Assembly (NCBI GenBank): GCA_903813345.2
Contig: CAIIXF020000005.1
Span: forward strand, 22,015,375-22,079,374
Direction of reading: 5' to 3'
DNA: 64,000 bases
DNA from: Owenia fusiformis
Taxonomy: Eukaryota; Annelida; Polychaeta; Sabellida; Oweniidae
The notes under the pieces are model-generated. The model did no database searches and was not told where the DNA came from. It saw only the letters and a list, made by a program, of their open reading frames with translations. The position numbers and the translations under genes were made by a program. Positions 1-64,000 of this stretch are shown here, in pieces (position 1 is the first letter of the stretch; the number at the start of each line of letters is the position of its first letter).

Positions 1-632
1 ACCAATTTTTAAAGTAAGTCTAGATTTAAAAAATATCCTATTTACAGTACTGTAGATAATCAAAACACAGTACCTCTTCAGAAATCGCATTCAGTGCAAA
101 CTGCACCTGAAGTGTAAGGCTTATTTCAACATGAAAAGTCTAGATCACAACATTTTCCTTCATGGCTTATTCCTGATTTCTTACTAGGATTTTTATTATT
201 CCGAAGCTTTAAAAAACGCCGAAAGCAAGTCAAGAAAACGGTGGGTATAACAATATGGCACAACTTTATCGTTGTGACAGTTAACATAATAAAATGTCCA
301 AATAATAAATTAGAAAGTGAGGTTAACTTGATCAAGTTCAGCACTTCTGAAAATCTCACTATCTCTTTTTTGAAAATGAATACCAATTGTATATATGTAG
401 TTGTAATGAAACATTGATCTTGAAATGTAAAAATCTTTAAACAACATTCAGCTAGCTTTCGCGAATTCAGTCGCCAGTTGTTGGCGGACGGATTAATCGT
501 TATTTAGGGCAAACTCATTTAAATATGAATATGAATAGTAGCAGGATATTAAATGAGTTATCCATAACAATAGCGATGAATTCGTCAGACAATGACAAAG
601 TCAATCGAGCTTCTTACTTAAAACAAGTACGT
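1..632. other. AT-rich stretch, no gene recognised
   Basis: No splice-bounded exon, protein family or terminal-repeat element could be recognised. Short open frames here have no family resemblance and no coding-like composition. Confidence 0.5.
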
Positions 633-781
633 CTTCCTTTACTTAATTTTCTAAAAAAAGAATATAAAATAAATCTTGTCAATGGTATGGAGCAGTTAAT
701 GTTAGGGAGCATAAAATCATTTTGCTCCCTAACATTGACAAGAGTTATTTTATATTTTTTTAGAAAATTAAACAAAGGAAG
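633..781. repeat. Hairpin-forming inverted repeat
   Basis: A stretch at 633-684 (begins cttcctttacttaattttc) is the imperfect reverse complement of 732-781 (ends aaaattaaacaaaggaag), giving arms of about 50 bp. A second, competing inverted pair sits inside: 'aatgttagggagca' against 'tgctccctaacatt'. The latter block occurs again near 1083. It is probably a small foldback/MITE remnant. The open frame at 525-857 runs straight through the hairpin and is unlikely to be a gene. Confidence 0.6.
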
Positions 782-2083
782 CCGCACCTGTTTGAAGAAA
801 GAATTTTTTCAATCAGTATTTAGACTATCTTGGATAATAATTAGAAGCCTTCGTTAAAATACGTTAAAGAGTTATAATGGAAAGACGATAATTCCCAGTG
901 GAGGACGTTAGCGCCTCTTTTAGTAACTTCGTATTAGATTATAAAATAATTCCGACGAATTTCGTGCAGAAGCACGATTGAAATTGTCATTGCATGTGCT
1001 GGTTCATTTTCTCTGCGAATAAACAGATTTTCAATTAAAAATATATTGTGTGAAAATCTTGAAATATCTAGTAAAAACGACCTGCTCCCTAACATTGACT
1101 AAATTAGACGATGACACCCCGTGATTACGCCATTCGTCCACTTCCTTGTTTTTATAGCTGCGGATGTGTATCACAATAAAAAAATATTATATCCCTTCAT
1201 TTGTCCATGTCTAACAATTCCAGCTTCGGAACCACATTGGGGATGTCCTCTTACTACTCCCGCCCCCCCCCCCCCTCTCTAGATTCGCCAGTGACATCAT
1301 AGCTTGTTGCCAATTCATTTATATTATTTCGAAGGAGGTAGCCCATGTACCTGGACCTATGTATCACTCGCTGACCCCAGAATTATCCAAATTCCGAATA
1401 ACTTTTCTTTAAAAGTTGCGCTGGGGAGATAGCATCAAACCCACATGTTGCCCCTCTGGGTCTGAGAGACTTCAACCAAATGTTGTCCAAACGCAAAAAC
1501 TGATAGATAAGACAATCAGGTATGGGATGCTTTCCCCGATCTAAAAATCCAAATTAATAAATCTCAATATTTCTTTTATCTTTTGTTAAATTGCGTGTAT
1601 TTACATAACGGGAAACACTACACGACTACACGTATTCCCCCCCCCCCGCCCCCGTCGCCCCGGGTTACAGTATATTAGTGTTACTGTAACGGGTACTTGT
1701 TGGAGACAGATTGATCATGACTGATTGCTTTAACGAAAGTGACTTACAATTATCTTAAAGTTCTTCCCTTTGATATTTGTTTATTTGTAGGCTAGTGAAA
1801 GTAATGATTTAATGTCAGACACTTGATTAATATGATTACTCTCTTAGTTAAATACTGTACTCTTTCATCTGTATTCCTATTTTATGATGACACTCAAACT
1901 AAAATTATTAACGTTATTGTAAGGGTCTGATTATCTACACCGATTTTACTTGATATTGATTTGTTATTTTTATCTTGGAAAAGATTATAAAAATATTTCA
2001 ACGATCATTAATCTATAATCATGATTATATTTCCCTAAACAGGGGATGTTTACTTTACAACCTCTGATTACATTGGATCATGG
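782..2083. other. Non-coding stretch with poly-C tracts
   Basis: No gene recognised. Contains homopolymer C runs near 1260-1275 and 1636-1650. A pyrimidine-rich 'tttatttgtag' acceptor-like site near 1790 is followed by 11 open codons and a stop, which is too little to call an exon. Confidence 0.4.
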
Positions 2084-2239
2084 CGTCTGTGGGGAATGTA
2101 CTAAAAACCCTTCGACCTACGACCCTTCGACCCTACGACTTACTGGGTGTCAAGAATTTTTTTTGGAATATATTTTATTGAAAAACCCTTCGACCTCTGA
2201 TTTCCCAGTCCAGTTTACTAAATGATTACGTATAGTTCC

Positions 2240-2470
2240 AACTTGAGCTCCCTGTGCACGCAAATACGCATTTTACCTGGTAATTGTCAAGCAAAAATGT
2301 TTCAGTAGAAAAGTTTCTAAAAAAGTTCGTCTACACAGCAAAAATACGAACGCCGAAAAAAAAACGTACGCATTTCGTTCGGACTTTTCACGCGAATTAT
2401 GTATATGTCACGCATTGCGTTCGAAATTTTTCGTCTTATTTTACTTTTTTACTAAAACTTGAAAAGTAGT
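2240..2470. repeat. Dispersed 'gcgtgac / tacgcaaat' repeat
   Basis: Contains the blocks 'cgcaaatacgcattttacc', 'taattgtcaagcaaaaatg' and 'aaaaacgtacgcatttcgtt'. Diverged, reverse-complement copies are seen near 16930-17140 and 19440-19700. The 61-codon open frame inside is an accident of the repeat. Confidence 0.5.
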
Positions 2471-3039
2471 TGAACGATTTTGAGATCAAAAGTTCGATGG
2501 GATTTGCTCCACCTCGCGTTGCTGTTATCTAGTTCTGAAATGTTTCATATCTAGGTCTAAAAAATATCGTAAAGGCTAGAGTACCGACAATTGTCAAATA
2601 AATTGTCGGTACGGGAGATATGCTGTGTTTACACGCTAGAGGACCGACAAATATTGATTTTCGAATTTTCTGGCGCATGCGCAATGCGCGGGGGGGATAT
2701 TTCAGATATCATACGGATATTTGGGAACAAGTGCAAAACCCGGGGAGGGCATTAGCCCCGGTTACCCGGGGATTACCAAACCCAGTCAAATAATGGTAGC
2801 CCGGGAACGGGGAATGGTAGTAAACGTTGAAAACCCAATAAAAACATGAACAAGTAAGACGTTCAAGAGCTATAAATGCAGAGTAAACGGCTATATATAT
2901 TCTAAACAGACAGGATATTTCTCCTGAGCCGATCAGGCGTAGAAAGGGGCGTTTGCTAGCAAATTGCTACCCATTAGATAGAAGAAAATAGCTAGAATGT
3001 TCTTTATTTGAAGCTTATGGTATGAGGTTCCATATCCAT

Positions 3040-3425
3040 CCGCCAAAAGGTATGAGCCCTATATAGTCCATTTAAAAACCTGTGGTATCATTCTAAATAA
3101 CCCATAGTTGGCTTCTAGGGTACCTAGTATGCCACTATTTGGTATCAAAATAAAGAGGAGTTCAACTTTCATTTGAATTACGAAAATAGCGATGTAGGTG
3201 AAAATAGTTCCGAACGTGAGCATGTTTACTACGCGTTTGCCCGTCATATCAGAATTGAGGAAGTGGTAGCAAACGCAAGTTACAATAAACGGACGCTGAT
3301 ATCTCAAAAAGTAACCTGACTCCCTATAATTTGATGTAGGTCAATCGAACCCCTATATGGACAGGTGCATTTTGATATATAACACTATTGGGGGTAAGCT
3401 TCAATTTTTGTCGAAATAAATTATG
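3040..3425. repeat. Dispersed repeat RU1 (partial copy)
   Basis: Shares long stretches with 35760-36130 and 13540-13680: 'atagtccattta', 'catagttggcttc', 'ggtatcaaaataaagagga', 'actccctataatttgatgta' and a 'gggggtaa' end. Same orientation as the other copies. No coding potential recognised; it is probably a non-autonomous mobile repeat of unknown class. Confidence 0.6.
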
Positions 3426-3501
3426 GCTCACTACAAGTTAATGCCTGTACGATTCCATACTGCAAAAGAAGCACTATGCCCCCCCCTCAAATGAAAAAAG
3501 T

Positions 3502-3573
3502 AGGTCCTGCCGGGATTCGAACTCGGGACCGAGTGTGTTCGAGTCGTGCTCCCTAACCAGTGCCACTAGGCTA
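3502..3573 (-). repeat. tRNA-like remnant (tRNA-derived SINE head?)
   Basis: Read on the minus strand it has an A-box-like block 'tagtggcactggttaggga' and a good B-box 'gagttcgaatccc', spaced as in a tRNA. The T-arm pairs in four of five positions. The 5' segment does not pair with the 3' acceptor strand, so it is not a functional tRNA gene. A tRNA-derived SINE or pseudo-tRNA fits best. Confidence 0.5.
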
Positions 3574-3959
3574 TAAGTGATGAGGTTATTTCGAAAAGTA
3601 AAAGTAGTGGATTTATTTATGAAATTGTCGGCTCTCTAGCAAAAACACGTAGCAGCCACTTGCGTACCGTCAATTGTCGGTTCTCTATCTGGCACTACTA
3701 GGTGACGATAGAGTGCCGACAATTGTCGGTACCCCAGCAAATACCCCTGGACAGTCTTCAGTACCGATATACTGAGGAGGTAAGAAACGTTCACATTCGA
3801 ATGTGCTTGAATACATTAAACCTGCACATCGCTCCAAAACGCAATATGTTGACATATATTGTTTTTACATTTTTAAGCTCTAATATAAAGTTTATGTAAA
3901 TAAAAAAAAAATTATCTGCGTAATGTCAAAGAACAATCATTTAGTTAAAAAAAATAAAA

Positions 3960-4022
3960 AGGCGAATGCGGGATTAGAACCCGGGCCTCCCGCGAGCATT
4001 CTTCCGCTAGACCACCGTGATT
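3960..4022 (-). pseudogene. tRNA-Gly-like pseudogene lacking the anticodon
   Basis: Minus strand reads 'ggtggtctagcgg...agaatgctcgcgggaggc' followed by 'ccgggttctaatcccgc'. This follows the order of an animal tRNA-Gly (D-arm, 'agaat.ctcgc', 'gcgggaggcccgggttc'). The nine or so bases that would carry the anticodon loop are missing, so the two anticodon-stem strands are directly joined. The B-box is intact. Not functional as a tRNA; a tRNA-Asp or other origin is possible. Confidence 0.55.
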
Positions 4023-4363
4023 TTATGATTGGTGGGAGTAATTAAACGCTACTAATTTTGAATGCTATGATTCGGAAGTGACGTCACGTTCTTCATTTAG
4101 AAACCTTTCCAAAATCACATCGTCGGCTCCCGGGGCCGGCTCCGATCGAAGTCCAGCTTTAAATATCTTTAACTCTCTTGGGACAGATTCTTAAGTTCTA
4201 TACACAAAGTAATATTTCCAGCAACTTCATATGGACTGAGAAATATCTAGAACGAGGTCGAAGGGTTTTTATAAAAATATATTTCAAAAATTCTTGACAC
4301 GCTGTAAGTCGTAGGTCGCAGGGTCGAAGGGTCGAAGGGTTTTTAGTACATTCCCGTCTGTGG

Positions 4364-5082
4364 ATATTGTTTAAGTTTAGAATATTTAGTCTACTATTTA
4401 TTTTCTTAATTGCCTTGAGTACTGCCTTGAAATATACATTCACGACAAGTCAAATCCATGTCTCGTATCCTAAAAAGGCGAATTTTAGTTTGTGCATTAA
4501 TCTCATTGTGAAAATTAAGTTTGAATGTATTTCGGTTTGTCACTCATTCTGAAAGTCCGCGGCCTGAGGTGACTGCATTCCAGGCCCGGATTCCAGGAAA
4601 GAAGGGACTTTCATGAAACCACCCCGCAATTAAAGATCAAGGCCAGTTATATTTCTTATATGTCCTTTGTAATCAAAGATAATAGGCCAATTAAAAGTTC
4701 ACACGTCATAAAAGTCTTTCAAACTGTAGTGACTAAGATCTGAGATTAAGATTAAGGCAGAATCAGATCTATATAGGGGTGACAAAATTGCAAGCAATAC
4801 GTACTATTATTCCTTACAATCTCAAAGACAATATTTCCCAAAAGATTCATGATATGTTATAAATTGGTGAAGTTATTGTGGATTCAAAGTGCAAAAATAG
4901 GTGAAGAATGTTTTAATTCTCCCAAATAATAAGAATGGTAACCATTCGTATAGAAAAATAATACATTATTGTAAAAATCTTTAGTTTTCCTGAAATAAAA
5001 TGCGCACTTTGGGTATTTTTAGAGAATAGACATGACAAGGAATGACATGAGCCAGAAATATTCTAACATTGAAACAATTTTT
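4364..5082. other. No gene or repeat recognised
   Basis: AT-rich sequence between two mobile elements. No exon borders, inverted repeats or protein family resemblance noticed. Confidence 0.4.
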
Positions 5083-5650
5083 GTCTTCATTCACGTAGAG
5101 AGAGGCCGGACATCCCGATCCTGTAGCGGATCTTCTCCCTTATATGTTGGTCATTATAAGGGCCCAAGATGTTTCGAACTCATGGGGGTATCCCATGATT
5201 GTTCTTCCTCAGCGGCCGAAAGAGAGTTCTATATGTGATTGGATTGTGAATGATAATGCTGTTTTATTTCTATCATTCGTTGTTTTTTAATAGGATTCCC
5301 GTATACGTTTTTGTCGGGAGGGGGGTGGTTGTTTATGCGTATTGGTTTATTGCATAAAGGCGTGGTCAGTTTATTGATAAATTTTGGTTTGGTTTAGTTT
5401 GTGGTTAGGCCATATGGTTATGTATTTTATATGTTGATATTGTGTGTATTTAAAGGGTTGTTTGCTTGTTCGTGTTTGGTTGTATCTTGTGGTATATTGT
5501 GGTGTTTTCAATTTGTTGAGTTGGTGTGCGTTTGGCGGTGATTGTGGTAGGTTAAGGGTGGATGAATAGCTTTTTGGTGGTTCAGGTGGTTTGTTCGGTG
5601 TTTCAGCTTTCCGTTGGTATATGTGATATGTTGTTAGTATATCTTGTTGT

Positions 5651-6680
5651 TGAGATATTAACTTAAATGTAGGGTTTGATGGCCCGTATTTCAAATATTT
5701 TGATTTTCCCATATTTGTGATTTATCGGGAGGGTGTATGCGTATTGGTTAATATTGTATCAGGGTATGGTCAGTTCAATGTTGTAACTTTATTTGGTTGT
5801 TTTGTTCATTGTTTCAGCTTCATGGTCAGGTATATGTTATGTTCATATTGTGTGTGTTAGAAGAGTTGTTAACTTTTCCGTGTTTGGTCGCGTTTTGGTG
5901 TTTTCGGCATTTTGCAGTATTTTCGATTCGTTGAGTTGGTTTGAGTTTGGTGGTGACTGGGGTGGGTCTATGGTAGATAAGTTGTCTTTTGATGGTTCAG
6001 GTGGCTTGCTTGATGTTGTTGCTTTCTGTTGGTGTGTGTATTATGTTGGTGGCATCTCTTGTTGTTGAGATATTAACTTGAATGTAGGGTTTGATGGCCC
6101 GTATTTCAAATATTTTGATTTCCCATATATTTGTTTTATCGGGAGGGTGTATGCGTGTTGGTTAATTGCATCAGGGTATGGTCAGTTCAATGTTGTAACT
6201 TTATTTGGTTGTTTTGTTCATTGTTTCAGCTTCATGGTAAGGTATGTTATGTTCATATTGTGTGTATTAGAAGAATTGTTAACTTTTTCCGTGTTTGGTC
6301 GCATTTTGGCGTTTTCGGCATTTTGCGGTATTTTCGATTTGTTAAGTTGGTTTGAGTTTGGTGGTGACTAGGATGGGTCGACTATGGTAGGTAAATTGTC
6401 TTTTGATTGTTAAGGTGGCTTGTTTAATGTTTCAGCTTTCTGTAGGTGTGTGCATTATGTTCGTGGCATATCTTGTTGTTGAGATATTAACTTAAATGTA
6501 GGGTTTGATGGCCCGTATTTAAAATATTTTGATTTTCCCATATTTGTGATTTATCGGGAGGGTGTATGCGTATTGGTTAATATTGTATCAGGGTATGGTC
6601 AGTTCAATGCTGTAACTTTATTTGGTTGTTTTGTTCATTGTTTCAGCTTCCTGGTCAGGAATATGTTTTGTTCATATGTT
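5651..6680 (+). repeat. Left-arm tandem array, 3 x ~415 bp
   Basis: Unit landmarks repeat at spacings of about 417 and 413 bp: 'tcgggagggtgtatgcg', 'cagggtatggtcagttcaat', 'tttggttgttttgttcattg' and 'ttcggcattttgc'. Copies differ by scattered substitutions and small indels, so the array is not brand new. Confidence 0.75.
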
Positions 6681-7130
6681 ATGTTCAAGTTAACAACGAG
6701 TTTAGTTTTCGCTGCTTTGGTTTTGTGTGTTTTATGAGTGTTTGAAAGGATGTATTGTTTTTTGGTTTTGTAAAGTTTGTTGTTGCGTTTCCTAGCCATA
6801 TGCCCCATGAGTTCGAAACATCTTGGGCCCTTATAATGACCAACATATAAGGGAGAAGATCCGCTACAGGATCGGGATGTCCGGCCTCTCTCTACGTGAA
6901 TGAAGATAGGGAATAACACACCAATGTCATTACCCTAGGATCTACCAAATATACACGACCCGTCACATGAGTACTGACGGTGGTTAGGGGAAGCTTAGCT
7001 ACTAGACCTTGTCTCCCAGGCCCCCCGAACGAGACCTCTCACCATTAATACAGATTGCATGACATATGCGTATTTACTACAGGTGATGTCTCAGGACATT
7101 GTCTAAGTCACCACTCCCAAAAACTACGGG

Positions 7131-8170
7131 CTATCAAACCCTACATTCAAGTTAATATCTCAACAACAAGATATGCCACGAACATAATGCAAACACCAAC
7201 GGAAAGCTAAAACATTAAACAAGCCACCTGAACCATCAAAAGACAATTTACCTACCATAGACCCATGCTAGTCACCACCAAACTCAAACCAACTCAACAA
7301 ATCGAAAATACCGCAAAATGACGAAAACACCAAAACGCGACTAAACACGAAAAAATCAACAACTCTTCTAATACAAACAATATGAACATAACATATACCT
7401 GACTATGAAGCTGAAACAATGAACAAAACAACCAGATTCAATTTCAACATTGAACCGACCATACCCCGATGCAATTAACCAATACACATACACCCTCCCG
7501 ATAAAACACAAATAAGTGAAAATCAAAATATTTAAAACACGGGCCATTAAACCTTACATTCAAGTTAATATCTCAACAACAAGATATGCCACGAACATAA
7601 TGCACACACCAACTGAAAGCTAAAACATTAAACAAGCCACCTGAACCAACAGAAAAAAGATTCACCGACCATAGACATAACCTAGACACCACCAAACTCA
7701 AACCAACTCAACATATCGAAAATACCGCAAAATGCCGGAAAACAAAAAATACAACCAAACACGAACAAATTAATACCTCCTCGAACACACAAAATATCAA
7801 CACAAAATACACATGACAATGAAGCACAAATAATGAACATAACAACCAAACCAAATTCCAACACTGAACCGACCATACCCTAATACAATCAACCAATACA
7901 CACACATGTTCGATTACAAGAAAATCGAAATATTCAAAATACGGACCACTAAACGGTACATTTAAGTTAATATCTCAACAACAAGATATGCTAGCAACTT
8001 ATCACATATACCAACGGAAAGCTGAAACACTAAACAAACCACCTGAACCACCAAAATGCAATTTACTCACCCTCAACCTACCAAAGACACCGCCAAACGC
8101 ACACCAACTCAACAAATTGAAAACACCACAATATGCCAAAAAACAACTGAACACGAACAAGCCAACAAAC
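7131..8170 (-). repeat. Right-arm tandem array, 3 x ~410 bp (inverted)
   Basis: The same unit as in the left arm in opposite orientation ('aagttaatatctcaacaaca', 'gaccatacccc', 'accctcccgat'). The third copy is the most diverged, matching the more diverged outermost left unit. The arms therefore look like one old palindrome, not independent insertions. Confidence 0.75.
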
Positions 8171-8757
8171 CTTTAAATACACACAATATCAACATATAAC
8201 ATACATGACCATATGACTTAACCACATACCAAACCAAACCAAATTTATCAATAAACTGACCACGCCTTTATGCAATAAACTAATACGCATAAATAACCAC
8301 CCCCCTCCCGCCAAAAATGAATACGGGAAACCTGTTAAAATACAACTGAATGATAGAAAAGAAAACAGCATTATCATTCACAATCCAATCACATGTAGAA
8401 CTCTCTTTCGGCCGCTGAGGAAGAACAATCATGGGATACCCCCATGAGTTCGAAACATCTTGGGCCCTTATAATGACCAACATATAAGGGAGAAGATCCG
8501 CTACAGGATCGGGATGTCCGGCCTCTCTCTACGTGAATGAAGATAGGGAATAACAACCAATGTCATTACCCTAGGATCTACCAAATATACACGACCCGTC
8601 ACATGAGTACTGACGGTGGTTAGGGGAAGCTTAGCTACTAAAGACCTTGTCTCCCAGGCCCCCCGAACGAGACCTCTCACCATTAATACAGATTGCATGA
8701 CATATGCGTATTTACTACAGGTGATGTCTCAGGACATTGTCTAAGTCACCACTCCCA

Positions 8758-9300
8758 AAACTAAGCTTTTTATATATTGTAGAATCCCCTTTGGAATAAG
8801 TGAATACTGTCTATCTCCTTTTGTTATTGGATGAGGTATGGGGGAGGTTAAGGTATAGAATTCTTCTTGGGAGCGCAAAGAGTATACAAGTTCACACATT
8901 AACCCTCGGAGATACAGGTGAAATGTATCAACTGAAGAATCTTGCCATGGGTATAACAAGGTTTGCTTTATGAACTACTTTTAGAGTAAGTGAGTGCTCA
9001 TTTGATAATGAACAGAGTGGGGTAGTCATTTTAGAATATCCCTTGGAAGCATAAACAAATTAACTATAATCCTTTCATGAATAAATGATGTGTTTTAAAA
9101 ATACAATATGTGAGTGAGAGTGATGTCCTAATTTCATTCCACGGAAGCACAAACAGCATACAGCTCTACACCTCATCCTCAGAGATGCAACTGAACTTTA
9201 TGAGCTAGCATTTTTCATGGGTAAAGGGTGTATTTTAGAGTCACTTGTCCCTATTGAAGGATTATAGGGGGGAGCTAAATTAATACTTTTCTCTTGACCA
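8758..9300 (+). repeat. Two diverged tandem copies, ~300-bp period
   Basis: Blocks around 8870-8940 (gggagcgcaaagagtataca, then a 'ctcggagatacaggtgaa' block) recur with substitutions around 9140-9200 (cggaagcacaaacagcatac, 'ctcagagatgcaactgaa'). Flanking 'agaat.cccttgga' blocks also repeat. An old tandem duplication; no coding evidence. Confidence 0.35.
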
Positions 9301-10310
9301 TGGATAGAAAATGCTGATATGACCCCCCCCCCCAACAGACTATATTTTGTTTGCAGATTGACAGCATAGATTCAATCCTCAATAGCATTATTTGTCCCCC
9401 TCGAAGGAATCCTTGAACTGATAAAATGCACCTGTGTTTCGGAGGGTAATCTCTGCTGCACTAGACAGAACTCATGCTTCAAGGCATCATTGGCACGTAA
9501 ATTATTGTACTATTAAAGGATTTATTAAATGAAATAATGAGCATACAAATGCAGACTGTTGCACCTGAATAAGAAGCATAAGACATTGACTTATTATGGG
9601 AAATTCTTAATAAAATATTAGAAAAAGAAAAACACAAAAACAATAATTCAGCAGAAATAAACAAAGTCAATGTATAAAAAATTCAAAAAAAAACTCTTGA
9701 TCATTACAAAATTACAACATTTTTCCATAATAACATGGTTTCCCTGGGAAATAAACAGGGAATAGAATTGATGTTCAAAAAATCCAGTTTTAGCTAAAAT
9801 CCTGTATAAGATGGTATATTCCATCCTGTATCAACCAAAACACTGTATCAGATCCCCATCAGAACTGTTTCCGGGGATTTCTCTCGATTTTTACGTTTCA
9901 GAAAAATAGTTACTTGATGGTCAATACTTATCATGAATTCATAAAAATATTTTTAAAATAAACATGTTGTATTGTATATCTTTATTGCCCATAATAAAAT
10001 GGAGATAGAAATTATATTTCCGGAAAAATAGAATAAATGTACAAATTATAACAAAATTATACATGTAAGACATATAAAATAGCAATTCATCGAGCAAGAT
10101 GCTCGTGAAGTTGAGTCAGGCACTGTACGTAAGTGTCTCAGAAACAGTCACTGCTAGACCGTGCTTTATATTGGTTGAAAATAATTTGTGCTATCTCTTT
10201 TAAGAGTACCATACCTCATAGCACATTGCAACATTGATACTAAACCCTTCGTGCAAAAATTTTGTCAAACTACAAGTAATTTTTTGTAAACATTTTTATA
10301 TGATGACTGA
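9301..10310. other. No gene recognised
   Basis: AT-rich, with a poly-C run near 9322-9332. Nothing else supportable was seen before the LINE fossil. Confidence 0.4.
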
Positions 10311-10640
10311 TTAAGACTTCATCATTCTAAAGAAATCTATTAACAAGTCGATATCTAACCACCCTAGGGTCACTGTAGAGATGGAATTGCTAGCAGACTT
10401 AGGCAAGGACTGGATCCTTCGCCCAATGTCCCGTTGCGATTTATTGATAGTTTCAATGTCCTTCTGCTGATAATTCACAACTCGGACAGCATAAGTCATA
10501 CATGAAATGGAATAGATTTTAAACAGTTTAGATGCAGAAATCGGGGTTAGTGATAATATGTATCGAACTATTTTAAGGACAATATTATATTTGTAAAAAT
10601 TATTAAATGCTTGCCGCTTGCAAACATACAAATATTTCAT
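10311..10640 (-). pseudogene. LINE (non-LTR) reverse transcriptase C-terminal fragment
   Basis: A 109-residue open frame carries the sequence pattern that follows the RT fingers/palm in CR1/L2/Jockey-type LINEs: 'SCMTYAVRVVNY' (family: P..YG.E.w), then 'INKSQRDIGRRIQSLPK' (family: l...qr...r.iqgLP), then 'SASNS....LGWLDIDLLID' (family: taN....llG.lpie.li). Catalytic YADD is not present; it would lie upstream. No start or promoter is expected; this is a truncated relic whose continuation on either side was not recognisable. Confidence 0.65.
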
Positions 10641-11571
10641 TGAAATACTTTTACTTTTACACAGTAGTCAGTCTTCATAAGTCTACTCATATCGACTGAG
10701 CTATTGCCTACACCTACGCGCCTACACATCCTTATATATTAATTTAATTCTGAGAATGATCAAAACATAAGCACAAAGTTTTATTAAACATGCAGTTAAA
10801 ATAATTGTAATATTACAATACTAGTATAATTAGCGCAACTTTAGCGCATAATAACACGTGACAGGTTGCCAGTTGCGCTTTCGATTTGATTTTTTTATTA
10901 TTTTATTGTATTCAGTTTTAAACAGCGGCACTTAGTTAATACTAGTCCAGCAATTAAAAACATACAAGAACATGTTGTGCATAATAATTCATAAAACAAT
11001 AATTAATAAAAAACATTTAAAGTGCATCCCGGTGATTATGCCCCCCCCCTTTTAAAGGCCCTTATTGGCCCTGATTGTTTATATGATAATAAGGGAAAGA
11101 GAACAAAGAGGTCACCATATAAATCAATGGAGAGTAGGACCATAAATTAATAGGACCTCCTACCCTTTTACACCGGTCAGTACATTCATTCCATAATACA
11201 CTAATAACAAACAAATACCAAAAACATAATTTTTTATTATTTATTTGTATGCATTTTTCTCACCTCAATTGAAGAGATGAGCAAACTTGATTTCCACAAT
11301 TAACTCTTCATTCGCATAGCCTAGTTCACCAGTTGCAAAAGGCTAATTCCAATAAGGACAATGCTCGTTGATTGCATTTTGCTTGATTGCATAATCATCA
11401 ATGATCATCAGTTAGCAAACTTGTAATCAGTGGACGCTATGAATTGTGTTTTCCTAAAAGTTTATTTGTCTTTTTGTCCGGGAGGGTTGAGTCCTCAACA
11501 TTGAGGATCCACATGGACGAGAAAACCAACCACCATACATTACCATAAGTCATACTAAATATTTCTTGATA
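10641..11571. other. No gene recognised
   Basis: AT-rich DNA with a poly-C run at about 11041. No exon or element ends identified. Confidence 0.35.
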
Positions 11572-11790
11572 CAGGCCCGTAGCCAGGATTTGCCACTGAG
11601 GGGGGGGGGTTCAGTTTTCAAAAAATTCCAGGGAGGGGGTTCACATTTGACAATTTTGGCCCAAATATGGCTAAAATCACTTGAGAAGCGCTCAAAATGG
11701 TGAAAACTGCATGATTTTGAAAGAATTTTTGGCCAGGGGGGGGGGGGGTTCGCCCGAACCCTGCAACCCCCCCCCCTGGCTACGGGCCTG
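11572..11790. mobile_element. Short MITE with CAGGCCCGTAGCCAGG ends
   Basis: Starts CAGGCCCGTAGCCAGGA and ends with the reverse complement (cctggctacgggcctg). Length 219 bp, with G/C homopolymer tracts next to both ends. These ends resemble hAT-type non-autonomous elements common in animal genomes (assignment from general knowledge). No convincing 8-bp target duplication is visible. Confidence 0.7.
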
Positions 11791-12396
11791 CAGATATTAA
11801 TTATTTTGGATTCTATGGAAAATATGAATACTTTCAACCATGACACTGTTTACTCAAGATTTGAAACAGAGGACTTGGTCTTGTATTGCCAAGTGGATTT
11901 TGTAACTTGTAAGAAATGTCTACATGAAAATTAAATCAGCGTCCGAAGTTTTCGTAAGGGTAGCCCAACGAATACGCTTAGTCTATTCCATTTACATTTA
12001 CATGTGGAAAAAGTATAAATTTCAGTAAAATGCAAAATGTAATAGCCTACATGTACTTCTCTACATTGATAAAGAGCGGCATTATCTAGAGTTCATAGTT
12101 GAACTTATATGGAAAGATGAACAACTTTTAAGTAATAGTAAATCAGTTTAGATACTTGTCCATCTTTGAGTCCCGGGGTATTTCCTCCTTTCTAGTTAAA
12201 TAAACATGTACAACTGACGGATCTGGGTAAAATTTATTAAAAATCTGCTGCAATTTACATATTGCAGATTGTCTCAAATGATATAGAGGTCCATGCCTGA
12301 ACTTAACCCAAAAGACACCTTTTCGAACGTGTTAGGGTATATTTTAGATAACAACTATTAAAAGTTTAGGATCCTGCCACCATTCACTATATTAAT
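11791..12396. other. No gene recognised
   Basis: Unremarkable AT-rich spacer between two MITEs. Confidence 0.35.
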
Positions 12397-12713
12397 CAGG
12401 GGCAGATCTGGGAACCAACAAGGGGGGGGGCCCAAATTTCAGGTCAGATAAAAAAAACGTCCGCTAGCGCGGAAAAAATTTTTGGGCCCCTAAAACGCAA
12501 AAGTGGGCCCAAATTTTGAAATTTTGAGGCCCATTTTCTTCAAAATTTGGCCTGAATTTAAAAAATAAGGCCTTAAAAGGCCCAGTAATAACCAAAAAGG
12601 CCGACTTTTTGGGGGCTTAAGGCCTTTTTTGGCCCAAAATTTTTTATGGGCCCAATTTTTTTTCTGGGCCCACCCAAGGCCCCCCAGGCCCCCCCCCCCC
12701 TAATCCGCCAGTG
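12397..12713. mobile_element. MITE, 'CAGGGGCAGATCTGGG' family, copy 1
   Basis: Left end CAGGGGCAGATCTGGG; the right end reads CACTGGCGGATTAGGG on the other strand, an imperfect TIR. The interior is a distinctive 'aaaagtgggcccaaattttg' / 'ttcttcaaaatttggcct' text, shared with the copy at 20322-20595 in the same orientation. Length 317 bp. Probably hAT-like and non-autonomous. Confidence 0.65.
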
Positions 12714-13017
12714 TTAATTCTAAGCCCATTGCCGACTGTACTATACTGTTTACACATTGCAAATCGTACTGTACAAGTATAAGTCTGCACATTATCGCAT
12801 GTAAGTATTAACGGAACAAGTTTCAGGATAATTGAATCATAATAGTCTACTTTAAATGTGAATAACTCCACTGACAGGACAACTACACGTATACACTATT
12901 TTGACTGCTTACTTCGGCAAACGATCTATTCAAATTTGCACGACTGTAAACACATGGTCATGCGATGTTACTTTAGCATCGGAGAACTAACGCTTGTACA
13001 TCTACAGAACTGTAGTT

Positions 13018-13049
13018 GCGACTCAGCACGACTCGTCGTGCTGAGTCGC
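13018..13049. repeat. Near-perfect 32-bp palindrome
   Basis: GCGACTCAGCACGAC, then TC, then the exact reverse complement: a 15-bp stem with a 2-base loop. It lies in otherwise unremarkable sequence (12714-13204) with no U-tract after it. Could extrude as a cruciform; function unknown. Confidence 0.7.
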
Positions 13050-13251
13050 GAGTAAGAATTAAGCGAGCTACACGGGTCCCAGCTATGAGGCGCAAGTAGT
13101 AACTGTCCGTGACACGCGCACAGGTGGTTGACAGTGAACAATTAAGCGTGCCGAGTTACCGTTATCTATGCTCTGAGTAGTCAATTTACATTAAAGCCGT
13201 ACTGTAGGTCACAAATAGTTCCAACGTTGGCCTTTTTACTACTCGTGTGGC

Positions 13252-13527
13252 CTTCCCCTTCATTACCAATGGAAATATGACCATGATGATAGAGGAAGAA
13301 AAGAGCCTTAAAATGCTTTTATTTGAAGCTTCTAGCTCAATTTTGAAGGAAGTTACATACATTTTTGTAAATTCAAAGCAGATCTTACACGTTTTCTAAT
13401 GATCTAATTATGTTGTATATTCGTATATTTCGTTTTTTGGGTACCCGGTTTTTTCGACCGGGTACCAAGTTTGAACCCAGCATGGAGGATTTACTACCCG
13501 GTACCCGGTTTTTTCTACAAACCCTAT
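13252..13527 (+). mobile_element. Solo arm of the GGGTACCCGG foldback family
   Basis: Nearly identical to the right arm of the foldback at 54834-55661: 'atgaccatgatgatagagg', 'gaacccagcatggaggattt', 'ccgggtacc' palindromes, ending 'tctacaaaccc'. Only one arm is present here, nested in an RU1 copy. Either the other arm was lost or single arms can move. Confidence 0.7.
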
Positions 13528-13580
13528 CTAGAGTCTAGAAAAGTAACCTCATTCCCTATAATTTGATGTAAATTAATCGA

Positions 13581-13608
13581 ACCCCTATATCATGGGCTTT
13601 CAATTGAA
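13581..13608. repeat. Perfect 26-bp palindrome inserted in RU1
   Basis: CATGGGCTTTCAA is followed at once by its reverse complement. Other RU1 copies read 'cccctatatgg' or 'cccaatatgaa' across this point, so the palindrome plus a few bases ('cctacag') looks inserted between short 'tat' repeats. The same palindrome with a 6-base loop occurs at 27830-27861. Confidence 0.65.
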
Positions 13609-14290
13609 AGCCCATGCCTACAGTATATGAATATGTACATTTTAATACATAACATTATGGGGGTAAGCGTTTCATCGTTGGTCACGACGCCAGAAGTGCA
13701 AAGTATTGTTCCGAATTTTTGAATTTCGTGTCAGATTACGATACTCACACCTGAAGCATGGTTTTTGCTTTTGATAAATTACAATAAAGTTTAATAATAT
13801 TCCTATGCGTATTTTGTGAAATTGTGTTGACGTTTATTTAAGTTACAATGTAACGGTGCATTATATTTGATTAATCAGTATCTGAAAGTTTGATTTAAGT
13901 ACTTTTACACGCTTTTACATTAGTCCCAATCACGCAAATCCCTTGAATGTCCCAGGACATCCTGCAAATTTCACCTGATTTAGGTGGATGTCCCGCAAAA
14001 TCATGCGAATTTAGGGCACTTTGCCTAAAAAATCTGTCCCTCTATGAAGTTTTTGGTGGTACACCTGTTAACTGTCCCGCAATTAGGGTGTTTGTCCCTC
14101 GAATGGTCCCGCGAAATCCCGCGAATTTGATAAAAAAAAATTGGCCTATTAGCGCAATCACGCAAATCCCTTAAATATCACGCGAAATCCCGTGAATTTA
14201 GTAGATGTCACGCAAAATCCCGCGAATTTTGGGCACTGGGTCTAAAAAATCTGTCCCGCGAGAAAATCTTTAGGGGTTGACAGTACTGCA

Positions 14291-14870
14291 CCAATTTCCA
14301 AAAGTCCTACGCATCTGTTCGAAATTGATCAAAACGCCTCGTTCTCTTCCAAAACCCCATTGGATCCTTAGATACGTTTGTAGTCATAGACTCTGCGGGG
14401 CGTTTTGGAAGACAACGGGGCATTTTGGTCAATTTCAAACAGTTGCGTAGGACTTTTCAAAATTGCTGCGTTCATGTTATAAATATGTTGATGCAGCGAT
14501 GGAGGGTTGTAATGGGAGCCCTTGCACAGGATATGGGGAAGAGTGAACAAGAACTGACTAGATATCAGGGATTGTGGTTGAAATCTCTGAGGATTTGCAA
14601 CTTCTCACATCTGGGGACCGAAACGCCACTAAAACAAGGGACTTTGTATACAAAGGCAATTTCTCGACTGAAAGGTATTTCTGTAAAGGTTTTAATGGAA
14701 CAAGTTTGAAGAAAAACGGTGTAGTATGAGACTCACAATCATTGATTTTCCGAAGACAGGGTAGATTTAAATTCAAATTAACGGTTTTGCGGGGCGTTTT
14801 GGTTTCGATATGCCCTGGTGAGTTTGTACTGCGTGAGAGAGGTTCATGCATCTCTGAAATCTATGATACA
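14291..14870 (+). repeat. 'gcggggcgttttgg' dispersed repeat, copy 1
   Basis: Begins near 'tttccaaaagtcctacgcat', includes 'ctgcggggcgttttggaag', 'atgttgatgcagcgatggag', 'ctcacatctggggacc' and ends after a second 'gcggggcgttttgg'. Two further copies lie at 23120-23560 (inverted) and 25760-26215. Long open frames on both strands are shared by-products of the repeat. Confidence 0.65.
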
Positions 14871-15429
14871 GTTCGGAGTAAGAATCGCCGTTGAGCAGTG
14901 ATACTAGCGGTTACTGTTGGTTTATGGCTTTTGCACAAAAGCCATTTTTTCGCAAATAGAGCACCTTTTCACCTTCAGGGCCAATCGGGAGGGCTTTCGA
15001 GATATTCTGTTTCGCTCTGAATTTGGTGTTTTACGGAGGCCCTACAGGACAAAACAGTGAACATATGAAATTCATTTGTCCAGCTTTCAATATTAACTGA
15101 CACCAGCCCAAACACACAGATGAAGGATCGATTTATAATTGGGTTTGGGTAAAAAGGCGTTGGCTGTTGGACGTTGGGCATGGGTCTACAGGGTGTTCAA
15201 AAATGGTTTGGGTAAAAAGGTGTGGGGTGTTGTATTTAGCAGTATAGCGTGCCTTTGGCCATTTGGGTGTATTGGCTACCACTATTTGGCCAATTCACAC
15301 ATACTAACACATACATTCAATATTGTTCAGAAATATGCAGAATTGTTTTTAACCAAGAGGGGCCAAGTACCATCCGTGCCATGTTAAATATGAAGGTGAC
15401 AATAATTTAAGAATATATCTGCAATGTTT

Positions 15430-16615
15430 TTTTTATGAAAATGGCGACCATTTTAAAATTCCGTAGCCATCTTGAAAATGTCTAGCATAGCTTCTTTGTT
15501 GGTTCTTTAACCTTTACCATGCTGCCTTATTTCAGCAAATATATCCCACGCAACTGGCTTATTTTTCAAAGAGTGCAAAAAATGATATGCCTGGACTAAA
15601 TAATTAATATCTCAATAACTACTGAATGAATCTGGATAAAATTTTCACAAAGGGAAGATACAGTGGCCTGGCTCATGAAAAAAATGTTCTCATGAATTTA
15701 TTTGTACATTAACACGACTGGGCATAAATATACCATGAATACTCCTCCGGAATCCGCCGCTCCGCCTCTTCGTCTGGTCAGAATCCAAATCTGAATTTGC
15801 AGCGATCGAATGTTCAATTTTTCAATTCAGAAAATATTCTAGTTTCTATTTTCGATGACCGTTATCGGCTTCCAAGAGCCTAAAGAGCTCGAAATCGCAA
15901 TTCATTTCCTCCACATATTCGTTGTGATCGTATTTGTCCACCATTTTGTACGATTCGTTCACTAAAAACGACTCAAACACTGTTTAAATTGTTGAATTGA
16001 GAATTATTTTTCGAAATATCGCCATTCTAGGTCAACAGGAAGTCATGTTAGGCACTGAATAAATCGGGCAATCTAATTGGACAATACGAATGGCGCGAAA
16101 AAGTAAAGTTTTTAAAAGTTTGAAATCGGGCGTACGGGTCCGCCGGCAGTTGTGAGAGACATTTTAGTCTCGGCGGACTCGTCCGCCGGCAGCACGCTAA
16201 AGGTTAAACCAAATCCCCCCACTGGTATTTAATGTATTTGAGTTATTAAAGATTACAAATTTTTACGAAAAATGGCTACCATTTTGAAATTCAGTGGCCA
16301 TCTTGAAAATCTCTTCGACTTCAGCAAATTTGTTTGTCCCTCGGCATCAACATATAAAATTTGAACCAAATCTGTCATCTAGTATTTGATTTATCAAAGA
16401 TTACATTTTTTATGAAAAAATGGTGGCCGTTTTGAATTCAGTGGCCACATTGAAAATTCCTTCTCGAGCAGAAATCCTACCCTCATAAGGCATAAGCCTA
16501 TAAAATTTTAATCAAATCCATCAATGGGTATTTGAGAATTATCCCCTAGACAAATGAAAGACGGAAGAACGGTTGGATGACTTTCCTATATCCCTCTCGA
16601 ACTTCATTAGGTGGG
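15430..16615. repeat. 'tggccgccatttt' repeat block with a MITE inside
   Basis: Short diverged modules read 'aaaatggctaccattttgaa', 'cagtggccatcttgaaaat' and 'gttattaaagattac', ending in 'atccctctcgaacttc...gtgggataa'. Related blocks occur at 53090-53840 and 60895-62300. The modules are about 110 bp long and show no reading frame. A 693-bp element (15511-16203) interrupts the block. Confidence 0.6.
15511..16203. mobile_element. piggyBac-like MITE with TTAA duplication
   Basis: Starts CCTTTACCATGCTGCC and ends with the near reverse complement of it (ggcagcacgctaaagg). Flanked on both sides by TTAA (15507-15510 and 16204-16207). TTAA targets and CCYTT-type ends are characteristic of piggyBac elements (established). 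No transposase is seen, and the interior holds a GC-rich 'gtccgccggcag' repeat near the right end. Confidence 0.7.
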
Positions 16616-16682
16616 ATAATGAAGCACTTTGTAAAACAGACTTTTAATTATTAATTAAGGTTTTTTATGTTTTACTACTTAC

Positions 16683-16870
16683 CCATGGTTTGCATGCCTT
16701 CCATCTTAAGATACAGGTCAATTGACTCATCAAATCCCAATAGATTCTGCATGCCATGTAACATGGGTGTACGCTTACAATATGATGTGTTCTCTACAAC
16801 ATGCCTCGCATCATGGAGCATTTCCAATGTAATGATAGGTGAATCTGGATTGTACATGTTGAACTGGATC
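16683..16870 (-). CDS. Internal exon of a PLP-dependent serine/threonine dehydratase-like enzyme
   Basis: Minus-strand exon of 188 bp. The acceptor is 'ttgctttgtctttcag' and the donor is 'gtaagtag', both near-consensus. It is open throughout. The peptide contains 'SPIITLEMLHDARHVVE', 'KRTPML' and 'IDLYLKMEGMQTMG'. In threonine dehydratase/serine racemase enzymes (fold type II) the N-terminus reads ITL.D...A...I....RTP.L......Ll....LKlE..Q.tGSFKiRG, so the order and spacing match. The exon stops exactly where SFK, with the PLP-binding lysine, should follow. Entry phase 2, exit phase 1. The family uses pyridoxal phosphate to deaminate serine/threonine or racemise serine in the cytosol; the exact substrate cannot be told. 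Downstream exons, expected at lower coordinates, were not found. The plus-strand open frame over the same bases is a shadow. Confidence 0.8.
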
Positions 16871-16929
16871 CTGAAAGACAAAGCAATAACATATGTAAGA
16901 TAACAAAATGCCATTCATTCAAACGGTGT

Positions 16930-17140
16930 AAATATTTTCGAAACAAATGCGTGATATATACTCGTACACATATTTTGTACCAAATGCGTGACATAAACGG
17001 CAATCGCGTGCAAAGACCGAACAGAATGCGTTCGCTTTTTTTCGTTGCTCGGCATGTTCGGTATTTTACGGTGTCGGCATATTTCACAAAAATGATTTTT
17101 AAAAATTTCAACAAAATGCGTGATTTGCGTGATATTTAAT
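16930..17140 (+). repeat. 'aaatgcgtgac' dispersed repeat
   Basis: Words 'aaatgcgtgacataaacgg', 'aatgcgttcgctttttttcg', 'cggtattttacggt' and 'gcgtgatttgcgtgatat' recur in diverged form at 19440-19700 and, inverted, at 2240-2470. Confidence 0.5.
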
Positions 17141-18042
17141 CATACACGCTAAATTGATGTCATCATTCCTGCCCGCCATTTTTCCTACTCCGGAGCATTT
17201 CTTTGTAATGAAACGCTCCATTGTGCATGTACATGTAAGAGCGTTTGGGTTGGACATCGTGAGTTAGGATGCATTATAACATTACGCACTTTGCAACCAT
17301 TAACCATTTTACGCTTGGGCAAGGAGTGGTTAGGAGCCCCGTGTTTTGACTTTCAAATCGTATTGAGCTGCGCCTTTTGCTGTTATTATTGGATGCATAA
17401 GGTAGTCAATTACAGCGCAGCATTTTGTACGCTGAAATTTCATCTTCTTTCTATTCATTGCTATCTAACATATGTCATGTATTTTTAGTAATAAATTCTA
17501 TGCATAGTCAGCACCATCTATCTAATTTCTAACATGATAGCACAGTCAGCACTATCAATGGTATATTCTAAAAATATAGGGAATATATAGAATATAGAGA
17601 AAAGTCCAAAAGGCGTTTGTGACAAAATTTCCCGGAAGTGTTACATTTCCATTTATCGTTCAAACTGTGACATTTATGCTAATAATTCGACATGTATATA
17701 TGATTCTTACATATAACCAATACGACCAAAAATGTTACTAACATACCAAATGAAAGGTTATTTCCTGGTCAAACTTGCAAAAGTTGGTCCAAATTCGCAC
17801 TTGAACCGAATATTAATTACTGGAAGTGTTTATATTTCTATTTAGGTGTCACTATACGGTAAATCATTGAAAAATATTGAAAAATCACAAAATTCAGGTT
17901 CTGGGATACATATCGCCATTTTCGAACGAATTAGCCCATACAAGAACTATACTTATGCGTTCCCCTATACATGACCTTCATCTTGACCATATATTTATAA
18001 GGGTTTGCGTCTTGATTTTTAAATATCACTACGCCAACACAG
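17141..18042. other. Intronic stretch, no gene recognised
   Basis: Lies inside the proposed dehydratase-like gene intron (16871-26411). 'ccggaagtgttacatttc' (17631) and similar words at 17820 and 19096 suggest an old repeat around the following MITE. Confidence 0.35.
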
Positions 18043-18867
18043 CCCAAGTGAAAAAAATAGCTTGCCATACCACTCTAATAAACCACTAATAGACTGCTAA
18101 TACTCAACTAGGAGAACATGATCTATTAGTGATTTGTTAGTGGTCATTTTCGTTAACAGATCACTTTTTGCCATTGGCTTAATAGGTGGTTTATTAGTTG
18201 AAAAAATTACCATGCAAATGAGGTAAAGTTATTGACCAATCAGAGAACAGTGTAATACACTACTAGTAAATCACTAGTCATGCTAATACCCTTCTTATAA
18301 ATTACTCTTGAAGTCTGTAATAAACCACTAATAGACCACTTCCTGAAGTCTTATATACCACTAATACACCACTACTAGTCTAATAGACTACTAACAAATC
18401 ACTCCTAAAATCTCAGAATTTTATACATTCATGAGGTACAAAATCTCTATAGTGCTAAATTCAGTGAAAAATTATGAATAAGATTCATCATGTACATCTT
18501 CTGCATACCTTTATGAATATGCTGAGCAAGATTCAATAAAGTCCAGTCACCCCTCTGGTTGTAATGCTACATTTCATTGGAGAATTAATTCCCTCACATT
18601 TTAACTATTTCCGCCATTTAAAAGGGGTTTCTCATTCTTAATCAAGGATCAGTTTAATACACTACTAATAGACCATTCCAGAAAAAATTGAGTTAATACA
18701 CAACTAACAAACCACTCCACCTAAAAACCCTTACAGTGGTTTATTAGTTGAGTATTGCCAGTTTTAATACATAAGTTAGAAACCACTTGAATAAATCACT
18801 TTTCATGGTGTATTGGTGATCTATTGGTGATGTATTAGTGGTATATTAGATTTCTTTTTTACTTGGG
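18043..18867. mobile_element. MITE built of 'ctaataaaccactaatag' words
   Basis: Ends are CCCAAGTGAAAAAAA and its inverted near-copy TTTTTTACTTGGG. The interior is saturated with short words 'ccactaatagac', 'ctaacaaatcac', 'gatttgttagtgg' in both orientations, so the whole 825 bp is self-complementary in many registers. No coding potential. A target duplication could not be fixed. Confidence 0.65.
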
Positions 18868-20321
18868 AGGGACTCATTTTTAGGTAAAATCCCTGCTTCA
18901 CCGATGAAAATGAACGAATAAAGTAGTTCCAGTTTACGGGACTATATTCTTGCGATTTTTTCTAAAAATGGCACATTTAGAAAATAATTGGCCTCAGCTT
19001 TACAAACCTACCTCAAATGGCCACAATGCATATATACTTAAACCTACTATACACACCATTGAAGTTTCATGGCTTCGTTTTTAAAGAATTAAAAAACACT
19101 ACCCGGAAGTGGTATTTACCGTAGTAACACCTTAATATCCAAAAATGGGAAAATTTTACTATGATAATTTTTGCTCATTCAGCATTTTTTTCGAACAATT
19201 GAGTTATTTCATGCTCAAAACAGCTGCATTTTCAAACTTTTAACACATTTTCTACAAAATCTAGTCATATTTGGGGAAATAGGTGAGGGCTGAGTCTCTA
19301 AAAACTGGCCAAAATGACCTAAAATTGGGTCATCAACTTCAGAGATCTCATGCAAAAAATTTAGATGCAAAATCCCCGAGATTATTTCATTTTGTAAATC
19401 ATTAGCAATGCCTTTCAAGTATTACACAGAATGCACTGAAATGTATGTTGTTGAATGCGAAAATTTACAATGAACATGCGTGACATATACGGGATTCGCG
19501 AACAAATTGCGTTCTTTTTTTTTCCGACGTTCGTATTTTTACCGTATCGTAAACATATTTCGAAAAATTTTCTACAGAAATATTTTTGCGTGACAATTAC
19601 CAGCTAAAATGCGTATTTGCGTGACATTTTCTGTCACGCAAAAAAAACTGGCGTGACTTCAAATTCTTCAGCAAATGCGTGACAAATACGCAAATTGCGG
19701 GACAGTTGACAGGCCTGGATTACACGCCAGCTAATACTTAGTTACTTACTAAGTACGAAAATAACCACCATCAAAGACCTGCCGGCACCTATTTAATTAT
19801 TTTCGGGTTGGTAATGGAATTTTACAAGGGCAATACAAGAAGAATTCAATTTCTCAGAATTTAATGATATAATTGCGGTAAATTTTATGGTAGTTTGAAC
19901 AAGAATACTGTTAATTCCAGCAGAAATATGGTAGATTTTCAAATATTTACGGTATATTTTACGGCCGTTCTTATAGAAAAAATCGAATTATAATAAAATA
20001 TTTTACGGTAGATTTTGGTAAAATTACAGTAGATTTTTTGGTTGTTTTACAGGAAAAAACAGTAATTTTTTACGGTATTTATATTATTATTTTACTGAAA
20101 AACGAATATTTTATGGTAGATGCCGGTAAAAATACGGTAGGTTGGCAGGTATGAGTTGCCATTGCAACCGTGGAAATGGGTAAAAAATGAGAGCAAAAAA
20201 CACCCAGACCCGCCATAATGGCACTAATTTTCAAAATATTTCGAGACATACATATTTTCTTAAACTTTAATATCATCTAGAACACTTCTAGACAAAAAAA
20301 ATATCAAAAATTGGGGGAAGG
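18868..20321. other. Intronic stretch with degenerate repeats
   Basis: Includes another 'gcgtgac' repeat copy (19440-19700) and an imperfect minisatellite of 'ttttacggtagatttt' words (about 19860-20150). No exon was recognised. Confidence 0.4.
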
Positions 20322-20595
20322 CAGGGGCGGATCTGAGAACCAACAAGGCGGGGTGCCCAAATTTCAGGTCAGAGAAAAAAACGTCTGCCCTTGCGCGGAA
20401 AAAAATTTTGAGTCCCTAAAACCAAAAAGTGGGCCCAAATTTTAAAATTTTGAGGCCCATTTTCTTCAAAATTTGGCCTGAAATTAACAAATAAGGTCTT
20501 ACAGGGCCCAGTTATGACCAAAAAGGCCCACTTTTTGGGACCTTTAGGCCTTTTTTGGCCCAAAAATTTTCCAGCCCCCCCCTAATCCGCCAGTG
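20322..20595. mobile_element. MITE, 'CAGGGGCAGATCTGGG' family, copy 2
   Basis: Left end caggggcggatctgag, right end ccctaatccgccagtg. The interior text ('aaaagtgggcccaaatttta', 'ttcttcaaaatttggcctg') matches the copy at 12397-12713, but about 40 bp is missing near the right end. Confidence 0.65.
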
Positions 20596-20944
20596 GAAGG
20601 TTTATCACTTCAATTATTTGCAAGCCTTGGTCAAAGTAAAACTACGAAAAAAAGCACTCATTTTCACTTTAGAATCACCTATTATCGCCCAAATGGCTAT
20701 AAGTTGTCAAGGTCGTCATGTTAAAAGTAGAATTAGAATGCTCTTCAGACAATGTTTGATAGCTTTCCTTTATCACGGAACAAAGATCTTTGCACTGGTA
20801 TGCCCATTTCCATGAGATAATGCACGTGAAAGAGGAACAGTGTCTTTAAATGTCATGAAAACTTTTTCGCACTACTTTTGGTGTAATAATACCATCTGAT
20901 TGATTGTTGGTGTAAACAGCGAGTCGGGTTAATCTGCACGAGGT

Positions 20945-21130
20945 TCGGTTTTTCATTAAGGGAATTCAAGTACTTTATTCCCATGATTCAACGTGCTTTT
21001 CTGCCATTGGTTCGGTTTAAGTTTGTACAACAAACGTCCACGAATCCAGGGCAGGTTGACATTATATCATTACATTTGTTTTGGGTGTATAGTTTTTGTT
21101 TTGACACTAAACAAAAAAATTACCGCAATA
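20945..21130 (+). repeat. Dispersed repeat (inverted copy near 47.7-47.9 kb)
   Basis: Words 'caagtactttattcccatga', 'tgcttttctgccattggttc' and 'tagtttttgttttgacacta' are found in reverse complement with substitutions at 47700-47870. The two overlapping frames here translate the repeat and are not genes. Confidence 0.45.
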
Positions 21131-21219
21131 TATGGTGCATCATGGGTAGGACCCACTGTGAAATATGAACGTAAGTGACATCTATGTCAAATTAATGTTC
21201 CTACAAAGTTATTGATCGC

Positions 21220-21275
21220 GCATGCGTCATGATAACTTAAACAAATCAGATTACTGGGTTTAATGCGCATGCGCC
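21220..21275. promoter_or_regulatory. Paired NRF1-like sites
   Basis: 'atcgcgcatgcgtcatg' and 'aatgcgcatgcgccat' lie about 40 bp apart. Both resemble the NRF1 consensus YGCGCAYGCGCR (established). They sit about 700 bp upstream of the candidate plus-strand start at 21976. Binding and any role in its transcription are inference. Confidence 0.35.
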
Positions 21276-21975
21276 ATCATAAACCGAATACTTTCCCGGG
21301 ATTTGGGCTTTAGGATACGATTTTACACTGACCGATTGCAAACGAGATTTAGCGAGATGACACAGTTGTGAAACAAAATGGCAAAATGTTTGTGAACTTC
21401 TAGTATTATATCTTAACGGTAGAGTATACCATTGATAGTGCTGACTTTGCATCATAGTACTGAATAATGATTCTATGTCATCTCTTTTCATCAAATATTT
21501 GTTAGCTCATTCCCATTTGATGGCTTTGGGAGACGAAACGTCAACTGGGACTGATCCTTTGTGGACTCCCCGGGGTTAGGTGGTGCAATGGTCACGCATT
21601 CTATGAGAGCGCCCTACCCCCGGGATTTACTACATAGTTTTTTTAGAAAGCTAGTCATTTTTTCAATTTTCTCGGTCATCCTTCAATATTTGCTCCGAAT
21701 TTTAGGAACAACTAAAGGCATTTATGTTAGTCTCAGATGACTCTTACCGTTTTCGAGATATGGCATCTGAAAAGTAGGTCACAACAAAAAGTTCTCGAAA
21801 TTCAACGAGTAGATTATCCCCAATTGTTGCAGGAAGTAGACACGCCCCCTTTTCTTCCAACGAGAGATAATATCCGTTCTTTTCAAGGTTTCAAGAGGCA
21901 AAGTCACGTCTATTTATTTACTCGATAAAGTACAAGCTTTGTTCAAAGAGATAACGTAAAACAAAAGTTGTGATA

Positions 21976-21999
21976 ATGGCTGGAGAAACTACCAAAAAG
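21976..21999 (+). CDS. Candidate first coding exon (MAGETTKK)
   Basis: ATG in a strong Kozak context (ataATGG), eight codons encoding MAGETTKK, then the donor 'gtcagta' in phase 0. The exon at 43297 begins in phase 0, so joining would give MAGETTKK-GGAIWLKNISGM... without a stop. Alternatives: the rival first exon at 27940, a different gene, or chance. The intron would be 21.3 kb long and filled with mobile elements. Confidence 0.3.
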
Positions 22000-22120
22000 G
22001 TCAGTATACATTGTGTAAGTGTCGTGAATGTACAAGTTATTTATCATGTCTAGAATTAGGAAATATTGGGATTGAAAAATATATAGGGCCCTAGGGTATG
22101 CTGTATGTTTACTAGGCCTA

Positions 22121-22383
22121 GTTCAACAAGTTAAACCCAATACCACGGCTTTCATTTATTAATCTGAATGTGATTGGGTTTATCTTCCGTGCCATAGTTT
22201 TATTTGTTGCAAATTCTCACTATCAGTTATAAATTAAACGCGCATAGAATTCTATGCGCTACCATAGGCCACTATTAAATATTTTGCATCAAGGGCCGAA
22301 TAGGCACGGAAGTTAAACCTAGGGCGGGTCACAAGATATGTCAGATAAGAAATAAGGCCCAGACTAGGTTTAACTTGTTGAAC
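22121..22383. mobile_element. Small MITE with TA duplication
   Basis: Ends 'gttcaacaagttaaaccc' and 'ggtttaacttgttgaac' form the TIR, with TA on both sides (22119-22120 and 22384-22385). A perfect 20-bp palindrome 'gcgcatagaattctatgcgc' sits at the centre. TA duplication suggests Tc1/mariner-type mobilisation (inference). No transposase. Confidence 0.65.
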
Positions 22384-22446
22384 TATATGTTTACATGTAC
22401 ACACAGCACAGATCTGTTGGTAGTAAGCTCAAAGAATACATGTAGA

Positions 22447-22691
22447 TGTCACGGTCATATAATTTAACATTTAACATTACCACGGTCATGACAGGCTTTG
22501 CAACCATTGTCAAGGTCATATCAGGCTTTGAAATTACCACGGTCATATCAGGCCTTGCAATATAGCATAGCATTGTTACGGTCATATCAGCCTTTAACAT
22601 TACCACAGTCATGACAGGCCATGCAATATAATATAGCATTGTCACGGTTATATCAGGTTATCACGATAACACTACCACGGTCATGGCAGGA
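22447..22691 (+). repeat. Minisatellite 'ccacggtcatatcaggc'
   Basis: At least seven imperfect copies of 'accacggtcat(a/g)(t/a)caggc', alternating with 'tttgcaat' and 'taacatt' spacers. A short frame across it only reads the repeat. Confidence 0.7.
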
Positions 22692-23119
22692 TCCTTGCCA
22701 AACTTGAAAACACTTAATAACATGGTTTACTTCGGTCCAAAGCTTTCTCTATATTCCGGCTTTGAGTAGAAAGATTGAGCTGCTTGGTATTATAAATATT
22801 GTAAATCATTGTGTCACACGCACAGTACGGCATAATAATATGAAATATACCTTTATGTATAGATTTAAGAAACATCAGCACACATCTCCGTCTGAATCTA
22901 TTTAAGCGAGAATAATTTCAAAGTTTCCTCCATTTATTCACGTCTGGAACCGGAAGCCATTTTTAGCTACAGGGAGTAAATTTCACCATGTGTCGAACTC
23001 CGAAAAGAAATTTTGAAATATCTAAATCCAGACAAGCAACGCTTCATCCTAAATATAATTAATATTCTTAAAAATATTTATAAAATTTATTAAAAATGAT
23101 TTCTAGCACATGGTCCTAA

Positions 23120-23560
23120 CTCACCAGGGCGTATCGAAACCAAAACGCCCCGCAAAACCATTAATTTGAATTTCAAATCTACCCTTTCTTTGGAAAATCA
23201 ATGATTGTGCGTCTCACAGTACAACGTTTTCCTTCAAACTTGTTACATTAAAACCTTCACAGAAATACCTTTCACTCGAGACATTGCTTTTGTGTACAGA
23301 GTCACTCGTTTTAGCAGCATTTTGGTCCCCAGATGTGAGAAGATGCAAACCCTCAGAGATTTCAACCAAAAGCCTCGAGATATCGCCAGTTCTTTAATTA
23401 TTCTCCCCCATATTTTGCACAAGGACTCCCATTACAACCCTCCATCTCTGCATCAACATATTTATTACATTGAACGCAGCAATTTCCAAAGGTCCTACGC
23501 ATCTGTTCGAAATTGATCAAAACGCCTCGTTCTCTTCCAAAACGCCCCGTTGGATCTATA
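23120..23560 (-). repeat. 'gcggggcgttttgg' dispersed repeat, copy 2 (inverted)
   Basis: Reverse complement of the 14291-14870 and 25760-26215 copies, from 'cgtatcgaaaccaaaacgcc' to 'aaaacgccccgttggatc'. Flanking sequences differ between copies. Confidence 0.7.
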
Positions 23561-23961
23561 CACCTTATCTAGATACTAAAATATGACTGGTTCTAAGCTG
23601 CTGATAATTTGTAAACAAATCTGACCAATATTTTTCTTCTAACTATAGTATTATGCGAAAAGGTTTTTTTGCATTTTGCATTTGGTTAAGTTGGCTCTCA
23701 AGCACGGACTTGAAGCACCCAGTGGCATTTGGACCATTCCTTTTCCACGTCACAATGTAAATGAAAGGCATCAAATGGTCCAACTAATGATTGCTTTAAT
23801 ACCCCAAATCCCTACCTGGCATTTCAAGTCAGAGTGCCCCTATTTTCATGGGTTAGCTCCGTTATAATGACTTGCATAAAGTAGATGATCAATTACTATA
23901 TTTTGGTTGCATAGTGATTCAAAATGTATCAAGACGACTATTTTCAGTGAAGGAGCGGATG

Positions 23962-24478
23962 TATAACACTGGTGATCCACTCGATTACGGTGGTTACCAA
24001 AACGAAAAAATGTCGGAATATCTTGAAGGTACGATTTTTCTCGTTTCCTTATTTTACACGTTGTAGGCAGAATTCCCACGACATTTTTTAACACAAACGT
24101 GTATCAGTACCATATGTTTAAGAAATTGTACATGTTTGCGAACAAATAGTTCAGAAGACAACAGAATCGTCGATTTACTTCCTCACTTAAGTTACATAAA
24201 CGGTTTGGGTTAAAAGTGCAGATCTTAACTGTGAGATCTTAAGTGAGGAAGTAAATCGACGATTCTGTTGTCCTCTGAGCTATTTTTTAGCAAACATGTA
24301 CATTTTCTAAAACATATTTGATACTGATGCACGTTGTGAGAAAAAACGTCGTGGGTATTCCGCCTACAACGCGTGAAATAAGGAAAAAAGAAAAATCGTG
24401 CCTTCGACGTTCTGACATTTTGTTACCAAAACGGTTCGTTTTGGTAACCAGCGTAATCGAGTGGATCACCAGTGTATA
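23962..24478. mobile_element. Foldback element, two ~250-bp arms
   Basis: Left terminus 'tataacactggtgatccact' is mirrored by 'agtggatcaccagtgtata' at the right. Arms pair over about 250 bp up to a central stem 'acttcctcactta.g' around 24175-24250. Short indels differ between arms. No transposase. TA at both ends may be the target duplication. Confidence 0.75.
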
Positions 24479-25759
24479 AGAGTGTATCGGTATAAATATT
24501 TTTTCCTTGGATGTCATATAGTAAAATTAAATTATTGCATTGAACATAGTCGTGGCAAAATGTTCTATGTGCTATAATATTGTATATCATCCCGAGTGTA
24601 AAGTTGAAGATGATGATATGATACGCATTACACGACGCACGTATGCACAATAAACAGATAATTCGGAGAGAATACGCTAGACTGTACAGAAGGATGTAAA
24701 ATATAAAAACATTCTTGATAGGACAAGCTTTTTAAAACACAAAAAGCGTTTTATCATTTCAAGTAGTAACTGCATATATCTTCATTTAATTGTGTGATGA
24801 AAAATGTAAAATATGTTTAAAACCACTCTGTTTAAATGCAGGTATATAAGTAAATAAATATGCTGCAATGGTTGAGTCTCTCTGTGAGAGTACTAGTGAT
24901 CACAAAAGTATATCATTTTTCAGTTACATCAGAAATATAAAGAACATGTTTTGTTTTGTATGTCTCTGGTTACATGTACATCATTACATTAACTGATCTG
25001 CTCTTGGCCGATAATTTATAATTCATACTGTTGAAAATGCATGAATTTAACATGGCATGCTATAATTGTAATTTTTATTAAGTTGAGATTACGAATTTAG
25101 ACTATAAATAATTTCTATGGTTTTTTCTGGGGTGTAGTTCATCTATGTGTCGTTGATATCAAGCGCGATTTTCACTGATACTAGCTGTATGGTGAATAGT
25201 TGTTTGGTAAATGAGGCTTTTAGGTTTATACTTATCATTCTAGCTGTTGGTGCTGCACGATAAACTCCATCAAAAAGAAATTATTTTTGAAGGAACATCA
25301 TCACTGTCAGAAAGTCGATAGGTTGAAAAGTTGTTGCATACCTTTTAGGCCTCACATTAGGAGGTTCTTAAAATTTTGAGATTTTAATGGTGTTAATAAC
25401 TCTGAGAATCAATCGACTCAACCAGAAAAAACTTCATCAAGGTCTAATAAGTTTTCACTTATATTCTCCATTTATCAAGTTAACATTGTATTTCATCTAG
25501 GTATTGTGTGTATGTTACAGCAAATTCAGCACGTTGCAATAAACTGCGGCCACAAGCATATTGCTTTTCTTGAACGTTATCTGAACGTAACCTGACAATT
25601 GGTATAGAATCGTATGTATTCTAAACGTGAAGACGTGGTATTAATGGACTAGACAGGCTAAACCTTAAACACACATTGATTGGTGTTTAGAATCGACTAT
25701 GGCAAACATACAAACGCACATACTGATGGGCAAAATGTTTCAGAATGAAACAATACTTT
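24479..25759. other. Intronic stretch, no gene recognised
   Basis: AT-rich sequence inside the proposed long intron. No repeat ends or exon borders were identified. Confidence 0.35.
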
Positions 25760-26215
25760 TGTCATAGAATCTGCGGGGCATTTTGGAAGACAACGGGGCG
25801 TTTTGGTCAATTTCGAACAGTTGCATAGAACTTTTCAAAATTGCTGCGTTTCATGTAATAAATATGTTGATGCAGCGATGGAGGGTTGTAATGGGAGTCC
25901 TTGCGTAGAATATGGGGGAGAGTGATAGAAGAACTGGCGAGATATCAAGGATTGTGGTTGAAATCTCTGAGGATTTGTAACTTCTCACATCTGGGGACCA
26001 AAACGTCGCTAGAACGAGGGACTATGTAAACAATAGCAATGTCTTAACTGAAAGGTATTTCTTGGAAGGTTTTAATGGAACAAGTTTGAAGAAAAACAGT
26101 GTAGTGTGAGACTCACAATCATTGATTTTCCAAAGACAGGGTAGATTTGAAATTCAAATTAACGGTTTTGCGGGGCGTTTTGGTTCCAATACGCCCCGGT
26201 GAGTTTGTACCGCGT
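25760..26215 (+). repeat. 'gcggggcgttttgg' dispersed repeat, copy 3
   Basis: Starts 'agaatctgcggggcattttg', shares 'atgttgatgcagcgatggag', 'ctcacatctggggacc' and 'gattttccaaagacagggta' with copies 1 and 2, and ends shortly after 'gcggggcgttttggttcc'. Confidence 0.7.
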
Positions 26216-26411
26216 GTTCGAGGTGCGTGTAGCAATTTTTACATACGAAATACGAGTACATACGAAATCAATGAAGTTACATCTAGCTGTAAGCTAGAGA
26301 CTCGAGTAAAACATGGTGACGGTTGTGCCAGGCATAAGTCTTGCAACAGATAAGGTCTCAAATTGGTACATCAAAAAAATGACCACCCAAAAATATGACG
26401 CTCGTACTGAC

Positions 26412-26519
26412 CTTTATCTTTCCATCTCTCAAACATTGACATAATCTCTTCTTCATGCATTAGTTTGAATGGTTGCATGATATCAATTATTGATGCTTTT
26501 CCTGGGACATTTATTTCTA
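26412..26519 (-). CDS. Candidate first exon of the dehydratase-like gene
   Basis: On the minus strand an open frame runs to the donor 'gtcagta' (just below 26412). The first in-frame ATG, at 26478, has A at -3 and gives MQPFKLMHEEEIMSMFERWKDK plus one base of the next codon. An in-frame stop lies upstream, so this is a natural start. The exon exits in phase 1, while the 16683-16870 exon enters in phase 2, so at least one more exon must lie between if the two belong together. The alternative is a different minus-strand gene. Assignment rests on strand, order and lack of any competing gene. Confidence 0.45.
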
Positions 26520-26599
26520 ATTTTCAGAGCATAAAGATAATGGAATGCTTCGGTAATTTCCTACAGTGTCCGATGTTGTTCCTCTCTCAAATTACATCA

Positions 26600-26740
26600 T
26601 ATCGCAACAAACAGCCAATGAAAGTAAAGGAACTCGTAGCCTAACAGACCGTTGTCATTGTTTCTACAGGATCTTAAAGAAACGTCATGGCGTTTCTCGG
26701 TAATCTCTGATTTGACGTCATCCGGAGTGGCGTCACATTC
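26600..26740. promoter_or_regulatory. Promoter-like stretch: CRE and CCAAT
   Basis: A perfect CRE palindrome TGACGTCA at 26713-26720, a half-site 'ggcgtcac' 15 bp on, and a CCAAT box at 26615-26619. The stretch is 140-260 bp upstream of the minus-strand ATG at 26478. CREB/ATF and NF-Y recognise these words (established); use here is inferred. On the plus strand an acceptor-like 'gttgtcattgtttctacag' near 26670 precedes 32 open codons, which may be chance. Confidence 0.4.
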
Positions 26741-27829
26741 TCATTTGACTTCGGGAATAAACATTTGAACAACAAAAATAGCTGAATTCACTCCATTAAA
26801 TATACGCTCGCTTATTTTATGCTTTTATCAACAGGTGCTTTCTTGAATGTGTGGTTTTGGTGATAGGAGATGAAGCTTACAACATTACGCATTGTTTGAG
26901 GTATGATATGTGATATTTATTGATAAACTGCACTCCAAAATCAAGGAAGTATAAATTTTCCGAAGATTTTACGTCTTCTCCTTGAGCACATTTATATGTA
27001 TATTTATTGAGCCTATAGACACCAAGAAGAGGTAATCTGGCAGAGGTCCGTGGTTTACAGTATAAATGTTTTGTACAGTATATACTAGTTTGAATTTAAA
27101 AAATAAGCAATCAAATGACTTATATAAAAAAACAGAAACATGTACTTCTCCTAACTTTTGTATATTTTAGATAGTTAAGGTATAATTGGTTCCAGTATAA
27201 TGCGCGGACCCCTTATTTTCAATCAAAAAAACAACAGGTGTCAATAAGAGGAGGGAAAGACCCAGAGTTTAAAGATGACAGACATAATTACCTCTCTTGC
27301 TTACCACCTTCGTTTGTTCGAATTTTCATCAGCTAGTTATCAAATACTGCACTTCGATGGGATGTTTTAATTGATATAGGCATATTCCGTACACCTTTTT
27401 TTATCTTGATGTGAAATGAGAAGCTATGATATTGGTTAACACGCCAGAAATGAACATAATATTATTCGAAGCGTATTTTGAAAATTTTGAAACCGCCATT
27501 GATGACGTCATTTGTTTGTCGACTTTTGACCAATCAGTGACGATGTCATCTCAATACAGATTTACATTATAAGTGTATGTCATCTTTGAACCCTGGTGTT
27601 TCTCCCCCTCTGGGTGTCAATTGTGACTGGTTAATTAACAGGATAATGACCCTAACACACAACCAACCAAAACAATAATAAACACAGTGAATAAACAATG
27701 TTGCACTAAATATTATCCGAAACAGGTTCTATTTCTATCACTGGCAATTCAGTGCATTTTAATGAGACAATTGGGTTTGTAGACCATGTAGACTTCATTT
27801 AACAACACAGAATGGATTTAATATTAGCA
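26741..27829. other. Putative divergent intergenic region
   Basis: Lies between the candidate starts at 26478 (minus) and 27940 (plus). It contains a second perfect CRE TGACGTCA (27503-27510) with a CCAAT box (27530-27534), about 410 bp upstream of the plus-strand ATG. No coding sequence was recognised. Confidence 0.35.
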
Positions 27830-27861
27830 TGGGCTTTCAACTCTAATTGAAAGCCCATGAT
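27830..27861. repeat. 32-bp palindrome, second copy
   Basis: CATGGGCTTTCAA, a 6-base loop, then the reverse complement. Stem identical to the palindrome at 13581-13608, which has no loop. Confidence 0.65.
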
Positions 27862-27939
27862 CACGGTGTTATAGCATGACAGATACGCCACCTCTGAAAA
27901 CGAGGTTAGTCGTATACGATCACTGATTTATCCAATAAA

Positions 27940-27966
27940 ATGGCCACGATGAAACAGAAAGCTAAG
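27940..27966 (+). CDS. Candidate first coding exon (MATMKQKAK)
   Basis: ATG in an excellent Kozak context (aaaATGG), nine codons encoding MATMKQKAK, then the donor 'gtaggtg' in phase 0. It could splice to 43297 (phase 0) to give MATMKQKAK-GGAIWLKNISGM..., or to the strong acceptor at 28175 ('cttttcttcgttag'), where the frame closes after 12 codons. A CRE and CCAAT box lie about 410 bp upstream. It competes with the exon at 21976 as the 5' end of the glycine-rich protein gene. Confidence 0.35.
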
Positions 27967-28680
27967 GTAGGTGCATTATGTTCTACTACTGCGTATCAAT
28001 AAAAGCATGAAAGATTTATGTAAGCGTCGCATTCGGTGATGCATTCAGTAATGTTTATTTTGAACGTAGTCTTTGCAAATCGACGCCCATGGATAACATG
28101 AAATAAGCGAAAAACTGTTGAGTTTGAAATTCAAAACTTCATAAAATTTAGTAATTTGTTTCTTTTCTTCGTTAGGACATGCTCTACATTGCGCAACAAC
28201 CTTGGTGTATATAAATGTAACCTACATACGATCATACAAAGCCAATTAAGCATTGTAAACCACTTAATATGTTCTACTCAAGCCATAATAATGTATCTTG
28301 AATTTGCGGATACGCCAAAAATTGATAGACAGTTACGCGAACCTCGTTCATATATGTAAAACCGAATCATTTCATATCGCTTGTGATCCAAAATTGAAAT
28401 GTTTTTCAACCGGATTTGAGTTTTGTAAGCTATAATAGATGAAATCGTATTATTACCACCTTGCAGGGCCTGTTCTAGGGGTTTTAGTACTAGTTGAGAA
28501 GGCATTTAAATTGCTATATTGACGTGAGCAATATTGTGTCGGGCGTTAATGACTTTAGTCGGGCAATAATGATATTATTCGCCCGGCTATGTTTCCCGGG
28601 AAAAGTGATATCGTTCAGTGCGTAAGATTTTCTATTTCAAATTTGCTATTTCAGCCCTGGGCATTAACGGTGGTAATAAT

Positions 28681-28785
28681 GGTAATAACGTCATTTCTGC
28701 GGGCAAAATAGTGAAATATTGGACCTTGGGCCTGCGGCCCTTGGTCCAATATTTCATATTGCCCGCAGAAATGACGTTATTGTAC
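28681..28785. repeat. Hairpin with ~45-bp arms
   Basis: 'aataacgtcatttctgcggg' on the left meets 'cccgcagaaatgacgttatt' on the right. Pairing continues through 'tgaaatattggacc' to a 'gggcctgcggccc' tip. The open frame crossing it is an artefact. Confidence 0.75.
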
Positions 28786-29017
28786 TATTATGAAGATGGT
28801 GACATAAACAGCTGAATATGATTTGTAATAATGGTAATATATGTCTAATGTCACTTATGACATCATCAATTAATTTGGAGTTGTTTTCTTCCGTCGCCTG
28901 TTCGTTGTTACTAATTTCTTCCTTTGCCTCTTCATTACAATCTTTTTCACTTTCATTGGCTTTCGCTATTTTTTCCTTGCCCTATAGAGGCTCAAGCAAG
29001 AGCGTCTCTTGCGAGTC
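28751..29017 (-). pseudogene. Exon-like acidic reading frame with one in-frame TAG
   Basis: Minus strand. A near-perfect acceptor 'tatatttgttttcag' precedes DSQETLLLEPL, a TAG (28982-28984), then about 75 open codons in the same frame. These are rich in Glu/Lys/Asn (GKEKIAKANESEKDCNEE...), then 'ISDIRHILPLLQIIFS', and they run into the hairpin. Either the coding sequence ends at the TAG (a terminal exon with a chance open frame beyond), or this is a decayed exon. No family recognised and no clear donor. Confidence 0.3.
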
Positions 29018-29739
29018 CTGAAAACAAATATAGGCGGTTCACACATAGAGAGCTATCCATCTAGGGACCTTGACTTGACAGGAACTTGCATGTAACATCT
29101 AATGTAAAACTAATACAATGCGTTGCTGTCCATAAAAAAGCATGCAATACATACGTATCTGTCTAACGACCTTGCGATTGAAACCTTATTATCTACAATA
29201 TTTACCACATTTCTGTTCCCCATTTGTCATTTTATGGCTTGTTTATGCACAGTTTACGTACAGTTAGTATTTTGAGTGGCTCTGAGGCACATATACTGAG
29301 AAAACACGAAAAAGGACTAAAAATTATGAACTTCGAAATCTCAGCTGGGTAGGTTTACAGCTTATATTCTGCTTCTTGTAGACCACACGACAGATTTAAC
29401 TCAATCTTTAAAACCATTCACATATGCATCACCGAATGGAACTAGTTGAAAAGGAAAGCTTATCTGTGAATCTTGCCTACAGGCGAAAAAGAGGACATGC
29501 TGTCTTTCCCGTCCGCCATTTTTTGTTATCGTTACCGCAAAATTTGGCCAATTGCCTTGTCGTATCTGTCATGCTATAACACCGTGATGATATTAGTATT
29601 CATGTATGGTAAATCCTGAAAACATGAATGAGTAAGCCAGCAGCCAGCCTTTGAATGGGATAAGCCAGATCGTTGTAGTGGTGTCAATGGCTCAAAATAA
29701 AAAGAAATAAAAACTGTAAAAAGTGTAATGTTCAGGGAC
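29018..29739. other. No gene recognised
   Basis: No exon. 'gtcaATGGCTCAAAATAAAA' near 29685 opens only eight codons and has no donor. Confidence 0.35.
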
Positions 29740-30312
29740 CAGGGTGGTCGAAAAAATGGAAACCCTTACACCATTTTCCTAATATAATTTTCATTTTAAG
29801 AAATAACTCTCTGATATTTTGCACAATTATACATCATTCAAATTCCTACCAGCCTAATATATTTCATGACCATCAGATTGATAGTCACAATGTTACAGTA
29901 CTTTACAGAACATGCCCTAGTGGCCACTATTGTGCTGTCGGGCCACCTGCACTCGCCATCCAAAATGTCCCTACCAGTAGGGATATGGCAAGGAAAAAGT
30001 GTATGAGAATGACCTTAGGACAATTGCAGACCTCAAAAGTGAGATCATCTGTGTCATTCAGGCAATACCTGTTGAGGAATGCATTTGGATGATTGACAAC
30101 TGTGCAGGTTTGCCTACAGCGCAATGATGGCCAAACTTGAAGCATGTTATTCAAAGTGCTGTAAATTTGTGACTATCAGTCTGATGGTCATGAAATTTGG
30201 TAAGGTGGTACGAAATAGAATGATGCACAAATGTGTGAAATATCAGGGAGTAATTCTTTAAAATGACAAAGATATTAGGAAAATGCAGGGTTTGCATTTT
30301 TTGACCACCCTG
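29740..30312 (+). mobile_element. Mariner-like relic, CAGGGTGGTC family, copy 1
   Basis: Ends CAGGGTGGTCGAAAAAATGG and its inverted copy 'ttttttgaccaccctg', with TA on the right flank. On the plus strand near 29995-30170 the translation reads KVYENDLRTIADLKSEI, then 'IQAIPVEECIWMIDN'. This matches the C-terminal end typical of mariner/Tc-type transposases (WGYLKdkVYen.PrTi.eLK..I...i..Ip.e....v..N). Stops and a missing N-terminal domain show it is dead. Confidence 0.7.
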
Positions 30313-30359
30313 TATTATAGAATGTATTCCACTATGTCCCCAATCAAAATTGAGAACTG

Positions 30360-30437
30360 ATTCGCACCACCTACAGGATTCAAACTCAAGGGCCGTTTAA
30401 TTTCCTGCTGGAGATGGTAACCACTAAACCAACAGTT
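30360..30437 (-). repeat. tRNA-like remnant (SINE head?)
   Basis: Minus strand: 'ttggtttagtggttacc' (A-box-like) and 'gagtttgaatcctgtagg' (degenerate B-box), about 35 bp apart. Arms are too mutated for a working tRNA. Confidence 0.45.
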
Positions 30438-30788
30438 ATAGTTGTTATGGAGAAGCAAAAGTATGGATATATATTGAAAAAGTTTGTCTATCTAGAAAAT
30501 CTACTTTGGGCCACTTATAGATGTTGGTACGGGAGACAGTCCTTATTTCCTAAACTTTTCAAAACTCACAAGAAATGATTGAGATATTGGTTCGGATCTT
30601 AAACTGTTTATTTTGAATTCAAAGTCCATTATAATTTCAGAAAATATCGACATTACATACAATCCAACCTATTCCATGACATATGCTTACTCCCCTTATT
30701 TGGAGTAATTGGCAAGTCTAAAAACACCCCTTTATAAAAAGTGGACTGGCCCAAGTGGCCAATATCGATCCCCAACTCATTATGTATT

Positions 30789-31296
30789 CATATTTAAGGC
30801 TTTGTATAAAAACCTCCTGCTTCATACCCATCTACATGGAACATGATACAATCATTGAAGGGTTCAATTTTAAAGATTATTAAATCTCAAATAGCTCAAA
30901 TTATTAACATTTCTACTATTTCGGCTTTATTTTATGACTAGACAGACGACAGCTCCATAAATAAAGGCATATGGATGCATTTTAATGTGTAATGACCCGA
31001 GGGCGCCCCAGGGGAATGAATAACTTATAACCGCGAGCATAGGTCTAACGAGCCAGATAAAGAAATTGAAAGAAAGTGTGCAAAATTCGATGCTCCGAGT
31101 GGGAATCGGACCCAGCTTGGATGTAGTAGCAACTTGCCATCAAGGGTCCTTACGAATACATCTATAATTCATCATAAACTAAGACTTAATAAACTAAGAT
31201 CTTTAAAATTGAACCCTTCAAAGACTGTATCATGTTCTACGTACATGGGTAGGTGGCTATGAGGTAGGAGGTTTTTTATACAAAGCCCATATTTAA
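30789..31296. mobile_element. Foldback element, ~100-bp arms
   Basis: Left arm 30789-30885 ('tttgtataaaaacctcctgc' ... 'gaagggttcaattttaaaga') is mirrored at 31195-31296 ('tctttaaaattgaacccttc' ... 'aggaggttttttatacaaag'). The interior includes a tRNA-like 'ctccgagtgggaatcggacc' block. Confidence 0.7.
31060..31150 (-). repeat. Weak tRNA-like block
   Basis: Minus strand 'gctgggtccgattcccact' resembles a B-box/T-arm. No convincing A-box. Possibly a SINE fragment carried in the foldback element. Confidence 0.25.
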
Positions 31297-31555
31297 TTCT
31301 TGCTACGTAGGAGTAATTGGAAATTTTTCCTTAAGTTGAAATATATTGAACGATCCATTCATTCAATAAATTTCTGATACTTAAAAGTCAGAATTTGTTT
31401 TTTGAATAGAGAGTATCATAGTCACTTACGTGAGTCTAGAATGACTGAAGAGGGCTTTTATCAGGGAGAAATTGATATTATTCCTGAAATGAAGTTGAAC
31501 GGTCCCTCGCAACCTCCTCAAATTTGTCCGGGAATGAAGTGATTAACACATCAAT

Positions 31556-32376
31556 TTGGCTACCACCTCAGTCATAGATTATGTTAATGTTTTAGTGGAA
31601 GAGGGGGTAACTAGGAAAATGGCTACTCTTGAAAACAGGCTACCATCGAGACCTTTTTCTGACCGTAGAGGCCCATCCTCTAGATATTTACACAACTCAG
31701 AATACTTGTTTCCGAGAGAGCAGTCCTCCCGGAGCAGTAAGAAGGCGGTAGAAACAGAAAAACGAGGTAACGAGTCCCACCGAAATTACCCCACATTTCA
31801 TGACTACATTTACCCGCCACGCACCATGAGGACCTAAGTAGGTCAACTTTTCAAAATCACTCAAGATCTCCTGTTTCTCAGTGTATAAATCCTTCTAGGT
31901 TGTCTCTCACTCCATCTCTCACACTAACAGACCCTCTGATAGTTTCTTAGTAGGATTTCCGGGATTTCACGTCAGGGAACTCAGAAATCACGATCCATTA
32001 TCAACAATTTTAGTTCCAAAATTTCACAATCACAAAATTCAGATTCTAAGCATCGTTATCTGGATTCTGATGACAACGAGCCATCAAAATCTAAATCCTC
32101 TGAAGATGGGATTCAACCATATCAGCCTTAGAAATTGGCCAAGTCAACAGTTTCACTAATTCTGAAGAAACTTTGACTAGGGTAGCTCTCCAAAAAGTTG
32201 ATGATTTTTCAGTCGCTAAAGCTTCCTTACCATGTCCCCCAGTGTTCCATCAGTTGGTGCAGGATATTAATAATCACCTCTCATCTGCCATTTCCGGTTT
32301 CAGCACTAAGGGAAAACTCTTCAAGATCAGAACTTCAAACTTAAGATTAGCCAAGGGAGATGAATCAGTGATGTGA
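31556..32376 (+). pseudogene. DIRS gag-like region
   Basis: Two fragments: 31556-31837 (Ser/Arg/Pro-rich, 93 residues) and 32173-32376 ('DDFSVAKASLPCPP...LVQDINNHLSSAI'). They are separated by stops. Placement upstream of the RT tail and the low-complexity composition fit a DIRS gag. No domain could be confirmed. Confidence 0.45.
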
Positions 32377-32377
32377 C

Positions 32378-33955
32378 CCCTCAAACTCTAGGGATGTCCT
32401 ATCCCCCCAAGGACAGAATAGACAAGATTCTACACTTAACTGACTGGTTCATCACAGAAAGTCGAGCAACTGCCAAGCAGTGGATGTCTCTTTTGGGATA
32501 ACTGGCATCATCAGAGAAACAAGTGCCACTGGGGAGATTACACATGAGGTACCTTCAACATTGTCTCAGAATAGGTCTCAACTCAGGGATCCATTGGACA
32601 AGATAATATCAGTAGATGAGACTGCAATATTGGACCTGTTATGGTGAAATAAAGGCTGGCATCTGGAGAAAGGGATGACTTTAGCTCCATTCTCACCAGA
32701 AGTGACAATATTCACAGATGCTTCAACAGCGATGTAGGGAGCTCACATGGATCTGAACATCGAAAGAGTGCTGTGGAAACTGGTCCCAATCAGAATCCAA
32801 CAACCAAATAAACTGGCTGGAACTTAAAGCCATACAGAAAGCCCTACAACACTTTGAGAGTCATCTCCAAGGAAAGATGGTGTTAATTTGTGCAGACAGC
32901 ATAACTGTGACAACCTACCTCAACAAACAAGGGGAACACAGTCAGCAGAACTGACAGAGTTAACTCTACAGATATGGTTATGGGGCCGATATATCGGGTG
33001 TCCAAAAAAAATGAGCCACTTTTTGACAAGTATTATCTCGGCAACTGATGAACCAAATTCAATGAAAATTTGTACAAAGTAGCCCAAGAGTATCAGTAGC
33101 AAGGTATAAAAATATGAAAAAGATAAATTTAAGGTTATGTGAGAACTAAGAAATTCAAGATAGCATGTCATTATAGCCCATACAGGAGAAACGACTTGAG
33201 AATTTTACAGCATTTCTACCAAAAAATGGGAAGCAATTTGGCAAGTAATTTCTCAGCAAAGAGGCAATTTAGGGTATCCTGTGCTAGTGCCATGAATATG
33301 TAAGAGATTGATCTCATATTATGTGTGTATTTTAGAATTAAAGACAGTATGTCAAAATAAGCAATATCAATGTAAAAGTCACTTATTAATCCATTTCCAA
33401 GCAAAAATACTTTTCCGTATTTATTCTAACAATATCACCTCCAATGAATTTGAAAATGAATTGGATTTTGGATATTTGGGATGAATGAAAAGAATTAATC
33501 AGACATCACTCAGCTCCCATCGAACGCAGTGAAGACCGAGATGATAGCTCCACTATAGATGTCTCATATCAGAACTCCGATATGAGAATTTTTGACATGC
33601 TATTTTGAATTTGTTAGTTCTCTCAGAATATTCATTTGATCTTTTTTATATTTTGGCAACTTGTTAATAATAGTCTTAGGCTACTTCATGCAAATTTTCA
33701 TTGAATTTGGTTCATCAGTTGCCGAGAAAATACTTGTCAAAAAGTGGCTCATTTTTTGGGACACCTGATACATCAAGTCGTCTTCGCGCAAGACATATGC
33801 CAGGTCAACTGAATCGAAGAGCAGATCTGTTGAGTCAGGGAAATCAGATAGTAGGGACAGAATGGTCCTTACATCCAGCAGTTGTCAAACAGATGTTCAA
33901 GATATGGGGAACTCCATATCTAGACATAAGACATGATGTCAACATGCTACTACAA
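32378..33955 (+). pseudogene. DIRS RT tail and RNase H, split by a MITE
   Basis: 'SRATAKQWMSLLG' and 'SEKQVPLGRLHMRYLQ' match the DIRS connection region. RNase H acidic residues are recognisable: the Asp in 'TIFTDAST', the Glu in 'NWLELKAIQKAL' and the Asp in 'LICADSITVTTYLNKQG'. The family tryptophan after DAST..G has become TAG (32735-32737). After the insertion 32994-33768 the domain resumes with 'RARHMPGQLNRRADLLSQG' and 'TEWSLHPAVVKQMF'. Inactive. Confidence 0.75.
32994..33768. mobile_element. MITE inserted in the DIRS RNase H
   Basis: Ends 'tcgggtgtcc' plus 'aaaatgagccactttttgac' and the inverted copy 'gtcaaaaagtggctcatttt' plus 'gggacacctga'. Arms pair for about 170 bp ('gatgaaccaaattcaatgaa'). 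TA on both sides (32992-32993, 33769-33770). Its removal rejoins the RNase H reading text, so the insertion is younger than the DIRS element. Confidence 0.8.
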
Positions 33956-34079
33956 CCAACTACCAGTGTATGTATCACCAATATAAGATCAAGCAGCTTG
34001 GGCAACAGAAGCTCTATCCCTAAGCTGCCAAAATCTTCATCTGTACATCCCCCAACACCAGTGATAGGATAAGTTCTAC

Positions 34080-35255
34080 AAAAGATAAAGGATCACGACT
34101 GTTTAGCTCTAGCTGTCCTTCCAAAATGGCAGAATCAGCCATGGTTCCTAGAACTACTGGATCTTTTAGTGGATCATCCAAGGGAAATCCCCCATAGGAG
34201 GAACTTCTCAAAATGCCAATAAGTCAGATCTTCCATCAAAATCCAGAACTATTCCATCTTCATGCTTGCAAACTCTCACGAAATCTCTCACTCAGAAGGG
34301 CTTTTGAACACAAGTGTCAAAAAGAATCGCATCAGATGCTAGAAGACCTTCCACCAACAGAGACTATGATGCCAAATGGAGGAAGTTCTCTGTTTGGTGT
34401 TCTGAGAGGAATCTGGATCCCTGCACGGTCTCTGTTCCAGAAGACTTCTTACTTCATCTCCATTCCATTGAAGGTTATAGAACTGTCATCAATGAAGTCG
34501 TTCAACAATCAAGTGGGATATCACTCTCGTCGTCTCAAGAAATCTCTGATTTGATCCAAATTAGAAGATGCTCAGCCTAAAGATTTATTGCCTAAGTGGG
34601 ATTTAGTGTTTGGACGACACGAGTTAACCAAACCACCATTTGAACCAATGTCGACAGCTGATCTCAAGCATGTATCGTGGAAGACACTTTTCCTTCTACT
34701 GTTAGCTTCAGGGAAAAGACGTTTTGACATCCATGCCATAGACATTAGGCGTATACAATAGACACAATTTGGAAGTGTATTTTTCCCTTTTGTTGGTTTC
34801 CTGCCGAAATCATTGGATTGCGCAGAAGGACAGTCCAGATTCCAACCAATCACGATCAAGGCTCTAGCTTATTTTGTTGGAAATGAAACGCCAGATAAAT
34901 TCTTATGTCCTGTTAGGGCTCTAAGATATTATCTTCAGGCCACAGTTTCTATCAGATTACCCAGGACTAGACTATTTATTCCCTTCAAGAAATGATGCAG
35001 TTCTTTGCACACCCCAACACGCTCTCTAGTTGGGTGAAACAACTGTTGAACTACGTCTACAAGAATGCCTCAGAAGAAAGCAAGTTACAAGGGAAGATAC
35101 AACCACACAGGACAAGAGCCTTATCTTCCTCACTAGCTCTAAAAGCCAATGCCTCATTAACAGCACTCTTCAAGACCTGTTCATGGGCATCCCACAACAC
35201 CTTCACAAGCTACTACCTCAGAGATGTGACAGTAATGGAGAAAGGCATGCACAAG
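34080..35255 (+). pseudogene. DIRS tyrosine recombinase, frameshifted
   Basis: N-terminal part: 'LPKWQNQPWFLELLDLL', then 'ARRPSTNRDYDAKWRKFSVW' and 'EDFLLHLHSIEGYRTVINEV' (core-binding domain). Catalytic part: 'LLLLASGKRRFDIHAIDIR' holds the first Arg, 'DKFLCPVRALRYYLQ' follows, then 'HRTRALSSS' (His-x-x-Arg), and 'SHNTFTSYYLRDV' with the His and the nucleophilic Tyr. Fragments lie in different frames (breaks near 34555 and 34990). All catalytic positions are still readable, so decay is moderate. Confidence 0.8.
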
Positions 35256-35504
35256 CTGGTGGTACTAGCTGGCACTCTGCAACTTTTAGATGTAAGTGTT
35301 TTCTCACTCACTCTATATCTGCAGATGGATTCACGTGGGAAGCTTGTTGTCGACTGTTTTGCAGAAGGGTTCAACTCAACTAGCTTGTGACCTGGACCCT
35401 TGAAGAACTGCAAGGTTACCTCGTTTGGTTAAACAGTCCATCCTTGGTTGACCAGTCTCTATTCGTAGGAGTTGGTCATTACCCTTAGATGGGTAAGATT
35501 CAGA

Positions 35505-37190
35505 GCTGTCAAGTGTCCCGCGAATGGCGGGATTATCCTGCAAATTTCATCAAAATTTGGCTAATTCGCGTGTCCCGCAATGTCCCGCGAATGTCGGCTT
35601 TGACCTCCGCGAATTTTCAAAATTGTAACAATCCCCGAGGCTAAATAATTGTGATTATCTTGTGATTAAGAAGCTAAGTTTTTGCGCTTTTGAAAGTTTA
35701 CCTAAGTTTACCTAATTTGAAAAGTGCTGCCAAACTCCCAGTGCATCAGATCATCGAAGACTGCTTTTGAAAAGAGCATATAGTCCATTTACAAAACTGT
35801 GATTTTGATCCAAATAACACCATAGTTGGCTTCCCTAGTATGCCGTTATTTGGTATCAAAATAAAGAGGAAGAGTGCAATTTTAATTACGAAAATAGGGA
35901 TGTATGTCATGTATAGTTCCAACTTTGGCCTTTTTACTACGCGTCTCACGGCCTTCATCTAAGAACTGAGCAAATGTTAGCAAACGCGAGTTCCAATAAA
36001 TGGACACTGATATCTCGAAAAGAAACCTGACTCCCTATAATTTGATGTAGATTAATTGAACCCAATATGAATAAGTGACATTTTAATATGTAACACTATG
36101 GGGGGTAAATGTTTCATAGTTGGTCACAAACACCATAAGTGCAAAGTATTGTTCAGAATTTTTGAATTTCGTGTTGGATTACGGTACTCACAACTAAAAA
36201 TGGAAACCCTGCATTTTCCTTATATCTTTGTCACTTTAAGGATTTACTCCCTGATATTTCACACATTTGTACATCATTCAATTTTCTACCACCCTACCAT
36301 ATTTCATGACCATCTAAGATAGACACAATTTTACAGCACTTAGAATAACATACTTCAGATTTAGCCATTGCAGTTGTCAATGAGCCGAACGCATTCCTCA
36401 GCAGGTATGGCCTGAATGACACAAATGATCTCACTTTTGAGGTTTGCAATTGTCCCGAGGTTATTCTCATATACTCTATCTCTGCCATATCCCCACAGGT
36501 AGGGACATTTTAGACGATGAGTCAAGTTTCCTCACAACCCAATAGTGGCCACTGTGCATGTTCTTTAGAGTACTGTAACATTGTGACTATCAATCTGATG
36601 GTCGTGAAATAAGTTAGGCTGGAAGCAAATTAAATAATGTACAAAAGTGTTAAATATCAGGGATATGAGGAAAATGGTATTAGGGTTTCCATATTTTTGA
36701 CCACCCCGTAGTTTAATAATATTTCTATGCGTATTGTGTGGAATTGTGTTGACGTTTACTTAAGTTAAGTGCATTATATTTGATAAATCAGTATCTGAAA
36801 GATTGATTTGAGAACTTTAACATTAAGCCCCAATCACGTAAATCCTTTTCAAGAATGTCCTGCGACATCCTGCAAATTTAGGTGGATGTCCCGAAAAATC
36901 CCGCGAATTTAGGGCACATTGTCTAAAAAAATCTGTCCCTCTATGAAGTCTTTGGTGGTAACCCTGTTAACTGTCCCACAATTAGCGTGTTTGTCCCTTG
37001 AATGGTCCCGCGAAATCCTGCGAATTTGATCAAAATTTGACCTATTAGCGCAATCACGCAAATCCCTTAAATGTCCCGCAAAATCCCACGAATTTAGGTT
37101 GATGTCCTGCGAAATCCTGCGAATATTTGGCACTGGGTCTAAAAAATCTGTCCGGCGAGAAAATCTTTGGGGGTTGACAGTACTGGTAAG
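35505..37190 (+). repeat. Dispersed repeat RU1, longest copy
   Basis: Same text as 13205-14290 and 3040-3425: 'agtccatttacaaaac', 'ggtatcaaaataaagagga', 'actccctataatttgatgta', 'gtgcaaagtattgttc', 'aataatatttctatgcgtat', then the 'tcccgcgaatttgat' array and 'ggggttgacagtact'. A mariner-like relic (36196-36708) splits it at the point where copy 13205-14290 reads through, which defines that insertion. Confidence 0.7.
36196..36708 (-). mobile_element. Mariner-like relic, CAGGGTGGTC family, copy 2
   Basis: Right end 'ttttgaccaccccg' before TA; the left end begins inside the TIR ('aaaaatggaaaccctgcatt'). The minus-strand translation gives RVYENNLGTIANLKSEI and 'IQAIPAEECVRLIDN', the same transposase C-terminus as copy 1 in the opposite orientation. 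The N-terminal half is missing. Confidence 0.7.
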
Positions 37191-37801
37191 ATTGCTCACT
37201 CTAATAGGACATAACAGTCACCAGTTGGACATGTAGCAGCCTCAGTCTTGGATCCAACTAGCAGATGGGGGTAATAGTACAATGTATTATTCTTTTGGTG
37301 ACATCTCATTAGGATGGTAGTACAGTATAGTTCTTTTTTTACTTTTAGTAACAAGGTCCCCAGTCCCCACCTCCTTAACTTTTTATTATTCAGCATATGT
37401 TATGATATAGGTTGGATTGTATGTAGTTAAGAAATTTTACAAGTAAAGGAGTGGTATCGATGTGGAGAACTTTTTGAACACATGTTTCTCTTAAATCAGT
37501 CATAAAAAAATCAAAAAATTAAACACATTGTCAATTTAATGGTCATCTTTTGAATGGTAACAATATAATTTGAACAATATATTTATACTTTCATCTATAT
37601 TGTTTTAGAAAACACATCAAACACTTGTTATGTTTTGGTATCATGTTTCCAGAGTGAAATGAAACATCTTTCTGAACCTCATTGGAACAAAACGACATAA
37701 ACACAACATGTTTAGGTCTTTCAATATTGCAATTGTACAAAGGAAATTTTGGTTGATTTTTAAAGTATCTTGTTAATGAAATAAAAGGTTTATCTTGATG
37801 T
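37191..37801. other. No gene recognised
   Basis: AT-rich spacer, with nothing supportable. Confidence 0.35.
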
Positions 37802-38195
37802 TTGGCTCACACAGTGAGCCCATGGGATCGACCAGGTGTCTGTCCGCCCGTTGGTCCGTCTGTCCGTTGGTCCATCCGTCTGTTGGTCCATCCGTCCGTT
37901 GGTCCGTCCTTCCGTTGGTCCATCCGTTTGTCATCATTGGCCGCACAAATTAAGACTGCTCTTCGGATTGAGTCATATCCACATTCATTTTATGTATATC
38001 CATAATGCCTATTTGAGCTATCATCGCCATTTCCCAAGTTTGCCCGGTTTCCGAGAAATTGCTGATTTTGACGTCAAATTTTCTGTAAATACTAGACACT
38101 TTGTTGAAGCAGAACTTTCAAATAACTTGTAGTAGTTGCTGTATATGCAACTTATGTCCTCTGAAGATTTTTAAGCTCTTGGAATTACAGTTTGA
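37802..38195 (+). repeat. Dispersed repeat with 'gttggtccgtc' microsatellite, copy 1
   Basis: Begins 'tggctcacacagtgagccca', then imperfect (gttggtccgtcc)n at 37849-37930, then unique-looking text ('cggattgagtcatatccaca', 'agtagttgctgtatatgcaa', 'agctcttggaattacag'). The same text recurs at 48405-48690. Frames across it are translations of the microsatellite. Confidence 0.7.
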
Positions 38196-38940
38196 TCTAA
38201 TGTGTATCGACAGTCCCTTGAGAAACATTTATTTCTGACCACTGCGATATATTATATTCACCCCCCTCACTGCAGTAATTAAAGTGATCACTGTACACAT
38301 TCCTTTGTTTGCCAATGCAGACACGTGGTTACAGGAGAGGCAAGGGCAAAAGTTTAGTAGCTTTAAACTTTTGAAAATGTTATACAAACTTTGGAAGATG
38401 TTATCAAACATGGATATATAGTTAAACATGAAGATTAGCTTTTAGCTTTATTAAGAATGACGCAGAGTTTTCACAGGAATATGTTTAAACTAATATATTT
38501 GATGAGTGGTCAGACAACTGCGGTTTAAAAAGGAGGAACTATTTTACCTTAATTGTTAAAAGAACAGTTTTGAGATACAGATAATTTTCAACTGTGCTTG
38601 AGATGAAATAAAGATTTTGCAAAATGTAGCTAGGAAGATGAAATAAACTTAGGAGATTTGTCATCTACACATGTTTTATGTTTACTATTAGGGACTGAAG
38701 CCATGAACATTATTTTTATTAACGTTTAATTCCCGTTAAATGTTACATATTTTTGGAAAAGTAAACAAACATGACGGCACTTTGCTGGCCGATTTAAAGC
38801 GTGGCATTCGCCGTTGGTGTGAACCAGGTTTAAATAAAGGCCCCACTAGTCAGTACGAGACATATTAGCTCTCAGGTATTAACGTTACCGCATCACCGCA
38901 TACAGGCCTGTCAACTTGGGAACACCTAACATGAGTGACT
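38196..38940. other. No gene recognised
   Basis: Unremarkable AT-rich sequence. Confidence 0.35.
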
Positions 38941-38944
38941 TGCA

Positions 38945-39060
38945 AATGTTGAACACCTTTGTTCAAATTTTGGACACCTTGGTCCAAATCTGAACACCTT
39001 GGCCACATTTTGAGCACCTTGGTTTCAATTTTATTGCATATAATCAAAGTTTGGACACCC
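38945..39060 (+). repeat. Short tandem repeat 'gaacaccttggtcaaatttt'
   Basis: Four to five imperfect units of about 25 bp: 'tgaacacctttgttcaaatt', 'ggacaccttggtccaaatct', 'gaacaccttggccacatttt', 'gagcaccttggtttcaattt'. Confidence 0.65.
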
Positions 39061-39529
39061 CAAATTTTAATGGGATGCCCTCACAAAAAATAAGAGTATA
39101 CGACAGGTTTTGTGATAAAACAAAATAGCAGTAGCAAACTACACATACAAATACGCTTGTAAAGCTCTTTCATCTTCTTTTAACTACAGTATTCTAGAGC
39201 AGAAATAAATGGAACGTTCTGGGACTGAAAAATTCCGACCAATTGAAACTCATATAGGAGACATTACAATGAAAGTTGGAACATGGTGAAAACAAATATG
39301 GAAAAGCATTTTTGTGATAAAACGAAATAGCTTACTACACATACTGTTTGCTTATTTAATCTTCTTTAAACTACATGTATTTGAAACCAGAATTTAATTT
39401 ACTCGTTCATTCTCAGCCTGAGATATTCAATACAACATACTGAACGCATAGTTATGTTTTAATTGACAGTATTCTTTGACTTCATGTAAGATATTGAACT
39501 ATTGCAAGTAATGTGCTATGAGGTCCGAT

Positions 39530-39850
39530 TTTTATTGTAAACTCCTGGTTTCTACTGATTATCCTAATCAAGAGATTTTCTCCCCATTATTTTTGTAAAC
39601 GCCGATTTCCTCCCGATTTTCATTGCAAACTCCCGATTTCTCCTGAGTATCGTTATCCCGATTTTCTCCAGATTATTTTTGTGAACCCCAATATCCTCCC
39701 AATTTTCATTGTAAACTCCCATTCCTCCCGATTATCCTAAACAATCACGATTTTTTATAGAAATACTGTTTTTCTCCCGATATTTCTTTAAAAAATCTCG
39801 ATTTTCACCCCAAATTTTCTTTAAAAATCTTGACTTCTGATGTTTAGAAC
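39530..39850 (+). repeat. Minisatellite 'ctcccgatttt'
   Basis: Imperfect units 'tcattgcaaactcccgattt' and 'ttttgtaaacgccgatttcc', period 25-35 bp. Roughly the complement of the 'acgggagatttt' array at 47340-48200, so probably one family in opposite orientations. Confidence 0.6.
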
Positions 39851-40324
39851 TAGAATATCCCTATTTTTTTACTTGACAGGTATGGTTTATTTTGAGTTCT
39901 TTCATATAAAAGCGCTGTGCAAGTCTGATTTTGAACGATCAAAGTTTTCAGAAAATTTTGCATTTTGTCTGTATTCACCTTTCCACAAAGTCAGCTCATG
40001 AATATTATAATGAGCTGCTTAAAAATCTGTGACGTCAATGAGGGAAACTTTTTCCTGCAAAAAACAAATGCAATTGAGTTTACATGTAAATGGTTGATTG
40101 CTGTAAGTTTTACCTCTTCAAATGTGCAAGTATTCAGTAAATTATGGACAGATTTTTATTGAACGTCAAATTGACATTTATTTACGCCTTCTGAGCGAAT
40201 TAAATATTAAATTTCTGTTCATAATGAGTAAATAATTAGAAGAGAATTACTCCCAGTCAGTTTTCAATCATGATAGGAACTGGATGTAAACAGGTGAAAT
40301 TATCATAATCATTAGGTCACCAAC
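39851..40324. other. No gene recognised
   Basis: No feature apart from the start of the target duplication at 40316. Confidence 0.35.
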
Positions 40325-41240
40325 CAAACTCCCGTGCAGTGATAGTGGAGAGGTTAAGCAAATACGGTTTTTCAAAACGTATACGTAAACGCAAAGTATT
40401 GAATCAACATAGGATTGTATCGCTTTAGTCTACTTCAGATACCCGTTCAACTTCAAAGTTGCGTGTTTAGAACGGGAGATTTAGAAATTTCACGTTGCTA
40501 TCAACGGGAATCATTATACTCATGTCTGTTGAATACTATCCTTGCAATTTTGATTTCGATGCAGAGTATAATTCTTTCTGAAGAAGATGATGTATGTTAC
40601 GCATGATTTAACTCCAATAATCTTACGAAACGAGCTCGTTTAAAATATGTATTAGAAAACCAGCTATTGAACTTCATCAATGGGATACTATGTAATCATT
40701 ACAAGCTATGGTGTAGTCTGAACAAACACTAGAGCTGAACGGCTATTTATGTGTGAACTCTACATGTATTTGTATAGGGCCGAATGATACGTTTAAGTTG
40801 CGTTTTGGATTTTATACGGTAGCTTAACCTCTCCAGTATCACTGCGGCGGGCAGGTATCTCACCGTAAGCATGGTAACTTCGTAATAAACAACTGACGTG
40901 ATTGGTTCTAGTCCCATGCTCAGGTCGCGTGATTGTTAAATTTAGACCATTTCATTGGTTGAATTGCGCGTATTAACTGATAAACAACACGTGCTGTAAA
41001 CTATTATCAACACAACTTTTACTCAGAATTCCTTCCGCGGTGATTTCTTCTCATATTTCAATAATTTTGAAATATTTTGACAAAATAATGTTTGGGGAAC
41101 ATTTATGAATACATATTTTATAAGTTGTGTGAAAATTGACCACATATTTGATGAAAAAGGGAACTATTTTCCCCAAATTTTGGGGATTTTCTTCGTCTGC
41201 CCACCGCAGTGTCTATACCGAGACACTGCATGGGAGTTCG
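40325..41240. mobile_element. 9-bp-TSD element, copy A (with nested element)
   Basis: Ends CAAACTCCCGTGCAGTG and its inverted near-copy, flanked on both sides by GTCACCAAC (40316-40324 and 41241-41249). The inner text ('gggcaggtatctcaccgtaa', 'gaattccttccgcggtgatt', 'ttccccaaattttgggga') is the inverted copy of the element at 50333-50757. Without the 492-bp insertion at 40345-40836 it would be about 422 bp. Each terminal repeat holds a palindrome 'gcagtg...cactgc'. No coding capacity. The class is probably MULE-like, from the 9-bp duplication. Confidence 0.85.
40345..40836. mobile_element. Element nested in the terminal palindrome of copy A
   Basis: Ends 'gtggagaggttaagc' and 'gcttaacctctccag', TA on each side (40343-40344, 40837-40838). 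It splits 'gcagtgata' from 'tatcactgc', the two arms of the terminal palindrome, at its centre. The interior has a short frame but no recognised domain. Confidence 0.75.
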
Positions 41241-41249
41241 GTCACCAAC

Positions 41250-43296
41250 ATTATAACATGTCTCTCGTGCATAAAAATATATAGATAGACAATCTATTTA
41301 ACTTAATCTTCAGTGTCATTTGATGAATGACCTGTTCAAATTAACATTTGCTCTTTTTCATTAAATCATTGACTTCACTACTCCCATAATTCAATGAACT
41401 AAACGATTACTTCCTATTTATTTCTGCAAGTCATATCAGATCGTATCTTGAATATGTTATACTTGAAAACATCGGAATATGGAATTGATATCTTGGAGGA
41501 GCGTGACATATACATGTATATATTCCAATGTATATGTCACATATATTTCCCGCTGCATATCTCCCGATCCAAATATTCCTGGTAAAATGTTTTTTATTCA
41601 GTGTATGAACATGTCAGTCAATTTGTTAAAATATCTTGCTAAAGCAAAACTGTCAAAATAGATCCAGCAGACCGTAAAATTTTTCTTAACCAAAATGATG
41701 ATGGATTTCTCGAAAATAATGAGAATGAGAACGCTTAACAGAAAACAAACCTGGATATGCAGGGTGTCCTATAACTTCTCTTGTGCAACCTCATTTTTCA
41801 TAGGATGACTTAGTTGTGATGATCGGTTTTGAATAATGATCACTGGGAAGATCTGGGGAAAGAGGCTATACCATATAATGTTTATTGATGATATGTTGAC
41901 ATTGCTGATCATTATTGACATCGCTGATGGCGAATAAATACCAAAAGGTAACGCTTTGCGTGAATGTCACTCGTGATGAATTTCTGATGGACCTTCTCAC
42001 TACGACATATTGACCATTTAACAAGATATTGTATGACCACTATCAGATAATAAAACCGAGTTGTTTACATTTTTTTGTTTACAATCACATGAGACATGTG
42101 AGCCCGGGTATGTGAGGCTGATCTGAGGAGTCTTAATAAACAACAGTTCTGTCACTTAAAGGTTGAATAAATAGTGCAGAGACGTATCCAACGATCATGG
42201 TCCTGGTGTCAATATATATCGAATTTTGAATATTTCATCAAGGCTAACATCTATTTTCATTAGCTACAAAGAAAACCCCCGAACGTACCTAATTTCTGCC
42301 GATATGCACAATCACTGGCATCCTAAATCCCCGGAAATCTTCTCCCGACATCGACAGAAAAAATGCTCACGTACCTTTTAATGATTTCCCGGTTATATTG
42401 TCATTGGATTCCAGCCCCGTTTTCACCTAACGTTCTATCCAACATTCTGTTTCCTTTTGCGTGTCAAGAAGACCTTGAATATGGTCAGATTTAAGGTGTT
42501 TTAGTCTTAAGATTTTTTTGATTTTTCTTCGTCAGTGGATCAGATTAACTGCAAGAGTCGCCGGTAATAGACCGTCGACAACGGTCATATCGTGTACCAT
42601 GCATACAGTTATATCAGACAACCGCGGTTATACTGTAACATGCGGTCTTACCTAGCTCAGCTGCAGCAAGAATTTTAAATGGCGGAGATTTAGAAATGTT
42701 TCAAAAAACAAAATGCGGGACGTCCAACCTTTCAATTGCTTATTTAGAAGTCTATTTACAAGTCTGATTGGTGGTATTCGTTGACAAGTGCATATACTTT
42801 AAGACATTAGGCCAAACGTTGCACTAATAGCTCGGGAAAGGTAAAATGACTCCCAAATTTCTTCTATAGTCTTTATTCAACCTTTAAATGATTAAATCAA
42901 ATTACTTAAGATTCGGAATGAAAGTGCCCCGTCCATATTTTATATTTGATTAAAAATAATTAGTGCATTGGGCAAATAGAATCCTTTTTATTGCAGTTAA
43001 TTCAAAATATTCCTATGCTGGCTGTACTAATTCTTCAAAACTTTCTACCATTCACTTCATTGATTTGACTCATTTGCATACAACCAATCAGCGTGCCTGA
43101 AATTATCGATTTTCTTTACTTTGTGGAAAGGTGAATAGTACTAAATAAACTACAGGTCAAAATATATGCACATTTGATTTTGATCATAAGGAGAAATAAT
43201 TCACTGGAGTAATCTTCATGTCATTCATGTGATGTAAACTTGTCTCTTTATATTAGTAACATAAAAGTTCATGTTTATCTGTTCATTTGTTTCTAG
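41250..43296. other. Upstream region or intron of the glycine-rich protein gene
   Basis: No repeats with clear ends and no exon recognised in 2 kb. A branch-point-like 'tagtaac' (about 43254) and the pyrimidine tract before 43297 belong to the next exon's acceptor. Confidence 0.4.
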
Positions 43297-43343
43297 GGGG
43301 GCGCAATATGGCTGAAGAACATCTCTGGTATGACAGTTACTGA
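43297..43343 (+). other. Exon 5' edge with an overlapping short frame
   Basis: The acceptor 'gttcatttgtttctag' ends at 43296. A second ATG (43308, strong Kozak aatATGG) opens MAEEHLWYDSY and stops at 43341-43343, overlapping the Met at 43330 in another frame. If transcription begins in this exon it would be an overlapping upstream ORF that reduces translation of the main frame; if an upstream exon joins in phase 0 it is irrelevant. Confidence 0.4.
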
Positions 43344-43845
43344 TGCAGATATGGAGGACATTTCTAACCCCAGACTCGAGCTCGCAGTTCATATAGGCAC
43401 TAAGACCATTCAGATGGGAGCTATGATGGGCATGCTAGCAATTGGGCCAATCACACAGCTTGTCAGAGGACCTAGAACAATGCAGGCGATAGCAACTACT
43501 GCTCTTAAATTTGGCACAAATGGTGCAATTATCGGTGCAGTAGCTGGCCCTATAATAACATATGCGGCATCGAGGAAATTTGAATATGAAAATTTTTACG
43601 ACCGCTCTTACAGGATTCGATACAACAGGGGGCAAGTGATTACAGACCGTATGTGTTATTTTGGTATGGCTGTTGGTGCGGGGGCAGGATATGTAACAGG
43701 ATTTGGAATACTTCCTTGTATGGCACTAGGTATTGTGGTTGGCACAGGAGGAAGTGTATTTGCACCTGGTAGGATGGGCAGTGACGAGGCTAAGCCTAAG
43801 AAGAAATCTGCCTCAGAAGAAACCCAAGAAAGAAAGGATGCATAA
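43330..43845 (+). CDS. Glycine-rich small membrane protein, possibly Tim17/22/23-type
   Basis: A 171-residue frame, clearly the best coding stretch of the window. Three hydrophobic, glycine-rich segments (about residues 30-45, 62-80 and 108-144) carry GxxxG spacing: 'GAIIGAVAG' and 'GMAVGAGAG'. A charged loop 'RKFEYENFYDRSYRIRYNR' lies between, and a Lys/Glu-rich tail follows. Repeated GxxxG and a C-terminal charged tail recall the Tim17/Tim22/Tim23 family of mitochondrial inner-membrane translocases; this is a tentative fold guess, not an identification. The exon probably starts at 43297, after 'tttgtttctag', and the frame is open from there (GGAIWLKNISG then the Met), so the true start may be in an upstream exon. 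AATAAA follows the stop directly (43846-43851). Confidence 0.7.
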   Translation: MTVTDADMEDISNPRLELAVHIGTKTIQMGAMMGMLAIGPITQLVRGPRTMQAIATTALKFGTNGAIIGAVAGPIITYAASRKFEYENFYDRSYRIRYNRGQVITDRMCYFGMAVGAGAGYVTGFGILPCMALGIVVGTGGSVFAPGRMGSDEAKPKKKSASEETQERKDA

Positions 43846-43851
43846 AATAAA
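43846..43851 (+). terminator. Polyadenylation signal AATAAA
   Basis: AATAAA begins at the base after the TAA stop of the glycine-rich protein. If used, the 3' untranslated region would be only 15-35 bases long, ending before the transposon relics that start at about 43934. Confidence 0.5.
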
Positions 43852-44190
43852 CCACATACATAGTGTCCAAATGTCAATTCATGAAAGAATTAATTTTAAG
43901 GTTAATGAACATTTTGTGAGTGAAAAATATTGATTTTTGAACATGAGACATGAAGCTATCAAAATCGTTTATTATTGTTATACAGGGCGTATCAGAAAAA
44001 CGCAACAAGTAGTTATCTCGTAAAATCACAAAACTAGTGATGACTACATCAATTTCATTCAATGTACCATAAAGTCACGTCTCTCCTCTTTGCAATGATG
44101 TGTCATTCATTCACATGTGGTAATGGTTGGGTGAGAAATCCTTCCATTGGCACATTGGGTCAAAATCAGTTCTGGACCAAGTTTTAGATA

Positions 44191-44440
44191 TTGCAAAAAT
44201 CAGTGCAAGGGCTAAGTGACAATGGAAGTTCCCCTGACTTGAATTGTTGTGACTTTCTCTTTTGGAGCTATCTCAGGAGCATCTGTGCTCACAATTTCTC
44301 CGCCAGATATTGCAAAACCTCGAGAAAGAATTGCCCATGGGCTGCTTTTCTCTGCTTTTATCCACAGATGACTCAGGGCTGAACCATGCATGACCTGGAC
44401 AGATGAGCGGATCTTTATGTGCAAGGAAGTGGTGGCAATT
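44191..44440 (+). pseudogene. Mariner-like transposase C-terminal relic, unit 1
   Basis: 'DNGSSPDLNCCDFLFWSYLR' matches the mariner-type motif aPDLnp.DFfLWgylK, whose first Asp is the last catalytic acidic residue. The frame decays after 'KTSRKNCPW'. Downstream, 'MHDLDR.ADLYVQGSGGNLE' resembles the family's final '...R...C....GghlE' text. An identical relic lies in unit 2 (44779-45030). Confidence 0.6.
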
Positions 44441-44778
44441 TGGAGGGGTAAAAGATGTATTCTTGCAAGAGTATGAGTATGAACACTTTACTGTCTATGC
44501 CACACCTGTCATACCTTCTTCCAATTTTTGAACATGAGACATGTATAGCTATCAAAATCGTTTATTATTGTTATACAGGGCGTATAAAAAAACGCAACAA
44601 GTAGTTATCTCGTAAAATCACAAAACTAGTGATGACTACATCAATTTCATTCAATGTACCATAAAGTCACGTCTCTCCTCTTTGCAATATATATTCATTC
44701 ACATGTGGTAATGGTTGGGTGATAAATCCTTCCATTTGTGCAGTGGGTCAAAATCGGCTCTGGACCAAGTTTTAGATA

Positions 44779-45030
44779 TTGCAAAAATCAGTGCAAGGGC
44801 TAAGTGACAATGGAAGTTCCCCTGACTTGAATTGTTGTGACTTTCTCTTTTGGAGCTATCTCAGGAGCATCTGTGCTCACAATTTCTCCGCCAGATATTG
44901 CAAAACCTCGAGAAAGAATTGCCCATGGGCTGCTTTTCTCTGCTTTTACCCACAGATGACTCAGGGCTAAACCATGCATGACCTGGACAGATGAGCGGAT
45001 CTTTATGTGCAAGGAAGTGGTGGCAATTTG
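44779..45030 (+). pseudogene. Mariner-like transposase C-terminal relic, unit 2
   Basis: Same 63-residue frame as unit 1, with the identical motif 'SSPDLNCCDFLFWSYLRS'. Duplicated as part of the 591-bp tandem block, so not an independent insertion. Confidence 0.6.
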
Positions 45031-45115
45031 GAGGGGTAAAGGATGTATTCTTGCAAGAGTATGAGTATGAACACTTTACTGTCTATGCCACACCTGTCAT
45101 AACTTCTTCCAATAG

Positions 45116-46162
45116 CCCATATGCCCCTTGTACAGACTTTCGCAGTGTTTAAAACTTGGGTCCGAGCTGAATTTTGCCCCACTTTTCAAAATTAATGATT
45201 ACCTGGCCAGCCATGACTCTCTGTGAATGAATGATATTCCATTGCAAAGAGGAGTAATTTGGCTTTTTGGTACATTGAATGAAAAGGATGCAGTCATCAT
45301 TGGTTTTATGTTTTCTTCCAATATTGCATCAGGCTCCGCACACTGACTTTTGCAATGTTTATAACTTGGTCCCAAATGGAATGATTAACACGCCCAACCA
45401 TGACCAAATATCAATGAATGATATATCATTGTAAATGGGTGACACATGGCTTTATGGTGCATTGAATGAAATCAATGCTGTTTTCACTGGTTTTGTGCTT
45501 TTCTGAGGTAAAAATCTGTTGCACTGTATACTGTACATGTAAGGGGGCTGGAGGGGTTAAATATATAATAATGAAATAAACTTTGTTTTTGGACATCATA
45601 CCAAACAAACAGCATTTTAGGGACTGACCATTTGATCTTGAGGTTTTGAATATTCTGGGCCTAAGTCTTGATCCAAGTAAGCCCAATGTTCTCTTTCCAA
45701 CTATGTTTCAGAATACATACACTTTCAAACAAGAAATTCTGGTGGGAGGAAAAAAGGCCCCTAGATCTGATGGCCCAAACATTATGACTGAAAAACATTA
45801 TTGATTTTTAAAGAATTAATATTTAGTTATACTTGTATATATGCAAACATATTTTTTCATAGAAAATGTGTTACCTAAATAGCAAAGCATTTCAATGTAT
45901 AAATTGATTGATCATATTTAAATATACAGTTTATGAGGGTGTAACACTCTATTCTGTATTATGGATATATTACCCAAAACAATAGTACAAGAATGTACAT
46001 GTGTTCAAGGAGATTTTTTGTATATTATTTTTGAATACAAATTTAAATGTCTCAAATATAACCTGTTGTTGAAGCTTAAGGTTCACTGGAGCTAATTAAT
46101 GTATTGTTTTGTATATAGTTTATTGTTGACCTATATGTTTCCTCATGATAAAAAATCCATTT
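45116..46162. other. Diverged relic copy and AT-rich spacer
   Basis: 45215-45500 holds an inverted, diverged copy of the same relic's terminal text ('ccattgcaaagaggagtaat', 'tggtacattgaatgaaa'). From about 45560 on, no feature was recognised. Confidence 0.45.
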
Positions 46163-46163
46163 A

Positions 46164-46283
46164 CAGGGTGGCAAAAAATGGAATTTTCCTCACATGTGCC
46201 TTGATATTTGTCACATGTGTACATCATTCAATTTTGTACCAGTGTATAGATATCTTTTATTGACTCTCTGATGTCTGAATTAG
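46164..46283 (+). mobile_element. Fragment of the CAGGGTGGTC mariner-like family
   Basis: 'cagggtggcaaaaaatggaa', 'gtacatcattcaattttgta' and 'gactctctgatgtctga' match the start of copies at 29740 and 36196. The fragment ends abruptly at the LINE, probably by LINE insertion. Confidence 0.55.
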
Positions 46284-46284
46284 C

Positions 46285-47310
46285 ACCATGATGTTCAAGT
46301 TCATATGGGCAAAAGGGAAATTCAAAGAGGAGGACCTTAAAAAGGTGCCCAATAAAGTAAAAAGAGATATTTTAGTACAAGGTTATGATTATGGTGGTTT
46401 AAAAATGATTAACTGTAAAGACTTACAAATTGCATACATGATTCAATGGATTAAAAGATTAACAGAGAATGACGATGGCCACTGGAGAGCTATACCAGAG
46501 TATATGTATGGAAAATTAGGTAAAAAGTTTAGTGTTCTCAACAGCAATATAAGTGCTGATCAGTTGAAATGAGCATTTTCTATAAAAAATTATTATTTGC
46601 GTGGCTTGAGAATAGCAATTATACAGATGAATCTATAATATGGAATATTGTATTAAGTAGATATCCCTTGTACTTTCACAAGTGGATAGAAAAGGGTTTA
46701 ATCTACATATCAGATGTTGTTGTGAATGGACACTTAAAACCATATGAGGTAATTTCTGAATTAATAGGAAAAAATGCTGAAACATTAATGCAAGTATAAC
46801 ATTTTAAGAGCTTGTTTAAATCAAGAGAGAATTCATATGTATCGTAATATAGAACCCAGTAAAACACTAGTATTTCGAGGGATAAAGATTGAAAAATTAA
46901 CATCACAGAAAACCAGGAATAAGCTTGTAAAAGAAAGGCAGTGTGATGTACAATTTAATGATTTGACTATTGGTTCAGACATTTGGAATCAGCTATTTAA
47001 ATGAACGTCTGGTACCTACACTGGTCTTTTAAGTATCCAATGGAAAATTTTCCATGGTGGTTTATTAAAAAATATAACATAGAACAATCTGATTTATGTA
47101 AACTATGTAATGAAGTTGATAATATTGAACACTTTTTTATACATTGTAATGCAATCAAAAATATTTGGAAAGATGTAGCTTTGAATGATAATGAGAAAAC
47201 AGGAATAGGATAGGAATATTAGATCAAAAGTTATTATACAAGTCACTTGTAATAAAGAAAACTATACATGACTTTAAATTTCAAAGAATGAGAGAAAAAT
47301 ATATCTGTAA
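46285..47310 (+). pseudogene. LINE 3' end: L1/Tx1-like ORF2 C-terminus
   Basis: First frame: 'MMFKFIWAKGKFK', 'YDYGGLKMINCKDLQIAYMI' and 'WIKRLTENDDGHWRAIP' match the post-RT text of L1/Tx1-type ORF2 (lf.FiW.....v....e.GGl...di.....a....Wi..l......W). A later frame (47001-47213) has 'SDLCKLCNEVDNIEHFFIHC', the terminal CCHC-like motif (C..C...vdt..HlF..C), then 'IWKDV'. Two frameshifts (near 46570 and 46800-47000) separate the parts. A 5'-truncated, inactive insertion. Confidence 0.75.
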
Positions 47311-47339
47311 TGTTTGAATATGAAAAATATGTTAGAAGC

Positions 47340-48200
47340 ATTGTCAGACTTGCCAAACTAAAATGAAAAATTTTAGGGAGATTTAAAAAAAATTGTGGTA
47401 CTTTTACGGAAATTTTTTTCAAAATCCGGTAGTTTTTGCATTTTTTGGGGGTTTTTTGAAAAAAAAACGGGAGTTTTACGGGAGATTTTTGAAAAAAAAC
47501 GGTAGTTTTTACGGATGATTTAAAAAAACAGGAGTTTTTGCGGTAAATTTAAAAAAAACTGGAGTTTTTACGGGAGATTCTGAAAAAAACAGGTGTTTTT
47601 ACGGTAGATTTTGAAAAAATGTGAGTTTTTACGGTAGATTTCTGAAAAAACGGGAGTTTTTACGGTAGATTTTGAAAAAACGAGAGTTTTTACGGCAGAT
47701 TTTTGTTTAGCACCATGTAAAAACAAAATGTATTCTCCCGACAGAAGTATGACAGAATATGAACTGGCCCCGTTTGTGGACATTTGGTGTGCAAACCTAT
47801 ACCGAACTGATCGCAGAAAAGCAATTTGAATCATGGGATTGAAGTACTTTTAAGTTATTTATGAAAGTATCGATAGTGAACCATGGGAGCCAATCCTTCT
47901 TGGAGTAAAAGAAAGAAGCGTGCCTGCAATAATCAAGGTCACAAATTTGTCAAATTCCTTTTAAATATGGTAGATTTCGACAGCAAAAAACGGAGATTTT
48001 ACAGGAGTTATACCAAGAATACGGGAGATTTTACGGGAGTTATACCAGAAAACGGGAGATTTTACGGGAGTTATACCAAGAATATGGGAGATTTTACGGG
48101 AGATTTCAGCAAAAATACGGGAGAAAACGGTACAGGAGTTTGGTATTTTTTACGGAAAAAACAAAAAATTTACGGGAGATTCCTGTAAAAAAACGAGAGG
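47340..48200 (+). repeat. Minisatellite 'acgggagattttgaaaaa' in two blocks
   Basis: Units of 30-37 bp ('gagtttttacggtagatttt', 'acgggagttataccaagaat') fill 47370-47700 and 47980-48190. The 280 bp between them matches the repeat at 20945-21130 in reverse. Frames over the array (for example 47883-48188) only read the repeat. Confidence 0.7.
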
Positions 48201-48404
48201 TTGGCAAGTCTGATTGTTGAGATTGAGAAAATGTATTTAAAGTTTTTGAAAAATTGCATTTTGAAATATTGATTTGTATGCTAATGAATGATAGAAATAA
48301 ATTTTTAAAAAAGACTCTGATGTTGTTGCAATGACAAATTAGTCACTACAATATACAAAATTAAACTAAGACTAAACTAACTACTGAATAGAAAATATTC
48401 AAAG

Positions 48405-48690
48405 TTGCGTCAGTCCGTCCGTCCGTCAACATTGACCTCACAAATTAAAACTGCTATTCGGATTGAGTCATATCCACATTCATTTTATGCATATTCATAA
48501 TGCCTTTTTGACCTATCATTGCCATTTCCCAAGTTAGCCTGGTTTCTGAGAAACTGCTGATTTTCTGTAAATACTAGACATTTTGTTGAAGTAGAACTTT
48601 CGAATAACTTGTAGTAGTTGCTGTATATGCAACTTATGTCCTCTGAAAGATTTCAAAGCTCTTGGAATTACAGTTTTTGGTGTTTACTCT
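48405..48690 (+). repeat. Dispersed repeat with gtcc microsatellite, copy 2
   Basis: Short (gtcc)n, then the same text as 37940-38195 ('cggattgagtcatatccaca', 'gtagtagttgctgtatatgc'), lacking about a dozen bases near 48555. Confidence 0.7.
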
Positions 48691-48869
48691 ATAAAACTTG
48701 ACAAAAAGTAGGACTTAGTCATTTTCAGGAAACTTTGTCATGTATAAAGTCAATGGCAGGTTTTGAGATTGACAAGTTTCTCAAAGTTTGCCTTGTACGT
48801 ACTTGATCATTTCTTGCAATGAATTACATCATTACTAGATTTAAGCATTCCCTACATATTGCTCAATAT

Positions 48870-49625
48870 CACGCCCGGTGATTGTACAAAATGGATGGAG
48901 GGGGGGGAGCATCTTCTGCAAGAAAACTCAACAAAACAACAAAACACTTTTTAAAGTTACTTTCCATGCGTTATACAAAAAAAATCGAAATAAATTAATA
49001 TTGGATGGAGTGGGAGTGGATGGAGGGGGGGGGGGGAGTTATATGTCTTTAAGATGGAACAAATTCACAAGAACTCGTGTATTTGAAAAAACTAAACTCA
49101 GTACCCCAGTAAGAAACTGGATCTCTGGAGAATGAAAAATGGGAAAATTTGGAGTCATAAAAATAAATTCAAGTAGCATGTCTTATCATGTCTTATATAT
49201 ACGTTATTCCCCCCCCCCCCTCCATCCACTCGCCCTTCCATCCAATATTAATTTATTTCGATTATTTTTTGTATAACGCATGGAAACTTAGTTTAAAAAG
49301 TGAGCAATGTCATTAGTATTGTGATAATAACGTCCCTTATACCTATTTACTACAGGTCGTGTAGACCATTGTTGCCCGATTTATAGCAAAAACATTGACT
49401 TTTGCACGTTGGTGATGATGCGCCTTTTTTAATAGATCTCATATCTTAGAAGGGTATCAGTTCAAAAAAAATACTAGATGACCTAACATATTTTGCCATG
49501 CACTGCGCCTATTCATTTGGCAGTTCAGTTTTCTCTTGAAAAAATAAATCTTCCAAATTTGTTGAGTTTTCTTGCAGAAATTGCCCACTTCCCCCTCCAT
49601 CCATTTTGTACGATCACCGGGCGTG
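48870..49625. mobile_element. TIR element with CACGCCCGGTGATTGTAC ends
   Basis: Left end 'cacgcccggtgattgtacaa' plus 'aatggatgg'; the right end is the inverted copy ('gtacgatcaccgggcgtg'). A second inverted pair inside ('aaattaatattggatggag' against 'ctccatccactcgcccttcc' and 'aatattaatttatttcgat') flanks poly-G/poly-C runs. 756 bp; no coding sequence. Confidence 0.7.
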
Positions 49626-51625
49626 AGTTCAAATCTGATATTAGTTTTAGGAATCGACCTTTACTTGACCTTCAGCGACCTTCGAAAGGTCAAAAAAGTT
49701 TAATTTTTCAAATTGATTTTTGGATGTAAATTTTGGTCAGCTTAATCAAATAAGACACACAGTGATAAATATCGCACTTTGAAGAGCAATCTGGCCACCA
49801 TGCAATTTACCCAGAATGGCCAAAACCTAATCAGACCTTGGCACTAGTCTGCTCTTGCATCTGTAAACATTTCAAGTTGACAAGGTTAGCGGTTTTCCTG
49901 CAATTTTGATGACAAGAATTTATTTGTAGTCTTGAACTTTGGGAAAATTTAGATAACATTGTTTGTGACCTAATTTGATGACCTTTGACCTTGAAAATTT
50001 TCAGACCTCAGTAGGTCTTTTGTAATTAAGCTGACCTAAATTTAAATCCAAAATATCAATTTAGAAAATCAAATTTTTGACCTTTTCAAGGTCACTGAAG
50101 GTCAAATCTGAAATCTAAGGTCAGATTTGAACTTCTGAGAACTTGTAGATGTTTTTAAAAAAAATTTGGTCAATTTGGAGCAAGTTGAAAAATTCAAAAT
50201 AGCCGCCAAATTGAAAAATTCAAAATGGCCACCATGTAATTCAGCCAGCATACCCAAAACCTAATCAGATCTTGGCAATAGTCTGCTCTTGCATCTGTAA
50301 AAATTTCAAGTTGAACGGATATAAGTGGTTTTCGAACTCCAATGCAGTGTCTCGGTATAGACACTGCGGCGGGCAGATGAAGCAAATCCCCAAAATTTGG
50401 GGAAAATAGTTCCCCTTTTCATCGCATATGTGGTCAATTTTCACACAACTTATAAAATATGTATTCATGAATGTTCCCCAAACATTATTTTGTCAAAATA
50501 TTTAAAAATTATTGAAATATGAGAAGAAATCACCGCGGAAGGAATTCTGAGTAAAAGTTTTGTTGATAATAGTTTACCGCCCGTGTTGTTTATTAGTTAA
50601 TACACGCAATTCAACCAATGAAATTGTCTAAATTTTACAATCACGCGATCTGAGCATTGGACTAGAACCAATCACGTCAGTTGTTTATTACGAAGTTACC
50701 ATGCTTATGGTGAGATACCTGCCCGCCGCAGTGATATTATCACTGCACGGGAGTTCGAGTGGTTTTCCTGGAATTTTGATGACAAGATTTGTTGAAAAAT
50801 TCAAAATGGCCACCACGTAGTTTACCAAGCATGCCCTAAACCTAATCAGATCTTGGCACTAGTCTGCTATTGCATGTATAAAAATTTCAAGTTGAACAGG
50901 TTAGCGGTTTTCTTGGAATTTTGATGACAAGAATTGATTTGTAGTCTCAAACTTTGAGAAACTTGGATAACATCATTTGTGACCTAGTTTAATGACCTTG
51001 ACCTTCGACCTTGAAAATTTCACTTTTTCAGACCTCAGTAGGTGTTTTGTAATTAAGCTGACCTATAAATTTAAATCCAAAATATCAATTTAGAAAATCA
51101 ACTTTTTTGACCTTTTCAAGGTCACTGAAGGTAAATGAAAGGTCAAATTTGAAATCTAAGGTCAGATTTGAACTTCTGAGAACTTGTAGATGTTTTTAAA
51201 AAAAAAATTTGGTCAATTTGGAGCAAGTTGAAAAATTCAAAATGGCCGCCAAATTGAAAATTTAAAATGGCCACCATGTAATTCAGCCAGCATACCCAAA
51301 ACCTAATCAGATATTGGCAATAGTCTGCTCTTGCAACTGTAAAGATTTCAAGTTGAACGGATAAGTGGTTTTCCTGGAATTTTGATGACAAGATTTGTTG
51401 AAAAATTCAAAATGGCCACCACGTAGTTTACCCATCATGCCCTTAACCTAATCAGATCTTGGTACTAGTCTGCTCTTGCATCTGTAAAAATTTCAAGTTG
51501 AACAGGTCAGCAGTTATCCTGGAAATTTGATGACAAGATTTGGTTTATGTGCCGCCCGCCCGCACGCCCGCCCAACAGCACAAGACGACGACAATATAGC
51601 ACTTTTTCAAAGTGCGATAAAAAGT
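49626..51625 (+). repeat. Tandem ~576-bp 'gaccttgaaaatttt' repeat, interrupted
   Basis: Text such as 'cctcagtaggt.ttttgtaat', 'aaatccaaaatatcaattta' and 'gacctttt(c)aaggtcactg' appears at 49910-50330 and again at 50920-51360. Copies of 'cctaatcagatcttggca' recur at about 49825, 50255, 50840, 51300 and 51445. The block ends with a 'gcccgcccgcacgcccgcc' tract. Element B (50333-50757) interrupts it. Confidence 0.65.
50333..50757. mobile_element. 9-bp-TSD element, copy B (uninterrupted)
   Basis: 425 bp, ends CGAACTCC and GGGAGTTCG. Flanked by AGTGGTTTT on both sides (50324-50332 and 50758-50766); related repeat modules nearby read through this site without the insertion ('agtggttttcctggaat'). 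Terminal palindromes: 'gcagtgtct' with its complement around a 6-base loop near 50344, and 'gcagtgatattatcactgc' at 50728-50746. Same family as 40325-41240, opposite orientation. Confidence 0.85.
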
Positions 51626-51764
51626 TCCTACAGCTTGGTTTAGCTTTGGATCACTATGCTATTACTATGTGGCAACAATGCATTCTGATTGGATATTAAC
51701 GATCACATGACCTTAGTTCACCATGGTATCAGGATATGGCATGCCAAAATGTAAAATCTCTGGT

Positions 51765-52130
51765 TGATGGAAACGTAATTTTGACTTTATTTCCAATACC
51801 TCCAAAATCTTCTCAATTTTTTTCCTCAATTACAATAGGTCGAAAATTGATGATTAATTTGATGAATTTTTGAAAATCGACATTCCCATGTTAACCAATG
51901 GGAAATGGTCAGTTTGCCGCAAGTCATGTGACAGAAGATCCATCCATCCGAGTGCTTGCAAAAATAGGAGTTAGGTAGGCAATTGAATTTGCTAGCTTTA
52001 TTTTTAAAAAATTGATACGTTTCTTCATGTTCAACAAAGTTACAGGTCTTTAAAGTCAAAATTGTTTTTCAAAAAACCTCTCTCATAAATTTGGAGGTAT
52101 TGGAAATAAAGTCAAACTACGTTTCCATCA
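51765..52130. mobile_element. MITE with 'tgatggaaacgtaattttga' ends
   Basis: About 40 bp of terminal inverted repeat ('tttatttccaatacctcca' against 'tggaggtattggaaataaa'). 366 bp, no coding sequence. The target duplication is unclear. Confidence 0.7.
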
Positions 52131-52589
52131 ATAGTATAAGTATTTTCACACCAGGCTAAAGGTAAAGAGGCTTTAACACGTAGTTCAATGGGGGACCAAA
52201 GGTTGCCACACTTATGGAGGGGAGTGTACATGTATACATGTATACAACTGTATATAACTGTAAAATGATGACTGTAGATGTAGTGAAAAGCAACATGTAG
52301 TTTTCTTTCTGAAAGACTAAGAATCATAGACTAAAGCCATCATTCTTGATTTACCAGTTTGTAATAATTATTATATATTTATTTGGGATATAATTCTTTG
52401 TCTGTTAGATGACCTTTACCAATTTTTTCGCATGAATCTGGGTTGCCGGGTATGCAATTAATATTATGAATGTTTATTTCATGGTGCTCTACTTGACAAA
52501 ACAACAATTTATATAGAAAAATAAAAACATTTATTGCGAAGAATGTAAGCAGAACATAGCATGTGTACATTATATAATGTGTCCGGGAA

Positions 52590-52888
52590 TGCGTCCCAAA
52601 AAACGCAACAAACAAAGACATTGTAAATCACAAAACCAGTGATAATTACATCAATTTCATTTAGTTTACCAGGAAGCCACATATCTCTTTCCAACGGTAT
52701 GTCAATTTTTCATATACCCCAGATGATTCAAAGAGTTGTGCGAGATGGAGACACAAGCCAGTCTCTGTGTGTAGAGAAATAGTGGTCATGTGAAAGGGCA
52801 TGGAATGTAATCTTTCATGAGTAATCTTTCATAAGACTGGTTTTGTGATTTTACAATGTTTTTGTTTGTTGCGTTTTTTGGGATGCAC
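52590..52888. mobile_element. MITE related to the 43.9-kb transposon relics
   Basis: Ends 'tgcgtcccaaaaaacgcaac' and the inverted 'gttgcgttttttgggatgca', arms about 55 bp ('aatcacaaaaccagtgat'). The inner text 'catcaatttcatttagttta' matches the relics at 43.9-45.1 kb. A fragment reading 'RVVRDGDTSQSLCVE' resembles the same transposase tail. Confidence 0.65.
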
Positions 52889-53009
52889 TGTATACAGGGT
52901 GTTAAAAAAAACGCAACCCCGAAAAATCGCTATAATCTTGGAAAATACTTATCCAATTGTGTTCATATTTTCAGGAAAGAAAGAAGAGACTGTGTTTGTA
53001 TAGCTCCTG

Positions 53010-53840
53010 TTGTTATCCCACCAAACGAAGTTCGAGTGGGATATAGAAAAGCTGTCTGTCCGACATGAACAGCATATAAACAAGACGTCTGCCCGTCCAT
53101 TCGTGTGTCCGGGCAATAACTCAAATACCGGCTGACAGATTTCATTCAAATTTTATAGGCTTATGCCTTATGGGTGTAGGGCATCCGCTATAGAGGGAAT
53201 TTTCAATATGGCCGCTTAATTCCAAATGGCGGCCATTTTTCGGAAAAATATCTTTGATAACTCAAATACTAGTGGATGGATTTGGTTCAAATTTTATATG
53301 CTGTTGCCTGGGTACAAAAGAGCCTTGCTCAAGAAGACATTTTAAAGATGGCCACCATATTTCAAAATAGCGGCTATAAAACATTATCTTTGATAACTCA
53401 TATACCATTGAATGAATTTGGTTCAAATTTTACATGCTGATGCCTAGGGACATACAAGCTCTGTTTGAGAAGGGATTTTCAAGATGGCAGCTAAATTTCA
53501 AAATGGCCACCATTTTTCATAAAAGAACGTAACCATTGATAACTCAAATACCAGTTGATAGATTTGCTTCAAATTCTATATGCTGATGCCTAGAGACAAA
53601 GAAGTTCTGCTCAAGAAGACATTTTCAAGATGGCCACTGAATTTCAAAATGGCCGCCATTTTTCATCAAAAAAGTACTCATTGATATTCAAATACCAGTG
53701 GATGGATTTGGTTCCAATTTTATATGCTGATGTTTAGGGAAAAAGGAGATCTGCTTCTCAAGAAATTTCAAAGGCGTCAGCTGAATTTCAAAATGGCTGC
53801 CATTTTTCACAAAAAAAGTAATCTATGATAACTCAAACTG
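53010..53840 (-). repeat. 'ggccgccatttt' repeat block
   Basis: Starts with 'tatcccaccaaacgaagttc', the inverse of the 'cgaacttcattaggtggg' end seen at 16600. It then has five or six modules of about 110-125 bp ('gataactcaaataccagtg', 'atatgctgatgcctaggga', 'ttcaaaatggccgccatttt'). Confidence 0.65.
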
Positions 53841-53894
53841 TACAGGGAAAATACGAAAAACACAAATGGAAAATCTTTATATCTTGGAAAATAC

Positions 53895-54325
53895 TAATTC
53901 AGTTGTTCTAGGAAAATATGAAAAATGCAGTCAGAGGTGACTGCCACGGCAATAAAAAACCAATCAACTTTCTAACCATAGTGTTTTGGCACTTCAGATT
54001 TGGCATAGATTATCCTCATTCAATGTGTGGTGAATTTGAAGAGTTTCATCAAAATCACTGCAGGGACTTTACAGTCATGGTCAAAATGCCTTCTGAAGTC
54101 TGCCTGAACCAGGGTGTTTGCCTGCGATTTGAAACCATTTCGACCATAACTGTAAAGTCCCTGAAGTGAATTTGATTTCACGTTACAGATTAACCATACA
54201 GTGAATGAAGATGATTTGTGCCAAATTTGAAGAGCCAAAACACTATGGTTAGGATGTTATTTAGTTTTTTTGCGGTTGCAGTGACCCCTGACTGTGTTTT
54301 TTGTATTTTCCTAGTACAACTATTT
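53895..54325. mobile_element. Small foldback nested in the 52.9-kb element
   Basis: 'ctaggaaaatatgaaaaatg', 'cagtcagaggtgactgcc' and 'accatagtgttttggc' on the left face 'gccaaaacactatggtt', 'gcagtgacccctgactg' and 'ttttttgtattttcctag' on the right. The 83-codon frame inside is repeat-derived. Confidence 0.6.
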
Positions 54326-54833
54326 CTTTTGAGCAGGTGTCAAGGCATCATGTTTTACAACTAACCATCTACAGGAGCTATACACAGTCTCTTCTTTCTT
54401 TCCTGAAAAAATAAACATAATTGAACGAGTATTTTTCAAGATATATATATATATATTTCTTTGGGTGCATTTTTTTGAACACCCTGTATTAAGTAGAAAT
54501 TCAAGTTACATATTTTACTTATAGTATACACAAGTTCACCCTACACTCTGAATAAAATATAAAATCCCATAAAACTTGTGTTTCTAAACACCTCCTCTAG
54601 TGAACATCTCACAGTTTGAAAACATTTCTTCAGACCTATTTTGGATATTTCACAAGTATATTTAGCCTTGCAAGTGCCTTCGGTACTAATTTATCCCTTT
54701 GATACACCAAACATGAATATAACTACGGTACAATATATGCAGAAGAGAAACATGTCACACCTTGCGCTTTTAAAAATTTATATTGTATAAAATACCAGTC
54801 AGTTTTTTGGTATTTAGTAATTGAAACATATTG

Positions 54834-55661
54834 GGGTTTGTAGAAAAAACCGGGTACCAGGTAGTAAATCCTCCATGCTGGGTTTAAACTTGGTACCCGG
54901 TCAAAAAAAACGGGTACCCAAAAAGTGAAAAATACGAATATATAACATAATTAGATCATTGGAAAACGTGTAAGATTTGTTTTGAATATACAAAAATGTA
55001 TGTAATTTCCTTCAAAATTGAGCTAGAAACTTCAAATAAAAAGCATTTTAAGGCTCTTTTCTTCCTCTATAATCATGGTCATATTTTCGTTGGTTATATG
55101 GGGGGGGGTTGCGATCGCCTATGGCATTGTAAGACATAACAATTTACACTTCAGTGGACGTTTCGTCGAAAATTGGGATAACTTAAATTATGATTAATAA
55201 TCAAAATTTTACACGTTGCATCATGTAAATTAACACACGTCACCTCTCTGCTAAAGTAACGATAGCTATTTACACATTTAAATCATAATCCAAACAATTC
55301 ACGTACCAACATACGAACTATTGAAAATAGAGTAAGATTGATTTGTCATGTTTTTCAAATCGTCTTACAATGTCATAGGCGTAGCAAGGAGGGGGTTCGA
55401 TGGTGCGATCGCAACCCTCCCCCATAACCAATGAAAATATGACCATGATGATAGAGGAAGAAAAGAGCCTTAAAGTGCTTTTTATTTGAAGCTTCCAGCT
55501 CAATTTTTTAAAGGAAATTACATACATTTTTGTATATTCAAAACATATGTTGTATATTCGTATTTTTCGTTTTTTGGGTACCCGTTTTTTTCGACCGGGT
55601 ACCAAGTTTGAACCCAGCATGGAGGATTTACTACCCGGTACCCGTTTTTTTCTACAAACCC
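54834..55661. mobile_element. Foldback element with 9-bp TSD (GGGTACCCGG family)
   Basis: Arms of about 290 bp, from GGGTTTGTAGAAAAAACCGG inward, around a 230-bp centre. Target duplication AACATATTG on both sides (54825-54833 and 55662-55670). The arms contain nested short palindromes ('ggtacccggt', 'ccgggtacc') and 'gcgatcgc'. A solo arm occurs at 13252-13527. The minus-strand frame at 55318-55686 is arm sequence. Class inferred as MULE-like/foldback. Confidence 0.85.
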
Positions 55662-55690
55662 AACATATTGTAATTAAATTTTGCACTGTA

Positions 55691-56333
55691 CAGGGTGTCC
55701 CGAAAGTATGGGGCCCCCCCTAGGCAGGCATATTCCAGTGTCCTCATAGTATGTGTCATATATCATTTTAAAGCTTATCCAAAGTTACATTGATTTGCCA
55801 AGTATCATGGTTTAACTCCCGAATGGGAAAAAGTTACAGTCATTTTAAAAGTTAGTGTTTTGTCAAAATAAAGTTCAATTTTACACCACATTACTAGTCA
55901 ATGTGTCCCCCCTCGGCCATGTTAACATCAGCAATTATTTTCAGATGTGACCTTAAAAGCCCTTCAAATAGGGATGTGAAATTTTATAACCATCTTAAAA
56001 CCTGTTAAGGGACTTTAGAAGAGTTTCCTTAGAGTTTCTACCCTTACCGTTCTCTTTTTCCAATTCAATATCCCTCCGACCCGAAAAGAATTGCTGCTGT
56101 TAAGATGGCCCAGGAGGACACATTGACTAGTGATTTGGTGTAAAATTGAACTTAATTTTGACCAAACACTAACTTTTCAAATGCCTGTAATTTTTTCACA
56201 TTTGAGAGTTGAACCATGATACTTGAAGAATCAATGTAACTTTGGATAAGCTTTCAAATGATATATAACACATACTATGACGACACTGGTATATGTCTGC
56301 CTAGGGGGGGCCCCATACTTTCGGGACACCCTG
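55691..56333. mobile_element. TIR element, CAGGGTGTCCCGAAAG ends, TA duplication
   Basis: Ends CAGGGTGTCCCGAAAGTATG and the exact inverse, TA on both sides (55689-55690, 56334-56335). Arms pair over about 230 bp ('ttgactagtgatttggtgta' opposite 'caccacattactagtcaat'). 643 bp; Tc1/mariner-like ends (inference). Confidence 0.8.
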
Positions 56334-56641
56334 TATGTTGATTTTTCTTTAAAACATTATGCATATGTAGTTTATGATAAATTAAAAATATAAGTTTATA
56401 ATTGTTGGTTCAACTAAATGAGTTTATATGTTCCCAATTATTTTCTTTGACTGATAGATTATATTTTATGCATTGTCTGTACATGCAAAGTAAAGCGAGC
56501 ATAAAGTTATAAGCATTAAATATGCACTAGCACTAAATTAGCACTGATAGTTACAATACTGCAAGACTGCTAATTTAGTGTGAAAAATCAGTGCTGTTTT
56601 AGTGCTAAAATCTAAAATGTAACATATCTAACAAAGTAGTA

Positions 56642-57205
56642 CAGGGTGACACAAAAAGTGCCACCCACCTCAAGTTGAATAACTTTTTTGTCTATATGAT
56701 TCCTGACTTCTTTTGCACATTCAAACTAGACTCCATGGAGCAACTCTACAAGAAGTTTCAGATGACAAAACCAATTATGTGGTCTTTTATGATGGTTACA
56801 AAATGTGATCTAATTCTACTGGCAAAGCTATTGACCACATTTGCCTGACATAAACCCGCAAGATTTTTATGTCTGGGGGTGCTTGAAGGATCATTTGTAT
56901 GCAACAAACCCCCAAACCATAGAACACTTGAAGATAGAGATCAAGAAAGATCAGGGCCATTTCTGTGGGGGAATGTGCCGTTAGGGTTGTCAATATCTTT
57001 ACCCATAGAATCCAGGTGTGCCTGACATTTAGAGAAAATCTTAAAACGCTCATGAAAGTGTATTCAGTTGAGCTAGTCATCTGAAACTTCTTGTGGAGTT
57101 GCTCCATGAAGTTTAGTTTTTCTTTGCAAAAAAAAGAAAGCCAGGAATCATACAGACGAAAAATTAATTTAACATGATGTGGGTGGCACATTTTGTGCTA
57201 CCCTG
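56642..57205 (+). mobile_element. Mariner-like element with transposase remnant
   Basis: Ends CAGGGTGACACAAAAAGTGC and inverted 'cattttgtgctaccctg', TA on both sides. On the plus strand, 56835-56981 translates to PHLPDINPQDFYVWGCLKDH then 'LYATNPQTIEHLKIEI'. This is the mariner-type end ..PDlnPlDFflWGylKd.vYatnPqTieeLk..I with the final catalytic Asp present. A second frame continues 'RVVNIFTHRIQVCL'. The N-terminal two thirds are missing, so it is non-autonomous. The minus-strand 131-residue frame over it is a shadow. Confidence 0.8.
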
Positions 57206-58092
57206 TATAAATGGTGAATAAAGTAATTTAATATATAGGATTTAACACCTCTTCGTCAAAGCTTATGGACAATGAAATTCTCTGTTTGATGATTTTCAAT
57301 GATTTTTTGAACAAAGGTGGCTCTCTTTTATAAAATAGATATGATTTAACTTTAAAATTGTTTGCCGAGACTGTATTATGTCACAATGAAGATGTTGTAT
57401 CCAAGTTCAACCAGGCAAACCCTTAACTCATCTAATGAACTGTACGAGTACTTGAAGTTTACATTATGAGCCACTCTAAAGATCCTTGGTGTCTGAAGAC
57501 TACATGAAGCTACTGGTACTTATTAATACAATATTGATCAGTATCCAATCTAGTGTGATTATCTTTATGTATTGTAACTCCGTTCCTTCTTCAGTCCAGC
57601 CAGCAGACCTGTGCTCTCTGATGAATCATCTCCAAAGGCTGCAGGGTAAAAATTTGGAAAAATATTAATGTATCATATGTCACACTACTGATAATACAGT
57701 CCAGTGCATAACATCTAACACTCCAAGCAGAATGTTGTACAAAATTGCTAACTGTTAGATAAACCATCAATACTGGAATTGTCAAAAGTTGCATTTACAA
57801 AATCAATTCCTGCCTCATCTCTGTTAGACCCGTTACTACAAGACATTGTCTAATCTAGATCACTGTCTGCAAGCTAAAAAGTGTCAAATTCACTGCCTGC
57901 TTTATCGCAATAAACTTTTGTTACAAATAATTGGAGTAAAACATGCAAATAGAATTAATATGAAAAGATAGTCCACTTTGGTGTGGTTATTTTACTGCAA
58001 CAACAATGATGCCTTTTTATTCAAAAGTCAATCATTTTATTCCTATTTTACCTATTAAATGATTTTTATATATCCAAATAAGCGTTATATTA
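57206..58092. other. No gene firmly recognised
   Basis: A plus-strand acceptor 'ccgttccttcttcag' (57595) is followed by 17 open codons (ending DESSPKAAG) and a stop, with a weak donor. It could be a small exon, but there is nothing to connect it to. Confidence 0.3.
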
Positions 58093-58373
58093 GTTTTTGG
58101 CTGAGTAAATCATTGTAGGGCTCACACAAGGATCGACTTTATTGAAGACTTTTTCATACTGGTATATGCCCTGCCGCTCTAAGAGCAAGCGCAATGAATT
58201 GTGATTTTTCAGTTGGAACAAGGAAACAAATACAATATCATCATTCTATTTAACATTTAACAAATAAAATTGTTTTTAACTTAGCATTTTTTCAAAACAT
58301 CACTAAATATGAAAAAGTTGTAAATAAAGTAGATCCTTGTGTGAGCCCTGTAATTATTTACTTTGCCAAAAAC
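58093..58373. mobile_element. MITE with ~60-bp TIRs and TA duplication
   Basis: 'gtttttggctgagtaaat' then 'gggctcacacaaggatc' at the left; 'gatccttgtgtgagccc' then 'atttactttgccaaaaac' at the right. TA on each side. 281 bp, no coding sequence. Confidence 0.75.
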
Positions 58374-58595
58374 TAAAGAAATGGTAATTGAAACATTTAA
58401 AAAACATTGAAAATAGGAATATTATCATTACCAACAGTGACTTTTGAATTAAAATGGCATTTCAAGGTCAGCAATATATAATTCTTCACCATTATTGTTT
58501 TCAATAAAAATGACCACACCCAAATGGACTATCATACATATCAAAACCTTGTACTTCTTATACTCGCTGCTATTATCTTTTTGATGGTTGCACCT

Positions 58596-58845
58596 TGGGG
58601 CAAGCAATTTAGCCCTTTCCACACCCCATTCTCTAATACGTCGTAACACCGGAAGTTTACGACGTTATACCCAAAATTTTCGGCGGGAGATTTGTATATC
58701 TCATTTATTTTGACGTTTTGACAGAATATGGTCCTTTCCCTTTCGTGGAAACATTGACCATACCTTGCAGATACACCTCTTGTATCACTACGTCTCAACA
58801 TTTCGTCTGAACACGGTCTAAAACTTCAAAAACCTTCTAGAAAGC
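58596..58845 (-). repeat. Dispersed repeat, inverted partner at 63425-63665
   Basis: 'acagaatatggtcctttccc', 'aaacattgaccatacctt' and 'cttctagaaa' match the other copy in reverse complement. Both copies keep a frame containing YGQCF...RERTIFCQN, but differences are spread over all codon positions by eye, so coding is not supported. Confidence 0.55.
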
Positions 58846-59609
58846 ATGACAATTTCTTGAAAAAATGACCAAGGCTGTGTTCACCATATGACATTGTTAC
58901 TTCTCCCCAAAGTCAATCGGGTTACCAACCCCCAAAGCCTAACCACATCGGAAAAGAAAGTATTCTCAGTCACCATATGCATCAAAAAAGTCTGTAGATG
59001 AAGTCACCACTTTCAAAGTCTTTCAAAAGACAACTGTTTCAGGAAACACGTAAGTAAATCCGGGGGTACCTTAAACTTCCTAACTAGCATTTGGTTGTCC
59101 ATATTGATTGTTCAATGTATACATGTCATACAATGTGAACATATTGTTTCCACGTCCACGCCAACCTAATTAATAAAAAAAGTATTTTGGACTGGTAAAC
59201 ATGTCTATCTCGCCTTGCCTGATTGCCTGATTCAAGTAGGTTGTGAAAATCTCTATAAGGGTAGAATAGAGCAGCAGGATTATACACACATCTATAATCA
59301 TTAATTCATGCAACTTTTGTAAAAAATAAAACAACAATACGATACCTAATGTACATGTATTTCGTCAAATTTTTGTGGAGACATTTACTTTTTGCTTTAT
59401 TTATGCCAAATTTGCTTAAAATTTGCAAAATTTACTTAAATTTGCTTAAATCTGGTCAAATTTGCTTAAAAGGTCCATTTACGAGAAAATCCCTAATAAA
59501 TAAATTTTATGTTTCAACCACCCTGAATAATTAAGTCAGCAAAATAAATAGCTCAAGACCATAACAGAGCACAAACTTTAATACAGAAATTATCAGATAT
59601 AGAACCATC
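58846..59609. other. No gene; short 'aaatttgcttaa' simple repeat
   Basis: About 59405-59472 is an imperfect run of 'aaatttgcttaaat' words. Otherwise nothing was recognised. Confidence 0.4.
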
Positions 59610-60283
59610 CAAAGGAGCACATAGGTTAACTTGAATTATGAATATTTTCTGATCATGAACATGGGTGTATCTTTTAGATCCATTCATTATCTTCAAGAAA
59701 AGTATATAAAATGATAATTTAGTAAATCAGACCTAAGTGATATTGAAGGGGCAATGGACCAATCAACATACTTTTTCAAAAATGTTGACCTAATTTTCAC
59801 CAAAAATGCAATCTTTTATTATATTGTTGAATGCATAATTAGAATGTGCTTCAAGACATGTTCGATTTCCTAAAAGGAAAAGCTGATTGCTCCAGGGACT
59901 TTAAAGATACTGAATTTGGATGACCAAATGAACTGAAACCAATGGATAGCATGAGATTTTTCAATGGAGAAATAACATGGGGAACACTTATCTTAAAGCA
60001 ATTAAGTTTTTCTTTCAAGAACTATTTGATACATCAAAATAAGGAATAGTAATGCATTAAACTTTGTAAAAATGATTGCATTTTTGGTGAAAATGGGGTC
60101 AACATCTTTGAAAAAGTGTGTTGATGGGTTGATTGCTAGTTAAATATCTCTGAATTGTTTGACTTTATTATTACTGTATATAATTTTCTTTGAGATAATG
60201 AATTGATCTAAAAGATAAACCTGTCTTTATTGTCATAGTCCAAGATATAATTGTTTGCGATAACCTACATGCTCCTTTAATTC
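59610..60283. mobile_element. Foldback/MITE with ~190-bp arms
   Basis: 'aaaggagcacataggtta' at the left faces 'taacctacatgctccttt' at the right. Further inward, 'atcttttagatccattcatt' and 'tcaccaaaaatgcaatc' are mirrored. Centre about 250 bp, no coding sequence. Confidence 0.7.
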
Positions 60284-60894
60284 AAGGTTTACACAGTTAT
60301 TTTGAATTTTCAATCACTTGCAGAATGTGCTCTTCAAATATATAGGGCGCAAAAATTGGCAAGAATTTGAGTAGCAATGAGGGAAAACAATATTTATATT
60401 ATGAAGAGAGTTCTGACCGAAAATAATAATGTTTGTTTCCTTGAATCAAACACTGCTCAAATTTTGATTTGATTATATGTGTTTCCAAAATGAAGCCATT
60501 TGTGTTCCATTGTTGAAACATCTTCTTCATAATCAATGCACTCGTGTGATCTCCAAACAGTTTATAGTAATCATTATTGTGTGCGATCTTTATACATGCT
60601 ATTTGTTCGAATAATTACAGCATGAAAAAGTATGAACATTTTCAGTAGGAGTTTTTTCTGGCATTCAGAATTTTAGTGCATCATGGGCATTGCATCACTG
60701 AGCTTTCACCAAAATTCTCTTTGGGGAGAAGTGAAGCCTCTCAATTTTATTCTTTGTTTCTTTATGCCCCGAGGGATAATTTTAGCCCCCATGGCCTGGA
60801 AACTCTAATACTGAACCAACTAAAAGAAATCCAGCACAACAGCAACACCAAAGCGTAGCGAATCCCATCGAACAGAAATGGCTGGCATTTTTAC
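60284..60894. other. No gene recognised
   Basis: AT-rich spacer. The 60-codon frame at 60676 shows no family resemblance or exon borders. Confidence 0.35.
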
Positions 60895-62300
60895 AAACAA
60901 AGAGCAAATATCATAAAACAACACACCAGAAAGGCCACCATTTTCAAAATGGTTGCTCACTAGCCAAGTTGTCATCAGAAGAAATAATATGCTTTTAAGT
61001 AGCCACCTATAAAATTTTTGAAAAATTACACACGTACTTGTAAAATAACACACATAAAAATGGTGGCCATTTTTCAAAATGGCCGACTACTCCCCAAAGT
61101 TTTATTAGACAATGTGCCATGCTTAAAGTATTCACATATCAAATATGAACAAAATCGCTCCACTAATTTTTGAGTTATAGTAAAAAATGTAAAAATGACA
61201 GCCATTTTTAAAATGGCCACCTACTATCCGAAGTGTCATAAGACAGTGTGCAAGGCTCATGAGTATTCACATATCAAATATGAACAAAATCACTTTACTA
61301 CTTTTCAAGTTATACTAAAAAAATGTAAAAATGGTGCCCATTTTTCAAACTGGCTGCCTACTACCCAAAGTGTCAATAGACAGTGTGCCATGCTTATAGT
61401 ATTCACATATAAAATATGAAACATACCAAATATGAACAAAATCGCTCAACTACTTTTCAAGTTATAGTAAAATACGTAAAAATCGGGCCATTTTTCAAAG
61501 TGGCCACCTTCTACCAAAAGTGTGCCATGCTTTTAGTATTCACATACCAAATATAAACGAAATCGCTCCACTACTTTTCGAGTTATAGTAAAATATGTTA
61601 AAATGGCGGCCATTTTTCAAAATGGACACCTTCTACCGAAAGTGTCTTAAAATGGAGGCCATTTTCAATTTTTTTTTCAAAATGGTTGCCTTCTACCAAA
61701 AGTGTCATAGGACAGTGTGCCATGCTTATAGTATTTACATACCAAATATGAACAAAATCGCTCCACTACTTTTCGAGTTATAGTAAAATACGTAAAAATG
61801 GCAGCCATTTTTCAAAATGGCCGCCTTCTACCAAAAGTGTCTTTAGAGAGTGTGCAATGCTTATAGTATTCACATACCAAATATGAACAAAATCACTCCA
61901 CTATTTTTTGAGTTACAGCAAAAATCGTAAAATGACGAGTAAAGGCCGCCATTTTTCAAGATGGCTGCCATGTGCTTCTTTAATATCTACATTTGTAGCA
62001 TTATTAATGTCCTTTATAATTTTTTTACATTTAAAACATATTGCTATTACAGTTTTAAATATTGCACCTAAATTACTGTAAAATCTGCACTAAAATGGCA
62101 GCCATTTTGAAATGAGCGGCCATTTTGAAAATCGGCTTTGGAGCAGAACTTTACCCCCATAGGGTATATGTGTAAAAAATATGAACAAAATCGGGCCAAA
62201 GGTATTTGAGTTATTGCCCGGACGGACGTACGTACGTACGTACGTACGTACGGACGTACGGACGGACAGACGGACGGAGGCGTTCCCTATATCCCTCCGA
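60895..62300 (+). repeat. Long 'aaaatggccgcc' tandem-like block
   Basis: Eight or more modules of 115-140 bp: 'catttttcaaaatggccgcc', 'gtgtgccatgcttatagtat', 'atatgaacaaaatcgctcca', 'cttttcgagttatagtaaaa'. It ends with an (acgt/acgg)n microsatellite (62219-62275) and 'cgaactttgttcgatgggat', like the ends of the 15.4 and 53 kb blocks. Frames here translate the repeat. Confidence 0.7.
62219..62279 (+). repeat. (acgt/acgg)n microsatellite
   Basis: Six perfect 'acgt' units followed by 'acgg' units. Part of the terminal region of the repeat block above. Confidence 0.85.
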
Positions 62301-62463
62301 ACTTTGTTCGATGGGATAATAAATATATATTACCATGGACTCATAAATATGTTTAATGTTAAATAAACCTAAATCTTTTTTAATACGTGTTTAGTGAGGT
62401 AAGATCAAGATAATATAAAGAAACAATGTCATGGCAAACGTTGTAAGCCTCCTTAACCTCGTA

Positions 62464-62620
62464 TACCGTATTCTCTGTAATTACCGCCCACTCTCTAATA
62501 AGCGCCCACCCCGCTTCACAAAGTTCAAGAAACATCGAGGAATCAACAAGAATTGAAGAATATATCAGGAAAAAAATATTTCTCAAAATCCAGGAGCGGG
62601 CGATAATAGAGTACTTACCC
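62464..62620. mobile_element. MITE, TACCGTATTCTCT family, degenerate copy
   Basis: Left end 'taccgtattctctgtaatta' then 'ccgcccactctctaataagc'; the right end 'gggcgataatagagtac' is a decayed mirror. Related to the next copy. Confidence 0.5.
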
Positions 62621-63043
62621 TAAAACTGCTGTAAACACGACGCGTTTTGTAATTCTATGCATCCTCTCGATACATATCTATCGATGGGTGCTTCCCACAC
62701 CATACCATGCTAATATTGTCTCCAAATAGTCCATAATGAATGAAGGAATTGTTCTTTATCGGCATTCAGAAATTTCAAAAGCTACTGCGCAGATGTTCTG
62801 CGCATGTCAAGGTCGTGAACTTTCTGGTTTCTTTTTAATGTTTCTCGACTTTTACACGACTTTTGCACGAATAATGATGATCTCTCATCAAATTAGAAAT
62901 AATGTATAACTTTAGATCAATATCCAGCAGTCTCTAGTGGAAATATTGAAGGTAATCGGCGATAATGACAAAGTGGGCGTGCCGGAAATAAATTAGACAT
63001 AGACGGGTCTTCAACCACTGTCAATATTGTCTAAGCGATCTTT

Positions 63044-63247
63044 ACCGTATTCTCTCCAATAACAGCACTTGTCATATTATTATAAAAATATGTTGAAGAA
63101 AATGCATTCTTGTCAAGAAAAATTGCCATACATGAAATTCCTCGGGATTTCTGATTTCTTTCATACATGGGCGCTTATTAGAATGGTCTAAATAATGTAT
63201 TTTCAATTTTCTAAACGCCCTGGGCGCTAATTACAGAGAATACGGTA
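63044..63247. mobile_element. MITE, TACCGTATTCTCT family
   Basis: Ends 'taccgtattctctccaataa' and the mirror 'taattacagagaatacggta', with 'gcgcttattag' and 'gggcgctaattac' words inside. 204 bp, no coding sequence. Confidence 0.65.
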
Positions 63248-63424
63248 TCTTCAAAGAAAAATTAATTTGTCGGAATTCTTTCATTGATTTGGGAAAATGA
63301 ATTGTCTGGATGATGTATAAAAATTGCATTGTTAACCTAATCAATATTTCAAGATGTTAGGGTTAGAATTATTATTATTAGAAACTATGATCATTTTTGT
63401 GAAAAAATCATCATTTCTTTCCAA

Positions 63425-63665
63425 AATTTCTAGAAGGTTTGAGAAGTTCTAGACCGTGTCCAGACGACATGTTCAGATGCAGTGATACAAGAAGTACATG
63501 TATATCTGCATGGTATGGTCAATGTTTCTACAAAAGGGAAAGAACCATATTCTGTCAAAACGACGAAATAAATGAGTACTTACAAATCTCCCGCCAAAAA
63601 TACTTGTATAACATCATAAGCTTCTGGTGTTACGACGTATAAGGGAATGGGGTGTGCTTTTGCGT
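63425..63665 (+). repeat. Dispersed repeat, partner of 58596-58845
   Basis: Plus-strand copy of the block at 58.6-58.8 kb, about 80% similar by eye. No exon borders at its limits. Confidence 0.55.
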
Positions 63666-64000
63666 CACCTTTTTGACTGCAGACAAGTGAAAATGAATAG
63701 TCAATGAACCAATCTATATTGACTATGGGCCACTTCTTAGTAATCTACCCCAACATCAGTTTAGACTAACTAAGCCACTTTGGAAGCAATTTGGTGATAC
63801 TATTAGTGCGCCAAATCCAAAGTATTACGTCTTGTATGGTCACAACACAATACATCTGATAAGCAGTACATTAAGTGTTTTCTATGAAATGATTATAGAC
63901 AGGCACTTATTCATTGTTACTGCGAATTTCTAAAGCCTCTAAATTGTGTGGAATAGAGCATACAATGTTTCTCAGTTTCAAGCAGATTTTAGTACATTCT
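63666..64000. other. No gene recognised
   Basis: Nothing supportable in the last 330 bp. Confidence 0.35.

Follow-up and report, generated by a model that had tools for sequence, protein, structure and literature searches.

The window, a 64,000-nucleotide stretch of DNA from the annelid Owenia fusiformis, contains two copies of a short element with palindromic termini, which raises the questions of what kind of transposon they represent and how such elements were moved. The first copy, a 425-bp non-autonomous element (MITE), was delimited by genome-wide sequence matches to positions 50333–50757 of the forward strand. It lies between two exactly matching copies of the 9-bp target-site duplication AGTGGTTTT (50324–50332 and 50758–50766; no strand is assigned to duplications). 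Its terminal inverted repeats are composite; an outer repeat of 17 bp (CRAACTCCNNTGCAGTG) and an inner repeat of 15 bp (CACTGCGGCGGGCAG; 50362–50376 on the forward strand and 50719–50733 on the reverse strand) are separated by a spacer that is unequal at the two ends of the element. Because the last 6 bp of the outer repeat are the first 6 bp of the inner repeat in inverted form, each end is a local palindrome: GCAGTG-TCTCGGTATAGA-CACTGC on the left (50344–50367) and GCAGTG-ATATTAT-CACTGC on the right (50728–50746), both on the forward strand.

The second copy spans positions 40325–41240, and an earlier note on this DNA took the two for full copies of different size. It is instead the same element, 424 bp long (40325–40344 plus 40837–41240), reversed and interrupted. 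Its right end, which retains the outer repeat together with one palindrome half (40325–40344, reverse strand), is followed by a nested 492-bp insertion at the palindrome centre (40345–40836, forward strand) and by the remainder of the element (40837–41240, reverse strand), whose left-end palindrome is intact at 41206–41229. The insertion is unrelated to its host and is a member of another inverted-repeat family present in high copy number; a genome search gave 1017 candidates, and the 40 that were scored are 98–100% identical. It lies precisely at the junction of GCAGTGATA and TATCACTGC, thereby splitting the right-end palindrome, and it can be explained without any duplicated flanking bases. 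The CRAACTCC ends described for both copies were seen, and each copy is enclosed by its own exact 9-mer, the second by GTCACCAAC (40316–40324 and 41241–41249). Exact matches to AACTCCNNTGCAGTG within the window number only four, which are the ends of the two copies. A palindrome had been described in every terminus; three are present and the fourth is the one split by the insertion. Loops that are unlike between the two ends and conserved between copies were found in most copies, with exceptions.

The end motif CRAACTCCNNTGCAGTG has 655 exact matches (330 + 325) in the 498-Mb genome and the reversed-pattern control has none; the inner repeat CACTGCGGCGGGCAG has 491 exact matches, again with none for its control. 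A genome search with the 425-bp element yielded 449 candidates, and the 40 that were scored are 95–100% identical to it and all reach to within 7 bases of both its ends. Exact duplications of 9 or 10 bp flank 39 of 46 near-full-length loci (36 of 9 bp and 3 of 10 bp, with 39 distinct sequences). Among the other seven loci, three have duplications with one mismatch, one has a duplication with four mismatches in an ungapped comparison, and three have unresolved ends. Mispaired flanks, used as a control, matched in 0 of 1806 cases. The target sites lack a strong motif, and the centre of the duplication is somewhat A/T-rich. Median divergence from the majority sequence is 1.4% over 39 aligned sequences; the mean of 2.8% is inflated by one misaligned locus (L031, 52.6%), which leaves the median unaffected. 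Nine longer loci owe their length to unrelated inserts or nested copies that interrupt this element, and the longest stop-to-stop frame in these nine forms is at most 117 residues. Loci L046 and L047 were assessed from the alignment rows that have them as subject. L113 and L115 represent an older subfamily. We conclude that the 425-bp element belongs to a young non-autonomous TIR transposon family of hundreds of copies. The family of terminal palindromes and 9-bp duplications that had been proposed from the window holds on dozens of copies, and copies devoid of either feature are few and damaged. In the literature searched, whose coverage was partial, we recognised no description of this family.

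The inverted ends, the 9-bp duplications and the many near-identical copies were observed directly, and the MITE was very probably moved in trans, by cut-and-paste, through a transposase encoded elsewhere that makes a 9-bp staggered cut in the target. Movement in trans and a source in a superfamily with a 9-bp stagger would place Mutator/Rehavkus-type enzymes first among the candidates and Merlin second. An autonomous relative with the same ends encoding a MULE transposase, which the earlier note had anticipated, was not encountered among the forms examined, for which end pairs were listed over the first 53.6 Mb of contig 1. For L043, the largest form, a Pfam scan at E ≤ 1 detected nothing in five of the six frames; one frame of the L043 insert and one of the L045 insert (2 of 12 possible frames) were also empty at E ≤ 0.1. 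Four pattern searches looked for the MITE ends in combination with another interior or another spacer. The first gave three matches, all examined (L036, L113 and L114); the second gave seven, of which five were examined (L028, L031, L047, L113 and L115); the third gave 23, of which seven were examined (L038, L040, L041, L133, L134, L135 and L138); and the fourth gave 65 rows, of which 58 were examined. None of the examined matches is autonomous; they are mutated or nested copies, the older subfamily (L113, L115) and ultrashort forms, and L134 contains no recognisable MITE copy.

That a Mutator/Rehavkus/Foldback-type (MULE) transposase drives the family has an even chance. MULE duplications measure 8–11 bp, and those of Rehavkus in Arthropoda and Annelida 9 bp (PMC6446971). 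The 9-bp and occasional 10-bp duplications fit this range, and the lack of a strong target motif and the somewhat A/T-rich centre also count in favour. Against it, MITE ends are absent within ~4 kb of the genome's eight PF10551 and five PF21056 hits, all contained in loci examined to ~4 kb on either side, although weak relatives may escape such a search. Moreover, the delimited MULE loci L103, L105 and L107 have internally repetitive ends starting with GG and 8-bp duplications. A 9-bp-duplication candidate at L104 was judged a chance match because its right boundary lies inside an open frame. In the MULE-like and Merlin-like loci of the main set, the best match to the end motif carries 4 substitutions in 17 positions, and L163–L165 have no match within 3 substitutions. 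L162 has matches with 2–3 substitutions, all inside a 65-bp minisatellite; they were judged to be chance, the 11 units counting as one event, and the neighbouring hit was judged a decayed host-type exon. The Mutator-like assignment made in the earlier note is supported by the length of the duplication and by no protein. Merlin duplications measure 8–9 bp and Merlin ends start with GG. A Merlin (IS1595-like) transposase fits the duplication length, and the genome has four short PF12762 hits; nevertheless, a match to the end motif better than 4 substitutions in 17 is absent within ~2.5 kb of all four, and we regard this source as improbable.

The MITE was compared with several known systems. Foldback (FB) inverted ends are long and internally tandem-repetitive, whereas each end of the MITE is one palindrome and a tandem array is absent. 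Tm1, a root-knot nematode family of the Mutator/Foldback type, produces mostly 9-bp duplications with no target consensus, and shares with the MITE this type of duplication, composite terminal repeats, nested inserts and MITE-like members, typically below 0.5 kb (PMC3169594). The Tm1 terminal repeat as described differs in consisting mostly of a variable number of 13–15-bp tandem repeats, and a Phantom-like transposase is encoded by one of the Tm1 classes (PMC3169594); the MITE has one palindrome per end, and no transposase was found for it. Rehavkus, described as an outgroup of MULEs, resembles the MITE in its 9-bp duplications, its terminal repeats of at least 26 bp and its occurrence in annelids; it encodes a PHD-finger transposase and has a minisatellite ahead of its 3' end (PMC6446971), features that were not seen in the MITE. 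MITEs in general, such as the hAT family Mar (PMC3517528), are likewise short and coding-free with inverted ends; this family differs in the local palindrome at each end, with its unequal spacers, and in the 42–53-bp class described below. Bacterial REP palindromes are also very short, interspersed palindromic units; REPs are tied to tyrosine transposases (PMC2817692), whereas the 9-bp duplications here are as expected from a staggered DDE-type cut.

What is new here is an ultrashort class: some members of the family measure only ~42–53 bases and still resemble separate insertions. The partial literature search gave no recognised description of eukaryotic transposons so short. When end pairs were tabulated over the first 53.6 Mb of contig 1, the 40 exact pairs comprised 4 at 45–51 bp, none at 52–401 bp, 28 at 402–444 bp and 8 at 800–5119 bp. 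In total, 45 ultrashort loci of 42–53 bp were collected, with exact 9- or 10-bp duplications in 33. A perfect 40-bp palindrome (L116) was left out, as it has no duplication and adjoins interior sequence of the MITE. Among 14 contig 1 loci examined for an unpaired end (L136–L149), seven have no convincing partner end (L136, L137, L139, L140, L142, L144 and L145). Loci with one altered end provide intermediate sizes: L113 (238 bp, duplication with one mismatch), L153 (351 bp, exact duplication) and, without a clear duplication, L141 (~206 bp) and L147 (~302 bp). Ordinary internal deletion therefore also happens.

The ultrashort elements keep the outer repeats and lack the inner arms, and each loop combines parts of the left and right spacers, fused at junctions of many kinds. 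In the predicted lowest-energy single-strand fold of the MITE, end pairs with end and the two spacers lie opposite each other (z = -5.5; none of 100 shuffles equally stable). A deletion spanning this spacer bubble would take out the interior, and 42–53-bp elements with the outer repeats would remain. Full-length insertions may have lost their interiors in place by such structure-driven, or by microhomology-driven, deletion and never have moved as ultrashort units, a reading to which we give slightly less than an even chance. The chimeric loops with their many junctions, the predicted fold and the other internal deletions agree with it, as do the loops changed in place within one host-repeat group (L082, L083 and L120–L123), where common flanks enclose unlike loops. 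Nonetheless, a 53-bp junction, TCTCGGTATAGACACATAT, shows no visible microhomology and is shared by four loci whose flanks are unrelated, which suggests that the ultrashort forms themselves moved. A 45-bp form at six loci, one with an altered end, and one 51-bp junction in three copies, of which two sit in separate copies of one host repeat, 4 bp apart and oppositely oriented, also speak against deletion in place. If deletion in place recurred, it could look like movement of ultrashort elements.

That the 42–53-bp elements, consisting of two 17-bp end repeats and a hairpin loop, transpose independently, with the end palindromes helping to create them, falls likewise just below an even probability; the step in which several ultrashort elements moved again as units has about an even chance. 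It is very unlikely that an inner CACTGCGGCGGGCAG-bounded element inserted into an ultrashort palindromic one, the ultrashort elements being the empty originals. With TATA as its duplication, cutting out the inner part does yield the 45-bp form, but the inner unit was never seen alone, and this reading would leave it to chance that outer and inner repeats are complementary over 6 bp. Among the 82 inner ends listed for the first 53.6 Mb of contig 1, an exact outer repeat is missing from the vicinity of 13; in 12 of these the outer repeat is altered, and a further insertion cuts through the remaining one. We disfavour an independent inner element; inner-only copies with their own duplications were not seen.

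The 6-bp palindrome arms may serve as paired half-sites for a protein, the spacer being little constrained. Arm spacing varies (6, 7, 11, 12 and 16 bases), which counts against a rigid dimer, since such a protein would hardly tolerate this variation. If the ultrashort forms, which lack inner arms, moved, the local end palindrome is dispensable for transposition and its reading as a binding site is weakened.

That the spacers are unequal although the ends otherwise match, and that one tiny size class is over-represented, suggests a palindrome-driven route to extreme miniaturisation. If the 42–53-bp elements do transpose independently, their size would approach the physical minimum at which both ends of a cut-and-paste transposon can be held by one transposase complex, and copies that moved as units would provide a natural series for the minimal end distance allowing synapsis and cutting. 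If the deletions took place in situ instead, the family would be a record of deletions at palindromes in a eukaryotic genome.

The window, part of contig 5 in an assembly of 498 Mb and 525 contigs, contains two insertions that the earlier note had read as full copies of one transposon. This reading stands for the 425-bp element at 50333-50757 (plus strand), which is flanked by the duplications AGTGGTTTT. The second insertion, at 40325-41240 (minus strand) and flanked by the duplications GTCACCAAC, had to be reinterpreted as a reversed 424-bp element together with a 492-bp foreign repeat. The foreign repeat (40345-40836) splits the right-end palindrome of this copy into its halves GCAGTGATA and TATCACTGC, and is a member of a separate high-copy family, with 98–100% identity among 40 scored of 1017 candidates. 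Members of this inverted-repeat family (the window copy and L088-L101) are about 490 bp long with ends GGAGAGGTTAAGC. No target duplication was seen by eye in the window copy and the 14 fetched copies. All 15 copies have YANT before the core, and 14 of them have ANTR after it, a pattern that looks as if insertion were blunt, between YA and TR. Both flanks of the 425-bp element (50200-50320 and 50770-50900) carry, by eye, near-copies of TTCAAAATGGCCACCA...CAAGTTGAAC, thus placing the element within a direct repeat.

A genome search with the 425-bp element yielded 449 candidates; the 40 scored are 95–100% identical to it and fall at most 7 bases short of both ends. The end motif CRAACTCCNNTGCAGTG, the pattern of the outer terminal repeat, has 655 exact matches genome-wide and its reversed pattern has none; the corresponding counts for the inner repeat CACTGCGGCGGGCAG are 491 and 0. 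Duplications were assessed in 46 loci fetched with flanks, comprising 39 scored hits besides the window and 7 loci picked from the end-motif matches. The 9-bp duplications claimed from the window copies recur exactly in 36 of the 46, and a further three loci have exact 10-bp duplications. Three loci show one mismatch at 9 bp, L034 shows four mismatches ungapped and one when read as 10 bp, and L012, L033 and L035 each have one end beyond the script's resolution. Every one of the 39 exact duplications is different, and a mispaired control, which set left flanks against the right flanks of different copies, found no pair among 1806 within one mismatch. Across 38 hits plus the window copy, one of them misaligned, copies differ from the majority sequence by a median of 1.4%, and the family has therefore been active recently. 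An older member, L115, retains 76% identity across 404 bp.

Each end comprises a 17-bp outer repeat, a spacer and a 15-bp inner repeat. GCAGTG closes the outer repeat and CACTGC opens the inner one; each terminus therefore forms a local palindrome, as had been proposed. Read outside-in at both ends, 97 spacers, from intact-arm ends alone so that arm variation is invisible to the tally, comprise TCTCGGTATAGA (43), ATATAT (34), ATAATAT (6), TTAGTCTTCAACATAA (2) and 12 forms that occur once, including TTTGGATTAGA and TTTTGGAATAGA of older members. The single-strand DNA fold of the element exceeds all 100 shuffles in stability (z = -5.5). The predicted lowest-energy fold pairs the left end with the right end, leaving the spacers unpaired and facing each other except for a 3-bp hairpin in the left spacer. 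Local hairpins and end-to-end pairing are alternative folds, either of which may form in the cell.

Sizes were surveyed on the first 100 end matches among those listed, all from the first 53.6 Mb of contig 1. The 40 adjacent facing end pairs measure 45, 45, 51 and 51 bp, 402-444 bp (28 pairs) and 800-5119 bp (8 pairs). Twenty ends lay outside facing pairs, and 7 of the 14 that were fetched (L136-L149) have a plausible partner end, at 42, 51, about 206, about 302, 406, 423 and 424 bp. Off the contig 1 survey, L113 is 238 bp long with a one-mismatch duplication and L153 is 351 bp long with an exact one. Intermediate sizes do occur, though few of the copies seen have them. Nine loci of greater length (L042-L050) are the same element broken by unrelated sequence, or two copies nested; they hold no stop-to-stop frame longer than 117 aa, and the frames tried from the largest insert gave no Pfam match. 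A sequence ending CTGACTGTG adjoins the element's end region three times (L042, L086 and L125), and another transposon may favor this region as a site.

The ultrashort set was assembled from a pattern search (30 loci), a second pattern (13 loci) and the unpaired contig 1 ends L143 and L148. It contains 45 loci of 42-53 bp, L116 left aside; the patterns reach up to 53 bp, with 54-60 bp beyond the genome-wide search. A typical member keeps both outer repeats, has neither inner repeat, and has a loop joining left and right spacer; in L148 one outer repeat is short by 5 bp. Duplications are exact at 9 bp in 31 loci and at 10 bp in 2, and carry one mismatch in 7 (L065, L076, L078, L080, L121 and L123 at 9 bp, L117 at 10 bp). 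The five loci devoid of a duplication (L062, L085, L086, L122 and L125) all have an altered or cut end. By flank similarity, L062/L081/L127 and L082/L083/L120-L123 are single insertions borne by host repeats, and merging such groups leaves 38 separate insertions (flank comparison excluding L143 and L148). L116 (C6:38687332-38687371) was rejected as an ultrashort form, being a perfect 40-bp palindrome of two right ends with no duplication; it adjoins interior sequence of the element.

The chances that ultrashort elements moved independently as such appear evenly balanced. The junction TCTCGGTATAGACACATAT, by eye free of microhomology between the two spacers, is shared by four loci whose flanks are unrelated (L064, L069, L070 and L085; exact duplications in three), and the loop of the 45-bp form is shared by six loci, of which five have exact duplications. 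The 51-bp form is present at L052, L053 and L143; on our reading of the alignment, L053 and L143 lie in opposite orientations, 4 bp apart, in separate copies of a single host repeat (86% identity over 118 bp). However, many ultrashort junctions occur once, structure-driven deletion might prefer one junction repeatedly, and loops change in place. The last point comes from the single host-repeat insertion at L082, L083 and L120-L123, in which the loop has 13, 9 or 8 bases by copy, differences that would record change at the palindrome center.

The driver, presumably a transposase moving the element in trans, was sought as a MULE- or Merlin-type gene; the element's 9-bp stagger fits MULE, Rehavkus or Merlin. 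Profile matches in the genome numbered 8 for PF10551, 5 for PF21056 and 4 for PF12762, all within fetched loci. The autonomous relative with the same ends that the earlier note suggested looking for did not emerge from 11 of these loci, where the best end-motif match has 4 substitutions of 17. Among four further MULE-like loci, the motif came within 3 substitutions in L162 only, in a 65-bp minisatellite of 11 units with ATCTCCATTGCAGTG (L162:3738-4456); this resemblance was judged to be chance. The minisatellite adjoins a ZSWIM-like match. At L103, L105 and L107 (C12:4481934, C80:12651 and C12:5760351), MULE genes with frames of 599-617 aa are bounded by GTCAACTCGGACCCTA-like repeat units. Their ends start with GG and are internally repetitive, with 8-bp duplications, an arrangement reminiscent of Foldback/Galileo architecture.

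The partial literature coverage yielded no description recognized as this family. Among the published descriptions compared, the nearest relative is the Mutator/Foldback family Tm1, in which 9-bp duplications predominate and some members are MITE-like (PMC3169594). Rehavkus is listed as having 9-bp duplications, with arthropods and annelids as hosts (PMC6446971). The element is of an ordinary kind, a MITE, with two uncommon traits. Its ultrashort class is solid when taken as a set of insertions, with independent mobility at about even odds; firmly established are its composite ends, in each of which a palindrome spans a spacer that differs between the two ends.
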